From Actinomycetota bacterium (GTDB lineage: Bacteria > Actinomycetota > Actinomycetes > Nanopelagicales > Nanopelagicaceae), in NCBI GenBank assembly GCA_009698675.1, contig WLPT01000002.1:62001-126000 (forward strand): 64,000 nucleotides of DNA. Reading direction: 5' to 3'. This document shows positions 1 to 64,000 of the stretch, piece by piece. Numbering within the stretch: the first letter of the stretch is position 1; every line of letters begins with the position of its first letter. The notes under the pieces are model-generated. The model searched no databases and was not told the DNA's origin. It saw nothing but the letters and a program-made list of their open reading frames with translations. The translations under genes and the position numbers were made by a program.

Positions 1-243
1 ATCGATACCTGGACCTTGCAAACCGATTGAATTGAGCATGCCACTGGGGGTCTCTGCCATTCTTGGTGTGGGACGTCCGGCTCGCGCCTTACTCATTACA
101 GATTTTGTAACCACTGCGCCGATATCGTGCAGAGGCAAGAACTGCGCTAACTCTCTACCCGAACTGGCACAGCCACTTGCAGTAAAGACTGGCGTAGGAA
201 ACCAGGCATTACCGATTATCGTTGAAAAATCTACAGCGCTCAT
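1..243 (-). CDS. pyrD: Dihydroorotate dehydrogenase, class 1B-like, N-terminal part (runs off window start)
   Basis: Reverse complement from ATG at 243 reads MSAVDFSTIIGNAWFPTPVFTASGCASSGRELAQFLPLHDIGAVVTKSVM...; overlaps the end of pyrK. Confidence 0.85.
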   Translation of the reverse strand, partial: MSAVDFSTIIGNAWFPTPVFTASGCASSGRELAQFLPLHDIGAVVTKSVMSKARAGRPTPRMAETPSGMLNSIGLQGPGID

Positions 244-1076
244 AGGCCTCTACCGACGCTATCCCACTCAACTAGAGATCCATCCATTACCGGACCATCT
301 ATACATGAACGTAGCATCGATACATTCCCAGCACCATCATTGACAGGAAGTACGCAGGTCATACAAATTCCAATTCCGCAGGCCATTGACTCCTCTACTG
401 CGCATTGATGCACTACCTCAGTTCCACTTGTTATTGCGTTTATGGCCGACAACATCGCCATGGGACCGCATGAGTAGATAACTGCAATATTGAGATCTTC
501 AATTAAGGCTTTGATTGGCTCGCTGACACGACCCATCTGCCCCATCGTTCCATCCTCGGTATAGATGCGCAGCGAGTTAACGGCTCGCTTACCTTCCATC
601 GGAGCATAGATCTTGGCGGCGGTGCTAGCTCCAAGCAACATATCAACACGACAGCCACGTGCGTTAAGAACCTCGGCCAATCCAAACAAGGGCGCCGAAC
701 CGTATCCTCCGCCTACTAATAAGACCTGAACTGGCTCTGTCGGAATTCCGAAGGCCGTACCCAATGGAGCAACTACATCTAGAATCGTTCCCTCGCTTTG
801 TGCGCATAGCCACTTACTACCTGCGCCATGTGGGGCAACTATTAGCTCCATCGTGCCACCAAAGGTCGAACTACTTGAAATGCGAGAAATCGCGAAGGCA
901 CGGCGCAAGATCATGCGCGAGCTATCTCCCCCGACATTGATTGCAACGAAATTTCCAGGTTTACAGTGATCTGCGGCGTCGCCAATATTTATTATCAACT
1001 GGTGATATTGGCCCACTCGTTTATTTCCAACTAACGTTGCATTAATCTGCTGAGCGCTCCTATTAATCTGGGCCAT
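240..1076 (-). CDS. pyrK: Dihydroorotate dehydrogenase electron transfer subunit (PyrK-like); ORF extends to 1091, likely start MAQINRS at 1076
   Basis: FAD/NAD and C-terminal Fe-S cysteine pattern CAVEESMACGIGICMTCVLP; adjacent to pyrD and carB. Confidence 0.88.
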   Translation of the reverse strand: MAQINRSAQQINATLVGNKRVGQYHQLIINIGDAADHCKPGNFVAINVGGDSSRMILRRAFAISRISSSSTFGGTMELIVAPHGAGSKWLCAQSEGTILDVVAPLGTAFGIPTEPVQVLLVGGGYGSAPLFGLAEVLNARGCRVDMLLGASTAAKIYAPMEGKRAVNSLRIYTEDGTMGQMGRVSEPIKALIEDLNIAVIYSCGPMAMLSAINAITSGTEVVHQCAVEESMACGIGICMTCVLPVNDGAGNVSMLRSCIDGPVMDGSLVEWDSVGRGL

Positions 1077-1078
1077 GA

Positions 1079-4000
1079 TTACCCCAACCACTCTTGCAGC
1101 GATCGAATACTCAACTCACTCGATTGCAGAAAACGTATTCCCTCAACGGCAGCGTTAAAACCTGCAGTGGTGGTAATAATTGGAATAGATCTCTGAACCG
1201 CGGCTGTACGTATCAGCCAGCCATCGGCTCTGGTGCCACGTCCTACCGGTGTATTGATGACCAAATCGATATCTCCTGAGTTGATGATCTCAACAATGGT
1301 GCGCTCTCCCAATGGGCCCGTACCATCTGAGTTCTTTCGTACTGAGTGCGAGGCTATTGCATATTCGGCTAAATATCGCGAAGTACCCTCTGTAGCCAAA
1401 ATAGTGAAGCCTAGATTGAGTAGTCCGGCTGCTGCAGCAACTCCTGCTGATTTATCTTTATCGGCTAAGGATATAAAGACTGTGCCACTCTTTGGCAATG
1501 GGCCAAAGGCCTCGATTTGCGATTTAGCATAGCTCTCACCGAAAGTTGGAGAGATTCCCATTACCTCTCCGGTCGATCGCATTTCAGGTCCTAACACCGC
1601 ATCTACGCCACGACCATCGGTACGTCGGAATCGATTCCATGGCAGAACTGCCTCTTTAACGGAAACACCTTTAGCAACACCATCCCCTTTGGCAGGAAGA
1701 ACTCCCTCAACTCTTAACTCTGAGATGGATGCACCGAGAGAGATTCGAGCAGCTGCCTTTGCCAGAGCAACTCCCGTTGCTTTACTAACAAAAGGAACTG
1801 TGCGGGAGGCGCGTGGATTTGCCTCCAACACATATAGAACGTTCTCAGCGATTGCGAATTGGATGTTGATCAAACCAAGTACTCCTACGCCCTGAGCTAT
1901 CTTGGTCGTAGCTACCTTGATCTCTGCAAGTTGCTCTGCATTTATAGTCATCGAGGGAAGAACGCACGCGCTATCACCGCTATGGATGCCAGCCTCTTCA
2001 ATATGTTCCATAACGCCACCCAAAAATAACTCCTCACCATCAAAGAGTGCATCTACATCTATCTCAATAGCGCTATCGAGAAAGCGATCGACGAGCACTG
2101 GGTGATCCGGAGTTATATCCGTTGCACGAGTTATAAAGCCGGCAAGTGAGTTGTCATCATAAACAATCTCCATTCCACGTCCGCCCAAGACAAAGGATGG
2201 CCGCACAAGTACTGGATAACCAATTCGTGTAGCTATATCTATCGCCTCTAGTTGCGAGGAGGCCATGCCAAACTCTGGCGCATTCAAACCCTGCTCGGCC
2301 AAAATCTGGCCGAATGCACCACGCTCCTCGGCCAAGTTAATAGCCTCTGGCGTTGTGCCCAAAATATTTACTCCATTGGCCTTGAGAGCTTCAGCTAGGC
2401 CAAGAGGCGTTTGCCCACCAAGTTGGGTTATAACGCCAAGAAGTGGTCCTGCCGCCGTTTCAGCCTCGATTACTTCCAAGACGTCTTCCAAAGTTAATGG
2501 CTCGAAGTACAGGCGATTGCTCGTGTCATAGTCGGTAGAAACGGTTTCAGGGTTGCAGTTAATCATTATCGTTTCAAATCCAGCCTCACGCAGTGCAAAG
2601 GAGGCGTGCACGCAAGAGTAATCAAACTCAATCCCCTGCCCAATTCGATTTGGACCACTGCCCAAAATAATAACGGCCGGAGTTGTACGGCTCTTTACTT
2701 CACTCTCTTCCTCATAACTTGAATAATGATATGGAGTAAAGGCTTCGAACTCGGCTGCGCAGGTATCAACTGTCTTATAGACAGGTCGAATCCCAAGATG
2801 ATGACGAACACGTCGCACTTCATCTTCAGAGACAGCGCGCAGTTCGGCAATTTGAGCGTCAGAGAAACCAGCAGATTTCGCATCTCGCAATAGCTCCTCA
2901 TTGAGCTCGCCAGGTTGGGCTATCGCGCGGGCATGGTCATTAATTATCTCAATCTGACGCAAGTACCAAGGATCGATCTTGCATGCTGCGTTAACTTCGG
3001 CAATGGTGGCACCAGCCCACATCGCCTGCTGCACTTGTTGCAAGCGGTATTGAGTAGGAATAGAAATCGCGAGTAAAAGGCTGTTCTTATCTGTGGAAGT
3101 TAGTTCAGGCCATGTAAAGACCGCCTCTTTGCGCTCAAGGGAACGCAACGCCTTCATCAACGCCTCAGAGAAAGATCGACCGATTGCCATCGCCTCACCG
3201 ACGCTCTTCATCGTCGTTGTCAAACGTGGATCGGCATCGGCAAACTTTTCAAATGCAAAACGCGGAACCTTGACGACCACATAATCCAGAGTTGGCTCAA
3301 ATGATGCTGGTGTTACCTTAGTAATATCATTTTGGATCTCATCCAACGTATAACCGATAGCTAATTTTGTCGCAATCTTCGCGATAGGAAAGCCAGTAGC
3401 TTTAGATGCCAGGGCGCTTGAACGAGATACCCGTGGATTCATCTCTATAACGATCACTCTCCCATTTTCTGGATTTACCGCAAATTGGATATTGCATCCA
3501 CCTGTATCTACCCCAACTTCGCGGATAATATCTAGAGATAAATCTCGGAGCCTCTGGTACTCAACATCGGTAAGTGTCATAGCTGGTGCTACGGTGATTG
3601 AATCACCTGTATGCACACCCATGGGATCAATATTTTCAATGCTGCACACAATCACGACGTTATCTTTGCGATCGCGCATTACCTCGAGTTCGTACTCTTT
3701 CCAGCCTATGATCGACTCTTCAAGTAGCACTTCAGATGTCGGACTGTGTTGCAAGCCTGCACCGGCGATTTGTGTTAACTCATCTGCATCAAAGGCGATA
3801 CCCGATCCCAATCCGCCCATCGTAAAGGAGGGTCGAACGACAACGGGGAATCCGAGAGTTTTAACACCTTCGAAGATCTCATCCATCGTGTGACAAATAA
3901 CTGAACGGGCAGACTCTCCCCCAACTTTTGCAACAATCTCTCTAAATAACTCTCGGTTTTCACCGCGATTGATTGCATCAACATCGGCACCAATCAGACG

Positions 4001-4339
4001 TACTCCGTACTTGGCTAAAATTCCAGCTTCAAAGAGGGCGATGGCGGCGTTTAACGCCGTCTGTCCGCCAAGTGTTACCAATACAGCATCTGGTTTTTCT
4101 CTAGCAATAATCTTTTCTATCACCTCTGAAGTTATCGGCTCAATGTAGGTTGCATCTGCAAACTGCGGATCTGTCATGATCGTTGCCGGATTAGAGTTAA
4201 TAAGGATTACGCGAATACCCTCTTCGCCAAGCACCCGACAGGCCTGTGTTCCCGAATAGTCGAATTCGCAGGCTTGACCGATAACGATGGGCCCGCTGCC
4301 AATTACAAGAACGGATTTAATGGATGAATCTAATGGCAT
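1079..4339 (-). CDS. carB: Carbamoyl-phosphate synthase large subunit
   Basis: 1086 aa, duplicated ATP-grasp halves ([48 protein letters not shown]). Confidence 0.98.
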
Positions 4340-5454
4340 TAACTCTCCACCTTCTGGCTCATAAGCTCTACAAATCGATCAAATAGATATGCGGCATCGT
4401 GTGGTCCAGCGGCGGCTTCGGGATGGTATTGAACAGAGAATGCTGGTCGATCCAATAGTTGCAAACCCTCTACTACTCCATCGTTAAGGCAGACGTGCGT
4501 AACCTCGCCATCTCCGTAGACGGTAGCAAACGTTGTTTCAGTTGGCGCCTTCACAGCAAAACCATGGTTATGGGAAGTTATCTCTACTTTGCCCGTACTT
4601 TTATCCATCACGGGTTGATTAATACCTCTGTGTCCAAAACTCAACTTATATGTTTCAAAGCCTAGAGCACGTCCCAAAATTTGATGACCAAAGCAGATTC
4701 CAAATATTGGAATCTCATGAAGCAAAATACTGCGTACAAGCTCGACCGTATCCAGCATCGTCGATGGATCGCCAGGCCCGTTCGAAAGAAAAACGCCATC
4801 TGGATTTAGTGCCAAAATATCTTCGATGCTTGAATTAAATGGAAGAACATGAACTTCAACACCGCGCTCGGCTAGTGCTCGAGGCGTTGCCGCCTTTATC
4901 CCTAGATCAAGGGCGGCCACGACAAATTTTTTGGCGCCAATGGCCGGGACTACGTATGGAGCGGGCGTTGAAACCTCCGAGACTAAAAAGGCGCCACTCA
5001 TAGAGTCGGTTTTGCGCACCTCTACAACCATCTCCTCACGAGTTAACTCAAGCTCTGAAAATATTCCTACCCTCATGGAGCCACGATCTCGAAGATGCCT
5101 TGTAATTGCACGCGTATCTACGCCTTGGATTCCCACTATATTTTGGCTAATCAACTCAGACTCTAAAGATCTCTCACTTCGCCAATTTGATGTAAGGGTC
5201 GACGGGTTTCTAACGACAAAACCTGCAACCCAGATCTTTGAAGACTCGTTATCGGCTGTGTTTACACCGGTATTGCCGATATGCGGCGCAGTCATTACTA
5301 CAACCTGCTTGAAATAAGAGGGATCGGTTAGCGTTTCCTGATATCCGGTCATTCCAGTTTGAAAAACAGCCTCACCAAAGGTTTTGCCGACCGCGCCCCA
5401 GGATTTGCCCTCGAATATACGTCCATCATCTAGTACTAGATATGCCTTGCTCAA
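4339..5454 (-). CDS. carA: Carbamoyl-phosphate synthase small subunit
   Basis: Glutamine amidotransferase motif [14 protein letters not shown] and [14 protein letters not shown]. Confidence 0.97.
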
Positions 5455-6761
5455 CTCTTTCCACCACTTTCAAGCAATACTCCATCCATAAAACTCGGCA
5501 GGCCGTTGAAAAAGGTATGCGTGATGACACCTGGAAGTTCGAATCCATGAAACGGAGTATTACGACTCTTCGATGCCATCAAATCTCTATCTACAGTCCA
5601 TACTCTTGATGGATCAACCACCATCAGATTTGCAGCACTTCCAACTGCCAGATTCTGGCCCTGGTTGAGATATCTACCGATACGAGCTGGCGCAGTAGAC
5701 ATACGATCGGCAACTTGAGACCAACTCATCAGACCGGTATCTACCATCGTCTTCTGCACAATTGAGAGTGCAGTCTCTAAACCCAACATTCCAAATGAGG
5801 CCTCTTGCCACTCACACTCTTTCGTCTCCATCGTGTGTGGAGCATGATCTGTTGCAACTATATCTATAACTCCCTCGGCCAAACCTTCGCGTAGCGCCAT
5901 TACATCGCTCTGTGCGCGTAATGGAGGATTAACCTTAAATACTGGATCATAGGATTTTGCTAGATCATCGGTAAGAAGAAGATGGTGCGGGGTAACTTCG
6001 GCCGTCACATTAATTCCTCTAGCCTTAGCCCAACGAATGATTTCAACTCCCCCAGCCGTTGTTACATGACAGATGTGCAGTCGAGATTTTACGTGATCTA
6101 CCAATAAAACATCTCGGGCGATTATCGCCTCTTCAGCGATAGCGGGCCAACCCTTTAAACCAAGGATTGAGGAGATCTCCCCCTCATTCATCTGTGCGCC
6201 AACAGTTAGTCGAGGCTCTTGTGCGTGCTGTGCAATCACGCCATCAAACTTCTTTATATATTCAAGGGCACGACGCATCACTAATGGATCTGAAACGCAG
6301 TTTCCATCATCGCTAAAAGTTCTAACCTGCGCGATTGAATCGGCCATGGCACCGATTTCTGAGAGCGTCTCTCCCTTTAATCCTTGAGTAACTGCTCCAA
6401 TTGGAAAGACGTCAAGAAGACCGGCCTCTTGACCAAGGCGATAGACCTGTTCTACGACGCCCGCATTATCGGCAACTGGGGATGTGTTGGCCATTGCAGA
6501 AAGAGCGGTGAATCCACCTTTAGCGCCAGCACGCGAGCCAGATAAAACACTCTCTGCATCCTCACGGCCAGGCTGTCGCAGGTGCGTATGCAGATCAACT
6601 AAACCTGGAAGGATTACTGAGCCTTTAAGCTCGATGATGGTTGCCGCTGCATCAGAAATCTGGTTAGACACCGAATCGATGCGCCCATCAACTATAAGCA
6701 CATCGGCCGAACTCGCATCTGCAAGCGTTGCACCCTTTAATAGAAAACGATTTGTGGACAT
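5451..6761 (-). CDS. pyrC: Dihydroorotase
   Basis: LVDLHTHLRQPGREDAE metal site and DHAPHT motif; operon context. Confidence 0.97.
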   Translation of the reverse strand: MSTNRFLLKGATLADASSADVLIVDGRIDSVSNQISDAAATIIELKGSVILPGLVDLHTHLRQPGREDAESVLSGSRAGAKGGFTALSAMANTSPVADNAGVVEQVYRLGQEAGLLDVFPIGAVTQGLKGETLSEIGAMADSIAQVRTFSDDGNCVSDPLVMRRALEYIKKFDGVIAQHAQEPRLTVGAQMNEGEISSILGLKGWPAIAEEAIIARDVLLVDHVKSRLHICHVTTAGGVEIIRWAKARGINVTAEVTPHHLLLTDDLAKSYDPVFKVNPPLRAQSDVMALREGLAEGVIDIVATDHAPHTMETKECEWQEASFGMLGLETALSIVQKTMVDTGLMSWSQVADRMSTAPARIGRYLNQGQNLAVGSAANLMVVDPSRVWTVDRDLMASKSRNTPFHGFELPGVITHTFFNGLPSFMDGVLLESGGKS

Positions 6762-7708
6762 TATTTGCTTCCTACTTCCAACGAATGACCAGCGAGTAAG
6801 ACATACAAAATTGCCATGCGAACAGTTACGCCATTGGCTACCTGTTCGACAATAACCGATCGTGCACTATCGGCGACCTCGGCGGCAATCTCCAAGCCGC
6901 GGTTCATAGGCCCTGGGTGCATCACTATCGCGTTGGGATTCATCAATCTAAGACGTTCGAGAGTCAATCCAAAGTATCGCGAATATTCGCGGGCATTTGG
7001 GAAAAAGAGATCACTCATTCGCTCCTGTTGTACGCGTAGCATCATTACCACATCAACAGTTGGAATGATTGAGTCAAAATCATATGAGATAGTTACCGGC
7101 CAATTTTCCACGCCAACGGGGAGCAAAGTTGGTGGAGCAATCAGAGTGACACTTGCTCCTAAAAGAGTTAGCAGTAAAACATTTGAACGCGCAACCCGGG
7201 AGTGCAAAATATCTCCAACTATAGCAACTCGTATACCAAGTAAATCTGGTGCGCCTTTTCCGCAGTGCTTTCTGATGGTAAATGCATCGAGTAGGGCTTG
7301 GCTCGGGTGCTCATGCGTTCCATCCCCTGCATTAATTACACTTCCTAACATCCACTGCGAAGTGGCTAGCCGCTGCGGTGCACCAGATGCCCCATGTCGA
7401 ATAACTACTGCATCGGCGCCCATAGCTTGCAACGTCAATGCCGTATCTTTGAGTGACTCACCTTTACTCAAGCTTGAACCCTTGGCGGAGAAGTTAATTA
7501 CATCGGCCGAAAGCCGCTTAGCTGCGGCCTCAAATGAGATACGAGTTCGAGTTGAATCCTCTGCAAAGAGATTTACAATTGTGCGTCCACGAAGTGTTGG
7601 AAGTTTCTTGACCGCACCATCTGTTACACGTGCCAACTCAGTTGCAGTATCCAAAATTGAGATAGCTTCGATCTTCGACAAATCTGAAATCGAGAGTAAG
7701 TGGCGCAT
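6761..7708 (-). CDS. pyrB: Aspartate carbamoyltransferase catalytic subunit
   Basis: [19 protein letters not shown] and [12 protein letters not shown] motifs. Confidence 0.97.
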
Positions 7709-8235
7709 TAGTTGCCTTCAATCAAGACTTCATCCACGCCATCTATCTCAGTAAGGTGGAGCTTGACCGACTGAGTAGGTGATGTGGGCAGGTTTTTTCC
7801 AACAAAATCGGCGCGAATAGGAAGTTCACGATGGCCCCTATCGACCAGAGCGGCCAATTGGACAGTGTGTGGACGACCGATCTCGCCCAGAGCATCAAGG
7901 GCGGCACGAATTGTGCGCCCAGAAAAAAGGACGTCGTCGATCAGGATAACGTCGCGTCCTTCGACCCCTTGCGTAGGAATCGAGGTCGGCATAATCGCAC
8001 GAGGTGGGCGCAGGCGAAGATCATCGCGATGCATCGTGATATCTAGCATTCCGACGGCGATTTCATGGCCTGCAATCTGGCTCATGATGGCGGCCACTCG
8101 CAGCGCCAGATGGGCACCCCGTGTAGGAATACCCAACAATGTAATCTGATCGCTCTTTTGATTGGCCTCTAAAATCTCGTGGGAGATACGCGTTAATGCG
8201 CGCGAGATATCGGGAGCAGACAGGGCAACACTCAT
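7708..8235 (-). CDS. pyrR: Bifunctional pyr operon regulator / uracil phosphoribosyltransferase PyrR; preferred start MSVALSAPD at 8235 (ORF extends to 8253)
   Basis: PRPP motif [21 protein letters not shown]; good Shine-Dalgarno GGAG before ATG 8235. Confidence 0.95.
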
Positions 8236-8248
8236 ATAAATCTCCTTC

Positions 8249-8266
8249 CCCATCTCTCAGGATGGG
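8249..8266 (-). promoter_or_regulatory. Putative PyrR-binding hairpin in pyrR leader
   Basis: RNA CCCAUC-CUGAGA-GAUGGG: perfect 6-bp stem; loop region resembles the PyrR binding loop (UCCNGNGAGGY-like), adjacent to the pyrR SD. Confidence 0.6.
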
Positions 8267-8287
8267 TCGTTAAAGGATGCACCGCGG

Positions 8288-8293
8288 ACTATA
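8288..8293 (-). promoter_or_regulatory. Putative -10 element (TATAGT) of the pyr operon
   Basis: TATAGT on the minus strand, placing a TSS just upstream of the hairpin. Confidence 0.4.
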
Positions 8294-8360
8294 CCACCAA
8301 GGTACCGACTCTGTTGATAACTTAGATCTCGCCTCAAACAATGGGATTAATCTGCCCACT

Positions 8361-8843
8361 ATGACAACCATCGACTCGGTCTACTTACGTCTTCGCGCTA
8401 TCCGAATCTCTAAGGGGCTCTCCCTGGCAGATGTTGAGATAGAGAGTAAGGGCCAGATTCGAGCAGTTGTACTCGGCTCCTATGAGCGGGGAGATAGGAG
8501 CTTAAGCGTCAAGAGGGCGATAGCGATCGCCAATTTTTACGGCCTTCCCTTGAGCTATCTTTTGGAAAAACCTCCACAAGCCCCAGGCATACCCGAGCCA
8601 GCGGTAATAGATCTTCGACGACTTTCAGCCATCGAAGAGGATCAACCAGCAAGCGATAGATACAGATTAACTATCCTGGCCACCTTTATCGCACAGATTC
8701 TGACTCGTCGCAATGATTGGAATGGTGAAGTTCTCTCACTTCGAAGCGATGATTTCACCGCTATGGCGATGGCTATGGGCATAAATCTTCAAGAGTTGAT
8801 GAGTATTCTAAATGCGAACAAAATTCTTCTATCCGTTAAATAG
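8361..8843 (+). CDS. bldD: BldD-like XRE-family regulator with putative c-di-GMP-binding C-terminal domain (ORF extends to 8277)
   Basis: VYLRLRAIRISKGLSLADVEIESKGQIRAVVLGSYERGDRSLSVKRAIAIANFYGLPLSYLL matches BldD DNA-binding domain; synteny pyrR-bldD-nusB; TAATCT-N7-ATG at start. Confidence 0.88.
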   Translation: MTTIDSVYLRLRAIRISKGLSLADVEIESKGQIRAVVLGSYERGDRSLSVKRAIAIANFYGLPLSYLLEKPPQAPGIPEPAVIDLRRLSAIEEDQPASDRYRLTILATFIAQILTRRNDWNGEVLSLRSDDFTAMAMAMGINLQELMSILNANKILLSVK

Positions 8844-9258
8844 CAAGGCTCTCTTTGATATTGGAGATTCGACCTAACAGGCCGTGAATAAATCCGGCAG
8901 AGCTATCGGTTGAGAGCTCCATTGCCAGTGTCAACGCCTCATCGATTGCTACGGCATCCGGGGTGGCAGGCGACCACAAGATTTCATAAATTCCAAGACG
9001 TAAAATATTTCTATCAACGGCCGGCAATCGATCCATGTCCCAACCCTGAGCATAGGTCGTTATCAACTCATCGATTTTTCTAAAATGATCGCCCACGCCG
9101 TTAACGAGTTCGCGGGTGTATTCACGGATCGGTCTGGCATCTGGACCCTCTTCAACAACATCACGTAATTTAAGTGTCTCTACTGCATTGGTACCGCGTA
9201 TATCGGCCTCATAGAGTAGATCTAAGGCCGCCTTGCGAGCTTTACTGCGAGCCGACAC
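8836..9258 (-). CDS. nusB: Transcription antitermination factor NusB
   Basis: MSARSKARKAALDLLYEADIRG; ...AVDRNILRLGIYEILW. Confidence 0.95.
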   Translation of the reverse strand: MSARSKARKAALDLLYEADIRGTNAVETLKLRDVVEEGPDARPIREYTRELVNGVGDHFRKIDELITTYAQGWDMDRLPAVDRNILRLGIYEILWSPATPDAVAIDEALTLAMELSTDSSAGFIHGLLGRISNIKESLAI

Positions 9259-9818
9259 TAGTTGGCGCGGCCTTGGTATGACCCATCGCGAGTATCAACC
9301 ATGACAATCTCATCCTGCTTGATAAATAGTGGGACCTGGATCTCGATTCCCGTTTCAACGGTAGCCGGTTTAGTTCCACCTGATGAACGATCTCCTTGGA
9401 TGCCTGGCTCCGTATAAGTAATTCGCAACGGTACCGCTGCTGCAAGCTCGATATAGAGCGGGTTCCCATCATGCACGGCAACGACGGCATCTGTGTTCTC
9501 CAGCATGTAGTTGGCCATTTCGCCAACTGTGGCCATTGAGATCGTCATCTGATCAAAAGTCTTTGCATCCATAAAAACGAAATCTTCGCCCTCTTTGTAG
9601 AGGAACTGCATATCGCGCTTTTCTAAGATTTCGATATCGATCTTAACGCCCGAGTTAAATGTTCGATCGATTACTTTGCCGGTAAGAACCGACTTCAACT
9701 TTGTTCGTACGAATGCTGGACCTTTACCAGGTTTAACATGTTGGAACTCAACTACGTTCCATAACTGTCCCTCAATATCTAAGGTAATTCCATTTTTCAT
9801 ATCTGCTGTTGTTGCCAC
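9258..9818 (-). CDS. efp: Elongation factor P
   Basis: [32 protein letters not shown]. Confidence 0.97.
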
Positions 9819-9908
9819 GGTAAAGCTCCACTCGTTTGAATTAATTCGGCTACCCGTTGTGATAGCAAGGCCATAAGGATACCCGTTAACCAGTAGTGCT
9901 TTGTTCCC

Positions 9909-10340
9909 TTAGCCAATCAGGTTTTTAAGCGCAATTATCGCCAAGACATAAGAATTGGGACCGAAACCAGCGATAGTTCCATGAGCCACCCCTGAAATTA
10001 CCGAAGTATGACGAAAATCTTCACGCGCCATTGGATTGGAGAGATGGACCTCGATCAATGGTGAGGTGAGAAGTTCGGCCGCATCTCGTATCGCATAGGA
10101 ATAGTGTGTGAAAGCCGCGGGATTAATGATGACTGGATATTTCATATCGGCCGCCTCGTGTAGCCAAGAGATTATCGTGGATTCATCATCACTTTGGCGC
10201 ACATCGACCTCTAGGCCATGGCTTTTTGCCGAGATTTCAATAAGGCTCTTTAACTCGCCGTAGTTTAGATCGCCATAGATAGATGAGTCCCGTATATCTA
10301 AACGAGCCAAATTAGGGCCGTTAATTACCAAAATCTTCAT
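9909..10340 (-). CDS. aroQ: 3-dehydroquinate dehydratase type II
   Basis: ILVINGPNLARLDIRDSSIYG; INPAAFTHYSYAIRDA; EVHLSNPMARE. Confidence 0.95.
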   Translation of the reverse strand: MKILVINGPNLARLDIRDSSIYGDLNYGELKSLIEISAKSHGLEVDVRQSDDESTIISWLHEAADMKYPVIINPAAFTHYSYAIRDAAELLTSPLIEVHLSNPMAREDFRHTSVISGVAHGTIAGFGPNSYVLAIIALKNLIG

Positions 10341-11392
10341 GCGCTAATTCTCTCATAAGCTGCAGCGAGTTCACTGGCATTTGCATCCTCAATACGCAAA
10401 GTTGCACCGATCGCCGATATGGCTACAAAGCGCAGAGATGTGCCTCTGGACTTCTTATCCAACGCCAGGAGTGGAAATAACTCACTCCATGCAGCTCTCG
10501 GGTAAGTAGTTGGTAGACCAAGTGCAGTTAAGAGCTGGCGGTGCAGTTGAACAACTTGCGCTGAAAGCAATCCCTTAATCTCTGCTAACTCCGCGGCAAA
10601 AACTAATCCGATTGATACTGCTTCGCCATGGCGAAGGCTATATTTGCTATGTATCTCAACGGCATGGCCGAGCGTGTGACCATAGTTGAGTACCTCGCGA
10701 TTGAAACTCTCCTTAAAATCACTAGAGACAACCATCGCCTTAACTTGCACAGCAGCTTCAATTAACGCCAACGTGGTAGATAAATCACCACGTAACTCCG
10801 GTAACGTCCTATCTTTAAGAATCTCTACAATTTGATTCTCTGCAATAAAGCCACATTTAATAACTTCAGCCATACCGGCGGCAAAGTCACGATCTCCAAG
10901 AGTTTTCAACCATGAGAGATCTATGAGCACAGAGTGCGGAGAGTAGAAAGCACCAATCAGATTCTTTCCATATCCACTGTTTATCCCAGTTTTGCCACCA
11001 ATTGCTGCATCCACCATTCCAGCTACACTCGTAGGAACTGCTACCCAATCAACTCCTCTTAGCCACGTCGCTGCAACGAAGCCAGATACATCGGTGATAG
11101 CACCTCCCCCAACACCAACAATCAAATCTGATCGAGTAAAGCCTGCAGCGGCCAGCCAATCCCATAGACGCGCAGTGATCTCAACGCTTTTAGCGGCCTC
11201 ACCATCTGGAAGCTTAAAGTAGAAAACCTCAGAATCGATGGGATTATCTAACCGAACGGCATCCTCCATGAGCTCGCTATGAATGATAGCTACGCGAGTT
11301 CGGCCGTGTGCCAGAGCGATCAACTGAGTTTTCCATTGGCAATCGATTAGAACCTCATACGTGCGATCGGCAGTGATCGAAACTTTTTTCAT
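10337..11392 (-). CDS. aroB: 3-dehydroquinate synthase
   Basis: VGVGGGAITDVSGFVAATWLRGV; NYGHTLGHAVE. Confidence 0.97.
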   Translation of the reverse strand: MKKVSITADRTYEVLIDCQWKTQLIALAHGRTRVAIIHSELMEDAVRLDNPIDSEVFYFKLPDGEAAKSVEITARLWDWLAAAGFTRSDLIVGVGGGAITDVSGFVAATWLRGVDWVAVPTSVAGMVDAAIGGKTGINSGYGKNLIGAFYSPHSVLIDLSWLKTLGDRDFAAGMAEVIKCGFIAENQIVEILKDRTLPELRGDLSTTLALIEAAVQVKAMVVSSDFKESFNREVLNYGHTLGHAVEIHSKYSLRHGEAVSIGLVFAAELAEIKGLLSAQVVQLHRQLLTALGLPTTYPRAAWSELFPLLALDKKSRGTSLRFVAISAIGATLRIEDANASELAAAYERISA

Positions 11393-11895
11393 ATCAACGC
11401 CTCTTTCTTTATCGCGCCAACAATCTCATCTAACTTCATGGAATCAACTTTAATCACACTCGTTGCTAATCGCTCATAAATCGGACGACGCAATTCATAC
11501 AAGGACTGCCATTGGGCGCGCGGATTACCTAAGAGCAAAGGTCTATCTCGATTAAAGCCCACTCGCGGAGCGGCCACTGCGAGCGAAACATCTAAAAATA
11601 CTATTGGACTTGAAATCGCCTCCAGTAGGTTTTGTGCACGCTGCGAAATAGGGGCGCCTCCACCAAGAGCTAAAACAATATCGACCTCTTTAAGTGAATT
11701 GGCAAGTGCTTCAAACTCCAAATCTCTAAAGACAGCCTCACCTTGATCGACAAAAATATCGGAGATTTTTTTCCCTGTGCTTGCCTCCACAAGATTATCG
11801 GTATCTGCGAAAACAACATCGAGAGATTTCGCCAAAGCCTTGCCGACAGTGCTTTTTCCGCTACCGGGTGGGCCAATTAGAACTACTCTGGGCAT
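11389..11895 (-). CDS. aroK: Shikimate kinase
   Basis: LIGPPGSGKSTVGKALAKSLDVVFADTDNLVE. Confidence 0.95.
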   Translation of the reverse strand: MPRVVLIGPPGSGKSTVGKALAKSLDVVFADTDNLVEASTGKKISDIFVDQGEAVFRDLEFEALANSLKEVDIVLALGGGAPISQRAQNLLEAISSPIVFLDVSLAVAAPRVGFNRDRPLLLGNPRAQWQSLYELRRPIYERLATSVIKVDSMKLDEIVGAIKKEALI

Positions 11896-11904
11896 GAGGC
11901 TGGC

Positions 11905-13086
11905 CTACTTAAAATTTAAGTGATCCATGTAGCTCTGAAAATTTCGACGTGTCTCAGTAACGCTGTCACCGCCAAATTTCTCTAAGACCGCCTCGGCTAG
12001 AACCAGAGCCACCATCGCCTCGGCTACGACTCCAGCTGCAGGAACAGCACAGACATCTGAACGCTGATTAATGGCTTTAGCAGGCAGACCTGTGGCTACA
12101 TCGATTGTGTCCAAAGCCTTTGGCACTGTAGAAATTGGTTTCATCGCCGCTCTAACGCGCAGGATTTCACCGTTGGACATTCCGCCTTCGGTACCGCCTG
12201 CGCGATCAGTGCGACGAACAATTTTGCCATCGCTAGATTTTTCAATCTCATCATGGGCAAGGCTTCCACGGCGAGTTGCAGTTTCAAATCCATCGCCAAC
12301 TTCTACGCCCTTAATCGCCTGTATCCCCATAAGCGCACCTGCCAAACGTGCATCTAATCGTCGATCCCAGTGAACATGCGAACCTAGACCCGGGGGCATG
12401 TTAAAGGCCAACACCTCTACAACGCCACCAAGTGTGTCACCCTGTGAGTGCGCATCTTCAATCTCGGCGATCATCAACGCACTCGTTGCTGTATCCGAAC
12501 AACGAACGGGATCATCATCGATTCGCTGCATATCACCTGATGCAGGAAGAAGAGTATTAGCTGGAACACGTACCGCTCCGATAGATAAGACGTGGCTTAG
12601 AATCGTAATTCCCACACTCTGTTCAAGAAAGCGCCTTGCCACTGCACCAAGGGCTACACGCGAGGCGGTTTCGCGCGCACTTGCACGCTCTAAAATTGGG
12701 CGGGCATCATCTAGATCATACTTTTGCATTCCAACTAAATCGGCATGGCCTGGACGAGGTCTAGTCAACGGTGCGTTTCTAGCTAATGAATCAATCTCTT
12801 GACTAGCAACCGGATCGGCAGACATTACTTTTTCCCATTTGGGCCACTCTGAGTTTTCAATTTGAATCGCAATTGGACCGCCCTGTGTTAAACCAAGGCG
12901 CACTCCCCCAAGAATATTTACCTTATCGGCTTCAAAACTCTGTCTTGCTCCGCGTCCAACACCTAAGCGTCTGCGCGCCAAGTGGTAGTCGATATCTTGA
13001 GTTGTTACCTCAACAGATGCAGGGATGCCTTCAAGAATCGCGCTCAGGGCTTGGCCGTGTGACTCACCTGCTGTTAACCAACGCAT
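11905..13086 (-). CDS. aroC: Chorismate synthase (likely start [12 protein letters not shown] at 13086; ORF extends to 13143)
   Basis: [53 protein letters not shown]. Confidence 0.96.
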
Positions 13087-13513
13087 GTGCGTATTCTTGC
13101 AGAGATGGAGCGCTACCCGCAGCCAAATAGAGCCCGCAGCCAAGAATTATCGCTAAAGCTAGAGCAATAGTGCGGGGAATTTGGCGCTGCAAGCAGGTTA
13201 TGAGAATAATCTGCAGCGCCGCCGCCACATAGATCCACAATAGCAGTGCGAACAACTCAGATAGGCCAGCAAGATTTAGCGCCAGAACCGCTAGAAAAAG
13301 TAGTTTGACATCACCCATTCCCATGCCCATCACCATCACTGCCATAATCGAAAAGAATATGAAGACGATAACCACTTTGAAAGATGCCACTCCAAAGATA
13401 ACGCGTTCCAATCCTACGTAGTAGGCAATAAATATCAGATAGATATTTGGAATCCTGTGGTATTTACAGTCAGCCAAAACAACTGGCAAAGCAAACAGGG
13501 TCAAACAAATCAT
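13064..13513 (-). CDS. A24-family prepilin peptidase (peptidase domain only)
   Basis: Catalytic Asp motifs [10 protein letters not shown] and [10 protein letters not shown] in a small multi-TM protein. Confidence 0.82.
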
Positions 13514-13551
13514 GAAGCAAGATTAATTAATCCTAGAGTCCACCGATTAGC

Positions 13552-14370
13552 CTATGTGGATGCCTTCAACATCTTTAGCGCCGCTTCACGCATAATTGAG
13601 GCCATCGGCGCGCGTTCAAAGATATGGCCTGAGAATAGGCTCACTTGATCTATGCCCTGATGAATTAGTAGATCTAGTCCATCAATAGTTTGGCCACCTG
13701 CGCCACTCCATGCCACTAAACTTTTCGTGGGCCAGGGCTTATAGAGGACATCAAGGAAGACACCTGTTGGCTTAGTAGGAAAATATGGAATTAAGCTATC
13801 ACTTGCACCCTCTGGCGTAGTCGAGATGATTAAATCTGCTGTTTCAAATGCAGCGTGATCAGACCATGTTGTAAAAACTAAATTTGAACTTTCTACGCTT
13901 TGTGAGATTGCATCAAATCTAGATTCAGAGCGATTCATAACAGTGATAGTCGAAGCAACTCCATCACAGGCAGCTGCCGCAGCTCTGGCCGTAGCTCCGC
14001 CGCCGATAATTAACACCTCACCTCGGGCATCTAGATTGTGAAATCCAAGAGCGTGCGTGAATCCGGCAACATCTGTTGTGCTTGCGCTCCAATTAGCATC
14101 AGAATGCAAGAGCGTATTGGCGCTACGAATCCTCGCAGCCAGCTCGGAATTCTCTGTCGCTAAACTCAAAACCTCTTCCTTGAGTGGCATCGTAAGAGAG
14201 AAACCGGTCCAACTCCCTTGGCAACTCAAAAGAAATGCGCCGAGTTCCCCGCTCTTAACTTCTATACGAGTGTAATCACTCTCCAATCCAAGTTCGGTAT
14301 ATGCAACCGTGTGTAGTAGTGGACTCAATGAATGTGAAATCGGAGAACCTAAGACAGCAGCCTTGATCAC
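13552..14370 (-). CDS. aroE: Shikimate dehydrogenase
   Basis: AVLGSPISHSLSPLLHTVAY; GGGATARAAAAAC. Confidence 0.93.
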   Translation of the reverse strand: MIKAAVLGSPISHSLSPLLHTVAYTELGLESDYTRIEVKSGELGAFLLSCQGSWTGFSLTMPLKEEVLSLATENSELAARIRSANTLLHSDANWSASTTDVAGFTHALGFHNLDARGEVLIIGGGATARAAAAACDGVASTITVMNRSESRFDAISQSVESSNLVFTTWSDHAAFETADLIISTTPEGASDSLIPYFPTKPTGVFLDVLYKPWPTKSLVAWSGAGGQTIDGLDLLIHQGIDQVSLFSGHIFERAPMASIMREAALKMLKAST

Positions 14371-15386
14371 TTAAATGCTCCCTCCTTACGATTCTTCTCA
14401 TAAATCTTCTTCCATCCATTAAACTCACTATTAGAGGATGTAAATCGCGTATCGCCAGGTGCAACTGTGATGAAATATAACCAGTCACCAACGCTAGGGT
14501 GCAAAGCTGCCGACATTGCATCGACACCTGGGTTACCAATGGGAGTTGGAGGTAGGCCATTGTGTTTATAGGTGTTGTACGCAGATACTATAAATGTCGA
14601 TGAAGTGCTTAAAAAGATCTGACCTCTGACCTTTTTAATGTAATGGATTGTTGAATCCATTTGCAAAGGCATTGAAATCTTTAAACGGTTAAAGATAACT
14701 CTCGCCACTTTTTGAAAATCTGCTGTATCGGCCTCAGATTGCACGATTGATGCGATTATCAATAATTGGAGGGGTGAATACGAACCGTGCGAGTTGAGGA
14801 TTTGTTGACCGACATTCTCACTTTCAAATCGATTCACCATCGACTGTACAAACTCTGTCGCAGTTGTACCCGTTGCAAAACTATATTGTGCTGGAAAGAG
14901 TAGACCTTCCGAGTTTGAAAAACCTTTCGGCAGAACCACGCTCTTGAACGCTGCCTCTATCTGCGATTTAGTAAATCCATACCTTCGCATTAAATCTTCG
15001 ATTTCACTTTTCCATGCACCTTCGAAAACCTTTATTAGATTTGGAATTCGCTTCGAGTCTAAAAGTTGTTCCAACGCTTGTGCTGCAGAGATTTTAAGAC
15101 TAAGTCGATGCATACCGGGCGATACTTTCTCAGAGCGTTTATCTCCAACTGCAATACGAAAGTACGCCCTTGCGGATTTAATCACACCATTGTCAAAGAG
15201 AATCTTGGCAACATCAGAGCCTGTCGCACCGGATGGGATTTCGACATCGACTTGCGATTGACCGGCAGAGATGACACGAAAAGAGTAATCCGGAGTCGAT
15301 GAAACATTACTTCGGACTGTGTGAATTGAAAAAGTGAGCGCCACAATAAAAACCATGGCAAGAACTAGCCCTCTATATCGCATCAA
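14367..15386 (-). CDS. mltG: Endolytic transglycosylase MltG (YceG-like)
   Basis: IIASIVQSEADTADFQKVARVIFNRL; QMDSTIHY; YNTYKHNGLPPTPIGNPG. Confidence 0.95.
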   Translation of the reverse strand: MMRYRGLVLAMVFIVALTFSIHTVRSNVSSTPDYSFRVISAGQSQVDVEIPSGATGSDVAKILFDNGVIKSARAYFRIAVGDKRSEKVSPGMHRLSLKISAAQALEQLLDSKRIPNLIKVFEGAWKSEIEDLMRRYGFTKSQIEAAFKSVVLPKGFSNSEGLLFPAQYSFATGTTATEFVQSMVNRFESENVGQQILNSHGSYSPLQLLIIASIVQSEADTADFQKVARVIFNRLKISMPLQMDSTIHYIKKVRGQIFLSTSSTFIVSAYNTYKHNGLPPTPIGNPGVDAMSAALHPSVGDWLYFITVAPGDTRFTSSNSEFNGWKKIYEKNRKEGAFK

Positions 15387-15805
15387 CGATTCTTCTCGAT
15401 AGAGAGCGCAAACTCCAAAATTGCAACAGCGGCGGCTTGATCGATTTTGCTCTTGGCATCCTTTGAATTAATCCCTGATTCGCGCAGACTACGCGCAGCG
15501 CTGATAGTAGATAAACGCTCATCTATTGCTTCAACTGGTGCATCACTGAGAGTTTTAAGAAGCTCGGCAAAATCTGCCGCTTTCTCTGCTGAAACCCCAA
15601 GAGAGCCATCCATATTTGAAGGCCTTCCTACATAGATCGCGATCGGTTCATACTCACGCAAGATCTCAACTATGTGCAACTCCAAATGCTTATCTGAAGT
15701 TTTAAGTGTTGTGAGTGGAGATGAGAGAATTGCATCTGGGTCACATAGTGCAACACCTATTCGAACATCGCCATAGTCGAAAGCTATACGGCGCCCGCGT
15801 TGCAT
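15383..15805 (-). CDS. yqgF: Holliday junction resolvase-like YqgF/RuvX
   Basis: IAFDYGDVRIGVALCDP; VEAIDERLSTISAARSL. Confidence 0.92.
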   Translation of the reverse strand: MQRGRRIAFDYGDVRIGVALCDPDAILSSPLTTLKTSDKHLELHIVEILREYEPIAIYVGRPSNMDGSLGVSAEKAADFAELLKTLSDAPVEAIDERLSTISAARSLRESGINSKDAKSKIDQAAAVAILEFALSIEKNR

Positions 15806-15813
15806 ATCTACAA

Positions 15814-18486
15814 TTATCCCGCTATCGCTGTGGCTATCGCAGCGAGTGCTTCATTGACTTTAGAGCTTTCCGTCCCGCCGCCTTGAGCGAAATCATCTTT
15901 ACCGCCGCCTCCACCACCTAGGACAACTGATCCAATCTTAACTAACGCCCCAGCCTTAATTCCCGCGCTGCGCCCTTGATCGCTAACTGCTACAACTAAA
16001 ACAGGTTTCCCATCATTGAGGCTTATGAGTGCCACAACTGAATTTGCCGCCTTATTGCGCAACTCAAGTGCGATTGCTCGCAAATCATCTCCAGAGATTC
16101 CATCACTTAAGGTAGCAAGCGTTGTTGTTACTCCGTTGATTACAGTGGCCGTCTTGGCAATATCGTTAACTTGAGCAAAGGCAGCTTGGGATCTAAGACC
16201 ACTTAGCTCTTTTTCAATATCCCGAACCTTATTTAGAAGCTCTGAGATTCTCTCTGGAAGCTCTTCAACTCGCGCCCCTTTTATAATCTGTGTCAAAGAG
16301 TTCAAGAGGATATGTTCGCGCGCTAAAAACTTGTAGGCATCTGCGCCAACTAGGGCTTCGACCCTACGTACTCCTGCACCAATAGATGATTCACTTAGTA
16401 ACTTAACAACACCTAATTGACCCGAACGTTTCACGTGGGTTCCACCGCAGAGTTCGCGAGCCCAATCTCCAACACTAACTACGCGAACGAGATCACCGTA
16501 CTTCTCGCCAAAGAGGGCCATTGCGCCTATCTCCTTAGCTTGTGCTTGTGACATCGTTTGTGCGCTTACCTCTAAGTTATCTAACAAAAGAGAATTAACG
16601 CGTGACTCAACTTCATTTATAACGCTATCTGGAACGGCCCCTGTTGCAGGAAAATCGAAACGGAAGCGACCGGGTGAGTTTTCAGAACCTGCCTGCGTTG
16701 CAGTTTCACCGAGAATCTCGCGAAATGCTTTATGGACCATATGCGTTGCCGTATGGGCGCGTGAAATAGCCTCACGTCGTTCAATGTCGATCGCAGCGAC
16801 AGCTTCATCACCTACCTCCAGGCCACCGCTAACTACGCGACCTCGATGAACGAAGACACCTGGTACCGGTGTTTGCACATCGTCAATTTCAATTAAAGCA
16901 CCGCTGGCCAATGTAATCGTTCCACCATCGGCTAGCTGGCCTCCGCCCTCGGCGTAAAAAGGTGTGCGATTGAGAATAATCTCTACCTCATCACCTGCTC
17001 CAGCACTCTTTGATGAAATTCCACCTAGAAGAATTCCAGTTATCTGCGAATCCGTAGTTACATCGCTATATCCGCAGAACTCACTCTTGCCACTCTTGTC
17101 AGCGATTGCACGATACTCACTTACATCGGTATGCCCGCTCTTCTTCGCACGAGAATCCGCCTTTGCGCGATCCTTCTGCTCCTTCATTAAGCGCCTAAAC
17201 CCATCCTCATCAACCTCAAGACCCTCTTCACGCGCCATCTCTAGAGTTAAATCAAATGGAAAGCCATACGTGTCATGGAGTTTGAAGGCGTCGGCACCAG
17301 GTAAGACAGAGCTCTTGCTCTTCTTGAGCTGAGCACTTGCAACATCGAAAATGGAGGTGCCGCTCTTGAGAGTCTGTAAAAAGCTCTCTTCCTCAGAAAC
17401 ACTCACTGAAAGAATACGGGTTTTATCGGTATTTAACTCTGGATACTGAGCTCCCATTGCTCCGATTGCCGCAACCGTTAGTTCAGACATAACTGGATCC
17501 ATCGAACCAAGAAGACGCATATTTCGAATCGTTCTACGCATCATACGACGAAGGACATAACCTCGTCCCTCATTTCCCGGCGTGACTCCGTCTCCAATGA
17601 GCATCGCAGATGTACGTGCGTGGTCGGCGATTACTCGAAGTGATACATCGCTCTTTTCGGATGCTCCGTAAACAACTCCAGTTAACTCTGAGGCCTTCTT
17701 AAGAATCTGCATCGTGGTATCAATCTCATAAATATTTGCAACGCCCTGTAAAAGCGCGGCCATTCTCTCTAAGCCAAGTCCAGTATCAATACTCTTTGCA
17801 GGAAGCTCGCCTAGGATTGGAAAGTCATCTTTTCCGCTTCCAACACCACGTTCATTCTGCATAAAGACAAGATTCCAAACCTCCATATAGCGATTCTCAT
17901 CGGCAATCGGTCCGCCATCTTTACCAAACTCAGGGCCACGGTCGTAGTAAATTTCAGAGCATGGTCCGCACGGTCCAGGTACTCCCATCGACCAGAAATT
18001 ATCACCCATTCCCATTCGTTGAATGCGCTCTTTCGGGACACCAATCTTCTTATGCCAAATGTCGGCCGCTTCATCATCATCGAGAAAAACAGTGACCCAT
18101 AAACGCTCTTCGGCGAAACCATACCCACCATCACTAATAGGTCTAGTCAGCAACTCCCAAGCTAAAGAGATTGCGCCCTCTTTGAAGTAGTCACCAAAGG
18201 AGAAGTTGCCACACATCTGAAAGAAAGATGCATGGCGCGTGGTCTTGCCTACCTCGTCAATATCTAGAGTTCGTACACACTTTTGCACCGATGTTGCGCG
18301 CTTATACGGAGGCCTCACCTCACCGAGGAAATAAGGTTTGAATGGCACCATTCCAGCATTAACGAGAAGAAGATTAGGATCATCGGCGATCAAAGATGCC
18401 GATGGGACAACGGTGTGAGTTAAACCTTGACGGTTATCACTTTCAAAGAAGCGCAGCCAGCGCGCACGGATCTCGGCGGATTCCAC
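15814..18486 (-). CDS. alaS: Alanyl-tRNA synthetase
   Basis: 890 aa; [39 protein letters not shown]. Confidence 0.98.
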
Positions 18487-18495
18487 GTGCCGTGA

Positions 18496-18855
18496 TCACT
18501 CAGCCTTCTTCTTAGAGCGTGACTTTGACATCGAAGCCGCCGATAAAAGCGCACCGGCAATCTTGACCGCAGATCCATTTTTATTCATAAATGAATTAGT
18601 CGCCTCAGTAAATTTCTCTGAGATATCTTCGGCATTCTTGCTGATCTTATTAATACTCTTTAGTGGTCCATTGACCAAAGTAACCGTCGTATGCACCTCT
18701 TCGATCAAAGGCGCAGTCTCATCGGTAAGTGATTTAAGTGAAAGTTTTGCCTCATCTATAAATCGGCCAACTCGGATCACGACATAACTAAGTGCAATCG
18801 CGATGATAAATAACGCGCATGCCGCGATAATCGTTGCAATTCCACCTGGGCCCAT
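18496..18855 (-). CDS. DUF948-type membrane protein
   Basis: N-terminal TM helix followed by amphipathic coiled region; position between alaS and aspS. Confidence 0.65.
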   Translation of the reverse strand: MGPGGIATIIAACALFIIAIALSYVVIRVGRFIDEAKLSLKSLTDETAPLIEEVHTTVTLVNGPLKSINKISKNAEDISEKFTEATNSFMNKNGSAVKIAGALLSAASMSKSRSKKKAE

Positions 18856-18859
18856 GTTA

Positions 18860-20611
18860 TTAGCCTACCTGAGGTGCACTCTTAGGAGCACCATCAATGC
18901 CACTCTCTTTACGTTGGGCGGGCGTAATAGGCGTTGGCGCGCCAGTAAGTGGATCTCCACCACTTGCCGTCTTAGGGAAAGCGATAACTTCACGAATCGA
19001 ATCCGAGCCGGTAAGTAAGGCACAGACGCGATCTAACCCCAAAGCGATTCCACCGTGTGGAGGAGGTCCATAGTTAAATGCCTCAAGCAGGAAACCAAAT
19101 TTGGAGGCAGCCTCTTCATCACTTAAACCAATAGTTCGAAAAACCTCTCTCTGCATCTTTTGATCGTGGATACGGATGGAGCCTCCGCCGAGTTCAGTGC
19201 CATTCAAAACAATGTCATAGGCGTAAGCCAACGCATGTGCAGGATCGGTTGCAAAAGTTGTTGCAAACTCAGGTTTTGGTCCAGTGAAAGGGTGGTGCAC
19301 TGCCGTCCATCCGCCGTTATCGGTTGGTTCAAACATCGGGGCATCCAGAACCCACAAGAACTCCCAAGCGCCCTCGGCAATTAAGCCACAACGCTTTCCT
19401 ATCTCTAAGCGAACGGCGCCAAGTAGATTCAACGACTGGCTTAGCTCACCAGCTGCGAAAAAGATTGCATCTCCTGGCTTTGCACCTGCGGCCTGGGCGA
19501 TGTCGGCGCACTCCTTTTCACTTAAATTCTTTGCAACCGGCCCACCTAAGCTTGAATCGTCATTGATGAGAATATAAGCCAGACCCTTTGCTCCTCGGGC
19601 CTTGGCCCAGTCTTGCCAAGCATCGAGTTCGCGACGTGGCGAGGCAGCCCCTCCAGGCATAACAACTGATCCGACATACGGAGCTTGAAATACTCTAAAA
19701 GTTGTATCGGCAAAGAACTGCGTCTGATCTACGAGTTCATTTGCAAAACGAAGATCTGGTTTGTCAGATCCAAATCGTGACATCGCATCGGCATAAGTCA
19801 TGCGCGGTAGTGGAAGTGCAATCGTATAACCGAGCGCCTCCTTCCAAATCTTTGCAACTATCTTCTCGGCGATAGCTAAAATGTCCTCTTGGTCTATAAA
19901 GGACATTTCAATATCTAACTGAGTGAATTCGGGTTGGCGATCGGCGCGAAAATCCTCATCGCGGAAACAACGTGCAATTTGATAGTACTTTTCCATACCG
20001 GCGACCATCAATAACTGCTTGAAAAGCTGCGGAGACTGAGGAAGGGCATACCAACTTCCTGGCTGTAAACGAACTGGCACTAGAAAATCACGAGCACCCT
20101 CAGGAGTAGAACGTGTTAGATAAGGAGTTTCGATCTCTAAAAACTCCTCCTCCTCCATAACTCGGCGTATCGTCGATGTAACTTTTGAGCGAAGCCGTAG
20201 ATTTGCAGCGGGTTTTTCGCGACGTAAATCTAAGTAGCGATACTTAAGTCGGACTTCTTCGCTAATATCGGAATCATTGCCGCTATCGACGGGGAAAGGC
20301 AGCGGCGCAGATTCGCTAAGAACTACAACGCTATCGCCCATGATTTCAATCTCGCCCGTTGGAATATTTAAGTTTTCGTTACCTGCGGGTCTGGCTAAAA
20401 CCTCACCAGTAATAAGCAGGCACCACTCAGCACGTAAAGCCCCCGCAATTTTCTCGTCACGGATCACAACTTGAACCGAACCTGATGCATCACGAAGATC
20501 GATAAAGGCGACCCCACCATGATCTCGGCGGCGTGAAACCCAACCCGCCAACGTAACAACCGTGCCGGTATCGGATTTACGTAATGAGCCTGCTTGGTGG
20601 GTTCTTAACAT
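18860..20611 (-). CDS. aspS: Aspartyl-tRNA synthetase (possibly nondiscriminating)
   Basis: [65 protein letters not shown]. Confidence 0.98.
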
Positions 20612-20631
20612 AATATGTATGGTTTCGCTTT

Positions 20632-21882
20632 CTACAGTGCGTTGACTAAGGAGTCAATCGTAACCGATACGCTCACACCTGAGTTCATATTTTTAAGCTC
20701 TACGCTCTTACTGTTTAACTCTTCTTCACCAATCACAATGACATAACGCGCTCCACTCTTATCTGCAGCCTTCATTGCAGCTTTGAGGGAGCGATCTCCA
20801 AAGGCGATTTCAACGCTCTTTGCGGCCGCGCGCAGCTCTTGCGCCAACTCTAAAACCTTGACCATTGCCGAAGCTCCAAGTGGAATTATGAATAAATCTG
20901 AGAGAAATCCCTCTGGAGCAAGTACACCCTCGGCTTCAGCGGCCAAAAGCGCTCTATCGACACCTAACCCAAAGCCGATTCCAGATAGCTCCTGACCGCC
21001 CAACTCGGCCATTAAGCCGTCGTATCGGCCTCCGCCACCAATTCCTGATTGCGCCCCTAGTAGTTCATGTACAAATTCAAATGTAGTACCGGTGTAATAA
21101 TCCAAGCCACGCACCATTCGTGGATTGAGTTCATATGCAATCCCAAGGGCATCCAAATAGCTCGTAACTTTTTCAAAGTGCTCGCGCGATTCTTGCGATA
21201 GATAGTCCATGAGTAGCGGGGCAGCTGCCATGGCCTTGCGCATCTCTTCGCGCTTATCATCAAATAGTCGCAATGGGTTTAAAGCTGCACGCGCTACGGT
21301 CGCCTCATCTAAATCAAGGCCCTGAATATATTTTAAAAGGTCAACGCGATGGGCTGCACGTGAGTGTGCATCTCCAAGGGAAGTTATATCTAGACGGTAT
21401 TTTTTCAATCCGATAGCTTTAAATCCCGCATCGGCTATTGCAATCACTTCGGCATCAATGGCTGGATCATCTAAGCCAATCGCTTCAATTCCAACTTGAT
21501 AGAACTGACGATATCGTCCGGCTTGGGGACGTTCGGCACGAAAATAAGCACCTGAATACCAAATCTTTACGGGTAACTGTCCCCTATCGAGTCCGTGCTC
21601 GATCACTGCGCGCATTGCCCCCGCCGTGCCTTCAGGCCGCAACGTGATGGAGCGATCTCCACGATCGGTAAATGTATACATCTCTTTACTTACTACATCC
21701 GTAGATTCACCAACGCCTCTAGTAAAGAGCTCGGTATCTTCAAAGACTGGAAGCTCCATCAATTGATAACCGGCCATACGTGCTGGATTTATCAGGCATT
21801 CACGTACAAATTCAAAGAGCTTTGAGCGCGGAGGTACATACTCGCTGACTCCCTTCGGAGCTTGAATCTTTACACCCGCCAT
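20632..21882 (-). CDS. hisS: Histidyl-tRNA synthetase
   Basis: [31 protein letters not shown]. Confidence 0.97.
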
Positions 21883-22517
21883 TAGTAACGCCCCTTAAGT
21901 GAATTTAAATACGGATTATTTCTACGTTCGCGCGAGATCGTTGTTTCAGGACCGTGGCCCGGTAAGACGCGTAGATGATCATCTAGAGGCAAAACCTTTT
22001 TACGAAGTGTCTCTTCCATATCTTTTGCCGAACCAGTTGGTTGATCTGTGCGCCCAATCGATCCAGCAAATAAAACATCTCCGCTAATGAGCAGTTCATT
22101 GGATACTTCAAACATCAGCGAACCCGCCGTGTGACCAGGTGCGTGGATTGCTCGAAAACTAACTCCAACAATCTCCAGAAGCTCACCATTGCGCAATTCT
22201 CTTACATCTTTTGGTTCAATAAACTCCATGCCAGACAATGTCGCAGCAAATTCTGGTGATAAGACTCGCTCTGGGTGGCTCAACGCAGCCCTATCTTGGC
22301 TATGGATATATGAGGGGATTTCATATCCATCGGCAATGGCTCTAATTGAAAATGTATGGTCTAAGTGTCCATGGGTTGCAATTACGGCCACTGGTTTAAG
22401 TCGCAGCTCCTGTAAGAGCCCATCTAGCTGATGGGAGACATCGGGCATCCCAGGGTCGATGACGACGCACTCGGCGCCGGGCTCGGTAGCGATAACCCAG
22501 CAGTTAGTGGCAAACAT
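21882..22517 (-). CDS. Metallo-beta-lactamase-fold hydrolase (glyoxalase II-like)
   Basis: [15 protein letters not shown] motif (HxHxDH); true start may lie upstream of 22517 at a non-ATG codon. Confidence 0.88.
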
Positions 22518-22591
22518 TGGGGCTGCAAATGAGGCGACGAGCAGTTTCTTACCCCTGATCTCTCTGATCGGCTAGAGCGCGATTGACGCTT

Positions 22592-22631
22592 AGCGGTAGG
22601 TACAGGGTACCTTTTACCCTACCTAAACGCT
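22592..22631. other. Long imperfect palindrome / hairpin upstream of DUF349 gene
   Basis: AGCG-g-TAGGTA-ca-GGGTA-[CCTTT]-TACCC-TACCTA-aa-CGCT: 15 pairable positions. Confidence 0.7.
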
Positions 22632-22719
22632 CAATTCACGCGCTTCGAGCCAGATCTCGAAGAGCCCGCGACATACATAGCGACGTTCTTGCGAACAACG
22701 CGCTGAAAGGATCACCACC

Positions 22720-24018
22720 ATGACCGATCTACATCCACTTCCAATAGCATCAGCGGCATCTGCGCTGATTGGAGATCCTGCAGCATTTGGACGAGTCGCC
22801 GACGATGGCACCGTCTACGTTCGCACATCAAATGGTGAAAAGGCCGTTGGCTCATATCCCGGCAAGTCTGCTGAAGAGGCGTTAACTTATTTTGTTAGAA
22901 AATTCGAAATGCTCGCAGCCGAGGTTGCACTCCTTGCTGCACGTATAAAAAGTGGTGCTCTTGTTCCATCCGATGCCTATAGCGCCGTCAAGAAATTGCG
23001 CGAGCAAGTTAAAGAGTTAAATGCTGTCGGAGATCTTGAAGCGCTTTCAAACTCGGTGGAGCAGATTGAGCCACTTATTGAGGGCCATCGTGAGGCCTAT
23101 GAGGCAAAGAAGGCCGCCGAAACTGCTGCAAAGAAGGCGCGACTAGAACAGATTTTGATTGAAAAAGAAAAGATCGTAGCTGAGGCAGAATCCTTAGCTC
23201 AATCTGAGTCATGGAAGACTACAGGCGATCGATTAAAGGTTCTCCTTGATGAGTGGAAGTCGGCTCCGCGTCTGGATAAGAAATCAGATGCAGATCTCTG
23301 GAAACGTTTCTCCTCCTCTCGCAATAAGTTTGACAAGCGACGTCGCACGCATTTTGCAGCTCTTGAAGCTGTTCAAAGCGTTGTTTCAGAGGCTAAGAAA
23401 GCGATCATCACAGAGGCCGAGTCACTTGCAACATCTACAGAGTGGGTGCCAACTGCCAAGCGCTTTAAGGCACTTATGGATTCATGGAAAGTTTCAGGTC
23501 GAGGAAAGCCAAGTGATGATGCCAAGATGTGGGCGCGATTTAAAGCGGCCCAGGATCAATTCTTTACTGCCAAGAACGCTGATTTAGAGAAGCGTGATGT
23601 AACGATGGCGGCAAACTTGATCAAACGTGAAGAGATTGTTCTTCTCATTGAGGCGCTACTGCCAATAACTAATCTAGACGAGGCAAAAAAGAATCTTCGC
23701 GAACATTTAAACACGTGGAGCAAGATCGGAATGACTCACCGCGATAAGCGCACAGCCCTTGATGCTCGTGTTCACAGCGTTGAATCAGTTATCAAAGAGG
23801 CCGAGGCCGAGAACTGGCGCAAGAGCGATCCAGCTGCCAAAGCACGCGCCCTTGAGGTCGTAAAACAGCTCACAGAATCGATCGAGAACTACGAAAAGAT
23901 TGCAACGAAATCTGAAGGGCTGGGTAATACCAAGAAAGCCCAGGAATCTCGGGAATCGGCGGCGGCTCGTAAAGTATGGCTAGCTGAGGCTGAGAAGAGT
24001 TTGGCAGAGTTTAGCTAA
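22720..24018 (+). CDS. DUF349 domain-containing protein
   Basis: Repeated helical W-containing segments (LKVLLDEWKSAPRLDKKSDADLWKRFSSSRNKF; FKALMDSWKVSGRGKPSDDAKMWARFKAAQDQFF). Confidence 0.88.
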   Translation: MTDLHPLPIASAASALIGDPAAFGRVADDGTVYVRTSNGEKAVGSYPGKSAEEALTYFVRKFEMLAAEVALLAARIKSGALVPSDAYSAVKKLREQVKELNAVGDLEALSNSVEQIEPLIEGHREAYEAKKAAETAAKKARLEQILIEKEKIVAEAESLAQSESWKTTGDRLKVLLDEWKSAPRLDKKSDADLWKRFSSSRNKFDKRRRTHFAALEAVQSVVSEAKKAIITEAESLATSTEWVPTAKRFKALMDSWKVSGRGKPSDDAKMWARFKAAQDQFFTAKNADLEKRDVTMAANLIKREEIVLLIEALLPITNLDEAKKNLREHLNTWSKIGMTHRDKRTALDARVHSVESVIKEAEAENWRKSDPAAKARALEVVKQLTESIENYEKIATKSEGLGNTKKAQESRESAAARKVWLAEAEKSLAEFS

Positions 24019-24019
24019 T

Positions 24020-26182
24020 CTAATTATTCGTTGTTCGATAGACGTCATAAACGCCTTCGATATTTCGAACCGCACCTAAGACCGCATCGAGATGGGTTGC
24101 ATCGGCCATCTCAAAAGTAAATCGCGAGAATGCTGTGCGGTCCTTTGATGTACTAACAGAGGCACTCAAAATATTCACATGCTGATCAGATAAAGTACGA
24201 GTGACGTCAGCTAGAAGTGAGGCGCGATCTAGCGCTTCAACTTGAATATTGACTAAGAAGATAGATCCAGCACCAACTCGCCATTTCACTTTCACCACTC
24301 GATCGAGCTGATTGACCTCTAAATCCGCAGCATTGAGGCAATCACTTCTATGAATTGAGACGCCACTTCCCTTAGTAATGAATCCCATGATCTCATCGCC
24401 TGGCACCGGCGTACAGCAACGCGCCAATTTGACCAGTACATCATCTGCGCCTTGTACATCGACTGCATTACTCGAACGTCGGGCAGATGGCGCACGCGAA
24501 GGCAAAACATCCATCGTAGGCTCCGGATGTGAATCATCACCACCAAGTGCGACAACTAATTTATCGATAATCGATGCAGCTGAAACATGGCCATCTCCTA
24601 CCGCCGAATACAAACCTTCAATATCTAAATAACGCAGATCATGCGCCAGCTCTAGAAGAGAGTGTCCCGCGAAGATTTTTTGTAGAGGCAGGCCCGCTTT
24701 ACGCATCTGTCGGGCAATGGACTCGCGCCCTGCATCTATAGCCTCTTCGCGACGCTCTTTGCTAAACCACGCCTTAATCTTTGATCGTGCACGAGGACTT
24801 TGCACAAAGTTAAGCCAGTCACGACTAGGACCTGCATGATCGCTCTTATTAGTCACAATCTCTACAACATCACCATTATTTAAACGAGACTCCAACGGAA
24901 CTAGACGGCCATTTACCTTTGCACCTGCGCACCTAATACCAACGTCGGTATGGACTGAAAATGCAAAGTCCACTGGAGTTGATCCGCCCGGAAGTGCCAC
25001 GACACTCCCCTTTGGTGTAAACACGAAGACCTCTGGCGAGCCCAAATCAAATCGCAGAGCCTCTAGGAACTCTGATGGATCTTCCGTCTCTTTTTGCCAT
25101 TCATGGAGCTGTCGCAACCAAAGCATTTCAGGTGAGCTCTCATTATTTTCATGACCCTGTTTGTACTTCCAATGTGCTGCAATGCCGAACTCGGCGCGCG
25201 CATGCATATCAAAAGTTCGAATCTGGATCTCTATCGCTTTGCCTGTTGGCCCAATGACGGTCGTGTGTAGTGATTGGTAGAGATTAAACTTTGGCATCGC
25301 GATGTAATCTTTAAATCGTCCAGGTATTGGGCTCCAGCGTGCGTGAATAGAGCCTAGAACGGCGTAACAGTCCCTGACATCATCTACTAGAACACGAATC
25401 CCAACCAAGTCATAGATATCGTTGAACTCGCGGCCACGAACAACCATTTTTTGATAGACCGAAAAAAAGTGCTTCTGACGCCCAGTCACCGTTGCACGAA
25501 TTGCATCTTTATCTAAATCTTCGGTAACTATTGCAATTACCTGAGCCGTTAACGAGTCCCTTGATGGTGAACGTTCGGCCACCAATCTAGAAATCTCTTC
25601 AAACTTCTTTGGCTCTAAAACTTCAAAGGACAGATCCTCTAACTCCCACTTAATCGCATTCATACCAAGACGATGCGCCAATGGCGCGTAAATATCCAAG
25701 GTCTCTCGAGCTTTTCTTTCAGCGCTCTCGTGGGAAACATATTTCCAAGTACGGGCATTATGTAAACGGTCTGCCAACTTAATAACAAGGACTCTAATAT
25801 CTCTCGACATTGCAACAACCATTTTGCGAACGGTTTCGGCCTCGGCAGTGGGACCATAGGTAAGGCGATCTAACTTTGTGACACCATCTACAAGATCTGC
25901 AATCTCATCGCCGAAGTCGTGCCGAAGTTCTTTGAGTGAGTACGGAGTGTCCTCAACCGTGTCATGCAACAGTGCAGCTATTACTGTCTCTGAGTTCAAT
26001 CCCAACTCGGCCAATATTTGAGCAACTGCAACGGGGTGAGTTATATAGCGCTCCCCTGATTTTCTGAACTGGCCTTCATGCGCCTTTTCAGCGACAAGAA
26101 AGGCCCGTTCAACCTCATTGGAGTTACTTGCGGCGTGATTTTCTTTGAGCGCACTTACAACTGGTGCAATCAAAGTATCCAC
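24020..26182 (-). CDS. relA: Bifunctional (p)ppGpp synthetase/hydrolase RelA/SpoT
   Basis: HD-domain LLHDTVEDT; synthetase FKDYIAMPKFNLYQSLHTTVIGP; TGS and ACT domains. Confidence 0.97.
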   Translation of the reverse strand: MDTLIAPVVSALKENHAASNSNEVERAFLVAEKAHEGQFRKSGERYITHPVAVAQILAELGLNSETVIAALLHDTVEDTPYSLKELRHDFGDEIADLVDGVTKLDRLTYGPTAEAETVRKMVVAMSRDIRVLVIKLADRLHNARTWKYVSHESAERKARETLDIYAPLAHRLGMNAIKWELEDLSFEVLEPKKFEEISRLVAERSPSRDSLTAQVIAIVTEDLDKDAIRATVTGRQKHFFSVYQKMVVRGREFNDIYDLVGIRVLVDDVRDCYAVLGSIHARWSPIPGRFKDYIAMPKFNLYQSLHTTVIGPTGKAIEIQIRTFDMHARAEFGIAAHWKYKQGHENNESSPEMLWLRQLHEWQKETEDPSEFLEALRFDLGSPEVFVFTPKGSVVALPGGSTPVDFAFSVHTDVGIRCAGAKVNGRLVPLESRLNNGDVVEIVTNKSDHAGPSRDWLNFVQSPRARSKIKAWFSKERREEAIDAGRESIARQMRKAGLPLQKIFAGHSLLELAHDLRYLDIEGLYSAVGDGHVSAASIIDKLVVALGGDDSHPEPTMDVLPSRAPSARRSSNAVDVQGADDVLVKLARCCTPVPGDEIMGFITKGSGVSIHRSDCLNAADLEVNQLDRVVKVKWRVGAGSIFLVNIQVEALDRASLLADVTRTLSDQHVNILSASVSTSKDRTAFSRFTFEMADATHLDAVLGAVRNIEGVYDVYRTTNN

Positions 26183-26191
26183 AGGAACTGC

Positions 26192-27241
26192 CTACTTACG
26201 GCCTTTGCGCTTAGGTTGATTGCGAGGGCCACGAGCTTGTCCAGCCAGAACTGGAGCCGGCATTGCTGTAGTTGTAGCAGGTGTGCGACCGTTGACGCGC
26301 TTTGAAAGGGCGATCATCGCTGGCTCTTTTTCACGCAACTGTGCAAGTACGGGCGGTGCTATAAATACTGAGGAATAGGTACCCACTGCTAGACCGATAA
26401 AGAGGGCAAGAGATAGATCCTTTAGCGTCCCAGCTCCGAGTAAGCCGGCACCAACGAAGAGAATCGATGCAACTGGCAACAAGGCGATAAGAGATGTATT
26501 GAAGGAGCGCACAAGTGTCTGGTTAACGGCCAAGTTAACTGCCTGTGAATAGGTGCTCTTTGAGCTGGCCGTGATCGTTCGAGTATTCTCGCGAATCTTA
26601 TCGAAGACAACGACCGTGTCGTAAAGTGAGTAACCGAGAATCGTTAAGAAGCCGATGACAGTAGCCGGTGTGACATCGAAGCCAACTAGCGCATAGATTC
26701 CTACAGTAATAAAGACGTCGTGAACTACTGCAACGATCGCGGCCACGGCCATCTTTGGCTCAAATGCCATTGCAAGATAAAGCATTACGCAGATTAAGAA
26801 TCCGATAAGACCGTAAAGGGCCTTTCGCGTAATCTCTTTACCCCACGATGGTCCAACTATCTGAGTATCAATGTTCTCTGTTGCCACCGAGAATTTTGCG
26901 GCAAGTGCATCTTGAACCGCGTTATTTTGTGCCGTATCAAGTGCTGCAGTCTGTACGCGAACTTTATTCGTTCCGATGTTCTGCACAATAATCTCACCAG
27001 GGATGCCTACAGTACCAACTGCAGCACGAGCATCTTCAATTGAGGCGTTAGCCTTTGAAACCGTAAAAGAAGATCCGCCTTTGAACTCGATACCTAAGTG
27101 CAGACCTTGAAGACTCAGGGCCGCAATCGATGCCAAGATGAAAAGCGCAGAGATTGAGTACCAACGACGACGTCGACCGATGAAATCAACTGACGTCTCG
27201 CCGCGATAGAGACGACCACCTAAACCTGAAAACTTTGACAT
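26192..27241 (-). CDS. secF: Protein translocase subunit SecF
   Basis: LGIEFKGGSSFTV; ILGYSLYDTVVVFDKIREN. Confidence 0.96.
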   Translation of the reverse strand: MSKFSGLGGRLYRGETSVDFIGRRRRWYSISALFILASIAALSLQGLHLGIEFKGGSSFTVSKANASIEDARAAVGTVGIPGEIIVQNIGTNKVRVQTAALDTAQNNAVQDALAAKFSVATENIDTQIVGPSWGKEITRKALYGLIGFLICVMLYLAMAFEPKMAVAAIVAVVHDVFITVGIYALVGFDVTPATVIGFLTILGYSLYDTVVVFDKIRENTRTITASSKSTYSQAVNLAVNQTLVRSFNTSLIALLPVASILFVGAGLLGAGTLKDLSLALFIGLAVGTYSSVFIAPPVLAQLREKEPAMIALSKRVNGRTPATTTAMPAPVLAGQARGPRNQPKRKGRK

Positions 27242-28756
27242 TTATAACGCCTCCTTTGTTACAAGCACTATTCCGGTGCTCTTAGCTGAGAAGCCAGAGA
27301 AACGATGACCTGACGAGTAGAAATTCAAACGAGCCACGATTGTCACAAGCGGCTTAGTGAAAGCGAATACAACTAGCAAGTCGATCAGAGTTGTTAGACC
27401 GAGTGTGAAAGCAAATCCACGTACGCCACCTACTGCAAAGAAATACAGGAGCACTGCGGCGATGATTGACACAAAGTCGGCTACAAGAATGGTGTGACGG
27501 GCGCGAACCCAGCCAGTTTCAACGGCCGTTCGAAGCGACCTGCCCTCTCGCAGTTCATCTCGAATACGTTCGAAGTAAACGATAAATGAGTCGGCAGTAA
27601 CACCGATGGCGACAATGGCTCCGGCGATACCGGCCAACGTGAGAGTGAATCCAATCCACTTTCCGAGAAGTAAGAAGAGCAGGTAGACAAATGATCCTGC
27701 GACCAAAAGCGAACCGACAGTGACTAATCCGAGACCTCGGTAATACATCAGTGAGTACAGGAATACCAATAACAGGCCGAGTCCCCCGGCGAGCAAACCA
27801 GCGTTGAGTTGATCTGCTCCTAGAGTTGGCGAAATCTGTTGTACCTCACCACGATCGAAAGACAATGGCAGAGCTCCATACTTCAAAACATTTGCAAGAT
27901 CTTGCGCCTCCAACTGGGTGAAACTTCCAGTAATTTGTGCGTTACCCGATGGGATCGCCTCGGTGATTCTTGGCGCCGAAACTACTAATCCATCTAGAAC
28001 AATTGCAACCTGGTTAAGCGGAGCGGCCAAAGTTGTAACGCGCTTAGTGATTGCACCAAATGCCGTTGTGCCTTCACCGTTAAATGTAAGACTTACGTAC
28101 CAAGAGTTACCACCTTGTGTATCTATGCCTGCAGAGGCCTTAGATATCTGGCGGCCAAGAACTTCGGCAGGTGCCAAAATATACTTTGTTGTTCCGGCGC
28201 GATCGCAGACAGCAATAGTGTCGGTCGGTGCATCGGTACCGGTTCCCTGCAAGTTGGTTAATTTTGTGCAATCGAGAGCGGCAAATTTTGCATTGACTTC
28301 TGCACTAACGCCAGCAGTTGGTGTTGCAGCAGGATCTGCCTTACCTGTTGAACTTGCACTGGCCAATACTTGGCGAAAGCGAAGCTCTGCGGTCTGTCCA
28401 ACTAATTCAACAACGCGACGGCCTGTATCTCCAGGAACTGAGATAACAATCTGACGATTGGTTCCACTTCCCTGTGCAGCTACCTCTGATTCGGCAACAC
28501 CTAATGAGTTAACGCGCTGACGAATAATGGATACTGCTTGGTCGATGGCCTCATTAGTAACCTTTCCACTTTCGCCAGGTGCAATCCGTGGCTGAAGAGT
28601 GACAGAGGTTCCACCTCGAAGATCTAAGCCGAGATGAATGGCCGTGGCGCCTTGGACGAAGACAAGGCCAACCATCGCAACGAGCACAAGGGCAAGAATC
28701 GCCAATGAACGCCCAGGTCGGCCGGAGGTCTTAATAGGTTTATTAGTTGTAGACAT
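27242..28756 (-). CDS. secD: Protein translocase subunit SecD
   Basis: IHLGLDLRGGTSVTLQP; GVTADSFIVYFERIRDE. Confidence 0.96.
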   Translation of the reverse strand: MSTTNKPIKTSGRPGRSLAILALVLVAMVGLVFVQGATAIHLGLDLRGGTSVTLQPRIAPGESGKVTNEAIDQAVSIIRQRVNSLGVAESEVAAQGSGTNRQIVISVPGDTGRRVVELVGQTAELRFRQVLASASSTGKADPAATPTAGVSAEVNAKFAALDCTKLTNLQGTGTDAPTDTIAVCDRAGTTKYILAPAEVLGRQISKASAGIDTQGGNSWYVSLTFNGEGTTAFGAITKRVTTLAAPLNQVAIVLDGLVVSAPRITEAIPSGNAQITGSFTQLEAQDLANVLKYGALPLSFDRGEVQQISPTLGADQLNAGLLAGGLGLLLVFLYSLMYYRGLGLVTVGSLLVAGSFVYLLFLLLGKWIGFTLTLAGIAGAIVAIGVTADSFIVYFERIRDELREGRSLRTAVETGWVRARHTILVADFVSIIAAVLLYFFAVGGVRGFAFTLGLTTLIDLLVVFAFTKPLVTIVARLNFYSSGHRFSGFSAKSTGIVLVTKEAL

Positions 28757-28767
28757 AGAGGCAGAGT

Positions 28768-29808
28768 CTAGGCATCAATTGCGGGTGTGTCGAAAAGCGA
28801 AGCCAGTTGAGGCGGTGGTGTTCGTCCTATATGGGCAAAGCCCATAGCCGTGGCAACTCGTCCACGTGGGGTACGGGCGATAAATCCATTTCTAACAAGG
28901 AAGGGCTCGGCAACGGATTCAACGGTTTCAACCTCCTCGCCCACAGCGATTGCAAGCGTCGATAGGCCCACTGGCCCACCGTTAAAGCGTTCAACCAGGG
29001 CCGTTAGCACACCGCGATCTAGGCGATCGAGGCCAAGGGAATCGACCTCGTAAATCTCCAGTGCAGCACGCGTATCTTCAAGTGAGATTAGAGCGCTGCC
29101 CTTCACCTGCCCGTAATCCCGGACCCGTCGTAGCAATCGGTTGGCGATTCGAGGCGTTCCTCTAGAGCGACCTGATATCTCAACAATCGAATCAGTTGAA
29201 ATCTTGATCTCTAAGAGCAATGCACTTCGCGTAATTACCTGTGCGAGCTCATCGTCACTATAAAAATCTAAATGCGCAGTAAATCCAAAACGGTCGCGTA
29301 AAGGGCTAGTCAATAAACCGCTTCGTGTCGTTGCGCCAACTAATGTGAAATGTGGAAGCTGGAGTGGAATCGCTGTGGCCCCTGGACCTTTGCCGACAAC
29401 AACATCGACGCGGAAATCCTCCATCGCCAAATAGAGAAGCTCCTCTGCTGGACGCGGCAGTCGATGAATCTCATCTAGAAAAAGAATTTCACCTTCAACA
29501 AGTGATGAGAGTATCGCCGCTAAATCTCCCGCATGAGTAATCGCCGGCCCACTAGTAATTCGAATTGGTGCCGCCATCTCACTGGCCAAAATAAGTGCCA
29601 ATGTCGTCTTACCTAAACCTGGAGGACCCGATAAGAGAATGTGATCGGCGGGAGTATTACGATGGCGCGCTGCAGTTAGTAGGACATCGATCTGCTCGCG
29701 AACACGATGTTGGCCGATGAACTCTTTTAACGTTGTTGGACGCAGTGCATGTTCCAGTGCCGACTCTTCACCTTTGATATTTGAACCCATCAACCGTTCT
29801 TCAGCCAC
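28768..29808 (-). CDS. ruvB: Holliday junction DNA helicase RuvB
   Basis: [39 protein letters not shown]. Confidence 0.98.
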
Positions 29809-30415
29809 GGGAACTCTTTCCCGCAGCGAGTGCAGCCTTCAATAAATCACTTAAAGCCATTGAGTGTGGATCGATATTCTCACTGGTAAGCCTAGATAAT
29901 AAAGTCGCTATAGCCGTATCAGAATCTTTGGGTGAGAAGCCAAGGGAAACAAGTGCCCCAGTTAAATCCTCGCGCCAAGCAGGTATATGACCTACATATG
30001 AACTTCCTACAGAGAGATCGATTAATTTGCCTTTGAGTTCGAGAATCATTCGCTGTGCGCCTTTGCGACCTATTCCAGGGACTCGTTCTATTGCGGCTAT
30101 ATCTTCGGTTGCAATCGCTCTGCCTAAATCTTCAGGAGTTAAAGCACCAAGAATTGACAGTGCCACTTTTGGACCGATACCAGAGACAGTCTGAACCAAT
30201 TCAAATAGCGATCGCGCCTCATCGCTGAGAAACCCGAAGAGCGTTAAGGAGTCTTCACGAACAACCAGCGTTGTAAATAACTGTATTTGAGCGCCCATCG
30301 TCACCGAGTTTGCAGTGGATGTATTTACTAAAACGCCAAAACCCACTCCCCCAACCTCTACGACAAGGCGATCGCTATGAATTGATCGCACAATCGCGTT
30401 CAGAGTTGAAATCAT
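29801..30415 (-). CDS. ruvA: Holliday junction DNA helicase RuvA
   Basis: [36 protein letters not shown]. Confidence 0.96.
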
Positions 30416-30952
30416 TTAAGCACGTAGTTTTTCCAGGCGTAGTTTTTCGGCCGCAACTGCCAAAGTAACTTTTGACGTTGCGCCACCGCGCCAAATATGG
30501 CAGATCGCCAGGGCTAAAGCATCTGTTGCATCAACGGGCTTTGGTATCTGAGTTAAGTTCAATAATTTAACGACCATCTGCGCCACCTGTGCTTTATTTG
30601 CGCGACCTGACCCAGTTACTGCAGCCTTAACTTCACTGGGGGTATGCATCATTACCGGAATTCCAGATTTTGCAGCGATGAGTAATGCAATGCCTGCGGC
30701 CTGTCCTGTTCCCATAACTGTACGAACGTTATGTTGGGCAAAGACACGTTCAACTGCTATGACATCTGGGCTCCAACGCTGCACCCACTCATTTAGCTGT
30801 CTATCTAACTCCAGGAGGCGGGACTCAAGTGGAGCATCAGTTGGAGTCAGGATTACACCAACTCCGACCATGTTAAGCGCCTTGCCGACCGAGCCCTCAA
30901 CGATTCCAATTCCACATCGGGTCAGACCTGGATCAATACCCAGAACTCGCAT
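30416..30952 (-). CDS. ruvC: Crossover junction endodeoxyribonuclease RuvC
   Basis: [44 protein letters not shown]. Confidence 0.97.
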
Positions 30953-31014
30953 CTCACCACCTTTTATTTACTACATTGCCTAAGACGTCAAGGGTAATCT
31001 TTTTGCCGTGCGCC

Positions 31015-31767
31015 TTACTCTAGGCTCGCCATAACCTCATCTGAAATATCAAAATTGCTAAAAACATTCTGTACATCGTCTAGCTCTTCAATTGCATCTA
31101 TGAGTTCAAATACCTTCTTTGCACCCTCAGCATCGAGCTCTATCTGCATAGATGGCAAGAATGATGAATCGGCCGACTCGTAGTCGATCCCTGCGTTTTG
31201 AAGGGCTGTTCGGACCGCAACTAAGTCACTGGACTCACTTACAATTTCAAAGGCCTCGCCTAAATCATTAACCTCTTGTGCTCCTGCATCTAGTACCGCC
31301 TCCAGAATTGAATCCTCTGTAAGGCCATCAACCTTCTTGACAATAATTACGCCCTTGCGATTAAACAGATATGCAACCGATCCAGGATCAGCCATCGATC
31401 CACCATTGCGAGTTACGGCAACGCGAACTTCAGATGAAGAGCGATTGCGATTATCGGTTAGACATTCGATCATGATTGCAACGCCATTTGGTCCGTAACC
31501 CTCATACATAATCGTCTGATAATCGGCTGCACCTAATTCGAGTCCAGCCCCACGCTTAACTGCACGTTCAATATTGTCGGCAGGCATCGATGATTTCTTT
31601 GCCTTGGTGATTGCATCAAAGAGCGTTGGGTTACCTTCAAGATCGGCACCACCATTGCGTGCGGCGACCTCGATTGCACGGATCTGTTTTGCGAATACCT
31701 TTGCGCGGCGACTATCGATAATCGCTTTCTTGTGCTTAGTAGTCGCCCATTTGGAATGGCCAGACAT
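31015..31767 (-). CDS. yebC: YebC/PmpR-family protein
   Basis: [37 protein letters not shown]. Confidence 0.97.
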
Positions 31768-31802
31768 CTATTGACCCCTTTGTCCCTTTGTATTAGCTCG
31801 AA

Positions 31803-32399
31803 CTACTGTACCTGTTGCAGCGCCGCTCGTGCCACTTCCTCAATAAAGTATCGATGGATGCGGTGATCTGCGGTGAGTTCTGGATGAAATGATGTTGCCA
31901 ATATTGTGGAAGAGCGCACTGCAACAGGATGCGAACCGACCTCTGCTAAAACTTCAACACCTAACCCAACCCGTTCAACCCAGGGCGCCCGAATAAAGAC
32001 GGCACGTATTGCCTCATTAGATCCATCGGCAAATGCGATGTCTGACTCAAAGGAATCTACCTGCCTACCAAATGCGTTGCGTCGCACGGTTATGTTGAGA
32101 CCGCCAAAACTCTCTTGACCATCTGTGGCATCTAGAATCTGATCGGCCAACAAAATCATTCCAGCGCAAGATCCATAGACTGGCATACCAGCTTTGATGC
32201 GCCAGGCTATGGGATCGAATAGATCAAAAATCTTTGCCAGATGGGAAATAGTTGTCGACTCACCACCAGGAATAACAAGGGCATCCACCAGGGCTAACTC
32301 TTCTGGGCGTCGAATAGTTGTTGGATAAACACCACAGGCGATCAGCGCGGCAAAGTGCTCACGAACATCACCTTGAAGTGCAAGTACTCCAACTTTCAT
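31803..32399 (-). CDS. pdxT: Pyridoxal 5'-phosphate synthase glutaminase subunit
   Basis: [39 protein letters not shown]. Confidence 0.96.
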
Positions 32400-32411
32400 A
32401 GTACTTTCGAA

Positions 32412-33299
32412 CTACCAACCACGATCTGCAAGACGATGTGGTGCTGGAAGATCTGCGACGTTAATTCCAACCATCGCCTCACCTAAACCGCGCGATGCAT
32501 CGGCGATCACTTTTGGATCATCCCAAAAAGTAGTTGCTCGTACGCACGCTGCCGCGCGCTGAGCAGGGTTACCCGACTTGAATATTCCCGAGCCAATAAA
32601 GACCCCATCTGCCCCCATGCTCATCATTAATGCTGCATCGGCAGGGGTCGCAATACCTCCTGCAGTAAAGAGAACAACTGGAAGTTTGCCTTTTTCAGCA
32701 ACCTCTTTTACTAACTCAAAAGGAGCCTGTAACTCTTTGGCGGCAACATACAACTCGTCTTCACGAAGAGATGAGAGGCGACGAATCTCGCCATTGATCT
32801 CGCGCATGTGCTGCATCGCATTTGATACATCACCCGTACCGGCCTCGCCCTTAGAGCGAATCATCGCCGCACCTTCATTAATGCGACGAAGTGCCTCCCC
32901 AAGATTTGTCGCTCCACAAACGAATGGAACTGTGAAACCCCATTTATCAATATGATTTTTGTAATCGGCTGGAGTCAACACTTCTGACTCATCGATGTAG
33001 TCCACACCGAGTGATTGAAGAACTTGCGCTTCAACAAAGTGTCCAATGCGGGCCTTGGCCATAACTGGAATCGAAACGGCAGCTTTAATCTTTTCAATCA
33101 TGTCTGGATCAGACATGCGCGCAACGCCACCTTGGGCGCGGATATCGGCTGGGACGCGCTCAAGTGCCATCACTGCAACGGCACCAGCATCTTCGGCAAT
33201 CTTTGCTTGCTCTGCGTTAACAACATCCATAATGACGCCGCCCTTGAGCATCTCTGCCATGCCACGCTTGACTCGCCCAGTACCAGTTTCTTGCGCCAT
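32412..33299 (-). CDS. pdxS: Pyridoxal 5'-phosphate synthase lyase subunit (ORF extends to 33311)
   Basis: [45 protein letters not shown]. Confidence 0.98.
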
Positions 33300-33336
33300 T
33301 ACCTTCTCCAATTGTTAAGAGTGTGAGAGGGATATC

Positions 33337-34362
33337 CTACTTTGTTGGCGAGGGCTTGGCGCTCGCTGGAATCAGCGTGAAATCTGGCTCTGTATCGGTT
33401 AAGGCCACCCACACTTGACCTGGTGCAAAGGCGAGCTCCTTGCCATCTAAGCCCCTCCACGTCGTGCCAACGGCACTCGAGCTTCGACTCCATGTTGCAG
33501 TAAAGCTCTTGCCATCACGCAAGATATATCCACTCCCGCTTCCTACTGTATTTGAGAACGGTGTGACTCCTCCGAACTTGTCGTGATAGATAGATGGCGT
33601 AATTGAGAGAAGTTGAATCACGAAGGTCGTTGGGCCAAGAACCCTTCCAGTATCGGATAGATCGGGTTCATTGTTGTGTTTTAAATGCCAACGATTATCA
33701 GTTGGTGACCAAATGACGGTGTACTGGGCTGCCGGCCAATGAAGTACAGCCTGTGTAATGGGCACGCCCACGGTTTTTTCATCTCCGAAACTCCAACCAA
33801 CTGATTTCGCCGAATCGACCACATAGCCCTTCTCTTTAACTCTTTGCATTAAAAGATCTGCTCGAAGAACCATCGCAAAGGGCGAGTTACGGGTCGGATC
33901 GGTTGTATAAATCGTTGGAGACTGGGCCTGCGCTCCTAGATTTGCAACATTTGCCGCTGCGATTACTGGAAGCAGTTTTTTCTGCGCGCCACTATAAGCA
34001 AAAGCGACCCGACCGTATTGGCTTAAAATTTCAATATCAGAGATACGCGCGCTGCGAACAGGACCTACACGGGTAGGGATAACCGATGAAAAAACGGCAG
34101 CCAATCGTGTTAATCCACCCTCAACTTGCTCGATATAGACGACATCTGCATCCTCTAAGCCAATTTGAGGGTGAGCTGCATTTGTATCGTCAATTTTTAC
34201 CACGAGCAAAGCTCCATTGACTCCTGGGCGTCCGCTCAAAAGATTCTTTTCAATAGGTGCAGGTGTAACGCTCTTGAGTGTCGAAGAGAGGCTGGAACAA
34301 CTTGTTAGAAATACAACTGCGATAACCGCAGTTGAAATATATTTATAGCGCATCGGACTCAA
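33337..34362 (-). CDS. DUF3048 (YerB-like) lipoprotein
   Basis: Lipobox-like VVFLTSCSS; ADVVYIEQVEGGLTRLAAVFSSVIPTRVGPVRSARISDIEIL. Confidence 0.85.
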   Translation of the reverse strand: MSPMRYKYISTAVIAVVFLTSCSSLSSTLKSVTPAPIEKNLLSGRPGVNGALLVVKIDDTNAAHPQIGLEDADVVYIEQVEGGLTRLAAVFSSVIPTRVGPVRSARISDIEILSQYGRVAFAYSGAQKKLLPVIAAANVANLGAQAQSPTIYTTDPTRNSPFAMVLRADLLMQRVKEKGYVVDSAKSVGWSFGDEKTVGVPITQAVLHWPAAQYTVIWSPTDNRWHLKHNNEPDLSDTGRVLGPTTFVIQLLSITPSIYHDKFGGVTPFSNTVGSGSGYILRDGKSFTATWSRSSSAVGTTWRGLDGKELAFAPGQVWVALTDTEPDFTLIPASAKPSPTK

Positions 34363-34846
34363 ACTCGTAAGTCACCGGCAACGGCGCAGTTCCAGCCAAG
34401 CGGAAGAATCGGATTGCAAACTTGGCTCGAACCGCTTGTGTAGATGAAACCGCGTCGGTATGAATAGCTATCGCAATTTCAATCTTTGCCGTTAACGCAG
34501 CAAGCTCACCTAGTAGCGCCTGCTCTGCAATATTGGCATGGCTCTGTCCATCGACAATTAGTAGAGCTAGGGAGCCCGAAAGCGCCATCTCTGCCGCTGA
34601 GCGATCCTCCACGCTAGCCTCGCGAGCTTGATAGGCCGCAGATGTTAAAAGAAGTGAAGATGCAGGATCAACAAACTCGCTATGGGCGATCTCCAAAGCG
34701 ATGGCGGCACGCCGTTGTAGAAGGCCATCCAGGTTGGCCCAGCTTGTTTCAACGCGATGATGCAGACGATCGAGTCGAGTAGCAAGGAAGGAGAGATACC
34801 AAAGAGTGAGCAAAACTATCAAGGCAATCGTCATCGCCGTCTTCAA
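34343..34846 (-). CDS. LemA-like membrane protein (tentative)
   Basis: One N-terminal TM; RLHHRVETSWANLDGLLQRRAAIALEIA resembles LemA helix. Confidence 0.5.
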   Translation of the reverse strand: MKTAMTIALIVLLTLWYLSFLATRLDRLHHRVETSWANLDGLLQRRAAIALEIAHSEFVDPASSLLLTSAAYQAREASVEDRSAAEMALSGSLALLIVDGQSHANIAEQALLGELAALTAKIEIAIAIHTDAVSSTQAVRAKFAIRFFRLAGTAPLPVTYEFESDAL

Positions 34847-34849
34847 TTC

Positions 34850-36028
34850 CTATCTCCCATCTCTACTTAAGAAACGATTCCACGAACGTGTTTCAGAAGT
34901 CAAAGAAATCTTTTGACCCCCCACCATCGCCATTTCGTATATTGAAAAAATCTGCTCTGCAACTACATCCCAATCAAATATCTGTGCATGCTCCTTGCCG
35001 ATTTTGGCCAACTCTTCGCGCTTGGAGTTATCGCGTAGCAAATCAATGACAACTTTAGCCAGATCTGTTGAATCTTCGGATTTAAACAGGGCACCGAATT
35101 GACCGCCGGCCAAAAGGGAGTCAAATGCTGGAATATCACTAGCTACAACACAGGCACCACCCGCTAAGGCTTCGGCCAAAATAATTCCAAAGGACTCGCC
35201 TCCAGTATTTGGCGCGACATAGAGTGCAACCGATGACATGAAATCTGCCTTTTCCTCTTCGCTAATGCGGCCTAAAAACTCAAATCGGTGTCGCAGTTGT
35301 GAATCTATCGACTTCACTACGTCTTTATGATCTCCTGGTCCGGCTACAAATACCTTCACATCTGGTGCAAAGCGCGCGATTATCGGCAATGCATCGAGCA
35401 GAACTTGCAGCCCTTTGCGCGGCTCTTCAAACCTACCAATGAAGCCAATTGTATTTCCTGACCATTTTTCTTGACGTCGACCGTTGGCGTAGCGCTTTGC
35501 GTAAATACCATTCGGTATAACAACTGCATCTGTATCTAAATGTGAAGTCAAAGTTAGGCGGGCCGCCTCTGATACCGCGATACGTGCCGAGAGTTTCTCG
35601 ATAGCAGGCTCCAAAATGGGACCGATCGCATAGATGACTTTCTGGTGTTTTGCCGCCGCATGAAAAGTGCCCACCATCGGCCCCTCCGCCGCCCAACATG
35701 CAAGAAGTGAAATCGAAGGAATAGCAGGTTCGTGCAGATGCAAAATATCGAACTCTCCGGCCGAGATCCATTGACGCACCCTGGCGAAGGCGATGGGACC
35801 AAAGAGCACACGGGCCACGGCACCGTTATATGGAATTGCAATCGGTTTACCAGCACTAACAACGTAAGGTGGAAGTTTGCTTTCATCTGTCACTGGCGCT
35901 AGAACTGAAACACTATGGCCGTTGGCAATGAGATATTCGGCCAAATCTCGAACGTGGTTCTGGACTCCACCGGGTGTATCCCAGCCATACGGGCAGACAA
36001 TGCCAATCTTTAGTTTCGCAGTCAGCAT
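34850..36028 (-). CDS. pimA: GT4 glycosyltransferase, phosphatidylinositol mannosyltransferase-like
   Basis: KIGIVCPYGWDTPGGVQNHVRDLAEYL; GRFEEPRKGLQVLLDALP; synteny with pgsA and acyltransferase. Confidence 0.88.
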   Translation of the reverse strand: MLTAKLKIGIVCPYGWDTPGGVQNHVRDLAEYLIANGHSVSVLAPVTDESKLPPYVVSAGKPIAIPYNGAVARVLFGPIAFARVRQWISAGEFDILHLHEPAIPSISLLACWAAEGPMVGTFHAAAKHQKVIYAIGPILEPAIEKLSARIAVSEAARLTLTSHLDTDAVVIPNGIYAKRYANGRRQEKWSGNTIGFIGRFEEPRKGLQVLLDALPIIARFAPDVKVFVAGPGDHKDVVKSIDSQLRHRFEFLGRISEEEKADFMSSVALYVAPNTGGESFGIILAEALAGGACVVASDIPAFDSLLAGGQFGALFKSEDSTDLAKVVIDLLRDNSKREELAKIGKEHAQIFDWDVVAEQIFSIYEMAMVGGQKISLTSETRSWNRFLSRDGR

Positions 36029-36909
36029 TAACTACGCTCCTTAAAATCCCCGTCGATCCAAATCCGTTGCATCATGTGCCAATCCTGCGGGTGTGCGGCT
36101 ATCCCCTTAGCAAAGAGGTCTGCACTCGATTGAACAATCGTTGAGATTTTTTCACTTTCACTACCTTGCCTTGGCATTGGCACCATCTCGAAATCTATAT
36201 GAATGCCAGATTCGGTATAGGAAATCATCGCATAAATCAGTGGCGCGCCAGTTTTTAGAGCCAACACAGCTGGGCCTGCTGGCATTCTCGCCGGCCCCCC
36301 GAAAAAAGTAACATCGATACCTGAGCGCGATAGGTCTCGATCTGCGGCAAGAGCGACTACGCAACCTGATCGAAGGCGCTGAGCTAACGTTGGGATTACA
36401 CGAGCATCTAAGGCAAGGGCCTCCATTCCGAAAGCGGCGCGATAGGACATAAACTTTTTAAATAGCGCTTCAGGTTTTAAATGCTCGGCGACCGTTACAA
36501 GTTTTGCGCCTCTGGCGCAGAAAAACGCTGCTGCATGATCGTAGTTTCCGACGTGGGCCAACGTAACAATGGCACCTTTTCCAGCGACGATGGCATCTAG
36601 GAGCAGATGTTCATCGGTTGTGGTCACTGTATTTTGAATTCTCTGTGCAGACCAATCTGGTAATCTAAAGGTGTCGCACCAATAGCGAATGGCAGAGCGC
36701 ATCGCTTTGTAAACCAATAAATCTAAATCGAGCGCAGTGATTGCAGGCTGTGTTCGCGCCAGATTTGATCGTAAGCGTTGTACGCTCGGACCGTTTCGCT
36801 TCGTGATGTAGTCAGATATCTTGTATGCACTTTCGTAGGCAAATCCTTCAGGTAACCACCGCAACACCCGCCATGCAGCAAAGTAACCCCAAGCAGTCAA
36901 GGTCTGCAC
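36028..36909 (-). CDS. Phosphatidylinositol mannoside acyltransferase (LpxL/HtrB-like)
   Basis: LAHVGNYDHAAAFFCARG (HX4D); FFGGPARMPAGPAVLAL. Confidence 0.85.
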   Translation of the reverse strand: MQTLTAWGYFAAWRVLRWLPEGFAYESAYKISDYITKRNGPSVQRLRSNLARTQPAITALDLDLLVYKAMRSAIRYWCDTFRLPDWSAQRIQNTVTTTDEHLLLDAIVAGKGAIVTLAHVGNYDHAAAFFCARGAKLVTVAEHLKPEALFKKFMSYRAAFGMEALALDARVIPTLAQRLRSGCVVALAADRDLSRSGIDVTFFGGPARMPAGPAVLALKTGAPLIYAMISYTESGIHIDFEMVPMPRQGSESEKISTIVQSSADLFAKGIAAHPQDWHMMQRIWIDGDFKERS

Positions 36910-36912
36910 AAT

Positions 36913-37509
36913 TTAAACCATAGCTTTCTTGATAATAATCAACCGTTGAACGACTGTTATAAAAGCAAGGAGTGCAAGCAACCAGATGCCAATACTCAGA
37001 ACGTAAGGCACTCCAAGTCCATCAAGTGCAATAGCACAGAGGGAAATAATTAACCTCTCTGTTCGCTCTGCAATCCCGCCGGAGCATGGGATTGAAAAGC
37101 TTTCAGCTTTTGCGCGAATATATGGGACCAGCATTCCAGTTACTAATGCAATAAGAACAACGATCGCCAACTTGTCATCATGACGGATAAGAAAAAGTGC
37201 TAAACCAATCAAAATCGCTGAATCGGTAATACGATCGATCGTGGAATCTAGAAAACCACCCCAACGACTTGCGCCAACTTTAGATATACGCGCCATCGCT
37301 CCATCAAAGAGATCGCTCAAAGCAAATAGAGCGATGATCGCCGTGCCGCGCAAGAAATCACCTCGTGGGTAAAAAAAGAGCGATGAGAGGAGAACACCAA
37401 TGGCGCCCACCCAGGTCACAGCATTTGCGGTGATTCCAATACGCAGAGCAAATGAGGCTACGGGCGTTATAAATCTCGTAACCGCAGGTTTGAAAATGCC
37501 ACTAATCAT
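36913..37509 (-). CDS. CDP-alcohol phosphatidyltransferase, phosphatidylinositol(-phosphate) synthase-like (start MISGIFK at 37509; ORF extends to 37578)
   Basis: CDP-OH-P motif DLFDGAMARISKVGASRWGGFLDSTIDR; SD GGGAGG before ATG 37509. Confidence 0.87.
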   Translation of the reverse strand: MISGIFKPAVTRFITPVASFALRIGITANAVTWVGAIGVLLSSLFFYPRGDFLRGTAIIALFALSDLFDGAMARISKVGASRWGGFLDSTIDRITDSAILIGLALFLIRHDDKLAIVVLIALVTGMLVPYIRAKAESFSIPCSGGIAERTERLIISLCAIALDGLGVPYVLSIGIWLLALLAFITVVQRLIIIKKAMV

Positions 37510-37533
37510 CACCTCCCATCGTAGGCTGAGCAG

Positions 37534-38118
37534 GTGAATTCCACTGCATCTGAGCCTGCCATCGCCGTCTATGGCCATGAGGGAGCATCGCCTTCAATCG
37601 TGGCCGAGGTCTTTGGCGGGCGGGTATTACAGGTCCTTGACCCAGAATCGGATTGTGCAATCTTTGTAATTAATCCATCCATGGGAATCGATCAGGCAAC
37701 GATCGATTTGTGGCAGGCGCTAGATGATTTACAAACACCTCGATTGGTTGTCGTCACCCATCTTGAAAATCAGGATGCAGATTTTGACGATGCCATCATG
37801 TTAGCCAATCGCGTCTTTGATCACATGGCTACTCCATATTTAGTGCTACACGATGATCAAGGTTTGCCCTGCGCACTTATTAGTCTTGCGACGATGCGAA
37901 TCATTGACTACAACACAGCCCCTCCTAGGGATATGGCCTGCGAGCCTGAACATGAAACTTTGGTGCAAGAGTTTCGCGACGAGTACCTAGAGCTTTCTAG
38001 CTCTCTTGGCGACGGGGCATTTGCTGCCGGTCTACTTTTTCCCGCGATACCTTTGTGGATTGAAAAAGGTATTGGTGTAGATGTAGTGAAAACTTATTTA
38101 GCCGAACTTGGGGTTTAA
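37534..38118 (+). CDS. EF-G-like degenerate GTPase domain protein
   Basis: DCAIFVINPSMGIDQATIDLWQALDDLQTPRLVVVTHLENQDADFDDAIMLANRVF parallels the EF-G G-domain with altered G1/G4 motifs. Confidence 0.6.
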   Translation: MNSTASEPAIAVYGHEGASPSIVAEVFGGRVLQVLDPESDCAIFVINPSMGIDQATIDLWQALDDLQTPRLVVVTHLENQDADFDDAIMLANRVFDHMATPYLVLHDDQGLPCALISLATMRIIDYNTAPPRDMACEPEHETLVQEFRDEYLELSSSLGDGAFAAGLLFPAIPLWIEKGIGVDVVKTYLAELGV

Positions 38119-38640
38119 TTACCAGTTTGCGACGATCTCGTCTCGAGTCACCATCAAAAGTTGTGGCAAGACTTTAGTCTGACCAATTATCGGCATGAAA
38201 TTTGCATCACCACTCCAACGTGGAACAACGTGCTGATGAATATGCTCGGCTACGCCCGCACCTGAAATAGCTCCTTGATTCATTCCCAAATTAAATCCAT
38301 CGGGAGAAGAGGCTTTACGAATCGCTGACATTGCATGCGAGCTCAGTGCTGAGATCTCATCGCGCTCTTGTGCACTCAAATCAGTTAAGTCGGCCACATG
38401 ACGATATGCGCACACTAATAGGTGCCCCGGGTTGTATGGATAAAGATTCATTACAACAAAGGCCGTTATACCCCTATGAACAATTAACCCTTCATCATCC
38501 TTTAACGTCGGGATACGGCAGAAGGGGCACTCGATCTCGTTGGTTTCAAGAGGGCGATTCTCGCCTCGAAGATAGTCAAGTCGATGTGGCGCCCACAAAC
38601 GAGCCCAACTATCAGGCATACCCAAACCGTCGACAGTCAT
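38119..38640 (-). CDS. HIT-family hydrolase/phosphorylase (Ap4A-type)
   Basis: IECPFCRIPT zinc-type motif and HIHQHVVPRW histidine triad. Confidence 0.92.
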   Translation of the reverse strand: MTVDGLGMPDSWARLWAPHRLDYLRGENRPLETNEIECPFCRIPTLKDDEGLIVHRGITAFVVMNLYPYNPGHLLVCAYRHVADLTDLSAQERDEISALSSHAMSAIRKASSPDGFNLGMNQGAISGAGVAEHIHQHVVPRWSGDANFMPIIGQTKVLPQLLMVTRDEIVANW

Positions 38641-38642
38641 CG

Positions 38643-40631
38643 CTAAACCTGAGTACGTTCGAGGACTATTTTCTTAATCTCGGCAATCGCATCAGCTATT
38701 GGAATTCCATTTTTCTGTTCGCCATTTCGATAGCGAAATGAAACGGCGCCCGCGGCTTGATCCTCCTCACCGGCAATGACCATAAATGGAATCTTCTGCA
38801 GCTGCGCATTGCGCACCTTCTTTTGCATCCGATCATCAGAGCTATCGAGTTCGGTGCGAATACCGGCCTTTCGCATCTGGGACATTACATCGGCTAAGTA
38901 ATCAGAAAATGCCTCGGCAACTGGAATTCCAATCGCCTGTACAGGCGCAAGCCATGGTGGAAAAGCGCCAGCATAATGTTCGGTTAAGACGCCGAAGAAG
39001 CGCTCAATTGAACCAAAGAGTGCGCGATGGATCATAACTGGACGCTGACGAGATCCATCGGGTGCGGCATATTCGAGTTCAAAGCGTTGAGGAAGTTGAA
39101 AATCTACTTGAATCGTAGACATCTGCCATGTACGTCCAATGGCATCTTTAGCCTGTACGGAAATCTTTGGACCATAGAAGGCCGCCCCACCCTCATCTAA
39201 GACTAATTCGAGATTTTGAGCTGTTGCAGCCTGTCGCAGAGCTTGAGTTGCCTCAAGCCAATCGCTATCTTCGCCAACAGATTTCTCGGGGTTACGCGTA
39301 GAGAGTTCGAGATAGAAATCGTTGAGGCCGTAATCGCGCAGCAAGTTAAGTACGAATGTCAGCAGCGAGTCGAGTTCAGCGACCATCTGCTCCTTGGTGC
39401 AGTAAATATGTGCATCATCCTGAGTAAATCCGCGCGCACGAGTAATGCCATGCAAAACTCCAGATTTTTCATAACGATAAACCGTACCGAATTCGAAAAG
39501 ACGCAATGGAAGTTCACGATAGGAGCGACCACGTGAACGGTAAATTAGATTATGAAATGGGCAGTTCATTGGCTTCATGTAGTACTGCTGGCCCGCGCGT
39601 TTAATCGTCCCATCGGCGTGAAGCTCTTCATCTAAAATCATTGGCGGGTACATGCCATCGGCATACCACTGCAAGTGTCCAGAGGTTTCAAAGAGTGCGG
39701 CCTTGGTCAAATGGGGTGAGTAGACAAACTCGTACCCCTCGTCCTCATGGCGCTTACGCGAGTAATCCTCCATCGCACGTCGAACGATTCCGCCCTTGGG
39801 ATGGAAAACGGCAAGTCCAGATCCAATCTCTTCAGGAAATGAGAAGAGATCAAGCTCTGTTCCAAGACGTCGATGGTCGCGCTTTTCAGCTTCGGCTAAG
39901 AGTTCAAGATATGCATTGAGTTCATCTTGCGAGGGCCAAGCGGTGCCATAAATTCGCTGCAGCATTGGATTCTTTTCAGAGCCACGCCAGTATGCCGCCG
40001 CAGTCCTCATCAATTTGAACGCTGGAATATGTTTGGTCGAAGGAAGGTGTGGACCACGGCAAAGGTCGCTCCACACCGGATTACCATCACGTCCTAAATT
40101 GTCATAGATCGTTAGCTCGGAGCCACCGACTTCAACGCTTGCCTCTTCACCTGCTGGCCCCTTAATTCCAATGAGCTCACATTTATAGGGCTCATGTGCC
40201 AACTCTTTGAGCGCATCTGCCTCAGTGATTACACGCCGACGAAAACGTTGCCCCTCTTTTACAATTTTACGCATTGCACTTTCAATCTTTACAAGATCAT
40301 CGGGATTGAAAGTTTGTGTTGGATCAAAGTCGTAATAAAAACCATCTTTGATTGGCGGCCCAATCCCAAGACGCGTATTTGCGAAAACCTCTTGCACGGC
40401 TTGTGCCATTACATGTGCCGTCGAGTGGCGCAATACGGAAACTCCATCGGGTGAAGAGATCAAAACCCCTTCGACAATATCTCCTGGTGCTAACTCACTC
40501 CACAGGTCTTTGAGCACACCGTTGACCCGCGCCACGACAACATCCTTGTTCTCGGCAAAGAGATTGGTAGGACGCGCATCTGCCTCAACCGAGCGCAGCT
40601 GGCCATCCACCGTAATCTCAATCGTTGACAT
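38643..40631 (-). CDS. thrS: Threonyl-tRNA synthetase
   Basis: 662 aa; TGS domain; [44 protein letters not shown]. Confidence 0.98.
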
Positions 40632-40751
40632 GCCAGTAGCCTACCGAATCAGCCCAACTCATCGTTGACCTGCACTCCCCCGTCGATTCTGCGATGTGAG
40701 TACATCTCACTTTGGCGCTAGAGGCATACCTAGGATAGATTTCGACTCCTC

Positions 40752-40824
40752 GCGGACGTAGCGCAGTTGGTAGCGCGGAACCTTGCCAAGGTTCAGGTCG
40801 CCGGTTCGAACCCGGTCGTCCGCT
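40752..40824 (+). tRNA. tRNA-Gly(GCC)
   Basis: Acceptor GCGGACG/CGTCCGC, anticodon loop TTGCCAA, T-arm GCCGG-TTCGAAC-CCGGT; no encoded CCA. Confidence 0.97.
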
Positions 40825-40853
40825 CTGATACATCGCCCTGGCGATATGTAATT

Positions 40854-40927
40854 GGTCGGGTGGCCGAGAGGCGAGGCAAGGGACTGCAAATCCCTCTACA
40901 CGGGTTCAAATCCCGTCCCGACCTCCA
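40854..40927 (+). tRNA. tRNA-Cys(GCA), CCA encoded at 40925-40927
   Basis: Acceptor GGTCGGG/CCCGACC, anticodon loop CTGCAAA, T-loop TTCAAAT, followed by T+CCA. Confidence 0.97.
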
Positions 40928-40961
40928 TCATTAAATACCAACTTATGGGAAGGTTTGAGCC

Positions 40962-41300
40962 ATGAGTGAATCAACTAGGCCATGGGGTCGCTATGAGATT
41001 CTCCATGAGAGCAGTTCTCATAAAGTTAAATGCATATGGGTCTACCCCGGTAAACGACTTTCCTATCAGCGCCACCAAAAACGCGCCGAACACTGGTTCA
41101 TAATCTCTGGACAAGCCCTTGTTACACACAATGGTGCGCAGAGAACTATGAGTTCAGGAGAGAGCATCGATATAGCAATCGGAGATTTACATAGAGTTGA
41201 AAACACTGGATCAGCAGACGTCGTATTCATCGAAGTCCAGACGGGAACATACTTTGGTGAAGATGATATTGAGCGTATTGAGGATGATTTCGGGCGCTGA
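40962..41300 (+). CDS. Cupin-type phosphomannose isomerase-like protein
   Basis: RPWGRYEILHESSSHKVKCIWVYPGKRLSYQRHQKRAEHWFIISGQA. Confidence 0.88.
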   Translation: MSESTRPWGRYEILHESSSHKVKCIWVYPGKRLSYQRHQKRAEHWFIISGQALVTHNGAQRTMSSGESIDIAIGDLHRVENTGSADVVFIEVQTGTYFGEDDIERIEDDFGR

Positions 41301-41336
41301 ATTAAACAAATATCGTGGGGTATGATTTCCCAGCAA

Positions 41337-41408
41337 GGATCGTTGGCTCAGCGGTAGAGCACCACATTGACATTGTGGGGGTCACTGGTTCGATCCCAGT
41401 ACGGTCCA
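41337..41408 (+). tRNA. tRNA-Val(GAC)
   Basis: Acceptor GGATCGT/ACGGTCC, anticodon stem-loop CCACA-TTGACAT-TGTGG, T-loop TTCGATC. Confidence 0.96.
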
Positions 41409-41409
41409 C

Positions 41410-41967
41410 TTAACGAGTTCGCCTCTTAAACTCTTCGACGCTCAATTCATATATCTGCTCAGGGCCATCTATCTCATCCATCTGTTGGCCAATATGTGCA
41501 AAATCAAACTTCTTCACAAGGGCGACCGAGGCGGTATTTGATGCGGCAACGGTGTATCGCAGAGTTGTCACACCAGGTTGGCTACATACCCAACTCCACA
41601 TACCTTCGAGGGCTTCAAAACCAAAACCTTGATTGTGAAATTGCGGATCAACGCCTAAGCCGATTTCGATCATTCCATTCTCATCAGGTGCTCCATGAAA
41701 GCTGGTGCTTCCTATAATCTCGCGACTGGTCTTTAAAACCATCCAGCGAACAAACCATTTATTGACAGTGGAGTCTGCTTTAACTTGTGGGACGCGCCAG
41801 CCCAAAGGACCCGAATCATCCATTAACTGGCGATGTGGATTTGTAAAACTCTTGCCCTCAAAAATCCAGCCATCTTCGGGTTTTTCAAAAAGAGAGATGA
41901 TCTCTTTTGCGCTTAAGTGATGGAGCTCAAGGCGATCGGTATAAATTACCGGCTCTCTATCCTTCAA
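41410..41967 (-). CDS. GNAT-family N-acetyltransferase
   Basis: EIGLGVDPQFHNQGFGFEALEGMWSW; RimJ-like architecture. Confidence 0.82.
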   Translation of the reverse strand: MKDREPVIYTDRLELHHLSAKEIISLFEKPEDGWIFEGKSFTNPHRQLMDDSGPLGWRVPQVKADSTVNKWFVRWMVLKTSREIIGSTSFHGAPDENGMIEIGLGVDPQFHNQGFGFEALEGMWSWVCSQPGVTTLRYTVAASNTASVALVKKFDFAHIGQQMDEIDGPEQIYELSVEEFKRRTR

Positions 41968-42457
41968 TCCTATTAATCTCCCCTGCTATATCGGAGAAGG
42001 CCCATAAATCAATCGCATCTAGATCCAAAATTCGAATTCCATGCACCTTTAAAGTATCTGAAATCTGGGCCCTATGTTCGGTGGCGTGATGAATCGATTG
42101 AGAAATGATCGTCGATCTCGATCGGAAACTCTTTTGTCCATCCCGCATCTTTGTTTCAACGGAATCAGGCATGTGCGACTGCACACGCAGAAATTCATCG
42201 GCTGCAGCACAAATCTCTTTAAGTTTGCTAAGAGGAATAACCATTGATTGATCTAGACCAGAAGAAATAGCATCGCCGCCAACTCGATAGGCGTATCCCC
42301 CTGCGGCTAGCACTATGTGGTTGGCTAACTCTTGAATTGACCAATCCGCCTCGGTCAATCGCAACTGCCAATCACTACCTCTGAGTTCTTCCAAAGCAGA
42401 GAGAACATGCTGGTTAGCCCAGCCCATATGTAATAAAAGTTTCTCTTGATTAAGCAT
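41957..42457 (-). CDS. DinB-family protein (ORF extends to 42511)
   Basis: HMGWANQHVLSALEEL...WSIQELANHIVLAAGGY...SIHHATEHRAQI. Confidence 0.75.
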   Translation of the reverse strand: MLNQEKLLLHMGWANQHVLSALEELRGSDWQLRLTEADWSIQELANHIVLAAGGYAYRVGGDAISSGLDQSMVIPLSKLKEICAAADEFLRVQSHMPDSVETKMRDGQKSFRSRSTIISQSIHHATEHRAQISDTLKVHGIRILDLDAIDLWAFSDIAGEINRIEG

Positions 42458-42459
42458 TC

Positions 42460-42999
42460 CTATTCCTTCCACTCTGAAGCCAGAATTGCAAATAAATGCG
42501 CGCTGGTCCACTCCTGCTTAAAGTACTCATCCTCTAGGAAACTACCTTCTAAGCGCATCCCGAGGCTGCGCGCTAACTTTATCGAAGCTAGATTTCGCTG
42601 GTCGATATAGGCCGTTACGCGTCGAAACCCTAACTCTTTGAAGGCGGCGCCAATTACCGCCCTTGTTGCTTCAAGGGCATATCCGTGGCCCTTAAAGGCT
42701 GGATTGATTACCCAACCAATTTCTGCACGACTATGTAACTTCGAGTCAATACTTATGTTGGACTGTCCGATGATTTTTCCCGAACTCTTTAGGCTCCATC
42801 CAAATAACTTATAGTCATCATCCTTCTCAAATTCAGTGGCCGCTATCGATACGACCAGCGCATCGCGTACTTGCTCCCTCGTTCGTTGTGGCCATGGAAT
42901 ATAGGCAACAGTCTGGAAATCTGATTGATACTCGAGCAGATCCTCGACATCGCCGATTTCTAATGGACGCAATGTTAGGCGTGCTGTCTCAAGTTGCAT
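42460..42999 (-). CDS. GNAT-family N-acetyltransferase (RimJ-like)
   Basis: ETARLTLRPLEIGDVEDL; EIGWVINPAFKGHGYALEATRAVI; RVTAYIDQRNLASIKLARSLGMRLEG. Confidence 0.88.
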   Translation of the reverse strand: MQLETARLTLRPLEIGDVEDLLEYQSDFQTVAYIPWPQRTREQVRDALVVSIAATEFEKDDDYKLFGWSLKSSGKIIGQSNISIDSKLHSRAEIGWVINPAFKGHGYALEATRAVIGAAFKELGFRRVTAYIDQRNLASIKLARSLGMRLEGSFLEDEYFKQEWTSAHLFAILASEWKE

Positions 43000-43110
43000 T
43001 TAGAGTGTGCAATCTAAAGCGGCGATTTCGCATGGTGAGATATTAGCCGCATGAGAGGCATCTCTCGCCGTACTGGTCAGTCTACTTTTTTGCAGATTTA
43101 GAATCGCGCT

Positions 43111-44535
43111 ATGAACCCTGCGAAAAGCCTGCCTACTGTAATTCAGGGTGGAATGGGAATCGCCGTTTCATCGTGGCAAATGGCTAAGGCCGTCTCACGT
43201 GCAGGAGCATTAGGTGTTGTATCTGGCACGGCAATTGACGCCGTGATCTCTCGACGCCTGCAAGATGGTGATCTCGATGGATCGGTTAGACGAGCTCTCC
43301 TTCACTTTCCAGACAAAGAGTTCGCCCAAGAGATTTTACGTCGTTACTTTATCGACGGAGGCAAAGCCTCGGATGCTCCCTATCTGCTCGTTCCTAAACT
43401 AACCCTGCATCCATCAGAGTTCGCCTCAAAATTTCTAACTGCATCTACCTTCGTTGAAGTCTGGTTGGCCAAAGAGGGACATCGCGGGCTTGTGGGAGTA
43501 AATTTCCTCGAGAAGATTCAGCTGGCCGCCCCTGCTTCAATTTATGGAGCCCTTCTTGCCGATGTTGATGCAATTCTTATCGGTGCAGGCATTCCTAGTG
43601 AAATCCCCCGAATCATCCGACAACTGTCAGTTCACGCTAAGGTTCGGATTTCAATCACCGTTGAAAATGCCAGCGTGAAATATTTTCTCGACTTTGATCC
43701 GGGGATTATTCGTCAAGGAGAACTAAAAGAGATTACAACCCCTGCTTTTCTAGCAATTATCTCTTCCCATGCATTAGCCTCATATTTAAACCGTGACGAA
43801 GAGGTGCGTCCGGATGGTTTTGTAGTTGAAGGCACATCTGCCGGAGGTCATAACGCACCCCCTCGAGGTACTACACCAATTGGAGAAGATGGCCAGTCAC
43901 AATTTTCGGCTAAAGATGATGCAGATATTGCTAAGGTCGCCGCTACCGGTCTTCCCTTCTGGTTAGCAGGAGGATTTGCCACTCCCGCCAAACTGCGCGA
44001 GGCGATCGCATTAGGTGCAAGCGGAGTGCAGGCAGGTTCAATCTTTGCGCTTAGTTTAGATTCGGGGATAACAAAAGAACTACGGGAGAAAACTCTGGCC
44101 CGAATTAGCGAAAAGAGTTTGAAGATTGTCACTGATCCTCTCGGTTCGCCAACCTCATTTCCATTCAAATATGCTGAGCTCGATAACACGATTGCAGATG
44201 AGATGGAGTTTCACACTCGGGTAAAACTCTGCGATCTCGGCTATTTACGAACTCTCGTCGAAAAACCCGATCACCGTATCGTTTATCGGTGTGCTGGGGA
44301 GCCTGACAAGACTTTTCGATTTAAGGGTGGTGCCGAAGGTGCTACTGCGGAAAAGAAGTGTTTGTGCAACGCACTTCTTGCAAATGTAGGCATGCCACAA
44401 ATACGAATCGATGGATATGAGGAGCTGCCTCTTTTAACTCTTGGATCGGATTTAACTGGCGAAGAGGAGATGTTAAAGCTCTACCCAGATGGATGGGGCG
44501 CCGACGATGCAGTTAGATACTTACTGGCAGATTAG
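43111..44535 (+). CDS. Nitronate monooxygenase family protein
   Basis: VIQGGMGIAVSSWQMAKAVSRAGALGVVSG; EGTSAGGHNAPPRG; WLAGGFATPAKLREAIALGASGVQAGSIFAL. Confidence 0.85.
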   Translation: MNPAKSLPTVIQGGMGIAVSSWQMAKAVSRAGALGVVSGTAIDAVISRRLQDGDLDGSVRRALLHFPDKEFAQEILRRYFIDGGKASDAPYLLVPKLTLHPSEFASKFLTASTFVEVWLAKEGHRGLVGVNFLEKIQLAAPASIYGALLADVDAILIGAGIPSEIPRIIRQLSVHAKVRISITVENASVKYFLDFDPGIIRQGELKEITTPAFLAIISSHALASYLNRDEEVRPDGFVVEGTSAGGHNAPPRGTTPIGEDGQSQFSAKDDADIAKVAATGLPFWLAGGFATPAKLREAIALGASGVQAGSIFALSLDSGITKELREKTLARISEKSLKIVTDPLGSPTSFPFKYAELDNTIADEMEFHTRVKLCDLGYLRTLVEKPDHRIVYRCAGEPDKTFRFKGGAEGATAEKKCLCNALLANVGMPQIRIDGYEELPLLTLGSDLTGEEEMLKLYPDGWGADDAVRYLLAD

Positions 44536-44546
44536 AAACGGCAAAA

Positions 44547-45002
44547 CTACTCGTATAGATCTGCAATTACTATCTTCGACATTCCTCGCATCGCTTGCCA
44601 AGCAAAAGCGGCTTTAACTGGATCGGAATTTCCTAAATGCTGCGACATCTGGCGTGGAGTAATCTGCCAGCTAACGCCAAAGGGATCAACGCACCAACCG
44701 CACTCTCCGGCAGCTCCCTCTTTCGTGATCGCATCCCACAAGCGATCAGTCTCTGCCTGTCCATCACACGAGATTGAGAGCGAGATGGATGCATTGAACT
44801 CTGGACCACCTGGCCAGCCCATTCCCACTAGTTCATGGCCATATATAGAGAACTCCGCGCTCATTAATTTGCCCTCACTCTCGGGCCGATGAGAGCTAAT
44901 AAGAGTGAATGACTCTCCAAAAATCTGCGAGTAGAACTCCAACGCATCTTCTAATGTGTTGTTAAACCAGAGGAAGGTGCGCAGTGACGAAGTGTTGGCC
45001 AT
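44547..45002 (-). CDS. VOC-family (PhnB/3-demethylubiquinone methyltransferase-like) protein
   Basis: LRTFLWFNNTLEDALEFYSQIFG; CGWCVDPFGVSWQITPRQM. Confidence 0.88.
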   Translation of the reverse strand: MANTSSLRTFLWFNNTLEDALEFYSQIFGESFTLISSHRPESEGKLMSAEFSIYGHELVGMGWPGGPEFNASISLSISCDGQAETDRLWDAITKEGAAGECGWCVDPFGVSWQITPRQMSQHLGNSDPVKAAFAWQAMRGMSKIVIADLYE

Positions 45003-45024
45003 TTACCAACTCTACATAATGGCG

Positions 45025-46398
45025 CTAGATTCGAGCGAACTCAGAGGTGAAGTGGCGCAAGGATGCGGGTTCGCTAATGATCTTGAAGCCACCAAGTGTG
45101 GAGGCTCTATTGGCGACCTCAGAACAAACTTCAATTACATAGTCAATGTGACTTTGCGTGTATGTCCGTCGTGGGATAGCCAATCGCACTAGCTCCATTG
45201 CCGCTGGCACTTCACTCCCATCGGGCTTTCGGCCAAACATAACTGTGCCAATTTCACAACCACGTATTCCGCCTACCTCATATAAAGCAACGGCTAAGGC
45301 CTGACCTGGATACTCAAGCGGTGGAATATGGGAAAGAAAGGCTTTGGCATCTATGTAAACGGCATGCCCGCCTATCGGTTGCACAACTGGGATTCCAAGT
45401 TCCAACAATGCATTGCCAAGATAGGCAGTGGATTGAATTCGATATTTCAAATAGTCGTGTGAAACGGCCTCCGTGAGACCAACGGCCAAGGCCTCTAAAT
45501 CGCGTCCAGCCAATCCCCCGTATGTTGGAAAGCCCTCGGTCAAAATTAAGAGATTTCTGCAGATTGTTGCAAGGCCATTGTCGTTGAGAGCAAGCCAGCC
45601 CCCAATATTTCCGAGGGGATCCTTTTTAGCACTCATCGTCATTCCATCGGCTAAAGATGCAATCTCTCGCACAATATCTACGACATCTCGCTCGGACTGC
45701 CCGGACTCTCGCTCTCGTATAAACCAAGCATTTTCAGCAAACCTGCATGCATCCAAGAAGAATGGGATCTTGTACTTCTTGCAGATGGCACTAACGGCGC
45801 GCAAATTCTCAAGAGAAACTGGCTGACCGCCACCTGAGTTGTTGGTAATAGTCATCATGACCACCGGAATATTTTCTACCCCTGTCGCGTTGATGAAACT
45901 CTCTAGTTCAACTAAATCCATATTGCCTTTAAATGGATAAGTATCTGAAGGATCTCGACCTTGGGCAATAACGAGGTCAACTGCCTCGGCCTTGGAGTAT
46001 TCGATGTTTGCCCGTGTTGTATCGAAATGAGTGTTGCTTGGAATAATCTTCCCCGGACCGCCAATCGCGGTGAAGAGGATTTTCTCGGCTGCACGACCTT
46101 GATGTGTCGGAATAATATGTTCAAATGGAAATAGGTTTTGTACCGCAGCCTTGAAATGCAACCATGAGGGCGAGCCTGCATACGACTCATCGCCACGTTG
46201 AATAGCAGCCCATTGATTGCGACTCATTGCGCCAGTGCCAGAGTCGGTTAGTAAATCTATAAGAACATCATCTGAATGAAGGGAGAAGAGGTTATATCCA
46301 ACATCTTTTATCAGCTGAACTCTCTCGCTCTCAGTGGTCATTCGTATTGCTGCAACTGAGTGGATTTTGAAGGGTTCGATTATTGTTTTAAATTCCAT
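45025..46398 (-). CDS. tnaA: Beta-eliminating lyase, tryptophanase-like (start MEFKTII at 46398; ORF extends to 46437)
   Basis: THQGRAAEKILF; THFDTTRANIEY; MTMSAKKDPLGNIGGWLALND (PLP lysine); AIPRRTYTQSHIDYVIEV. Confidence 0.85.
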   Translation of the reverse strand: MEFKTIIEPFKIHSVAAIRMTTESERVQLIKDVGYNLFSLHSDDVLIDLLTDSGTGAMSRNQWAAIQRGDESYAGSPSWLHFKAAVQNLFPFEHIIPTHQGRAAEKILFTAIGGPGKIIPSNTHFDTTRANIEYSKAEAVDLVIAQGRDPSDTYPFKGNMDLVELESFINATGVENIPVVMMTITNNSGGGQPVSLENLRAVSAICKKYKIPFFLDACRFAENAWFIRERESGQSERDVVDIVREIASLADGMTMSAKKDPLGNIGGWLALNDNGLATICRNLLILTEGFPTYGGLAGRDLEALAVGLTEAVSHDYLKYRIQSTAYLGNALLELGIPVVQPIGGHAVYIDAKAFLSHIPPLEYPGQALAVALYEVGGIRGCEIGTVMFGRKPDGSEVPAAMELVRLAIPRRTYTQSHIDYVIEVCSEVANRASTLGGFKIISEPASLRHFTSEFARI

Positions 46399-46456
46399 GC
46401 CAGCAAGATTAAAGCCAGATATTGCTTTATGGCTCATCTATGAGCAAGTGCCAGCA

Positions 46457-47230
46457 CTACTGCTTTGTAAGCCCTTCAATAAACGTCAGAGAGTTTTGAA
46501 AGATCAACTCTTGATCATAATCAAGGGTTGCAACATGGTAACTATTGACAAGTTCAATTCGGGATTTACTACTTGAGCCCAAACCTGCCATGATTATTTC
46601 AGTATTAGAAACCGGCAAAGTATGGTCTTCGACGCTGTGAAAAAGTTGCACAGGGATCGTCACTTTGCCGAGATTCTTACGGGTGGTCTTCAACATTATT
46701 AATAGTTGATGAATCCCACGAGTAGGAAGTGCGTCATAGCCGTGCTCAGATATTCCTGGTCGTTTAATATCATTGCCAACGCTAGAGCGAAGCTTTTGAA
46801 AACGTGAGAGCAGATAACCTATCGGGACTGAGATAAATGGGACGTGAATCATCGGATTCACAAGAATTATTCCGCTCAAGCGATCATTATTCTCCTCCGA
46901 GATATATAGAGCTGTTCCACCGCCCATGGATAGCCCGGCGATAAAGACTTGGTCGCATGTTTTGAACAACTCTTCCAGCTCTAGTTGTACCTTCGCTGGC
47001 CACTCTTGCCACTTCACTTTATTGAGATCTTCGGGTTTAGTTCCATGTCCAGGTAAAAGTGGAACTCGTACTGAGTAGCCCTTAGACAAGAGGAATTCGC
47101 CCCATGGGCGCATAGATGGAGGCGCTCCTGTGAAACCGTGAACTAGTAAAATGCCAATTCGGGAGTTTTTTCCTGAGCCGATTGCAGACCAATCTTGCAT
47201 CCATCCAATTGGTGCCGTATCAACTGCCAT
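46457..47230 (-). CDS. Alpha/beta hydrolase (carboxylesterase-like)
   Basis: ILLVHGFTGAPPSMRPWGEFL; FIAGLSMGGGTALYISEE (GxSxG). Confidence 0.9.
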   Translation of the reverse strand: MAVDTAPIGWMQDWSAIGSGKNSRIGILLVHGFTGAPPSMRPWGEFLLSKGYSVRVPLLPGHGTKPEDLNKVKWQEWPAKVQLELEELFKTCDQVFIAGLSMGGGTALYISEENNDRLSGIILVNPMIHVPFISVPIGYLLSRFQKLRSSVGNDIKRPGISEHGYDALPTRGIHQLLIMLKTTRKNLGKVTIPVQLFHSVEDHTLPVSNTEIIMAGLGSSSKSRIELVNSYHVATLDYDQELIFQNSLTFIEGLTKQ

Positions 47231-47242
47231 AATCAAAGGTTA

Positions 47243-47653
47243 CTAAAGATTGTGGGAAATACTGCGCTTTAACAACAGTTCGGAAACGCTCTGCGCCAAC
47301 GTGAAGGGATCTATCGGGTGAACCAGAGATGCCTCAGCCATCGACCATGCAGCCAGCCATGCATCTTGAACTCGGCCAGTAATTACCAATACCGGCGGAC
47401 AGTTGAATAACTCATCTTTTAATTGGCGGGCGATGCCCATTCCTCCCTCGGGAGTGGCTTCACCGTCGAGAATGAAAAGATCAATCATTGCGCCGGAATC
47501 AACATAGCTTCGTAGCGCCGCAGACGTTGCAAACTCGTGAATGTAATGTCGGCCAGCAGATGTTTGAGTACCCAGCGCCGCAGATATGGAGGCCCTCACC
47601 GTCGAATCATCGGAGTAGACAACAATCTCATTTTTTTCAACGCCCTGGCTCAT
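47243..47653 (-). CDS. Orphan receiver-domain-like protein (start MSQGVEK at 47653; ORF extends to 47659)
   Basis: VVYSDDSTVRASISAAL; IDLFILDGEATPEGGMGIARQLKDE; PPVLVITGR. Confidence 0.7.
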   Translation of the reverse strand: MSQGVEKNEIVVYSDDSTVRASISAALGTQTSAGRHYIHEFATSAALRSYVDSGAMIDLFILDGEATPEGGMGIARQLKDELFNCPPVLVITGRVQDAWLAAWSMAEASLVHPIDPFTLAQSVSELLLKRSISHNL

Positions 47654-47802
47654 GCCCATGATTCTAAGTCACAATGTCAATCAAGCCCAAGCCCAAACCG
47701 CAGAGATAGACGTGACCTGTTTCATCTAGAAATCCGAGCAATTGCCGCCTGGAACTGGCTCTGCTGCAGGACAGAGCGCGTGTTTTAGGGAATAATCGCC
47801 CC

Positions 47803-48432
47803 ATGTCAAGCGCAGCCGTAACGGCACACCATAAAATCACACGTCCCAACGCGGTAGCCGTTGGAACCATTGTGTGGCTCTCCAGCGAATTAATGTTCTT
47901 CGCCGCCCTATTCGCGATTTATTTCACAACGCGAGGAGTGCAAGGACCGCGTGTTTGGCTCGAGTCGAATCACCTTTTGAATGTTCCCTTTGCGGCCATC
48001 AACACAACCGTTCTTGTTCTCTCATCCGTGACTTGCCAATTCGGTGTATTTGCTGCAGAGCGTTTTCAAAATCATAAGACCGGCAAGATGTATCAGATCA
48101 ATAAATGGGGAATGCGTGAATGGTTCTCACTTACTTTTTTGATGGGAGCATTTTTCGTAGGTGGCCAGATTTATGAGTATGCCTCTTTGGTCCACGAGGG
48201 CCTAACGCTTTCGTCAACTGCATACGGATCAGTGTTCTTTATCGCAACAGGATTTCACGGGTTACACGTTACTGGCGGGTTGATTGCCTTCTTAATCGTC
48301 ATCGTTCGTGTTTCCAAAGCTCGTCGTTTTACAAGTGGCCAAGCAACGACTGCCATAGTAGTTTCCTATTACTGGCACTTCGTCGACGTAGTGTGGATTG
48401 CATTGTTTTCTGCAATCTACCTCATTAAATAA
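47803..48432 (+). CDS. ctaE: Cytochrome c oxidase subunit III
   Basis: [44 protein letters not shown]. Confidence 0.97.
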
Positions 48433-48447
48433 AGGAGTTAAAAAAAC

Positions 48448-49239
48448 GTGAAGCGTCTTTCTCGCTATCGTCGCCATAAGGTTGCAGCTCCGTTACTTTT
48501 GGTCATTGCACTTTTAGGTATTGGCGCCAGTTTTAACATCGCCAGTGCAACAATTAAAGCAACTCCAACGACATTTGCCCGTTCCACGGCCATTGATGAA
48601 GGCAAGCAGATCTTTCTTAAAGGCTGTTCCTCCTGCCATGGTTTAAATGCTGAAGGCGGTTCGATCGCGCCATCTCTTATCGGTGTCGGTGCAGCCTCTG
48701 TTGATTTTCAAGTTGGCACTGGGCGTATGCCTATGGCAGATATGAGCACTCAAGCTATGAGAAAACGTCCTGTTTATAACGCTGAACAGACTGCAGCGTT
48801 GGTTGCCTACGTTTCTTCACTTGCACCAGGTCCAGCGATACCAACTGATGCTGTTTTAAATTATGAACGGGATGGGAGCACTGCCCAAGGCGGAGAGCTC
48901 TTTAGAAATAACTGCGCAATGTGCCACAACTTTGCCGGTCAAGGCGGAGCACTTACTCAAGGCAAATACGCACCGACATTGATGGGTGTTGAACCTAAAT
49001 ATATTTACGAAGCGTTAATTACTGGTCCACAATCTATGCCTGTTTTCAGTGACAAGACCATTACTCCAGCTGAGAAACTCTCACTCATTAAGTGGATTAA
49101 GGCTGCAGAGAAGGAGCCAAATCTCGGTGGAGCAACAATGGGTCGCATTGGACCAGTTACTGAAGGTTTATTGGCTTGGATATTAGGACTCGGACTACTG
49201 ATTGCCATTGCAGTCTGGTTAACAACGAAAGCGAGATGA
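48448..49239 (+). CDS. qcrC: Di-heme cytochrome c subunit of bc1 complex
   Basis: Two CXXCH motifs CSSCH and CAMCH; C-terminal TM; operon with qcrA, qcrB. Confidence 0.96.
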   Translation: MKRLSRYRRHKVAAPLLLVIALLGIGASFNIASATIKATPTTFARSTAIDEGKQIFLKGCSSCHGLNAEGGSIAPSLIGVGAASVDFQVGTGRMPMADMSTQAMRKRPVYNAEQTAALVAYVSSLAPGPAIPTDAVLNYERDGSTAQGGELFRNNCAMCHNFAGQGGALTQGKYAPTLMGVEPKYIYEALITGPQSMPVFSDKTITPAEKLSLIKWIKAAEKEPNLGGATMGRIGPVTEGLLAWILGLGLLIAIAVWLTTKAR

Positions 49240-50240
49240 GTACGGTGTCTAACGAAATCGAAGCAACAGAGGATCCAGGTACCGCTCCACACGTTTTGCG
49301 AGCTGCCGATCTAAATCCGCGCTCTGAAAAACGCGCCGAACAACAAGTAGCAATTCTCTTTGTGCTCTCAGGGATTGGCTCACTTCTTCTGATTTACTCA
49401 TACGTCTTTATCGATAAGAACTTATTTATCTTTATTCCTGTTATGGGAAACCAAAATGCCTCCCAATTGGGTCTAGGCCTAGGAATGGCAATGTCGCTCT
49501 TCTTCTTGGGGATGGCGGCCATTCATTGGGCCAAAACATTGATGCCAGAGACCGAAGTGATAAATCATCGTCACGAATTTAGATCCTCTAACGAGGATCG
49601 TGAAGAGTTCGTTGCAACCGTTAAAGGCGGTGTTGCAGGCGTACAACTTGGCCGCCGCAAATTGATTAAAGGCTCATTAGCTGGAGCGATGGGGCTTTTC
49701 GCGCTGCCACCAGTCTTGCTTCTTCGCGATCTAGGTCCACTGCCTAAAAAGCAGCTAGAGACAACGAGTTGGAAGGCCGGTACGCGTTTAGTTACCGATC
49801 CCGGAAACCGACCTATTTTGGCATCTGATTTAGAAGTTGGCGCAGTGGTTCAAACACTTCCGGCAGTTGCCGAAGGAAGCGAACGTTTATTGAGCGATAT
49901 CGCAAAAGATCCAGTGTTGTTGATTCGCCTTCGTCCTGAGGATTTCCAGTTAACTCCCGAAAAGTTAGCTATGACTCATGAGGGCATCATCGCATTTTCA
50001 AAGATCTGCTCACATATGGGCTGCGCAGTTGCACTTTACGAACAGCAGACTAAGCATCTCCTGTGTCCATGTCACCAGTCGACTTTTGATGTTACACGTG
50101 GAGCTAAGGTCATCTTTGGACCAGCTGCAAGACCGCTTCCCCAGTTAGACATTACCGTCGATAACGAAGGATATTTAATTGCACGTGCACCATTTAGTGA
50201 ACCCGTCGGACCTAGCTTCTGGGAGCGTAACTCACAATGA
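49236..50240 (+). CDS. qcrA: Rieske iron-sulfur subunit (start MSTVSNEIEA at 49236; ORF extends upstream to 49176)
   Basis: CSHMGCAVALYEQQTKHLLCPCHQSTFD. Confidence 0.96.
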   Translation: MSTVSNEIEATEDPGTAPHVLRAADLNPRSEKRAEQQVAILFVLSGIGSLLLIYSYVFIDKNLFIFIPVMGNQNASQLGLGLGMAMSLFFLGMAAIHWAKTLMPETEVINHRHEFRSSNEDREEFVATVKGGVAGVQLGRRKLIKGSLAGAMGLFALPPVLLLRDLGPLPKKQLETTSWKAGTRLVTDPGNRPILASDLEVGAVVQTLPAVAEGSERLLSDIAKDPVLLIRLRPEDFQLTPEKLAMTHEGIIAFSKICSHMGCAVALYEQQTKHLLCPCHQSTFDVTRGAKVIFGPAARPLPQLDITVDNEGYLIARAPFSEPVGPSFWERNSQ

Positions 50241-51823
50241 CAACAGCTGAAAAGAGAATTGGCGCAGTTGCCAACTACGTTGATGAGCGTATCGGCGCCG
50301 CAGGTTGGGTTAAGAAATCACTTAACAAGGTTTTTCCAGATCACTGGTCTTTCATGCTCGGTGAAGTATGTATGTACTCATTCATAATCCTGCTGCTGTC
50401 AGGAACTTTCTTAACCCTTTGGTTTGATCCATCTCAACGAGATGTTATTTATGAGGGTGTGTATGCGCCCCTAAAGGGTTTGAAGATGTCGGCTGCCTAC
50501 GCTTCAACCCTGGACATATCCTTTGAAGTTCGCGGCGGTTTATTGATGCGCCAGATTCATCACTGGGCAGCCAATATATTCATGGCCGCAATTGTTGCGC
50601 ACTTGCTTCGCGTGTTTTTCACAGGAGCATTTAGAAAGCCTCGTGAGTTCAACTGGATCTTAGGAATTATCTTGCTAACCCTTGGCTTTGTTGAAGGTCT
50701 TTTCGGATACTCACTTCCAGATGATCTTCTCTCAGGTACTGGGCTACGTATTACCTCGGCAATCATTCAGGCGATCCCCCTCGTCGGTACCTACATATCC
50801 TTCTTTCTATTTGGAGGCGCCTTCCCGGGGACAGGTTTTATCCCACGTATATTTACACTTCACGTCCTCTTAATACCGGGAGCGTTTTTAGCCGTCATCA
50901 CGATTCACGTGATGTTAGTTTGGTACCAGAAGCACACACAGTTCCCTGGTCCTGGAAAAACTGAAAAGAACGTAGTTGGTCACCCTATTTTGCCGGTCTA
51001 TATGGCAAAAGCTGGAGGCTTCTTTTTTATTGTCTTCGGAGTGATCGCCTTTCTCTCAGCCGTGGCATCTATTAACCCGATCTGGTTATACGGGCCTTAC
51101 ACTCCTGGACAAATCTCTGCGGGCTCGCAACCAGATTGGTACATGGGCTGGCTCGACGGTCTCGTACGTATGGCTCCGCCACTAGAAACGCATGCTCTCG
51201 GACATACGATTTCGTGGAATATTTTGATTCCCGCGTTGATCGTACCTGGCATCGTATTTACAGGAATGGCCTTATATCCATTTATTGAAAGTTGGATTAC
51301 TGGAGATAAGCGTGAGCACCATCTTCTCGATCGCCCGCGTAATGTCCCTAACAGAACAGCACTTGGAGTCATGTCCGTTACTTTTGTTATGGTAGCTCTA
51401 ATTAACGGCGGTAACGATATCTTTGCAACTAACTTCGATCTCTCTATTAACGAGATCATGTGGTTCTCACGGATTTCAATATTCCTGCTTCCACCTTTGT
51501 CCTTCGTAATAACAAAACGACTTTGCCTCTCACTTCAACGCGCAGATCGTGAACTCGTTCTCCATGGAAAAGAAACCGGACGTTTAGTTCGTATGCCAAA
51601 TGGTGAGTTCGTAGAGGTTCACGAGCCAATCTCGGCTCAGAAGCGATGGATACTGACCTCCCATGAACAGCCACAAGCACTGGAACTGCCCGATATCGAC
51701 TCCCGTGGCGTCAAGCGCCCTGGTGGAGTTAAGAACAAAATTCGGGCCCGTTTGAGTAAGGCACATGCCGTAGCAGTTCCGAAGGTGAGTGCTCAAGAGT
51801 TAAAAGAGATTGAAGGTCACTAG
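50237..51823 (+). CDS. qcrB: Cytochrome b subunit of bc1 complex
   Basis: RQIHHWAANIFMAAIVAHLLRVFFTGAFRKPREFNWILG; PDWYMGWLDGLVRM. Confidence 0.97.
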   Translation: MTTAEKRIGAVANYVDERIGAAGWVKKSLNKVFPDHWSFMLGEVCMYSFIILLLSGTFLTLWFDPSQRDVIYEGVYAPLKGLKMSAAYASTLDISFEVRGGLLMRQIHHWAANIFMAAIVAHLLRVFFTGAFRKPREFNWILGIILLTLGFVEGLFGYSLPDDLLSGTGLRITSAIIQAIPLVGTYISFFLFGGAFPGTGFIPRIFTLHVLLIPGAFLAVITIHVMLVWYQKHTQFPGPGKTEKNVVGHPILPVYMAKAGGFFFIVFGVIAFLSAVASINPIWLYGPYTPGQISAGSQPDWYMGWLDGLVRMAPPLETHALGHTISWNILIPALIVPGIVFTGMALYPFIESWITGDKREHHLLDRPRNVPNRTALGVMSVTFVMVALINGGNDIFATNFDLSINEIMWFSRISIFLLPPLSFVITKRLCLSLQRADRELVLHGKETGRLVRMPNGEFVEVHEPISAQKRWILTSHEQPQALELPDIDSRGVKRPGGVKNKIRARLSKAHAVAVPKVSAQELKEIEGH

Positions 51824-52680
51824 CTCGCTTTCTTTATAACAAGCCAAACACCTAGGGCCGTTACTCCTATTCCAAGTAGGCCCTGGGTGTTTACTTTTTC
51901 TCCAAAGAAAAAATAGGCCTCAATGGCCGTTGCTGGTGGAACTAAATAAAACAGCGATGACACTCTCGCAGCGCTGCCGGTATTGAGCAGCCATAAGAGC
52001 AGCAATACCGCGCCAACAGATAAGACTGCGATAAGCCAGATGAAGGCAGCGATAAATCGTGGACTCCAGGTGATTGATGTTCCTCCCGAAATAAATGCCG
52101 CAATACCCAAAACGCTTCCGCTGATCAAGTATTGGTAAGCCGTTCCGGCAAGGAGTGGAATATCGGAGCCGATTTTCTTTTGAAGCAGAGTTGCCGTGGT
52201 GCTTCCCATGAGTGCAATAGCTATGCCTATCAACCCAGCAAGGCGAGTGTGCGCCTCTAACGTAGGCCCCAGCACCAATATGACACCCGTTAGACCAATA
52301 AAAAGTCCGGCTAGCTGACTCTTAGTTAACCGCTCGCCCAACACTCGCACCGCTAAGACCGAGACGAGAACAGGCTGCAAACTTGTCACTACTGCAGCCA
52401 CGCCGGCCGATAGCCCCTGTGAAATCGCAAAAAAAACGCCGCCCAAGTAACAGGCGTGAAGAAAAATACCTATTAATGCCGATCGCCCGATTGCACTAGG
52501 CCCAATAGCTAACGGTTGTTTAAGTAGCCCCGCTATGAGGAAGAGGACTCCTGCAGCGGCAAAGATTCTTACAGAGAGAAAGATAAAAGGATCTGCAAAG
52601 GGAAGCCCATATTTAGCTCCTACAAAGCCCGTGCTCCACAAAAGAACAAATAGGTAGGGAGCAAAGCGAGCTGCCTTCAA
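51820..52680 (-). CDS. EamA/DMT-family transporter (TTG start)
   Basis: Ten-TM-like hydrophobic pattern; LYFVLLWSTGFVGAKYGLPFADPF-type N-terminus; internal duplication. Confidence 0.85.
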   Translation of the reverse strand: MKAARFAPYLFVLLWSTGFVGAKYGLPFADPFIFLSVRIFAAAGVLFLIAGLLKQPLAIGPSAIGRSALIGIFLHACYLGGVFFAISQGLSAGVAAVVTSLQPVLVSVLAVRVLGERLTKSQLAGLFIGLTGVILVLGPTLEAHTRLAGLIGIAIALMGSTTATLLQKKIGSDIPLLAGTAYQYLISGSVLGIAAFISGGTSITWSPRFIAAFIWLIAVLSVGAVLLLLWLLNTGSAARVSSLFYLVPPATAIEAYFFFGEKVNTQGLLGIGVTALGVWLVIKKAS

Positions 52681-52688
52681 TTCGAGCT

Positions 52689-53096
52689 CTAGTGTGAAGT
52701 TGGTGTTGCCAGTGGTTTTTCATACTCAGTTACCATGCCTATAACCGAGATAATTAATGAGCCAAGTCCAATGAGCGTGAGCCACCAACCGATTGCAAGA
52801 CCGAGTCCCATGGCACAAGCACTCAGTGCTACAGGTAATGGCCACCATGAATGTGGGCTATAGAAACCAAGTTCGCCTGCACCATCGGCTATTTCAGCGG
52901 TGAAACTATCTTCAGGCAATACCAGGCCAATTCGTTTCTGAGTAAACCAAAGATAGAAGCCCACCATTGCTGCAAGGCAAGCGGCCAACATCATTCCGCC
53001 AATTCCGACAGGTTCGCCGCCGACTTTCCAATAAATAACCGTCATGATGAGATAAAAAATCGCCAAGCCGCCAAATAGTTTCCAATTGACCTTCAT
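52689..53096 (-). CDS. ctaF: Actinobacterial cytochrome c oxidase subunit IV
   Basis: MKVNWKLFGGLAIFYLIMTVIYWKVGGEPVG...YSPHSWWPLPVALSACAMGLGLAIGWWL. Confidence 0.9.
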   Translation of the reverse strand: MKVNWKLFGGLAIFYLIMTVIYWKVGGEPVGIGGMMLAACLAAMVGFYLWFTQKRIGLVLPEDSFTAEIADGAGELGFYSPHSWWPLPVALSACAMGLGLAIGWWLTLIGLGSLIISVIGMVTEYEKPLATPTSH

Positions 53097-53101
53097 GGGA
53101 G

Positions 53102-54754
53102 TTAGTGCCCCTCTGTCTTAATGTGCGGATGATGAAGATCAAAAGCTGGACGCTCGCTGGAAATACGAGGCATTGTTAAGAAGTTATGTCGTGGCGGTGG
53201 ACATGAGGTCGCCCATTCAAGAGATGCCCCGTATCCCCATGGATCATCAACGCCAACCATCGGAGCTTTGCGGGTAATCCAAACGTTAATCAGGAATGGA
53301 ATCATAGAAAATGCAAGTAAAAATGAACCGATCGTCGATATGGTATTCATGAATGTGAAGCCATCGGTTGCAAGATAGTCGGCATAGCGACGTGGGAAAC
53401 CTTTAATACCCAACCAGTGTTGAATTAGAAAGGTTAAGTGAAAACCAACAAAAGTCGTCCAGAAGTGAATCTTGCCTAGGCGTTCATTGAGCATCTTTCC
53501 AGTCATCTTTGGCCACCAGAAGTAGAAGCCTGCAAACATGGCAAAGACAACGGTTCCAAAGAGTACGTAATGGAAGTGCGCGACAACGAAGTAGCTGGCC
53601 GACACCGCAAAATCAAGTGGAGGTGAGGCCAAGATAATTCCAGTCAAACCGCCGAATAGGAAGGTTACTAGAAAGCCCATCACCCAAAGCATTGGCGTTT
53701 CAAAGGTGACATGACCTCGCCACATTGTTCCGATCCAGTTGAAGAATTTCACTCCAGTAGGAACGCCAATTAGAAAGGTCATAAAAGAGAAGAAGGGAAG
53801 TAAGACCTGACCAGTTGCAAACATGTGGTGAGCCCAGACCGAAACAGACAGGGCTGAGATTGCGATTGTTGCTGCGATTAAACCCTTATATCCAAAGATT
53901 GGTTTGCGACTAAAGACCGGCAAAATCTCAGTAGCTACACCAAAGAAAGGCAGTGCCAAGATATAGACCTCTGGGTGACCAAAGAACCAGAAGAGATGTT
54001 GAAAGAGCATCGCCCCACCATTGGCCGGATCAAAGAGATGTGTTCCATAGATTCGATCTGATTCCAAGCCAAGTAAAGCTGCCGCAAGTGGTGGGAAGGC
54101 AAGTAGAACCAAAATCGACGTTAGAAGCACGTTCCATGAAAAAATTGACATGCGAAACATTGTCATACCAGGGGCGCGCATTGTGAAGATTGTTGTAATG
54201 AAGTTTACGCCGCCAAGAATTGTTCCAACACCACCGATTGCTAAACCGATGAGCCAGAGATCTGCACCGATTCCCGGTGAGTAAGTCGCATTTGAAAGTG
54301 GAACATAGACGGTCCAACCAAATGAGGCCGCTCCCCCGGGTGATAAGAATCCTGCAAAGGCCATCGATCCTCCGAAGAGGTAGAGCCAGTATGACAACAT
54401 ATTCAAACGAGGAAATGCTACGTCTGCGGCTCCGATTTGCAGCGGCATGATTACATTTGCAAAGCCAACAAATAAAGGTGTAGCAAACATTAAGAGCATA
54501 ATCGTTCCATGCATTGTAAAGATTTGGTTGTACTGCTCATAACTTAAGAACTGCATTCCTGGGCGAGCTAACTCGCTGCGAAGGGCTAGGGCTAAAACTC
54601 CGCCAATTAAGAACCAGGCAAAGGAGGTCATCAAATACAGGTAGCCAATCGTCTTATGGTCGGTCGAAGTTATCCACTTAACAAAGTTCTTTCCCTTAGC
54701 TGGCCCAGTTGGCGCCAAGGAAGTTGCGGTTACATTCTGGGCATAAGTGGTCAT
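53102..54754 (-). CDS. ctaD: Cytochrome c oxidase subunit I
   Basis: [44 protein letters not shown]. Confidence 0.98.
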
Positions 54755-55500
54755 GCTTGGCTCCCTTTTAACGTCTCAAGATAAGCCTGGTATTGGGCCG
54801 GTGTTACAACTTTTACCGTAAAAAGCATTTGGGAGTGGGCGCGACCGCATAAAATATTACAGCGGCCTGGATACTCACCAAGTTTATTTGCAGTGAACTC
54901 AAGGTGATTAGTGACTCCAGGTAGGTTCTGCATTTGAATCATAAACGCTGGAATCCAGAATCCATGAACAACATCATTAGATGTAATGGTGTAACGAACA
55001 CGCTCTCCGAGTGGAACGACCAAGGTTGGAGGCTTAGCGGGCGTACCTGTAATTACTGCATTCGCACCAGCTTCGGGATAGGCAAACTGCCAAGACCATT
55101 GCATTCCAGTAACGGAGATTTGATGCATTGATGTAGTGCTCTTAGTAGTAATTGCACTCTCTTTTTTAGCGGTGTAGAAAAACATCACTGCAACGATGAT
55201 GAATGGAATAATCGTATAAACAATCTCAATAGGGATGTGGTACTGGGTCTGCTTTGGAAACTCAGGACCATCTTTTTTGCCACGATGGAAAACCGCTGGC
55301 CACAAAATAAGTATGAGAGTGCCTACGCCAACGACTCCAGCCGTTATCCACGCCCCCTGCCATAGAGATAGGGATTGATCATTGACACTTGATGCCCCCT
55401 CCGGAAATCCAAGCTCAGAGACTTTGGAGCAGCCAGTTAAAAATAGCGCTGGGATGAGGAGGGCAATGGCACGCAGAGCCTTATTTTTCTGTGGCAACAT
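54751..55500 (-). CDS. ctaC: Cytochrome c oxidase subunit II, lipoprotein (likely start MLPQKNK at 55500; ORF extends to 55521)
   Basis: Lipobox [32 protein letters not shown] CuA site. Confidence 0.96.
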
Positions 55501-55576
55501 GGGGTAAAGGATATAGGCCACGGGGCAAATTCCCTGTATCCAAAAGTGGGGCTGCCTATGTGGCTATAAGCACACG

Positions 55577-56554
55577 CTACTTCTTGATGTGAGAGGCAAT
55601 CTCGTCGGCGGCCTGTGCTCCATATGCCTCTGCAAATCTGGCCACAAACTCATCTCCAGTAAAGCGATACTCCTGCGTTCCCATCGTTTCAATTACATAG
55701 GTAGCAATGAGTGCACCTAACTGAGCACATCGTTCATGGCTCAAACCCCAGGCTAGCCCAGCTATAAAGCCAGATCTGAAGGAGTCGCCGACTCCAGTTG
55801 GGTCGGTCTTGGACCTCTCCTTAGGACAGCCCACCTGTACAAAATCGCCACCGGCAGTTTCAACTTTGGCACCCTTTGAACCAAGTGTGGTTACCCGCAC
55901 CTTTACGCGCGAGAGAATCTCGGCATCGCTCCAGCCAGTTTTTTGCATAGCTAGGGCTAACTCATACTCATTCATAAACAGATACGAAGCGCCATCGATT
56001 AGAAGTTTGATCTCCTCTCCGCTCATACGTGCCATCTGCTGGGATGGATCGGCGGCAAAGGCGATACCAAGATCACGACAGACCTCTGAGTGGCGCAGCA
56101 TCGCTTCAGGATCATCCGGAGAGATCACGAGCATGTCGAAGCGCCCAGTCTTTTCCATGATTGGTCCCAGTTCTATATTGCGCGCCTCAACCATGGCCCC
56201 CGGAAAAAACGATGCGATCTGATTTAATTCATCATCGGTAGTGACCATAAAGTGTGCTGTATAGAGGCTTTGCGAGACTAATGCGTGGGATGTATCAACG
56301 CCATGTCGGGAAAGCCAGGCCTCATAATCTGGCCAATCTTTTCCAACTGCGGCAATCAAAGTTGGTTTCAAACCAAGAACACCCATACCAAATGCGATAT
56401 TGGCCGCACATCCACCGCGACGTACATCCAAGCTATCAACTAAGAATGAGAGCGAGAGTTTTTCTAGTGAGCCGGCCACGAGTGAGTCGGTGAACTTTCC
56501 AGAAAAGGTCATCAAATGATCAAGACCTACCGAACCAGCTACACCTATATTCAT
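55577..56554 (-). CDS. PfkB-family carbohydrate/adenosine kinase
   Basis: DVRRGGCAANIAFGMGVLG; DPTGVGDSFRSGFIAGLAWG. Confidence 0.9.
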   Translation of the reverse strand: MNIGVAGSVGLDHLMTFSGKFTDSLVAGSLEKLSLSFLVDSLDVRRGGCAANIAFGMGVLGLKPTLIAAVGKDWPDYEAWLSRHGVDTSHALVSQSLYTAHFMVTTDDELNQIASFFPGAMVEARNIELGPIMEKTGRFDMLVISPDDPEAMLRHSEVCRDLGIAFAADPSQQMARMSGEEIKLLIDGASYLFMNEYELALAMQKTGWSDAEILSRVKVRVTTLGSKGAKVETAGGDFVQVGCPKERSKTDPTGVGDSFRSGFIAGLAWGLSHERCAQLGALIATYVIETMGTQEYRFTGDEFVARFAEAYGAQAADEIASHIKK

Positions 56555-56585
56555 GTAGCGATCTTAGAGTGTAATTACGGGAAAG

Positions 56586-56942
56586 TTAGTTAAATGAATC
56601 GCCGCAGGCACATGAACCGCCCGCGTTGGGATTATCGATTGTGAATCCCTGCTTTTCAATTGTGTCGACGAAATCAATTGATGCGCCCATTAAATAAGGC
56701 CCACTCATCTTGTCGACAATCACCTTCACACTACCAAATTCATAAATAACATCGCCATCTTGATTGCGATCGTCGAAGTAGAGTTGATAGCGTAGCCCTG
56801 AACAACCTCCAGGCTGTACCGCTACGCGAAGCATCAAATCATCGCGACCCTCTTGAGCAAGCAGCGCTGCAACTTTTACGGATGCAACATCGGTCAACTT
56901 AATTGACGTGGTCAATGAATCTGCTTGAATCTCTGTAGTCAT
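56586..56942 (-). CDS. HesB/IscA/ErpA-family Fe-S carrier
   Basis: VQPGGCSGLRYQLYFD; GGSCACGDSFN. Confidence 0.95.
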   Translation of the reverse strand: MTTEIQADSLTTSIKLTDVASVKVAALLAQEGRDDLMLRVAVQPGGCSGLRYQLYFDDRNQDGDVIYEFGSVKVIVDKMSGPYLMGASIDFVDTIEKQGFTIDNPNAGGSCACGDSFN

Positions 56943-57037
56943 GTCTGGCTCTCCTCCAACTAGATGCCTTAAGTCTACCCGAAGGCCCCCAGCCTTCGCG
57001 ACCGCAACCTCGAATCAAACCCAATATAGTTACCTCC

Positions 57038-57568
57038 ATGAGCACAGAATCGACAGGCAAAGGCCGCCCAACCCCCAAGCGCAAAGTTTCCCAAGCTAAG
57101 CGAATTACATCCTCTCTGGCCCCTGTTGTGACGAAGGAGCAAAAACGCGCCGCCAAGTTAGCCAATCGCCAAGATCGAATCGCAGCACGTACTGCCTATT
57201 TGCGTGGTGAAGAAAATGCGCTCCCAGCAAGAGACCGCGGACCAGAGCGACGCTTTGTTCGAAACTATGTCGATGCCCGACGCTCAATTGGTGAGTACTT
57301 CTTGCCGATTATTTTTGTTGTATTGATTTTGACTCTAATTCCAAAGGCATCGGTGCAATTTGGAGCAATCGCCGTCATGTATGGCGTTTTGCTCTTCGCG
57401 GTAATCGACGGGATATTCCTTAGTCGCAAAGTCCGAAAATTGATCTCTGCTAAATTTCCACAGTCACCAACTAAAGGTTTAGGAATGTATGCCTGGCTTC
57501 GCTCCACTCAAATGCGACGCCTTCGCTCCCCTCACCCACAGAGTAAGGTCGGCGACAAAGTAAACTAA
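57038..57568 (+). CDS. DUF3043 membrane protein
   Basis: KGRPTPKRKVSQA; DRGPERRFVRNYVDARRSIGEYFLPI. Confidence 0.88.
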   Translation: MSTESTGKGRPTPKRKVSQAKRITSSLAPVVTKEQKRAAKLANRQDRIAARTAYLRGEENALPARDRGPERRFVRNYVDARRSIGEYFLPIIFVVLILTLIPKASVQFGAIAVMYGVLLFAVIDGIFLSRKVRKLISAKFPQSPTKGLGMYAWLRSTQMRRLRSPHPQSKVGDKVN

Positions 57569-58566
57569 GCTCGCGGATTAGGGCTAACGGTTTCTGCCGC
57601 ATTCATCTCAGGAAGCTTCCCAAGCGCCTTATCAATGGCCTTCATCGTTGCTACATCTAACTTAACTCCTGCAGCTTTTACGTTTTCCCTAACTTGCGAG
57701 GGCTTAGTTGCACCCATGATCGCCGAAGAAACATTAGGGTTTTGTAGAACCCACGCGATTGCCAGTTGGGACATCGTTAACCCGGCATCTTTGGCAACAG
57801 GTGCCAACTTCTGAACAGCCGTCAAAACATCTTCGCGCATCCATCGCGAAATCATGCCCGCACCACTTTTCTTATCGGTCGCGCGCGAGCCTGCAGGCAC
57901 TTTCTTGCCAGGTAAGTACTTTCCAGAGAGAACACCTTGAGCCATTGGCGACCAAACAATCTGGCCAATTCCCTCCTGGATTGAAAGTGGTACAACTTGC
58001 GCCTCAATCACGCGCCAGAGCGCTGAATATTGCGGTTGGCTAGATACAAATCGGTTATAGCCAAGTGCGTCTTGAATCTCTAGTGCCGAAGAAATTTGTG
58101 GCGCACTCCATTCAGAGAAGCCAATGTAATGGACTTTGCCTGCACGAATTAGATCATCAAATGCACTCAGCGACTCTTCTAGCGGAGTTTCATAATCAAA
58201 GCGATGCATCTGATAAAGATCGATGTGGTCAGTTTTAAGGCGCTTGAGTGAGGCATTGCAAGATTCAATGATGTGTTTGCGTGATAATCCGCGATCATTT
58301 TTGCCTGGACCCGTTGGCCAATAAACCTTAGTAAATAACTCATATGATTCGCGGCGAACACCTTTTAACGCCTTGCCCAAAACAACTTCTGCGCGGGTTC
58401 CTGCATACACATCGGCGGTATCGAAGGTAGTGATTCCTTCATCTAGTGCGGCTTTGACGCACTTAATTGCAGCCTCTGCCTCAACTTGCGAGCCATGAGT
58501 AATCCAGTTGCCATATGAGATTTCAGAGACATACATTCCAGTACTGCCAAGGCGCCTATATTCCAT
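57565..58566 (-). CDS. Aldo/keto reductase
   Basis: MEYRRLGSTGMYVSEISYGNWITHG; FDTADVYAGTRAEVVLGKAL; IDLYQMHRFDYETPLEES. Confidence 0.95.
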   Translation of the reverse strand: MEYRRLGSTGMYVSEISYGNWITHGSQVEAEAAIKCVKAALDEGITTFDTADVYAGTRAEVVLGKALKGVRRESYELFTKVYWPTGPGKNDRGLSRKHIIESCNASLKRLKTDHIDLYQMHRFDYETPLEESLSAFDDLIRAGKVHYIGFSEWSAPQISSALEIQDALGYNRFVSSQPQYSALWRVIEAQVVPLSIQEGIGQIVWSPMAQGVLSGKYLPGKKVPAGSRATDKKSGAGMISRWMREDVLTAVQKLAPVAKDAGLTMSQLAIAWVLQNPNVSSAIMGATKPSQVRENVKAAGVKLDVATMKAIDKALGKLPEMNAAETVSPNPRA

Positions 58567-58640
58567 AGAGCGACCTTATGACATGCGCGCCCTGTTGCCA
58601 ATTCAAGCTCTATATGGTTTGGTTCACTCACAACTTAACA

Positions 58641-58776
58641 GCCTAGGCATTAGGGGAAGTTCGGTGAAATTCCGACGCTGACCCGCAACCGTAAAGCGCA
58701 TTTCATTGTGCGCGAAGTCGGATTACCTAATGAGCATGGCGCACGAAAACGACACCCGCCGAGGTTTGCGGGGTGT
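58641..58776 (+). promoter_or_regulatory. Cobalamin riboswitch (aptamer core about 58648-58732)
   Basis: CATTAGG-ggaagTTCGGTGAAATTCCGACGCTGACCCGCAACCGTAAAGC...GAAGTCGGATTA-CCTAATG: B12-box signature and closing 7-bp stem; hairpin ACACCC/GGGTGT at 58752-58776 downstream. Confidence 0.93.
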
Positions 58777-58822
58777 GGTCCTGAATTCAAGTGCTCTTTG
58801 CACTTCTATATGGCGCTACCCC

Positions 58823-58854
58823 TGTGAGACTCTTTAAATTCGAGAGGCTTCACA
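58823..58854 (+). promoter_or_regulatory. Putative SD-sequestering hairpin of the riboswitch expression platform
   Basis: TGTGA..CTCT-ttaaattcg-AGAG..TCACA; the 3' arm contains the purine-rich GAGAGG just before the TTG start at 58858. Confidence 0.5.
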
Positions 58855-58857
58855 TAA

Positions 58858-59391
58858 TTGAAATTCAAATCGATTTTTATACTTTTAGTAGTTATAACCA
58901 CTTCTACATTAGTGATTTCCTCCTCAGAGGCTGCCAGTAAAGGTTGGCGCTATTGGGGCTATTTTCAGGCCGCTCCTGGTAAGACTGCATGGACCCCAGC
59001 TATGACTGGACCTACCGTCGATATTTCAGATGGTGCGGTGGAAGGCTGGTCTTTTGTATTTAGCAGCGATGACGTTCCATCCATTGCACCCAAGGTGAAG
59101 CCAAGTTTTAAGGCGATCTGTGGAAGTACTAAACCAGACTCTGACACTAAGCGAATTGCCCTCGTAGTCGAATTTGGCTCTACAACTTGGGCTCCAAAAG
59201 GAGAGCACGTAGCCAAAACTATAACTCGCTGTGTGCGCACCGCTAAAACATCTCAAGGAATTGATGTACTTGGCCAAGTGGTAAAAGTTCGTGCTGCCGC
59301 TTCAGGATTAATATGCGGCATTAACGGATATCCATCCAAAGAGTGCGGTGTTGAAATTTCAACACCGACGTCATTGCTTCCTAAAAAGTAA
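58858..59391 (+). CDS. Secreted SCO2322-family-like protein (TTG start)
   Basis: Signal peptide-like N-terminus MKFKSIFILLVVITTSTLVISSSEAAS; GWRYWGYFQAAPGKTAWTPAMTGP; AICGSTKPDSDTKRIALVVEFG. Confidence 0.7.
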   Translation: MKFKSIFILLVVITTSTLVISSSEAASKGWRYWGYFQAAPGKTAWTPAMTGPTVDISDGAVEGWSFVFSSDDVPSIAPKVKPSFKAICGSTKPDSDTKRIALVVEFGSTTWAPKGEHVAKTITRCVRTAKTSQGIDVLGQVVKVRAAASGLICGINGYPSKECGVEISTPTSLLPKK

Positions 59392-59399
59392 AGAACTCA

Positions 59400-60146
59400 A
59401 TGAAGCGACTCTCCTTTCACCCATTGACCTGGTGGATCTTCTCTATGGCGATGGCAATTTCAGTTGCCCATGTACATAGAGTTGTATTTGCCATCGCATC
59501 AGTGGGTGTCATGGGAGTGATCGTTTTGGTACAACGTGAGAACGTGCCATGGGCTCAAAGTTTTGACTTAACCCTCAAAGTTGCACTCTGGATATTGCTG
59601 ATCCGCACATTCATCGGTGTCAGTATTGGAGTCCCGATTCCAGGAACTACCTTGTTTACGTTGCCTCGAATCTATCTACCTGAATGGATGCCAGGGATCA
59701 GAGTTGGTGGACCAGTTACGAGTGAACGCCTTTCATCGGCCTTGACCGAAGGCTTAATTATCTGCGCGATTATTATTATCTTCGGTGCAGCCGCATCGCT
59801 AACAAGCCCTCACCGTCTCTTACGCGTACTTCCAATATTTATGTATGAGTTCGGCGTTTCCGTAGTCATTGCAACATCGGTTTTGCCGCAACTGGTAACA
59901 AGTGTTGCTCGAATACGACAGGCCCAGCTCTTGCGTGGCCAGTCACTTAAAGGCTTGGCCTCATATCGTCGTCTGGCAATCCCACTGTTGGAAGAGTCTC
60001 TCGCCCGATCACTTGAGTTAGCCGCGGCAATGGATTCGCGCGGTTATGGACTCCATCGCAAGCACACTAGATATCGCCCTATTCAATGGCGTTTGAGCGA
60101 TTCTCTAATTGTCTTATCTGGCTTACTAATAATGGGTCTGGCATGA
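59400..60146 (+). CDS. ECF transporter transmembrane component (CbiQ/EcfT)
   Basis: Multi-TM; TSVARIRQAQLLRGQSLKGL; LELAAAMDSRGYG. Confidence 0.88.
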   Translation: MKRLSFHPLTWWIFSMAMAISVAHVHRVVFAIASVGVMGVIVLVQRENVPWAQSFDLTLKVALWILLIRTFIGVSIGVPIPGTTLFTLPRIYLPEWMPGIRVGGPVTSERLSSALTEGLIICAIIIIFGAAASLTSPHRLLRVLPIFMYEFGVSVVIATSVLPQLVTSVARIRQAQLLRGQSLKGLASYRRLAIPLLEESLARSLELAAAMDSRGYGLHRKHTRYRPIQWRLSDSLIVLSGLLIMGLA

Positions 60147-61750
60147 TCAAGTTCTCCGATGTTTCACTCATCTATCCGAACTCAACAACTACTGTTTTGG
60201 AAAACCTGACGCTTGAAATAAGCGAGGGCGAACTCGTTCTCGTAATCGGTCCAACGGGAGCTGGTAAATCATCACTCCTGCGTTTGATTAATGGACTAGT
60301 CCCCCATCACACGGGCGGCATTTTAGCTGGAGATATCAGTGTCGATGGATTTTCTACGCGCGAGGTCAAGCCCGGAGGATTAGCCCATCTCATTGGAATC
60401 GTTGGACAAAACCCAATCAATGGTTTTGTAGCAGATACCGTTGAGGAAGAACTGGCCTTTGCGATGGAGGCGATGAATCTACCGAGTGAAACAATGCGCA
60501 AGCGAGTTGAAGAGGTATTGGATTTACTATCCCTTGCCCCACTTCGTTCACGAACGATTGCAACTCTCAGCGGCGGTGAACAGCAACGAGTGGCTATTGC
60601 AAGTGCACTTGTCATGCACCCCAAGGTTCTAGTTCTCGATGAACCCACCAGCGCTCTCGACCCCATCGCCGCCGAAGAGGTTCTATCGATACTCCATCGC
60701 CTAGTTCATGATCTAAGCCTGACAGTTGTGATCGCAGAGCATAAGTTGGAGCGCGTAATTGGTTTTGCCGATCGAATTCTCTATATAAATGGCGATGGCA
60801 GCACGGTTATTGGAAAACCAGAAGAGATTATGAAGCGATCAACTATCGCTCCTCCGATTGTCCACTTGGCTAGAGCCCTTGGCCTCGAAGAGGTTGGTTT
60901 ATCAGTGCGTGACTTACGCCGAAAGACGCAATCTCTTCGTGAATCAACACCGTTGTCAATTTCACCTACGTACACGCCAAGTCCATTTGCCGTAATTGAG
61001 ATTGAATCACTCACTCTCGCCTATGGAACAAAGTTAGCCCTTGACTCAATTAATACAACGATTTTCGATAATGAGATCGTCGCAATCATGGGACGCAATG
61101 GCGCTGGAAAGAGCTCGCTCCTTCGTGCAATATCGGGCGTTAATGTGAATCAAACTGGCACTGTGAGCGTGCACGCTTTAAATCCTAAAAATATTCATGG
61201 AAAACTTCGCAGACAAAGCATTGGCTATATTCCACAGGAGCCAAGCGATCTGCTCTATGCCCAGTCGGTTTCAAAAGAGTGTGAACTGGCCGATAAAGAT
61301 AATCAGATCCAAGCTGGCACCACCTACTCATTGCTTGCGCAATTAGTACCAGGAATTTCCTTAAACACCCATCCTCGAGATCTCTCAGAGGGTCAACGCT
61401 TAGGTCTGGCCCTTAGCGTTGTGCTCTCTGCTAATCCAAAAGTGCTTGTACTTGATGAACCAACGCGAGGCCTAGATTATGAGGCCAAGAAATCACTCAC
61501 TCGCATTCTCTTGGAGTTTGCACGTGAATTTAACCGTTGCGTTGTTATCGCAACCCATGATGTCGAGCTTGTAGCCGAACTTGCCAGCCGTGTTATTTTC
61601 ATAGCCGATGGAGAGATCGTTGCCGATGGACCCACAGTTGAAGTTCTACTCTCATCGCCTGCTTTTGCGCCACAAGTAGCAAAAGTTATGGCGCCTCAAC
61701 CTTGGTTAAGTGTCAGTGATGTCATTGCAGCGATCGAAGGTAGTAGTTGA
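60143..61750 (+). CDS. ECF transporter ATPase, fused two-ABC-domain protein (start MIKFSDVSLIYP at 60143; ORF extends to 60086)
   Basis: Two Walker A (GPTGAGKSSLLRL; GRNGAGKSSLLRA), two signature/Walker B regions (LSGGEQQRVAIASALVMHPKVLVLDEP; LSEGQRLGLALSVVLSANPKVLVLDEP). Confidence 0.94.
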   Translation: MIKFSDVSLIYPNSTTTVLENLTLEISEGELVLVIGPTGAGKSSLLRLINGLVPHHTGGILAGDISVDGFSTREVKPGGLAHLIGIVGQNPINGFVADTVEEELAFAMEAMNLPSETMRKRVEEVLDLLSLAPLRSRTIATLSGGEQQRVAIASALVMHPKVLVLDEPTSALDPIAAEEVLSILHRLVHDLSLTVVIAEHKLERVIGFADRILYINGDGSTVIGKPEEIMKRSTIAPPIVHLARALGLEEVGLSVRDLRRKTQSLRESTPLSISPTYTPSPFAVIEIESLTLAYGTKLALDSINTTIFDNEIVAIMGRNGAGKSSLLRAISGVNVNQTGTVSVHALNPKNIHGKLRRQSIGYIPQEPSDLLYAQSVSKECELADKDNQIQAGTTYSLLAQLVPGISLNTHPRDLSEGQRLGLALSVVLSANPKVLVLDEPTRGLDYEAKKSLTRILLEFAREFNRCVVIATHDVELVAELASRVIFIADGEIVADGPTVEVLLSSPAFAPQVAKVMAPQPWLSVSDVIAAIEGSS

Positions 61751-62568
61751 TGATCTTGACCGCTGACATTGTTAGATTTTCTAAGCGCAATGCCTTTGTT
61801 CTAACTCTGGCATCACTAATTAGTTTGGCGGGCTTTATTTGGCCCTTCATTTTCACTGGCGAGAATCTGCCTCGTACCCAAATCTACTTCTGGATTGCCT
61901 GCACAATTGCCCTTCTCTTGATAATAAGTGAGATCTCCAACTCCAGCATGGATGCAAAATCCGTTGCGCTTTTAGGTGTCTTATCGGCCTTAATCGCGGC
62001 CTTAAGACCCTTTGGCGCCGGGGCCGTTGGTATAGAGCCGATGTGGTTTTTGCTGATTCTCAGCGCTCGTGTCTTTGGACCTTCCTTCGGTTTTCTTTTG
62101 GGTCTCATCTCAGTTTTTGTCTCTGCACTTTTAACCGGCGGAATCGGCCCATGGCTTGGATATCAAATATTTGCAGCGGCGTGGATAGGCCTACTGGCTG
62201 GCCTTCTTCCCGGACGTAAAACTCTGCGCGGCAAAGGTGAGATTGCACTACTGATGTTTTTTGCTGTTCTATCGAGCGAACTTTTTGGAATCTTAATGGA
62301 TCTACAGTTCTGGCCTTGGGCCCTTGGCGCAACAACCCAACTCTCATTTGTTCCAGGATTAGCAGTGAGTGAAAACATTTCACACTTTTTAACTTTTCAT
62401 TTTCTCTCAGCTATGGCGTGGGATTTACCACGGGCGATATTTACATCGAGTTTAATTCTAATCGCTGGAAACCCTGTTTTAGCCGCGCTGCGACGGACGT
62501 ACTCGCGAGCAGCATTTCTAACTCCTATAGAGTTTATCGAACGTGAGAAGATACGAAAGGAAGTTTGA
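61747..62568 (+). CDS. ECF transporter substrate-binding (S) component, putative corrinoid transporter
   Basis: Multi-TM; LLGVLSALIAALRPFGAGAVGIEPMWFLLILSARVFGPSFGFLLGLISVFVSALLTGGIGPWLGYQIFAAAWIGLLAG; translationally coupled to ECF ATPase. Confidence 0.82.
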   Translation: MMILTADIVRFSKRNAFVLTLASLISLAGFIWPFIFTGENLPRTQIYFWIACTIALLLIISEISNSSMDAKSVALLGVLSALIAALRPFGAGAVGIEPMWFLLILSARVFGPSFGFLLGLISVFVSALLTGGIGPWLGYQIFAAAWIGLLAGLLPGRKTLRGKGEIALLMFFAVLSSELFGILMDLQFWPWALGATTQLSFVPGLAVSENISHFLTFHFLSAMAWDLPRAIFTSSLILIAGNPVLAALRRTYSRAAFLTPIEFIEREKIRKEV

Positions 62569-63622
62569 CAACTTCTACTAACGAATCACGGCCACGCACA
62601 TCGATGATTAATTGGTCGCCGATTTTTACAGATGAGTTTAAAAGCGCGAGAGCGATTCCAACTTTAAGAGTTGGAGAGAATGTTCCACTTGTAACCTCGC
62701 CTAAAACCTGACCGTCAGAACTCCTTACCTGCATGTGCGCACGGGGTATTCCGCGATCAAGTGATTTGAGCGCGAAACTGCGTCGAGCGGGCTTATTTAC
62801 CTTCTCTGCTCGCAGAACATCACTTGCGATGAAGCTCTCTTTATCCCAGCCAATTGCCCACGATGCACTTGCCTGCACGGGAGTTATCTCGAGTGAGAGT
62901 TCATGACCATGGAGTGGATAGCCCATTTCGGTACGCAAAGTATCTCGCGCACCTAAACCGCAGACTAAGCCGCCGAGAGGTTGGATGGCTCCAACAAGGG
63001 CATCCCATACCCGTGAGGCATCGCCGACTTTAGGAAGGAGTTCATATCCGATCTCCCCCGTATATCCGGTTCGACATAAAATAACGTCGGCTCCATCTAT
63101 GACTACGTGAGAAAAGGACATGTATTCAATGTTGGTATTGACTCCAAGGTTATCCAAGGCTTGAGGTGCTAGTGGTCCTTGCACCGCAATCACCGCATAC
63201 TCATTATGCAAATTCGTTACTGAAATCTGACTTGGCGCGTGAGTTTGTAGAACGGAGACAACATCGCTTGTATTCGAGGCATTTGGAACTAAGAAGAGAT
63301 CATCAGAGGAGTTACGGTAGACGATCAAATCATCGATGACTCCGCCCTGCGGAGTGCATAGCAATGTGTACTGGGCCGAGCCATCATCTATTCGCTCTAA
63401 ATCATTAGTGAACATCGTATTGAGAAAAGCTAGCGCGCCCTCCCCGATTACCGAGGCCTTACCCAAGTGAGAGACATCAAAGATTCCTACCCGTTCACGG
63501 ACGGCGGCATGCTCAGCTAAAACACCACCACCTGGATATTCAATTGGCATGAGCCAGCCCCCAAAGTCGGCCATCTTTGCATTTCGGGCGGTGTGCTTGT
63601 CATTGAGCGGTGAACTCTTCAT
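62534..63622 (-). CDS. gcvT: Glycine cleavage system T protein (aminomethyltransferase)
   Basis: FDVSHLGKASVIGEGALAFLN; CRTGYTGEIGYELL; GLGARDTLRTEMGYPLHGHEL. Confidence 0.96.
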   Translation of the reverse strand: MKSSPLNDKHTARNAKMADFGGWLMPIEYPGGGVLAEHAAVRERVGIFDVSHLGKASVIGEGALAFLNTMFTNDLERIDDGSAQYTLLCTPQGGVIDDLIVYRNSSDDLFLVPNASNTSDVVSVLQTHAPSQISVTNLHNEYAVIAVQGPLAPQALDNLGVNTNIEYMSFSHVVIDGADVILCRTGYTGEIGYELLPKVGDASRVWDALVGAIQPLGGLVCGLGARDTLRTEMGYPLHGHELSLEITPVQASASWAIGWDKESFIASDVLRAEKVNKPARRSFALKSLDRGIPRAHMQVRSSDGQVLGEVTSGTFSPTLKVGIALALLNSSVKIGDQLIIDVRGRDSLVEVVKLPFVSSHVR

Positions 63623-63660
63623 TGTGCAAACCTACCAAGACATCTATTACGCTAGGTGAT

Positions 63661-64000
63661 ATGAGCACAATAAAAATCTCCGATGGCCTGCTAACAGATG
63701 ACGTCCTAGTTTTAGGCTTAGCTAAAACAAGCACCAAGGGCGCCATCGCAATTGAGTCAGGTGGCTTGGCCGTTGACACAAAGGCGCTTCTAGCCGCGTT
63801 ATCGGATATGGGAGCAACTGGAAGTGTTGACGAGGTCATAAAAATTCCCGGAAACTCAGTTCGTCTGATGGTTTTTACCGGTCTTGGCAACAAGAGTAGT
63901 TCCTACTCACATGAGAGCCTGCGCCGTGCAGCAGGGGCTGCCTCACGAGCACTCGCTGGGACATCGGCTGCCGGCTTTTCACTGCCCACCAAGGGCGTCA
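63661..64000 (+). CDS. pepA: Leucyl aminopeptidase (M17), N-terminal part, runs off window end
   Basis: Translation from ATG 63661: MSTIKISDGLLTDDVLVLGLAKTSTKGAIAIESGGLAVDTKALLAAL...RLMVFTGLGNKSSSYSHESLRRAAGAASRALAG; standard location next to gcvT. Confidence 0.85.
   Translation, partial: MSTIKISDGLLTDDVLVLGLAKTSTKGAIAIESGGLAVDTKALLAALSDMGATGSVDEVIKIPGNSVRLMVFTGLGNKSSSYSHESLRRAAGAASRALAGTSAAGFSLPTKGV

Follow-up and report, generated by a model that had tools for sequence, protein, structure and literature searches.

The window analysed here, a stretch of 64,000 nucleotides, carries at positions 37534..38118 of the forward strand a gene for a 194-aa protein that is an orthologue of the actinobacterial EF-G2, reduced in place and held under purifying selection across its family. 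Its descent is from EF-G2, yet it lies outside the translational GTPases as these are defined as a family: their characteristic motifs and domain II were looked for and are missing. What is left is a G core that probably serves as a GTP-independent binding module, for which the translation machinery would be the likeliest class of partner. EF-G2 is widespread, and a naturally minimised version, predicted to lack GTP use, points to the part of the molecule that does the retained work. No description of a reduced EF-G2 protein and no paper on the EF-G2 structure 9k0z was found in the open-licence PMC texts.

Locus, sequence and fold

The neighbours of the gene are all read from the reverse strand. 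On one side lie a PimA-like GT4 glycosyltransferase gene (34850..36028; matches to GT4 families only, all below cut-off, but syntenic in relatives), a PI-mannoside acyltransferase gene (36028..36909; NF005919, E=3.5e-96) and the divergent pgsA for phosphatidylinositol phosphate synthase (36913..37578; NF045883, E=8.9e-63; a conserved neighbour in relatives). On the other side are the convergent gene of a HIT-family ATP adenylyltransferase (38119..38640; NF052622, E=5.2e-62, below its cut-off) and thrS for threonyl-tRNA synthetase (38643..40631; TIGR00418, E=8.1e-189), both syntenic. In 14 genomes of other actinobacterial families the place between pgsA and HIT-thrS is taken by full-length EF-G2. 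The same holds for one genome of g38, a deep genus in the family to which the window belongs, and there the motifs of EF-G2 are intact (GHSGSGKT, DTPG and TKLD). The order pimA-patA-pgsA<EF-G2>HIT-thrS is thus common to carriers of the reduced and of the full-length form; the exceptions to the full order are a local inversion of the pgsA side (L089) and a locus where thrS was not found (L098), and two further loci are cut by a contig end, before HIT (L085) or before patA (L088). Standing at the ancestral locus of EF-G2 itself, the 194-aa gene is a reduced orthologue rather than a stray fragment.

The protein matches the NCBIfam EF-G2 model NF009377 with E=5.8e-19; the EF-G model that ranks second reaches 1.7e-8. 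The whole-protein score for NF009377, 68 bits, lies below the curated cut-off of 890 bits. Among PDB sequences the best match is to M. smegmatis EF-G2 (9k0z, E=2.3e-12), and a profile that we built from full-length actinobacterial EF-G2s reaches it with E=8e-24. Pfam GTP_EFTU gives only a weak match (E=0.006); a weak Pfam Polbeta match (E=0.11) was taken as chance. The AlphaFold2 prediction, for which 17 reduced proteins were the only input, has a pLDDT of 91.7 and a pTM of 0.89, and the top Foldseek matches of the predicted fold are EF-G, EF-G2 and RF3, all with probability 1.00; against EF-G and EF-G2 the E-values go down to 5e-11 and the TM scores normalised to the query are 0.64-0.80. The fold is a G domain from which the beta2-beta3 edge and the switch II helix are missing, together with the G' strands and helix. 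The resemblance to the EF-G G domain, originally proposed by eye, is therefore well beyond chance by model, structure, profile and fold matches alike, and the predicted structure is that of a translational GTPase G domain and not an unrelated one. The claim that the protein is a fragment of the EF-G kind stands in a refined form: its parent is EF-G2 (fusA2), and it also retains the G' strands and the closing part of the G domain. Among named organisms, the nearest relative to emerge is Candidatus Planktophila, one of the freshwater actinobacteria.

With actinobacterial EF-G2 (fusA2; NF009377; EFG II subfamily, PMC3150367) the reduced protein shares the locus, the best sequence match, the G-core fold and conserved residues, whereas it is 194 aa long against about 720 aa and lacks the P-loop, switch I and II, DxPG, NKxD, the acidic G' tip and domains II-V. 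With EF-G (fusA), the canonical translocase, it shares the G-domain core fold (TM to query up to 0.80) but none of the catalytic or translocation parts, and its relatives carry a separate full EF-G.

Loss of the nucleotide-binding parts

The reading frame begins with a GTG that is the same codon as the start in close homologues. Strand beta1 is kept, and alignment with full-length EF-G2 places GHEGASPS (residues 14-21, 37573..37596) where the ancestor has GHSGSGKT, so that the lysine and threonine of the P-loop are lost. Residues 28-40 (37615..37653) form a short linker in place of the deleted switch I, beta2-beta3, DxPG and switch II; no other stretch of the protein varies as much, the entropy here being 2.79. 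The block beta4-alpha3-beta5-alpha4 is retained, and in it THLE (residues 75-78, 37756..37767) is what is left of the G4 motif, NKxD in EF-G and TKLD in full-length EF-G2, as judged from the alignment and a tetrapeptide survey. The motif placements of the original prediction, ASPS for the P-loop and THLE for NKxD, were thus correct. The most conserved core (residues 83-112, 37780..37869; DFDDA...R.FD..TPYLVLHDD.GLP) covers alpha4 and the first G' strands and is followed by the G' helix (residues 138-158 in the AlphaFold2 prediction, 37945..38007). The acidic G' tip is deleted. The end of the G domain, with beta6, the G5 region and alpha5 (residues 163-193, 38020..38112), aligns to full-length EF-G2 and contains a predicted strand at 170-173 and a predicted helix at 182-193. 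There the protein stops: by alignment and by structure prediction domains II-V, including the beta-barrel domain II, are absent, as had been supposed.

The loss of the motifs extends to all 94 distinct reduced proteins inspected, in none of which is a P-loop GxxxxGK[ST] intact. With the P-loop, both switches, DxPG, NKxD and domains II-V gone, the protein is expected neither to bind GTP nor to hydrolyse it in the usual way, and tRNA translocation should be impossible for it. An unusual mode of GTP binding, or action in trans together with separately encoded EF-G2 domains, would offer a way around these losses, and some reduced members do keep GKS or GRS fragments near beta1. We regard this as very unlikely: the complete absence of intact P-loops is accompanied by the loss of switch I, DxPG and NKxD, and conservation in the beta1-alpha1 region is comparatively low. 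Action in trans meets a further obstacle, because 12 genomes with the reduced form have exactly one domain-IV gene, with a frame of about 700 aa like that of EF-G itself, while genus g38 has two; the missing domain IV is therefore not a separate gene elsewhere in these 12 genomes, and a split gene with trans-complementing domains was rejected for them on this ground. The window's own assembly (78% complete) contains no EF-G domain IV, which we read as an assembly gap.

Retention of the gene and parallel shortening of EF-G2

A match to the gene was found in 181 of the 201 genomes of the window's family and in 95 of the 98 good assemblies, counts that include genus g38, whose match is the full-length gene; it is present in 17 of 17 closed (single-contig) genomes and in all 17 genera sampled. 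The carrier genomes are small, about 1-2 Mb. The reading frame is intact in nearly all genomes, across genera, and pairwise dN/dS of the reduced gene is 0.03-0.12, mostly 0.04-0.08, close to that of pgsA in the same genomes. These values together with the retention rule out a pseudogene, and with the fold and the motif loss in all 94 proteins they bear out the view of a stand-alone, nucleotide-binding-defective fragment that remains under coding constraint. Near-universal retention in freshwater actinobacteria suggests that the leftover part is useful without GTP.

One may still ask whether the gene is a slowly decaying functionless relic kept by chance. EF-G2 is dispensable in other lineages, as none was found in ten genomes tested from them, and some of the reduced forms in family f34 are highly diverged. 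Against this, dN/dS is low, the frame is intact across genera, the fold is predicted with high confidence and small genomes have kept the gene; the reading is barely credible for the window's family. Complete loss of EF-G2 is possible in the small-genome actinobacteria of family f5, where four genomes of 1.2-1.7 Mb (G040, G277, G294 and G310) have EF-G only and no EF-G2 match, unlike the window's family.

A class-wide search with follow-up yielded further short EF-G2s, whose lengths are counted from stop to stop. In family f34 they measure 352-359 aa (genus g67), 232 and 249 aa (g97), 262 and 423 aa (g103) and 391 aa (g87); in family f39 the form of genus g94 has 344 aa, and within the window's family genus g31 has forms of 354-363 aa. 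Synteny is kept at all of these loci. The short proteins match the EF-G2 profile only from about position 80-118 on, a point already past the P-loop part. Nearly all of them extend to about 285-290, where the G domain ends; the exceptions are one g97 form (G392), which stops at 276, and that of f39, at 231. The parallel forms thus keep profile positions of about 110-290 and drop the nucleotide-binding N-terminal part; part of domain II is kept in one g103 form (G457) and in g87 according to the profile, and in g67 by eye. In the f34 and f39 loci (L160-L165, L174-L176) the P-loop is degenerate throughout, the nearest to an intact one being GSAGSGRSS in L164.

The g31 proteins (L079:8366-9427, L080 and L081) are intermediates of about 350 aa with the full G' and a tail that is perhaps a worn domain V. 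A domain V remnant fits by eye in register and is placed on domain V by hhalign, but with E=0.15 it is suggestive only; between 2 and 61 of 500 shuffles matched as well, and there was no Pfam domain V match.

A tree of thrS, the PimA-like gene, pgsA and HIT requires eight changes between the full and the reduced state, six of them forced by well-supported branches. Because regain of lost domains is unlikely, this pattern suggests that EF-G2 was reduced repeatedly at one locus, with gene replacement by recombination as a possible alternative. The tree of the G core itself (182 columns) does not settle the number of reductions; the reduced forms group together in it, perhaps by long-branch attraction. 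Intermediates at one locus allow the order of loss to be followed. The reduced forms of f34 evolve much faster than their neighbour genes (30-56% identity where pgsA has 65-81%), so some of them may be decaying, while the protein of the window's clade is stable. One full-length EF-G2 with intact motifs evolves very fast as well: that at L168:6135-8420 scores 755 bits where other full-length members of its family exceed 1050 bits, and it is sister to a genome with a truncated form.

A proposed binding role without GTP and its possible partners

Across 24 proteins conservation is lowest N-terminally, where the former P-loop region and the linker lie, and peaks at residues 96-108 (mean entropy 0.98). 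D83, L103, L105 and G110 are invariant, and nearly fixed positions comprise D83-F84, T100-P101, L103-V-L-H106, G110, Y126, E146-F147, E150, F163, G166, P173 and G181. In our proposal, the G core of the reduced protein would be a binding module that comes from EF-G2 and needs no GTP. It may dock on a partner also used by the full-length protein through the conserved alpha4/G' face (D83-F-D-D86, TPYLVLH-D-G, E139, E146-F147 and E150), and would work there as an adaptor or a competitor, not as a motor.

The partner would most readily be sought in the translation machinery, on the GTPase-centre side of the ribosome or in a ribosome-bound factor, since observations place full-length EF-G2 on the 70S ribosome, 9k0z being entitled as an EF-G2-bound 70S complex. 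A ribosome-side role is plausible, and a translation-side partner is a first guess with somewhat less than even prospects; modulation of the ribosome or of EF-G, as first suggested, is speculative. EFG II proteins generally diverge in the GTPase domain (PMC3150367), and M. smegmatis EF-G2 was reported to be without GTPase activity, its role in mycobacteria being ambiguous (PMC9067457); GTP use may therefore already have been dispensable before the reduction.

The ribosomal part of the proposal is nevertheless its weak one. The P-loop and switch regions of EF-G face the sarcin-ricin loop, and in the window's clade these regions, domains II-V and the bL12-contacting acidic G' tip are gone. In M. 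tuberculosis EF-G1 the acidic G' residues that touch L7/L12 are E221, E225 and E228 (PMC8446442). The equivalents of these glutamates are not specifically conserved in the window's clade, so docking on bL12 through the classic acidic residues is unsupported there; the same helix bears the conserved E146 and E150.

The main rival to a translation-side partner is a non-ribosomal one: the core would have acquired a new function off the ribosome and would bind a different protein, one that may be connected with the adjacent lipid or tRNA-synthetase genes; the acidic alpha4/G' face would be its new interface. The loss of the G' tip and of the ribosome-touching switch regions speaks for it, as do the very stable position of the locus, the many fixed acidic positions and the residues E146, F147 and E150, conserved in the reduced clade only. 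Most of the conserved core residues, however, recur in full-length EF-G2 (D83-F84, L103, L118, Y126 and G181), so that the face is largely ancestral, and the gene order is older than the reduction and thus does not argue for a tie to the neighbour genes. We consider a function away from the ribosome rather unlikely.

A wider form of the binding-module reading, which we offer as a conjecture with somewhat less than even prospects, is that what counts in EF-G2 is the G/G' core beyond switch II, and that several aquatic actinobacterial lineages have independently trimmed the protein to a GTP-independent module. If this is true, the long-unclear function of EF-G2 would be a binding role without GTP, and EF-G2 would not primarily be a translocase. 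The 194-aa protein is a reagent for finding the EF-G2 partner.

A likeness in kind is offered by yeast Ski7, an altered homologue of a translational GTPase, related to Hbs1, that is a cofactor and not an elongation factor (PMC4509514). Its origin is unrelated, it serves the eukaryotic exosome and it keeps further domains; the reduced EF-G2 goes further than Ski7, which still binds GTP, and is a bacterial addition to the few translational GTPases that have turned into pseudo-GTPases.

In genus g36 (L144 and L145) the interval from the reduced EF-G2 gene to thrS shows no match to a HIT gene. The clean promoter attributed to the 194-aa frame could not be recovered: a promoter scan of 37300-38250 found no sigma-70-like site, and the GTG lies inside the listed pgsA frame, which overlaps the start of the gene (37512-37578). 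A more likely internal start of pgsA leaves only about 20 bp to the divergent GTG, and the promoters must therefore overlap coding sequence or the transcripts be leaderless.
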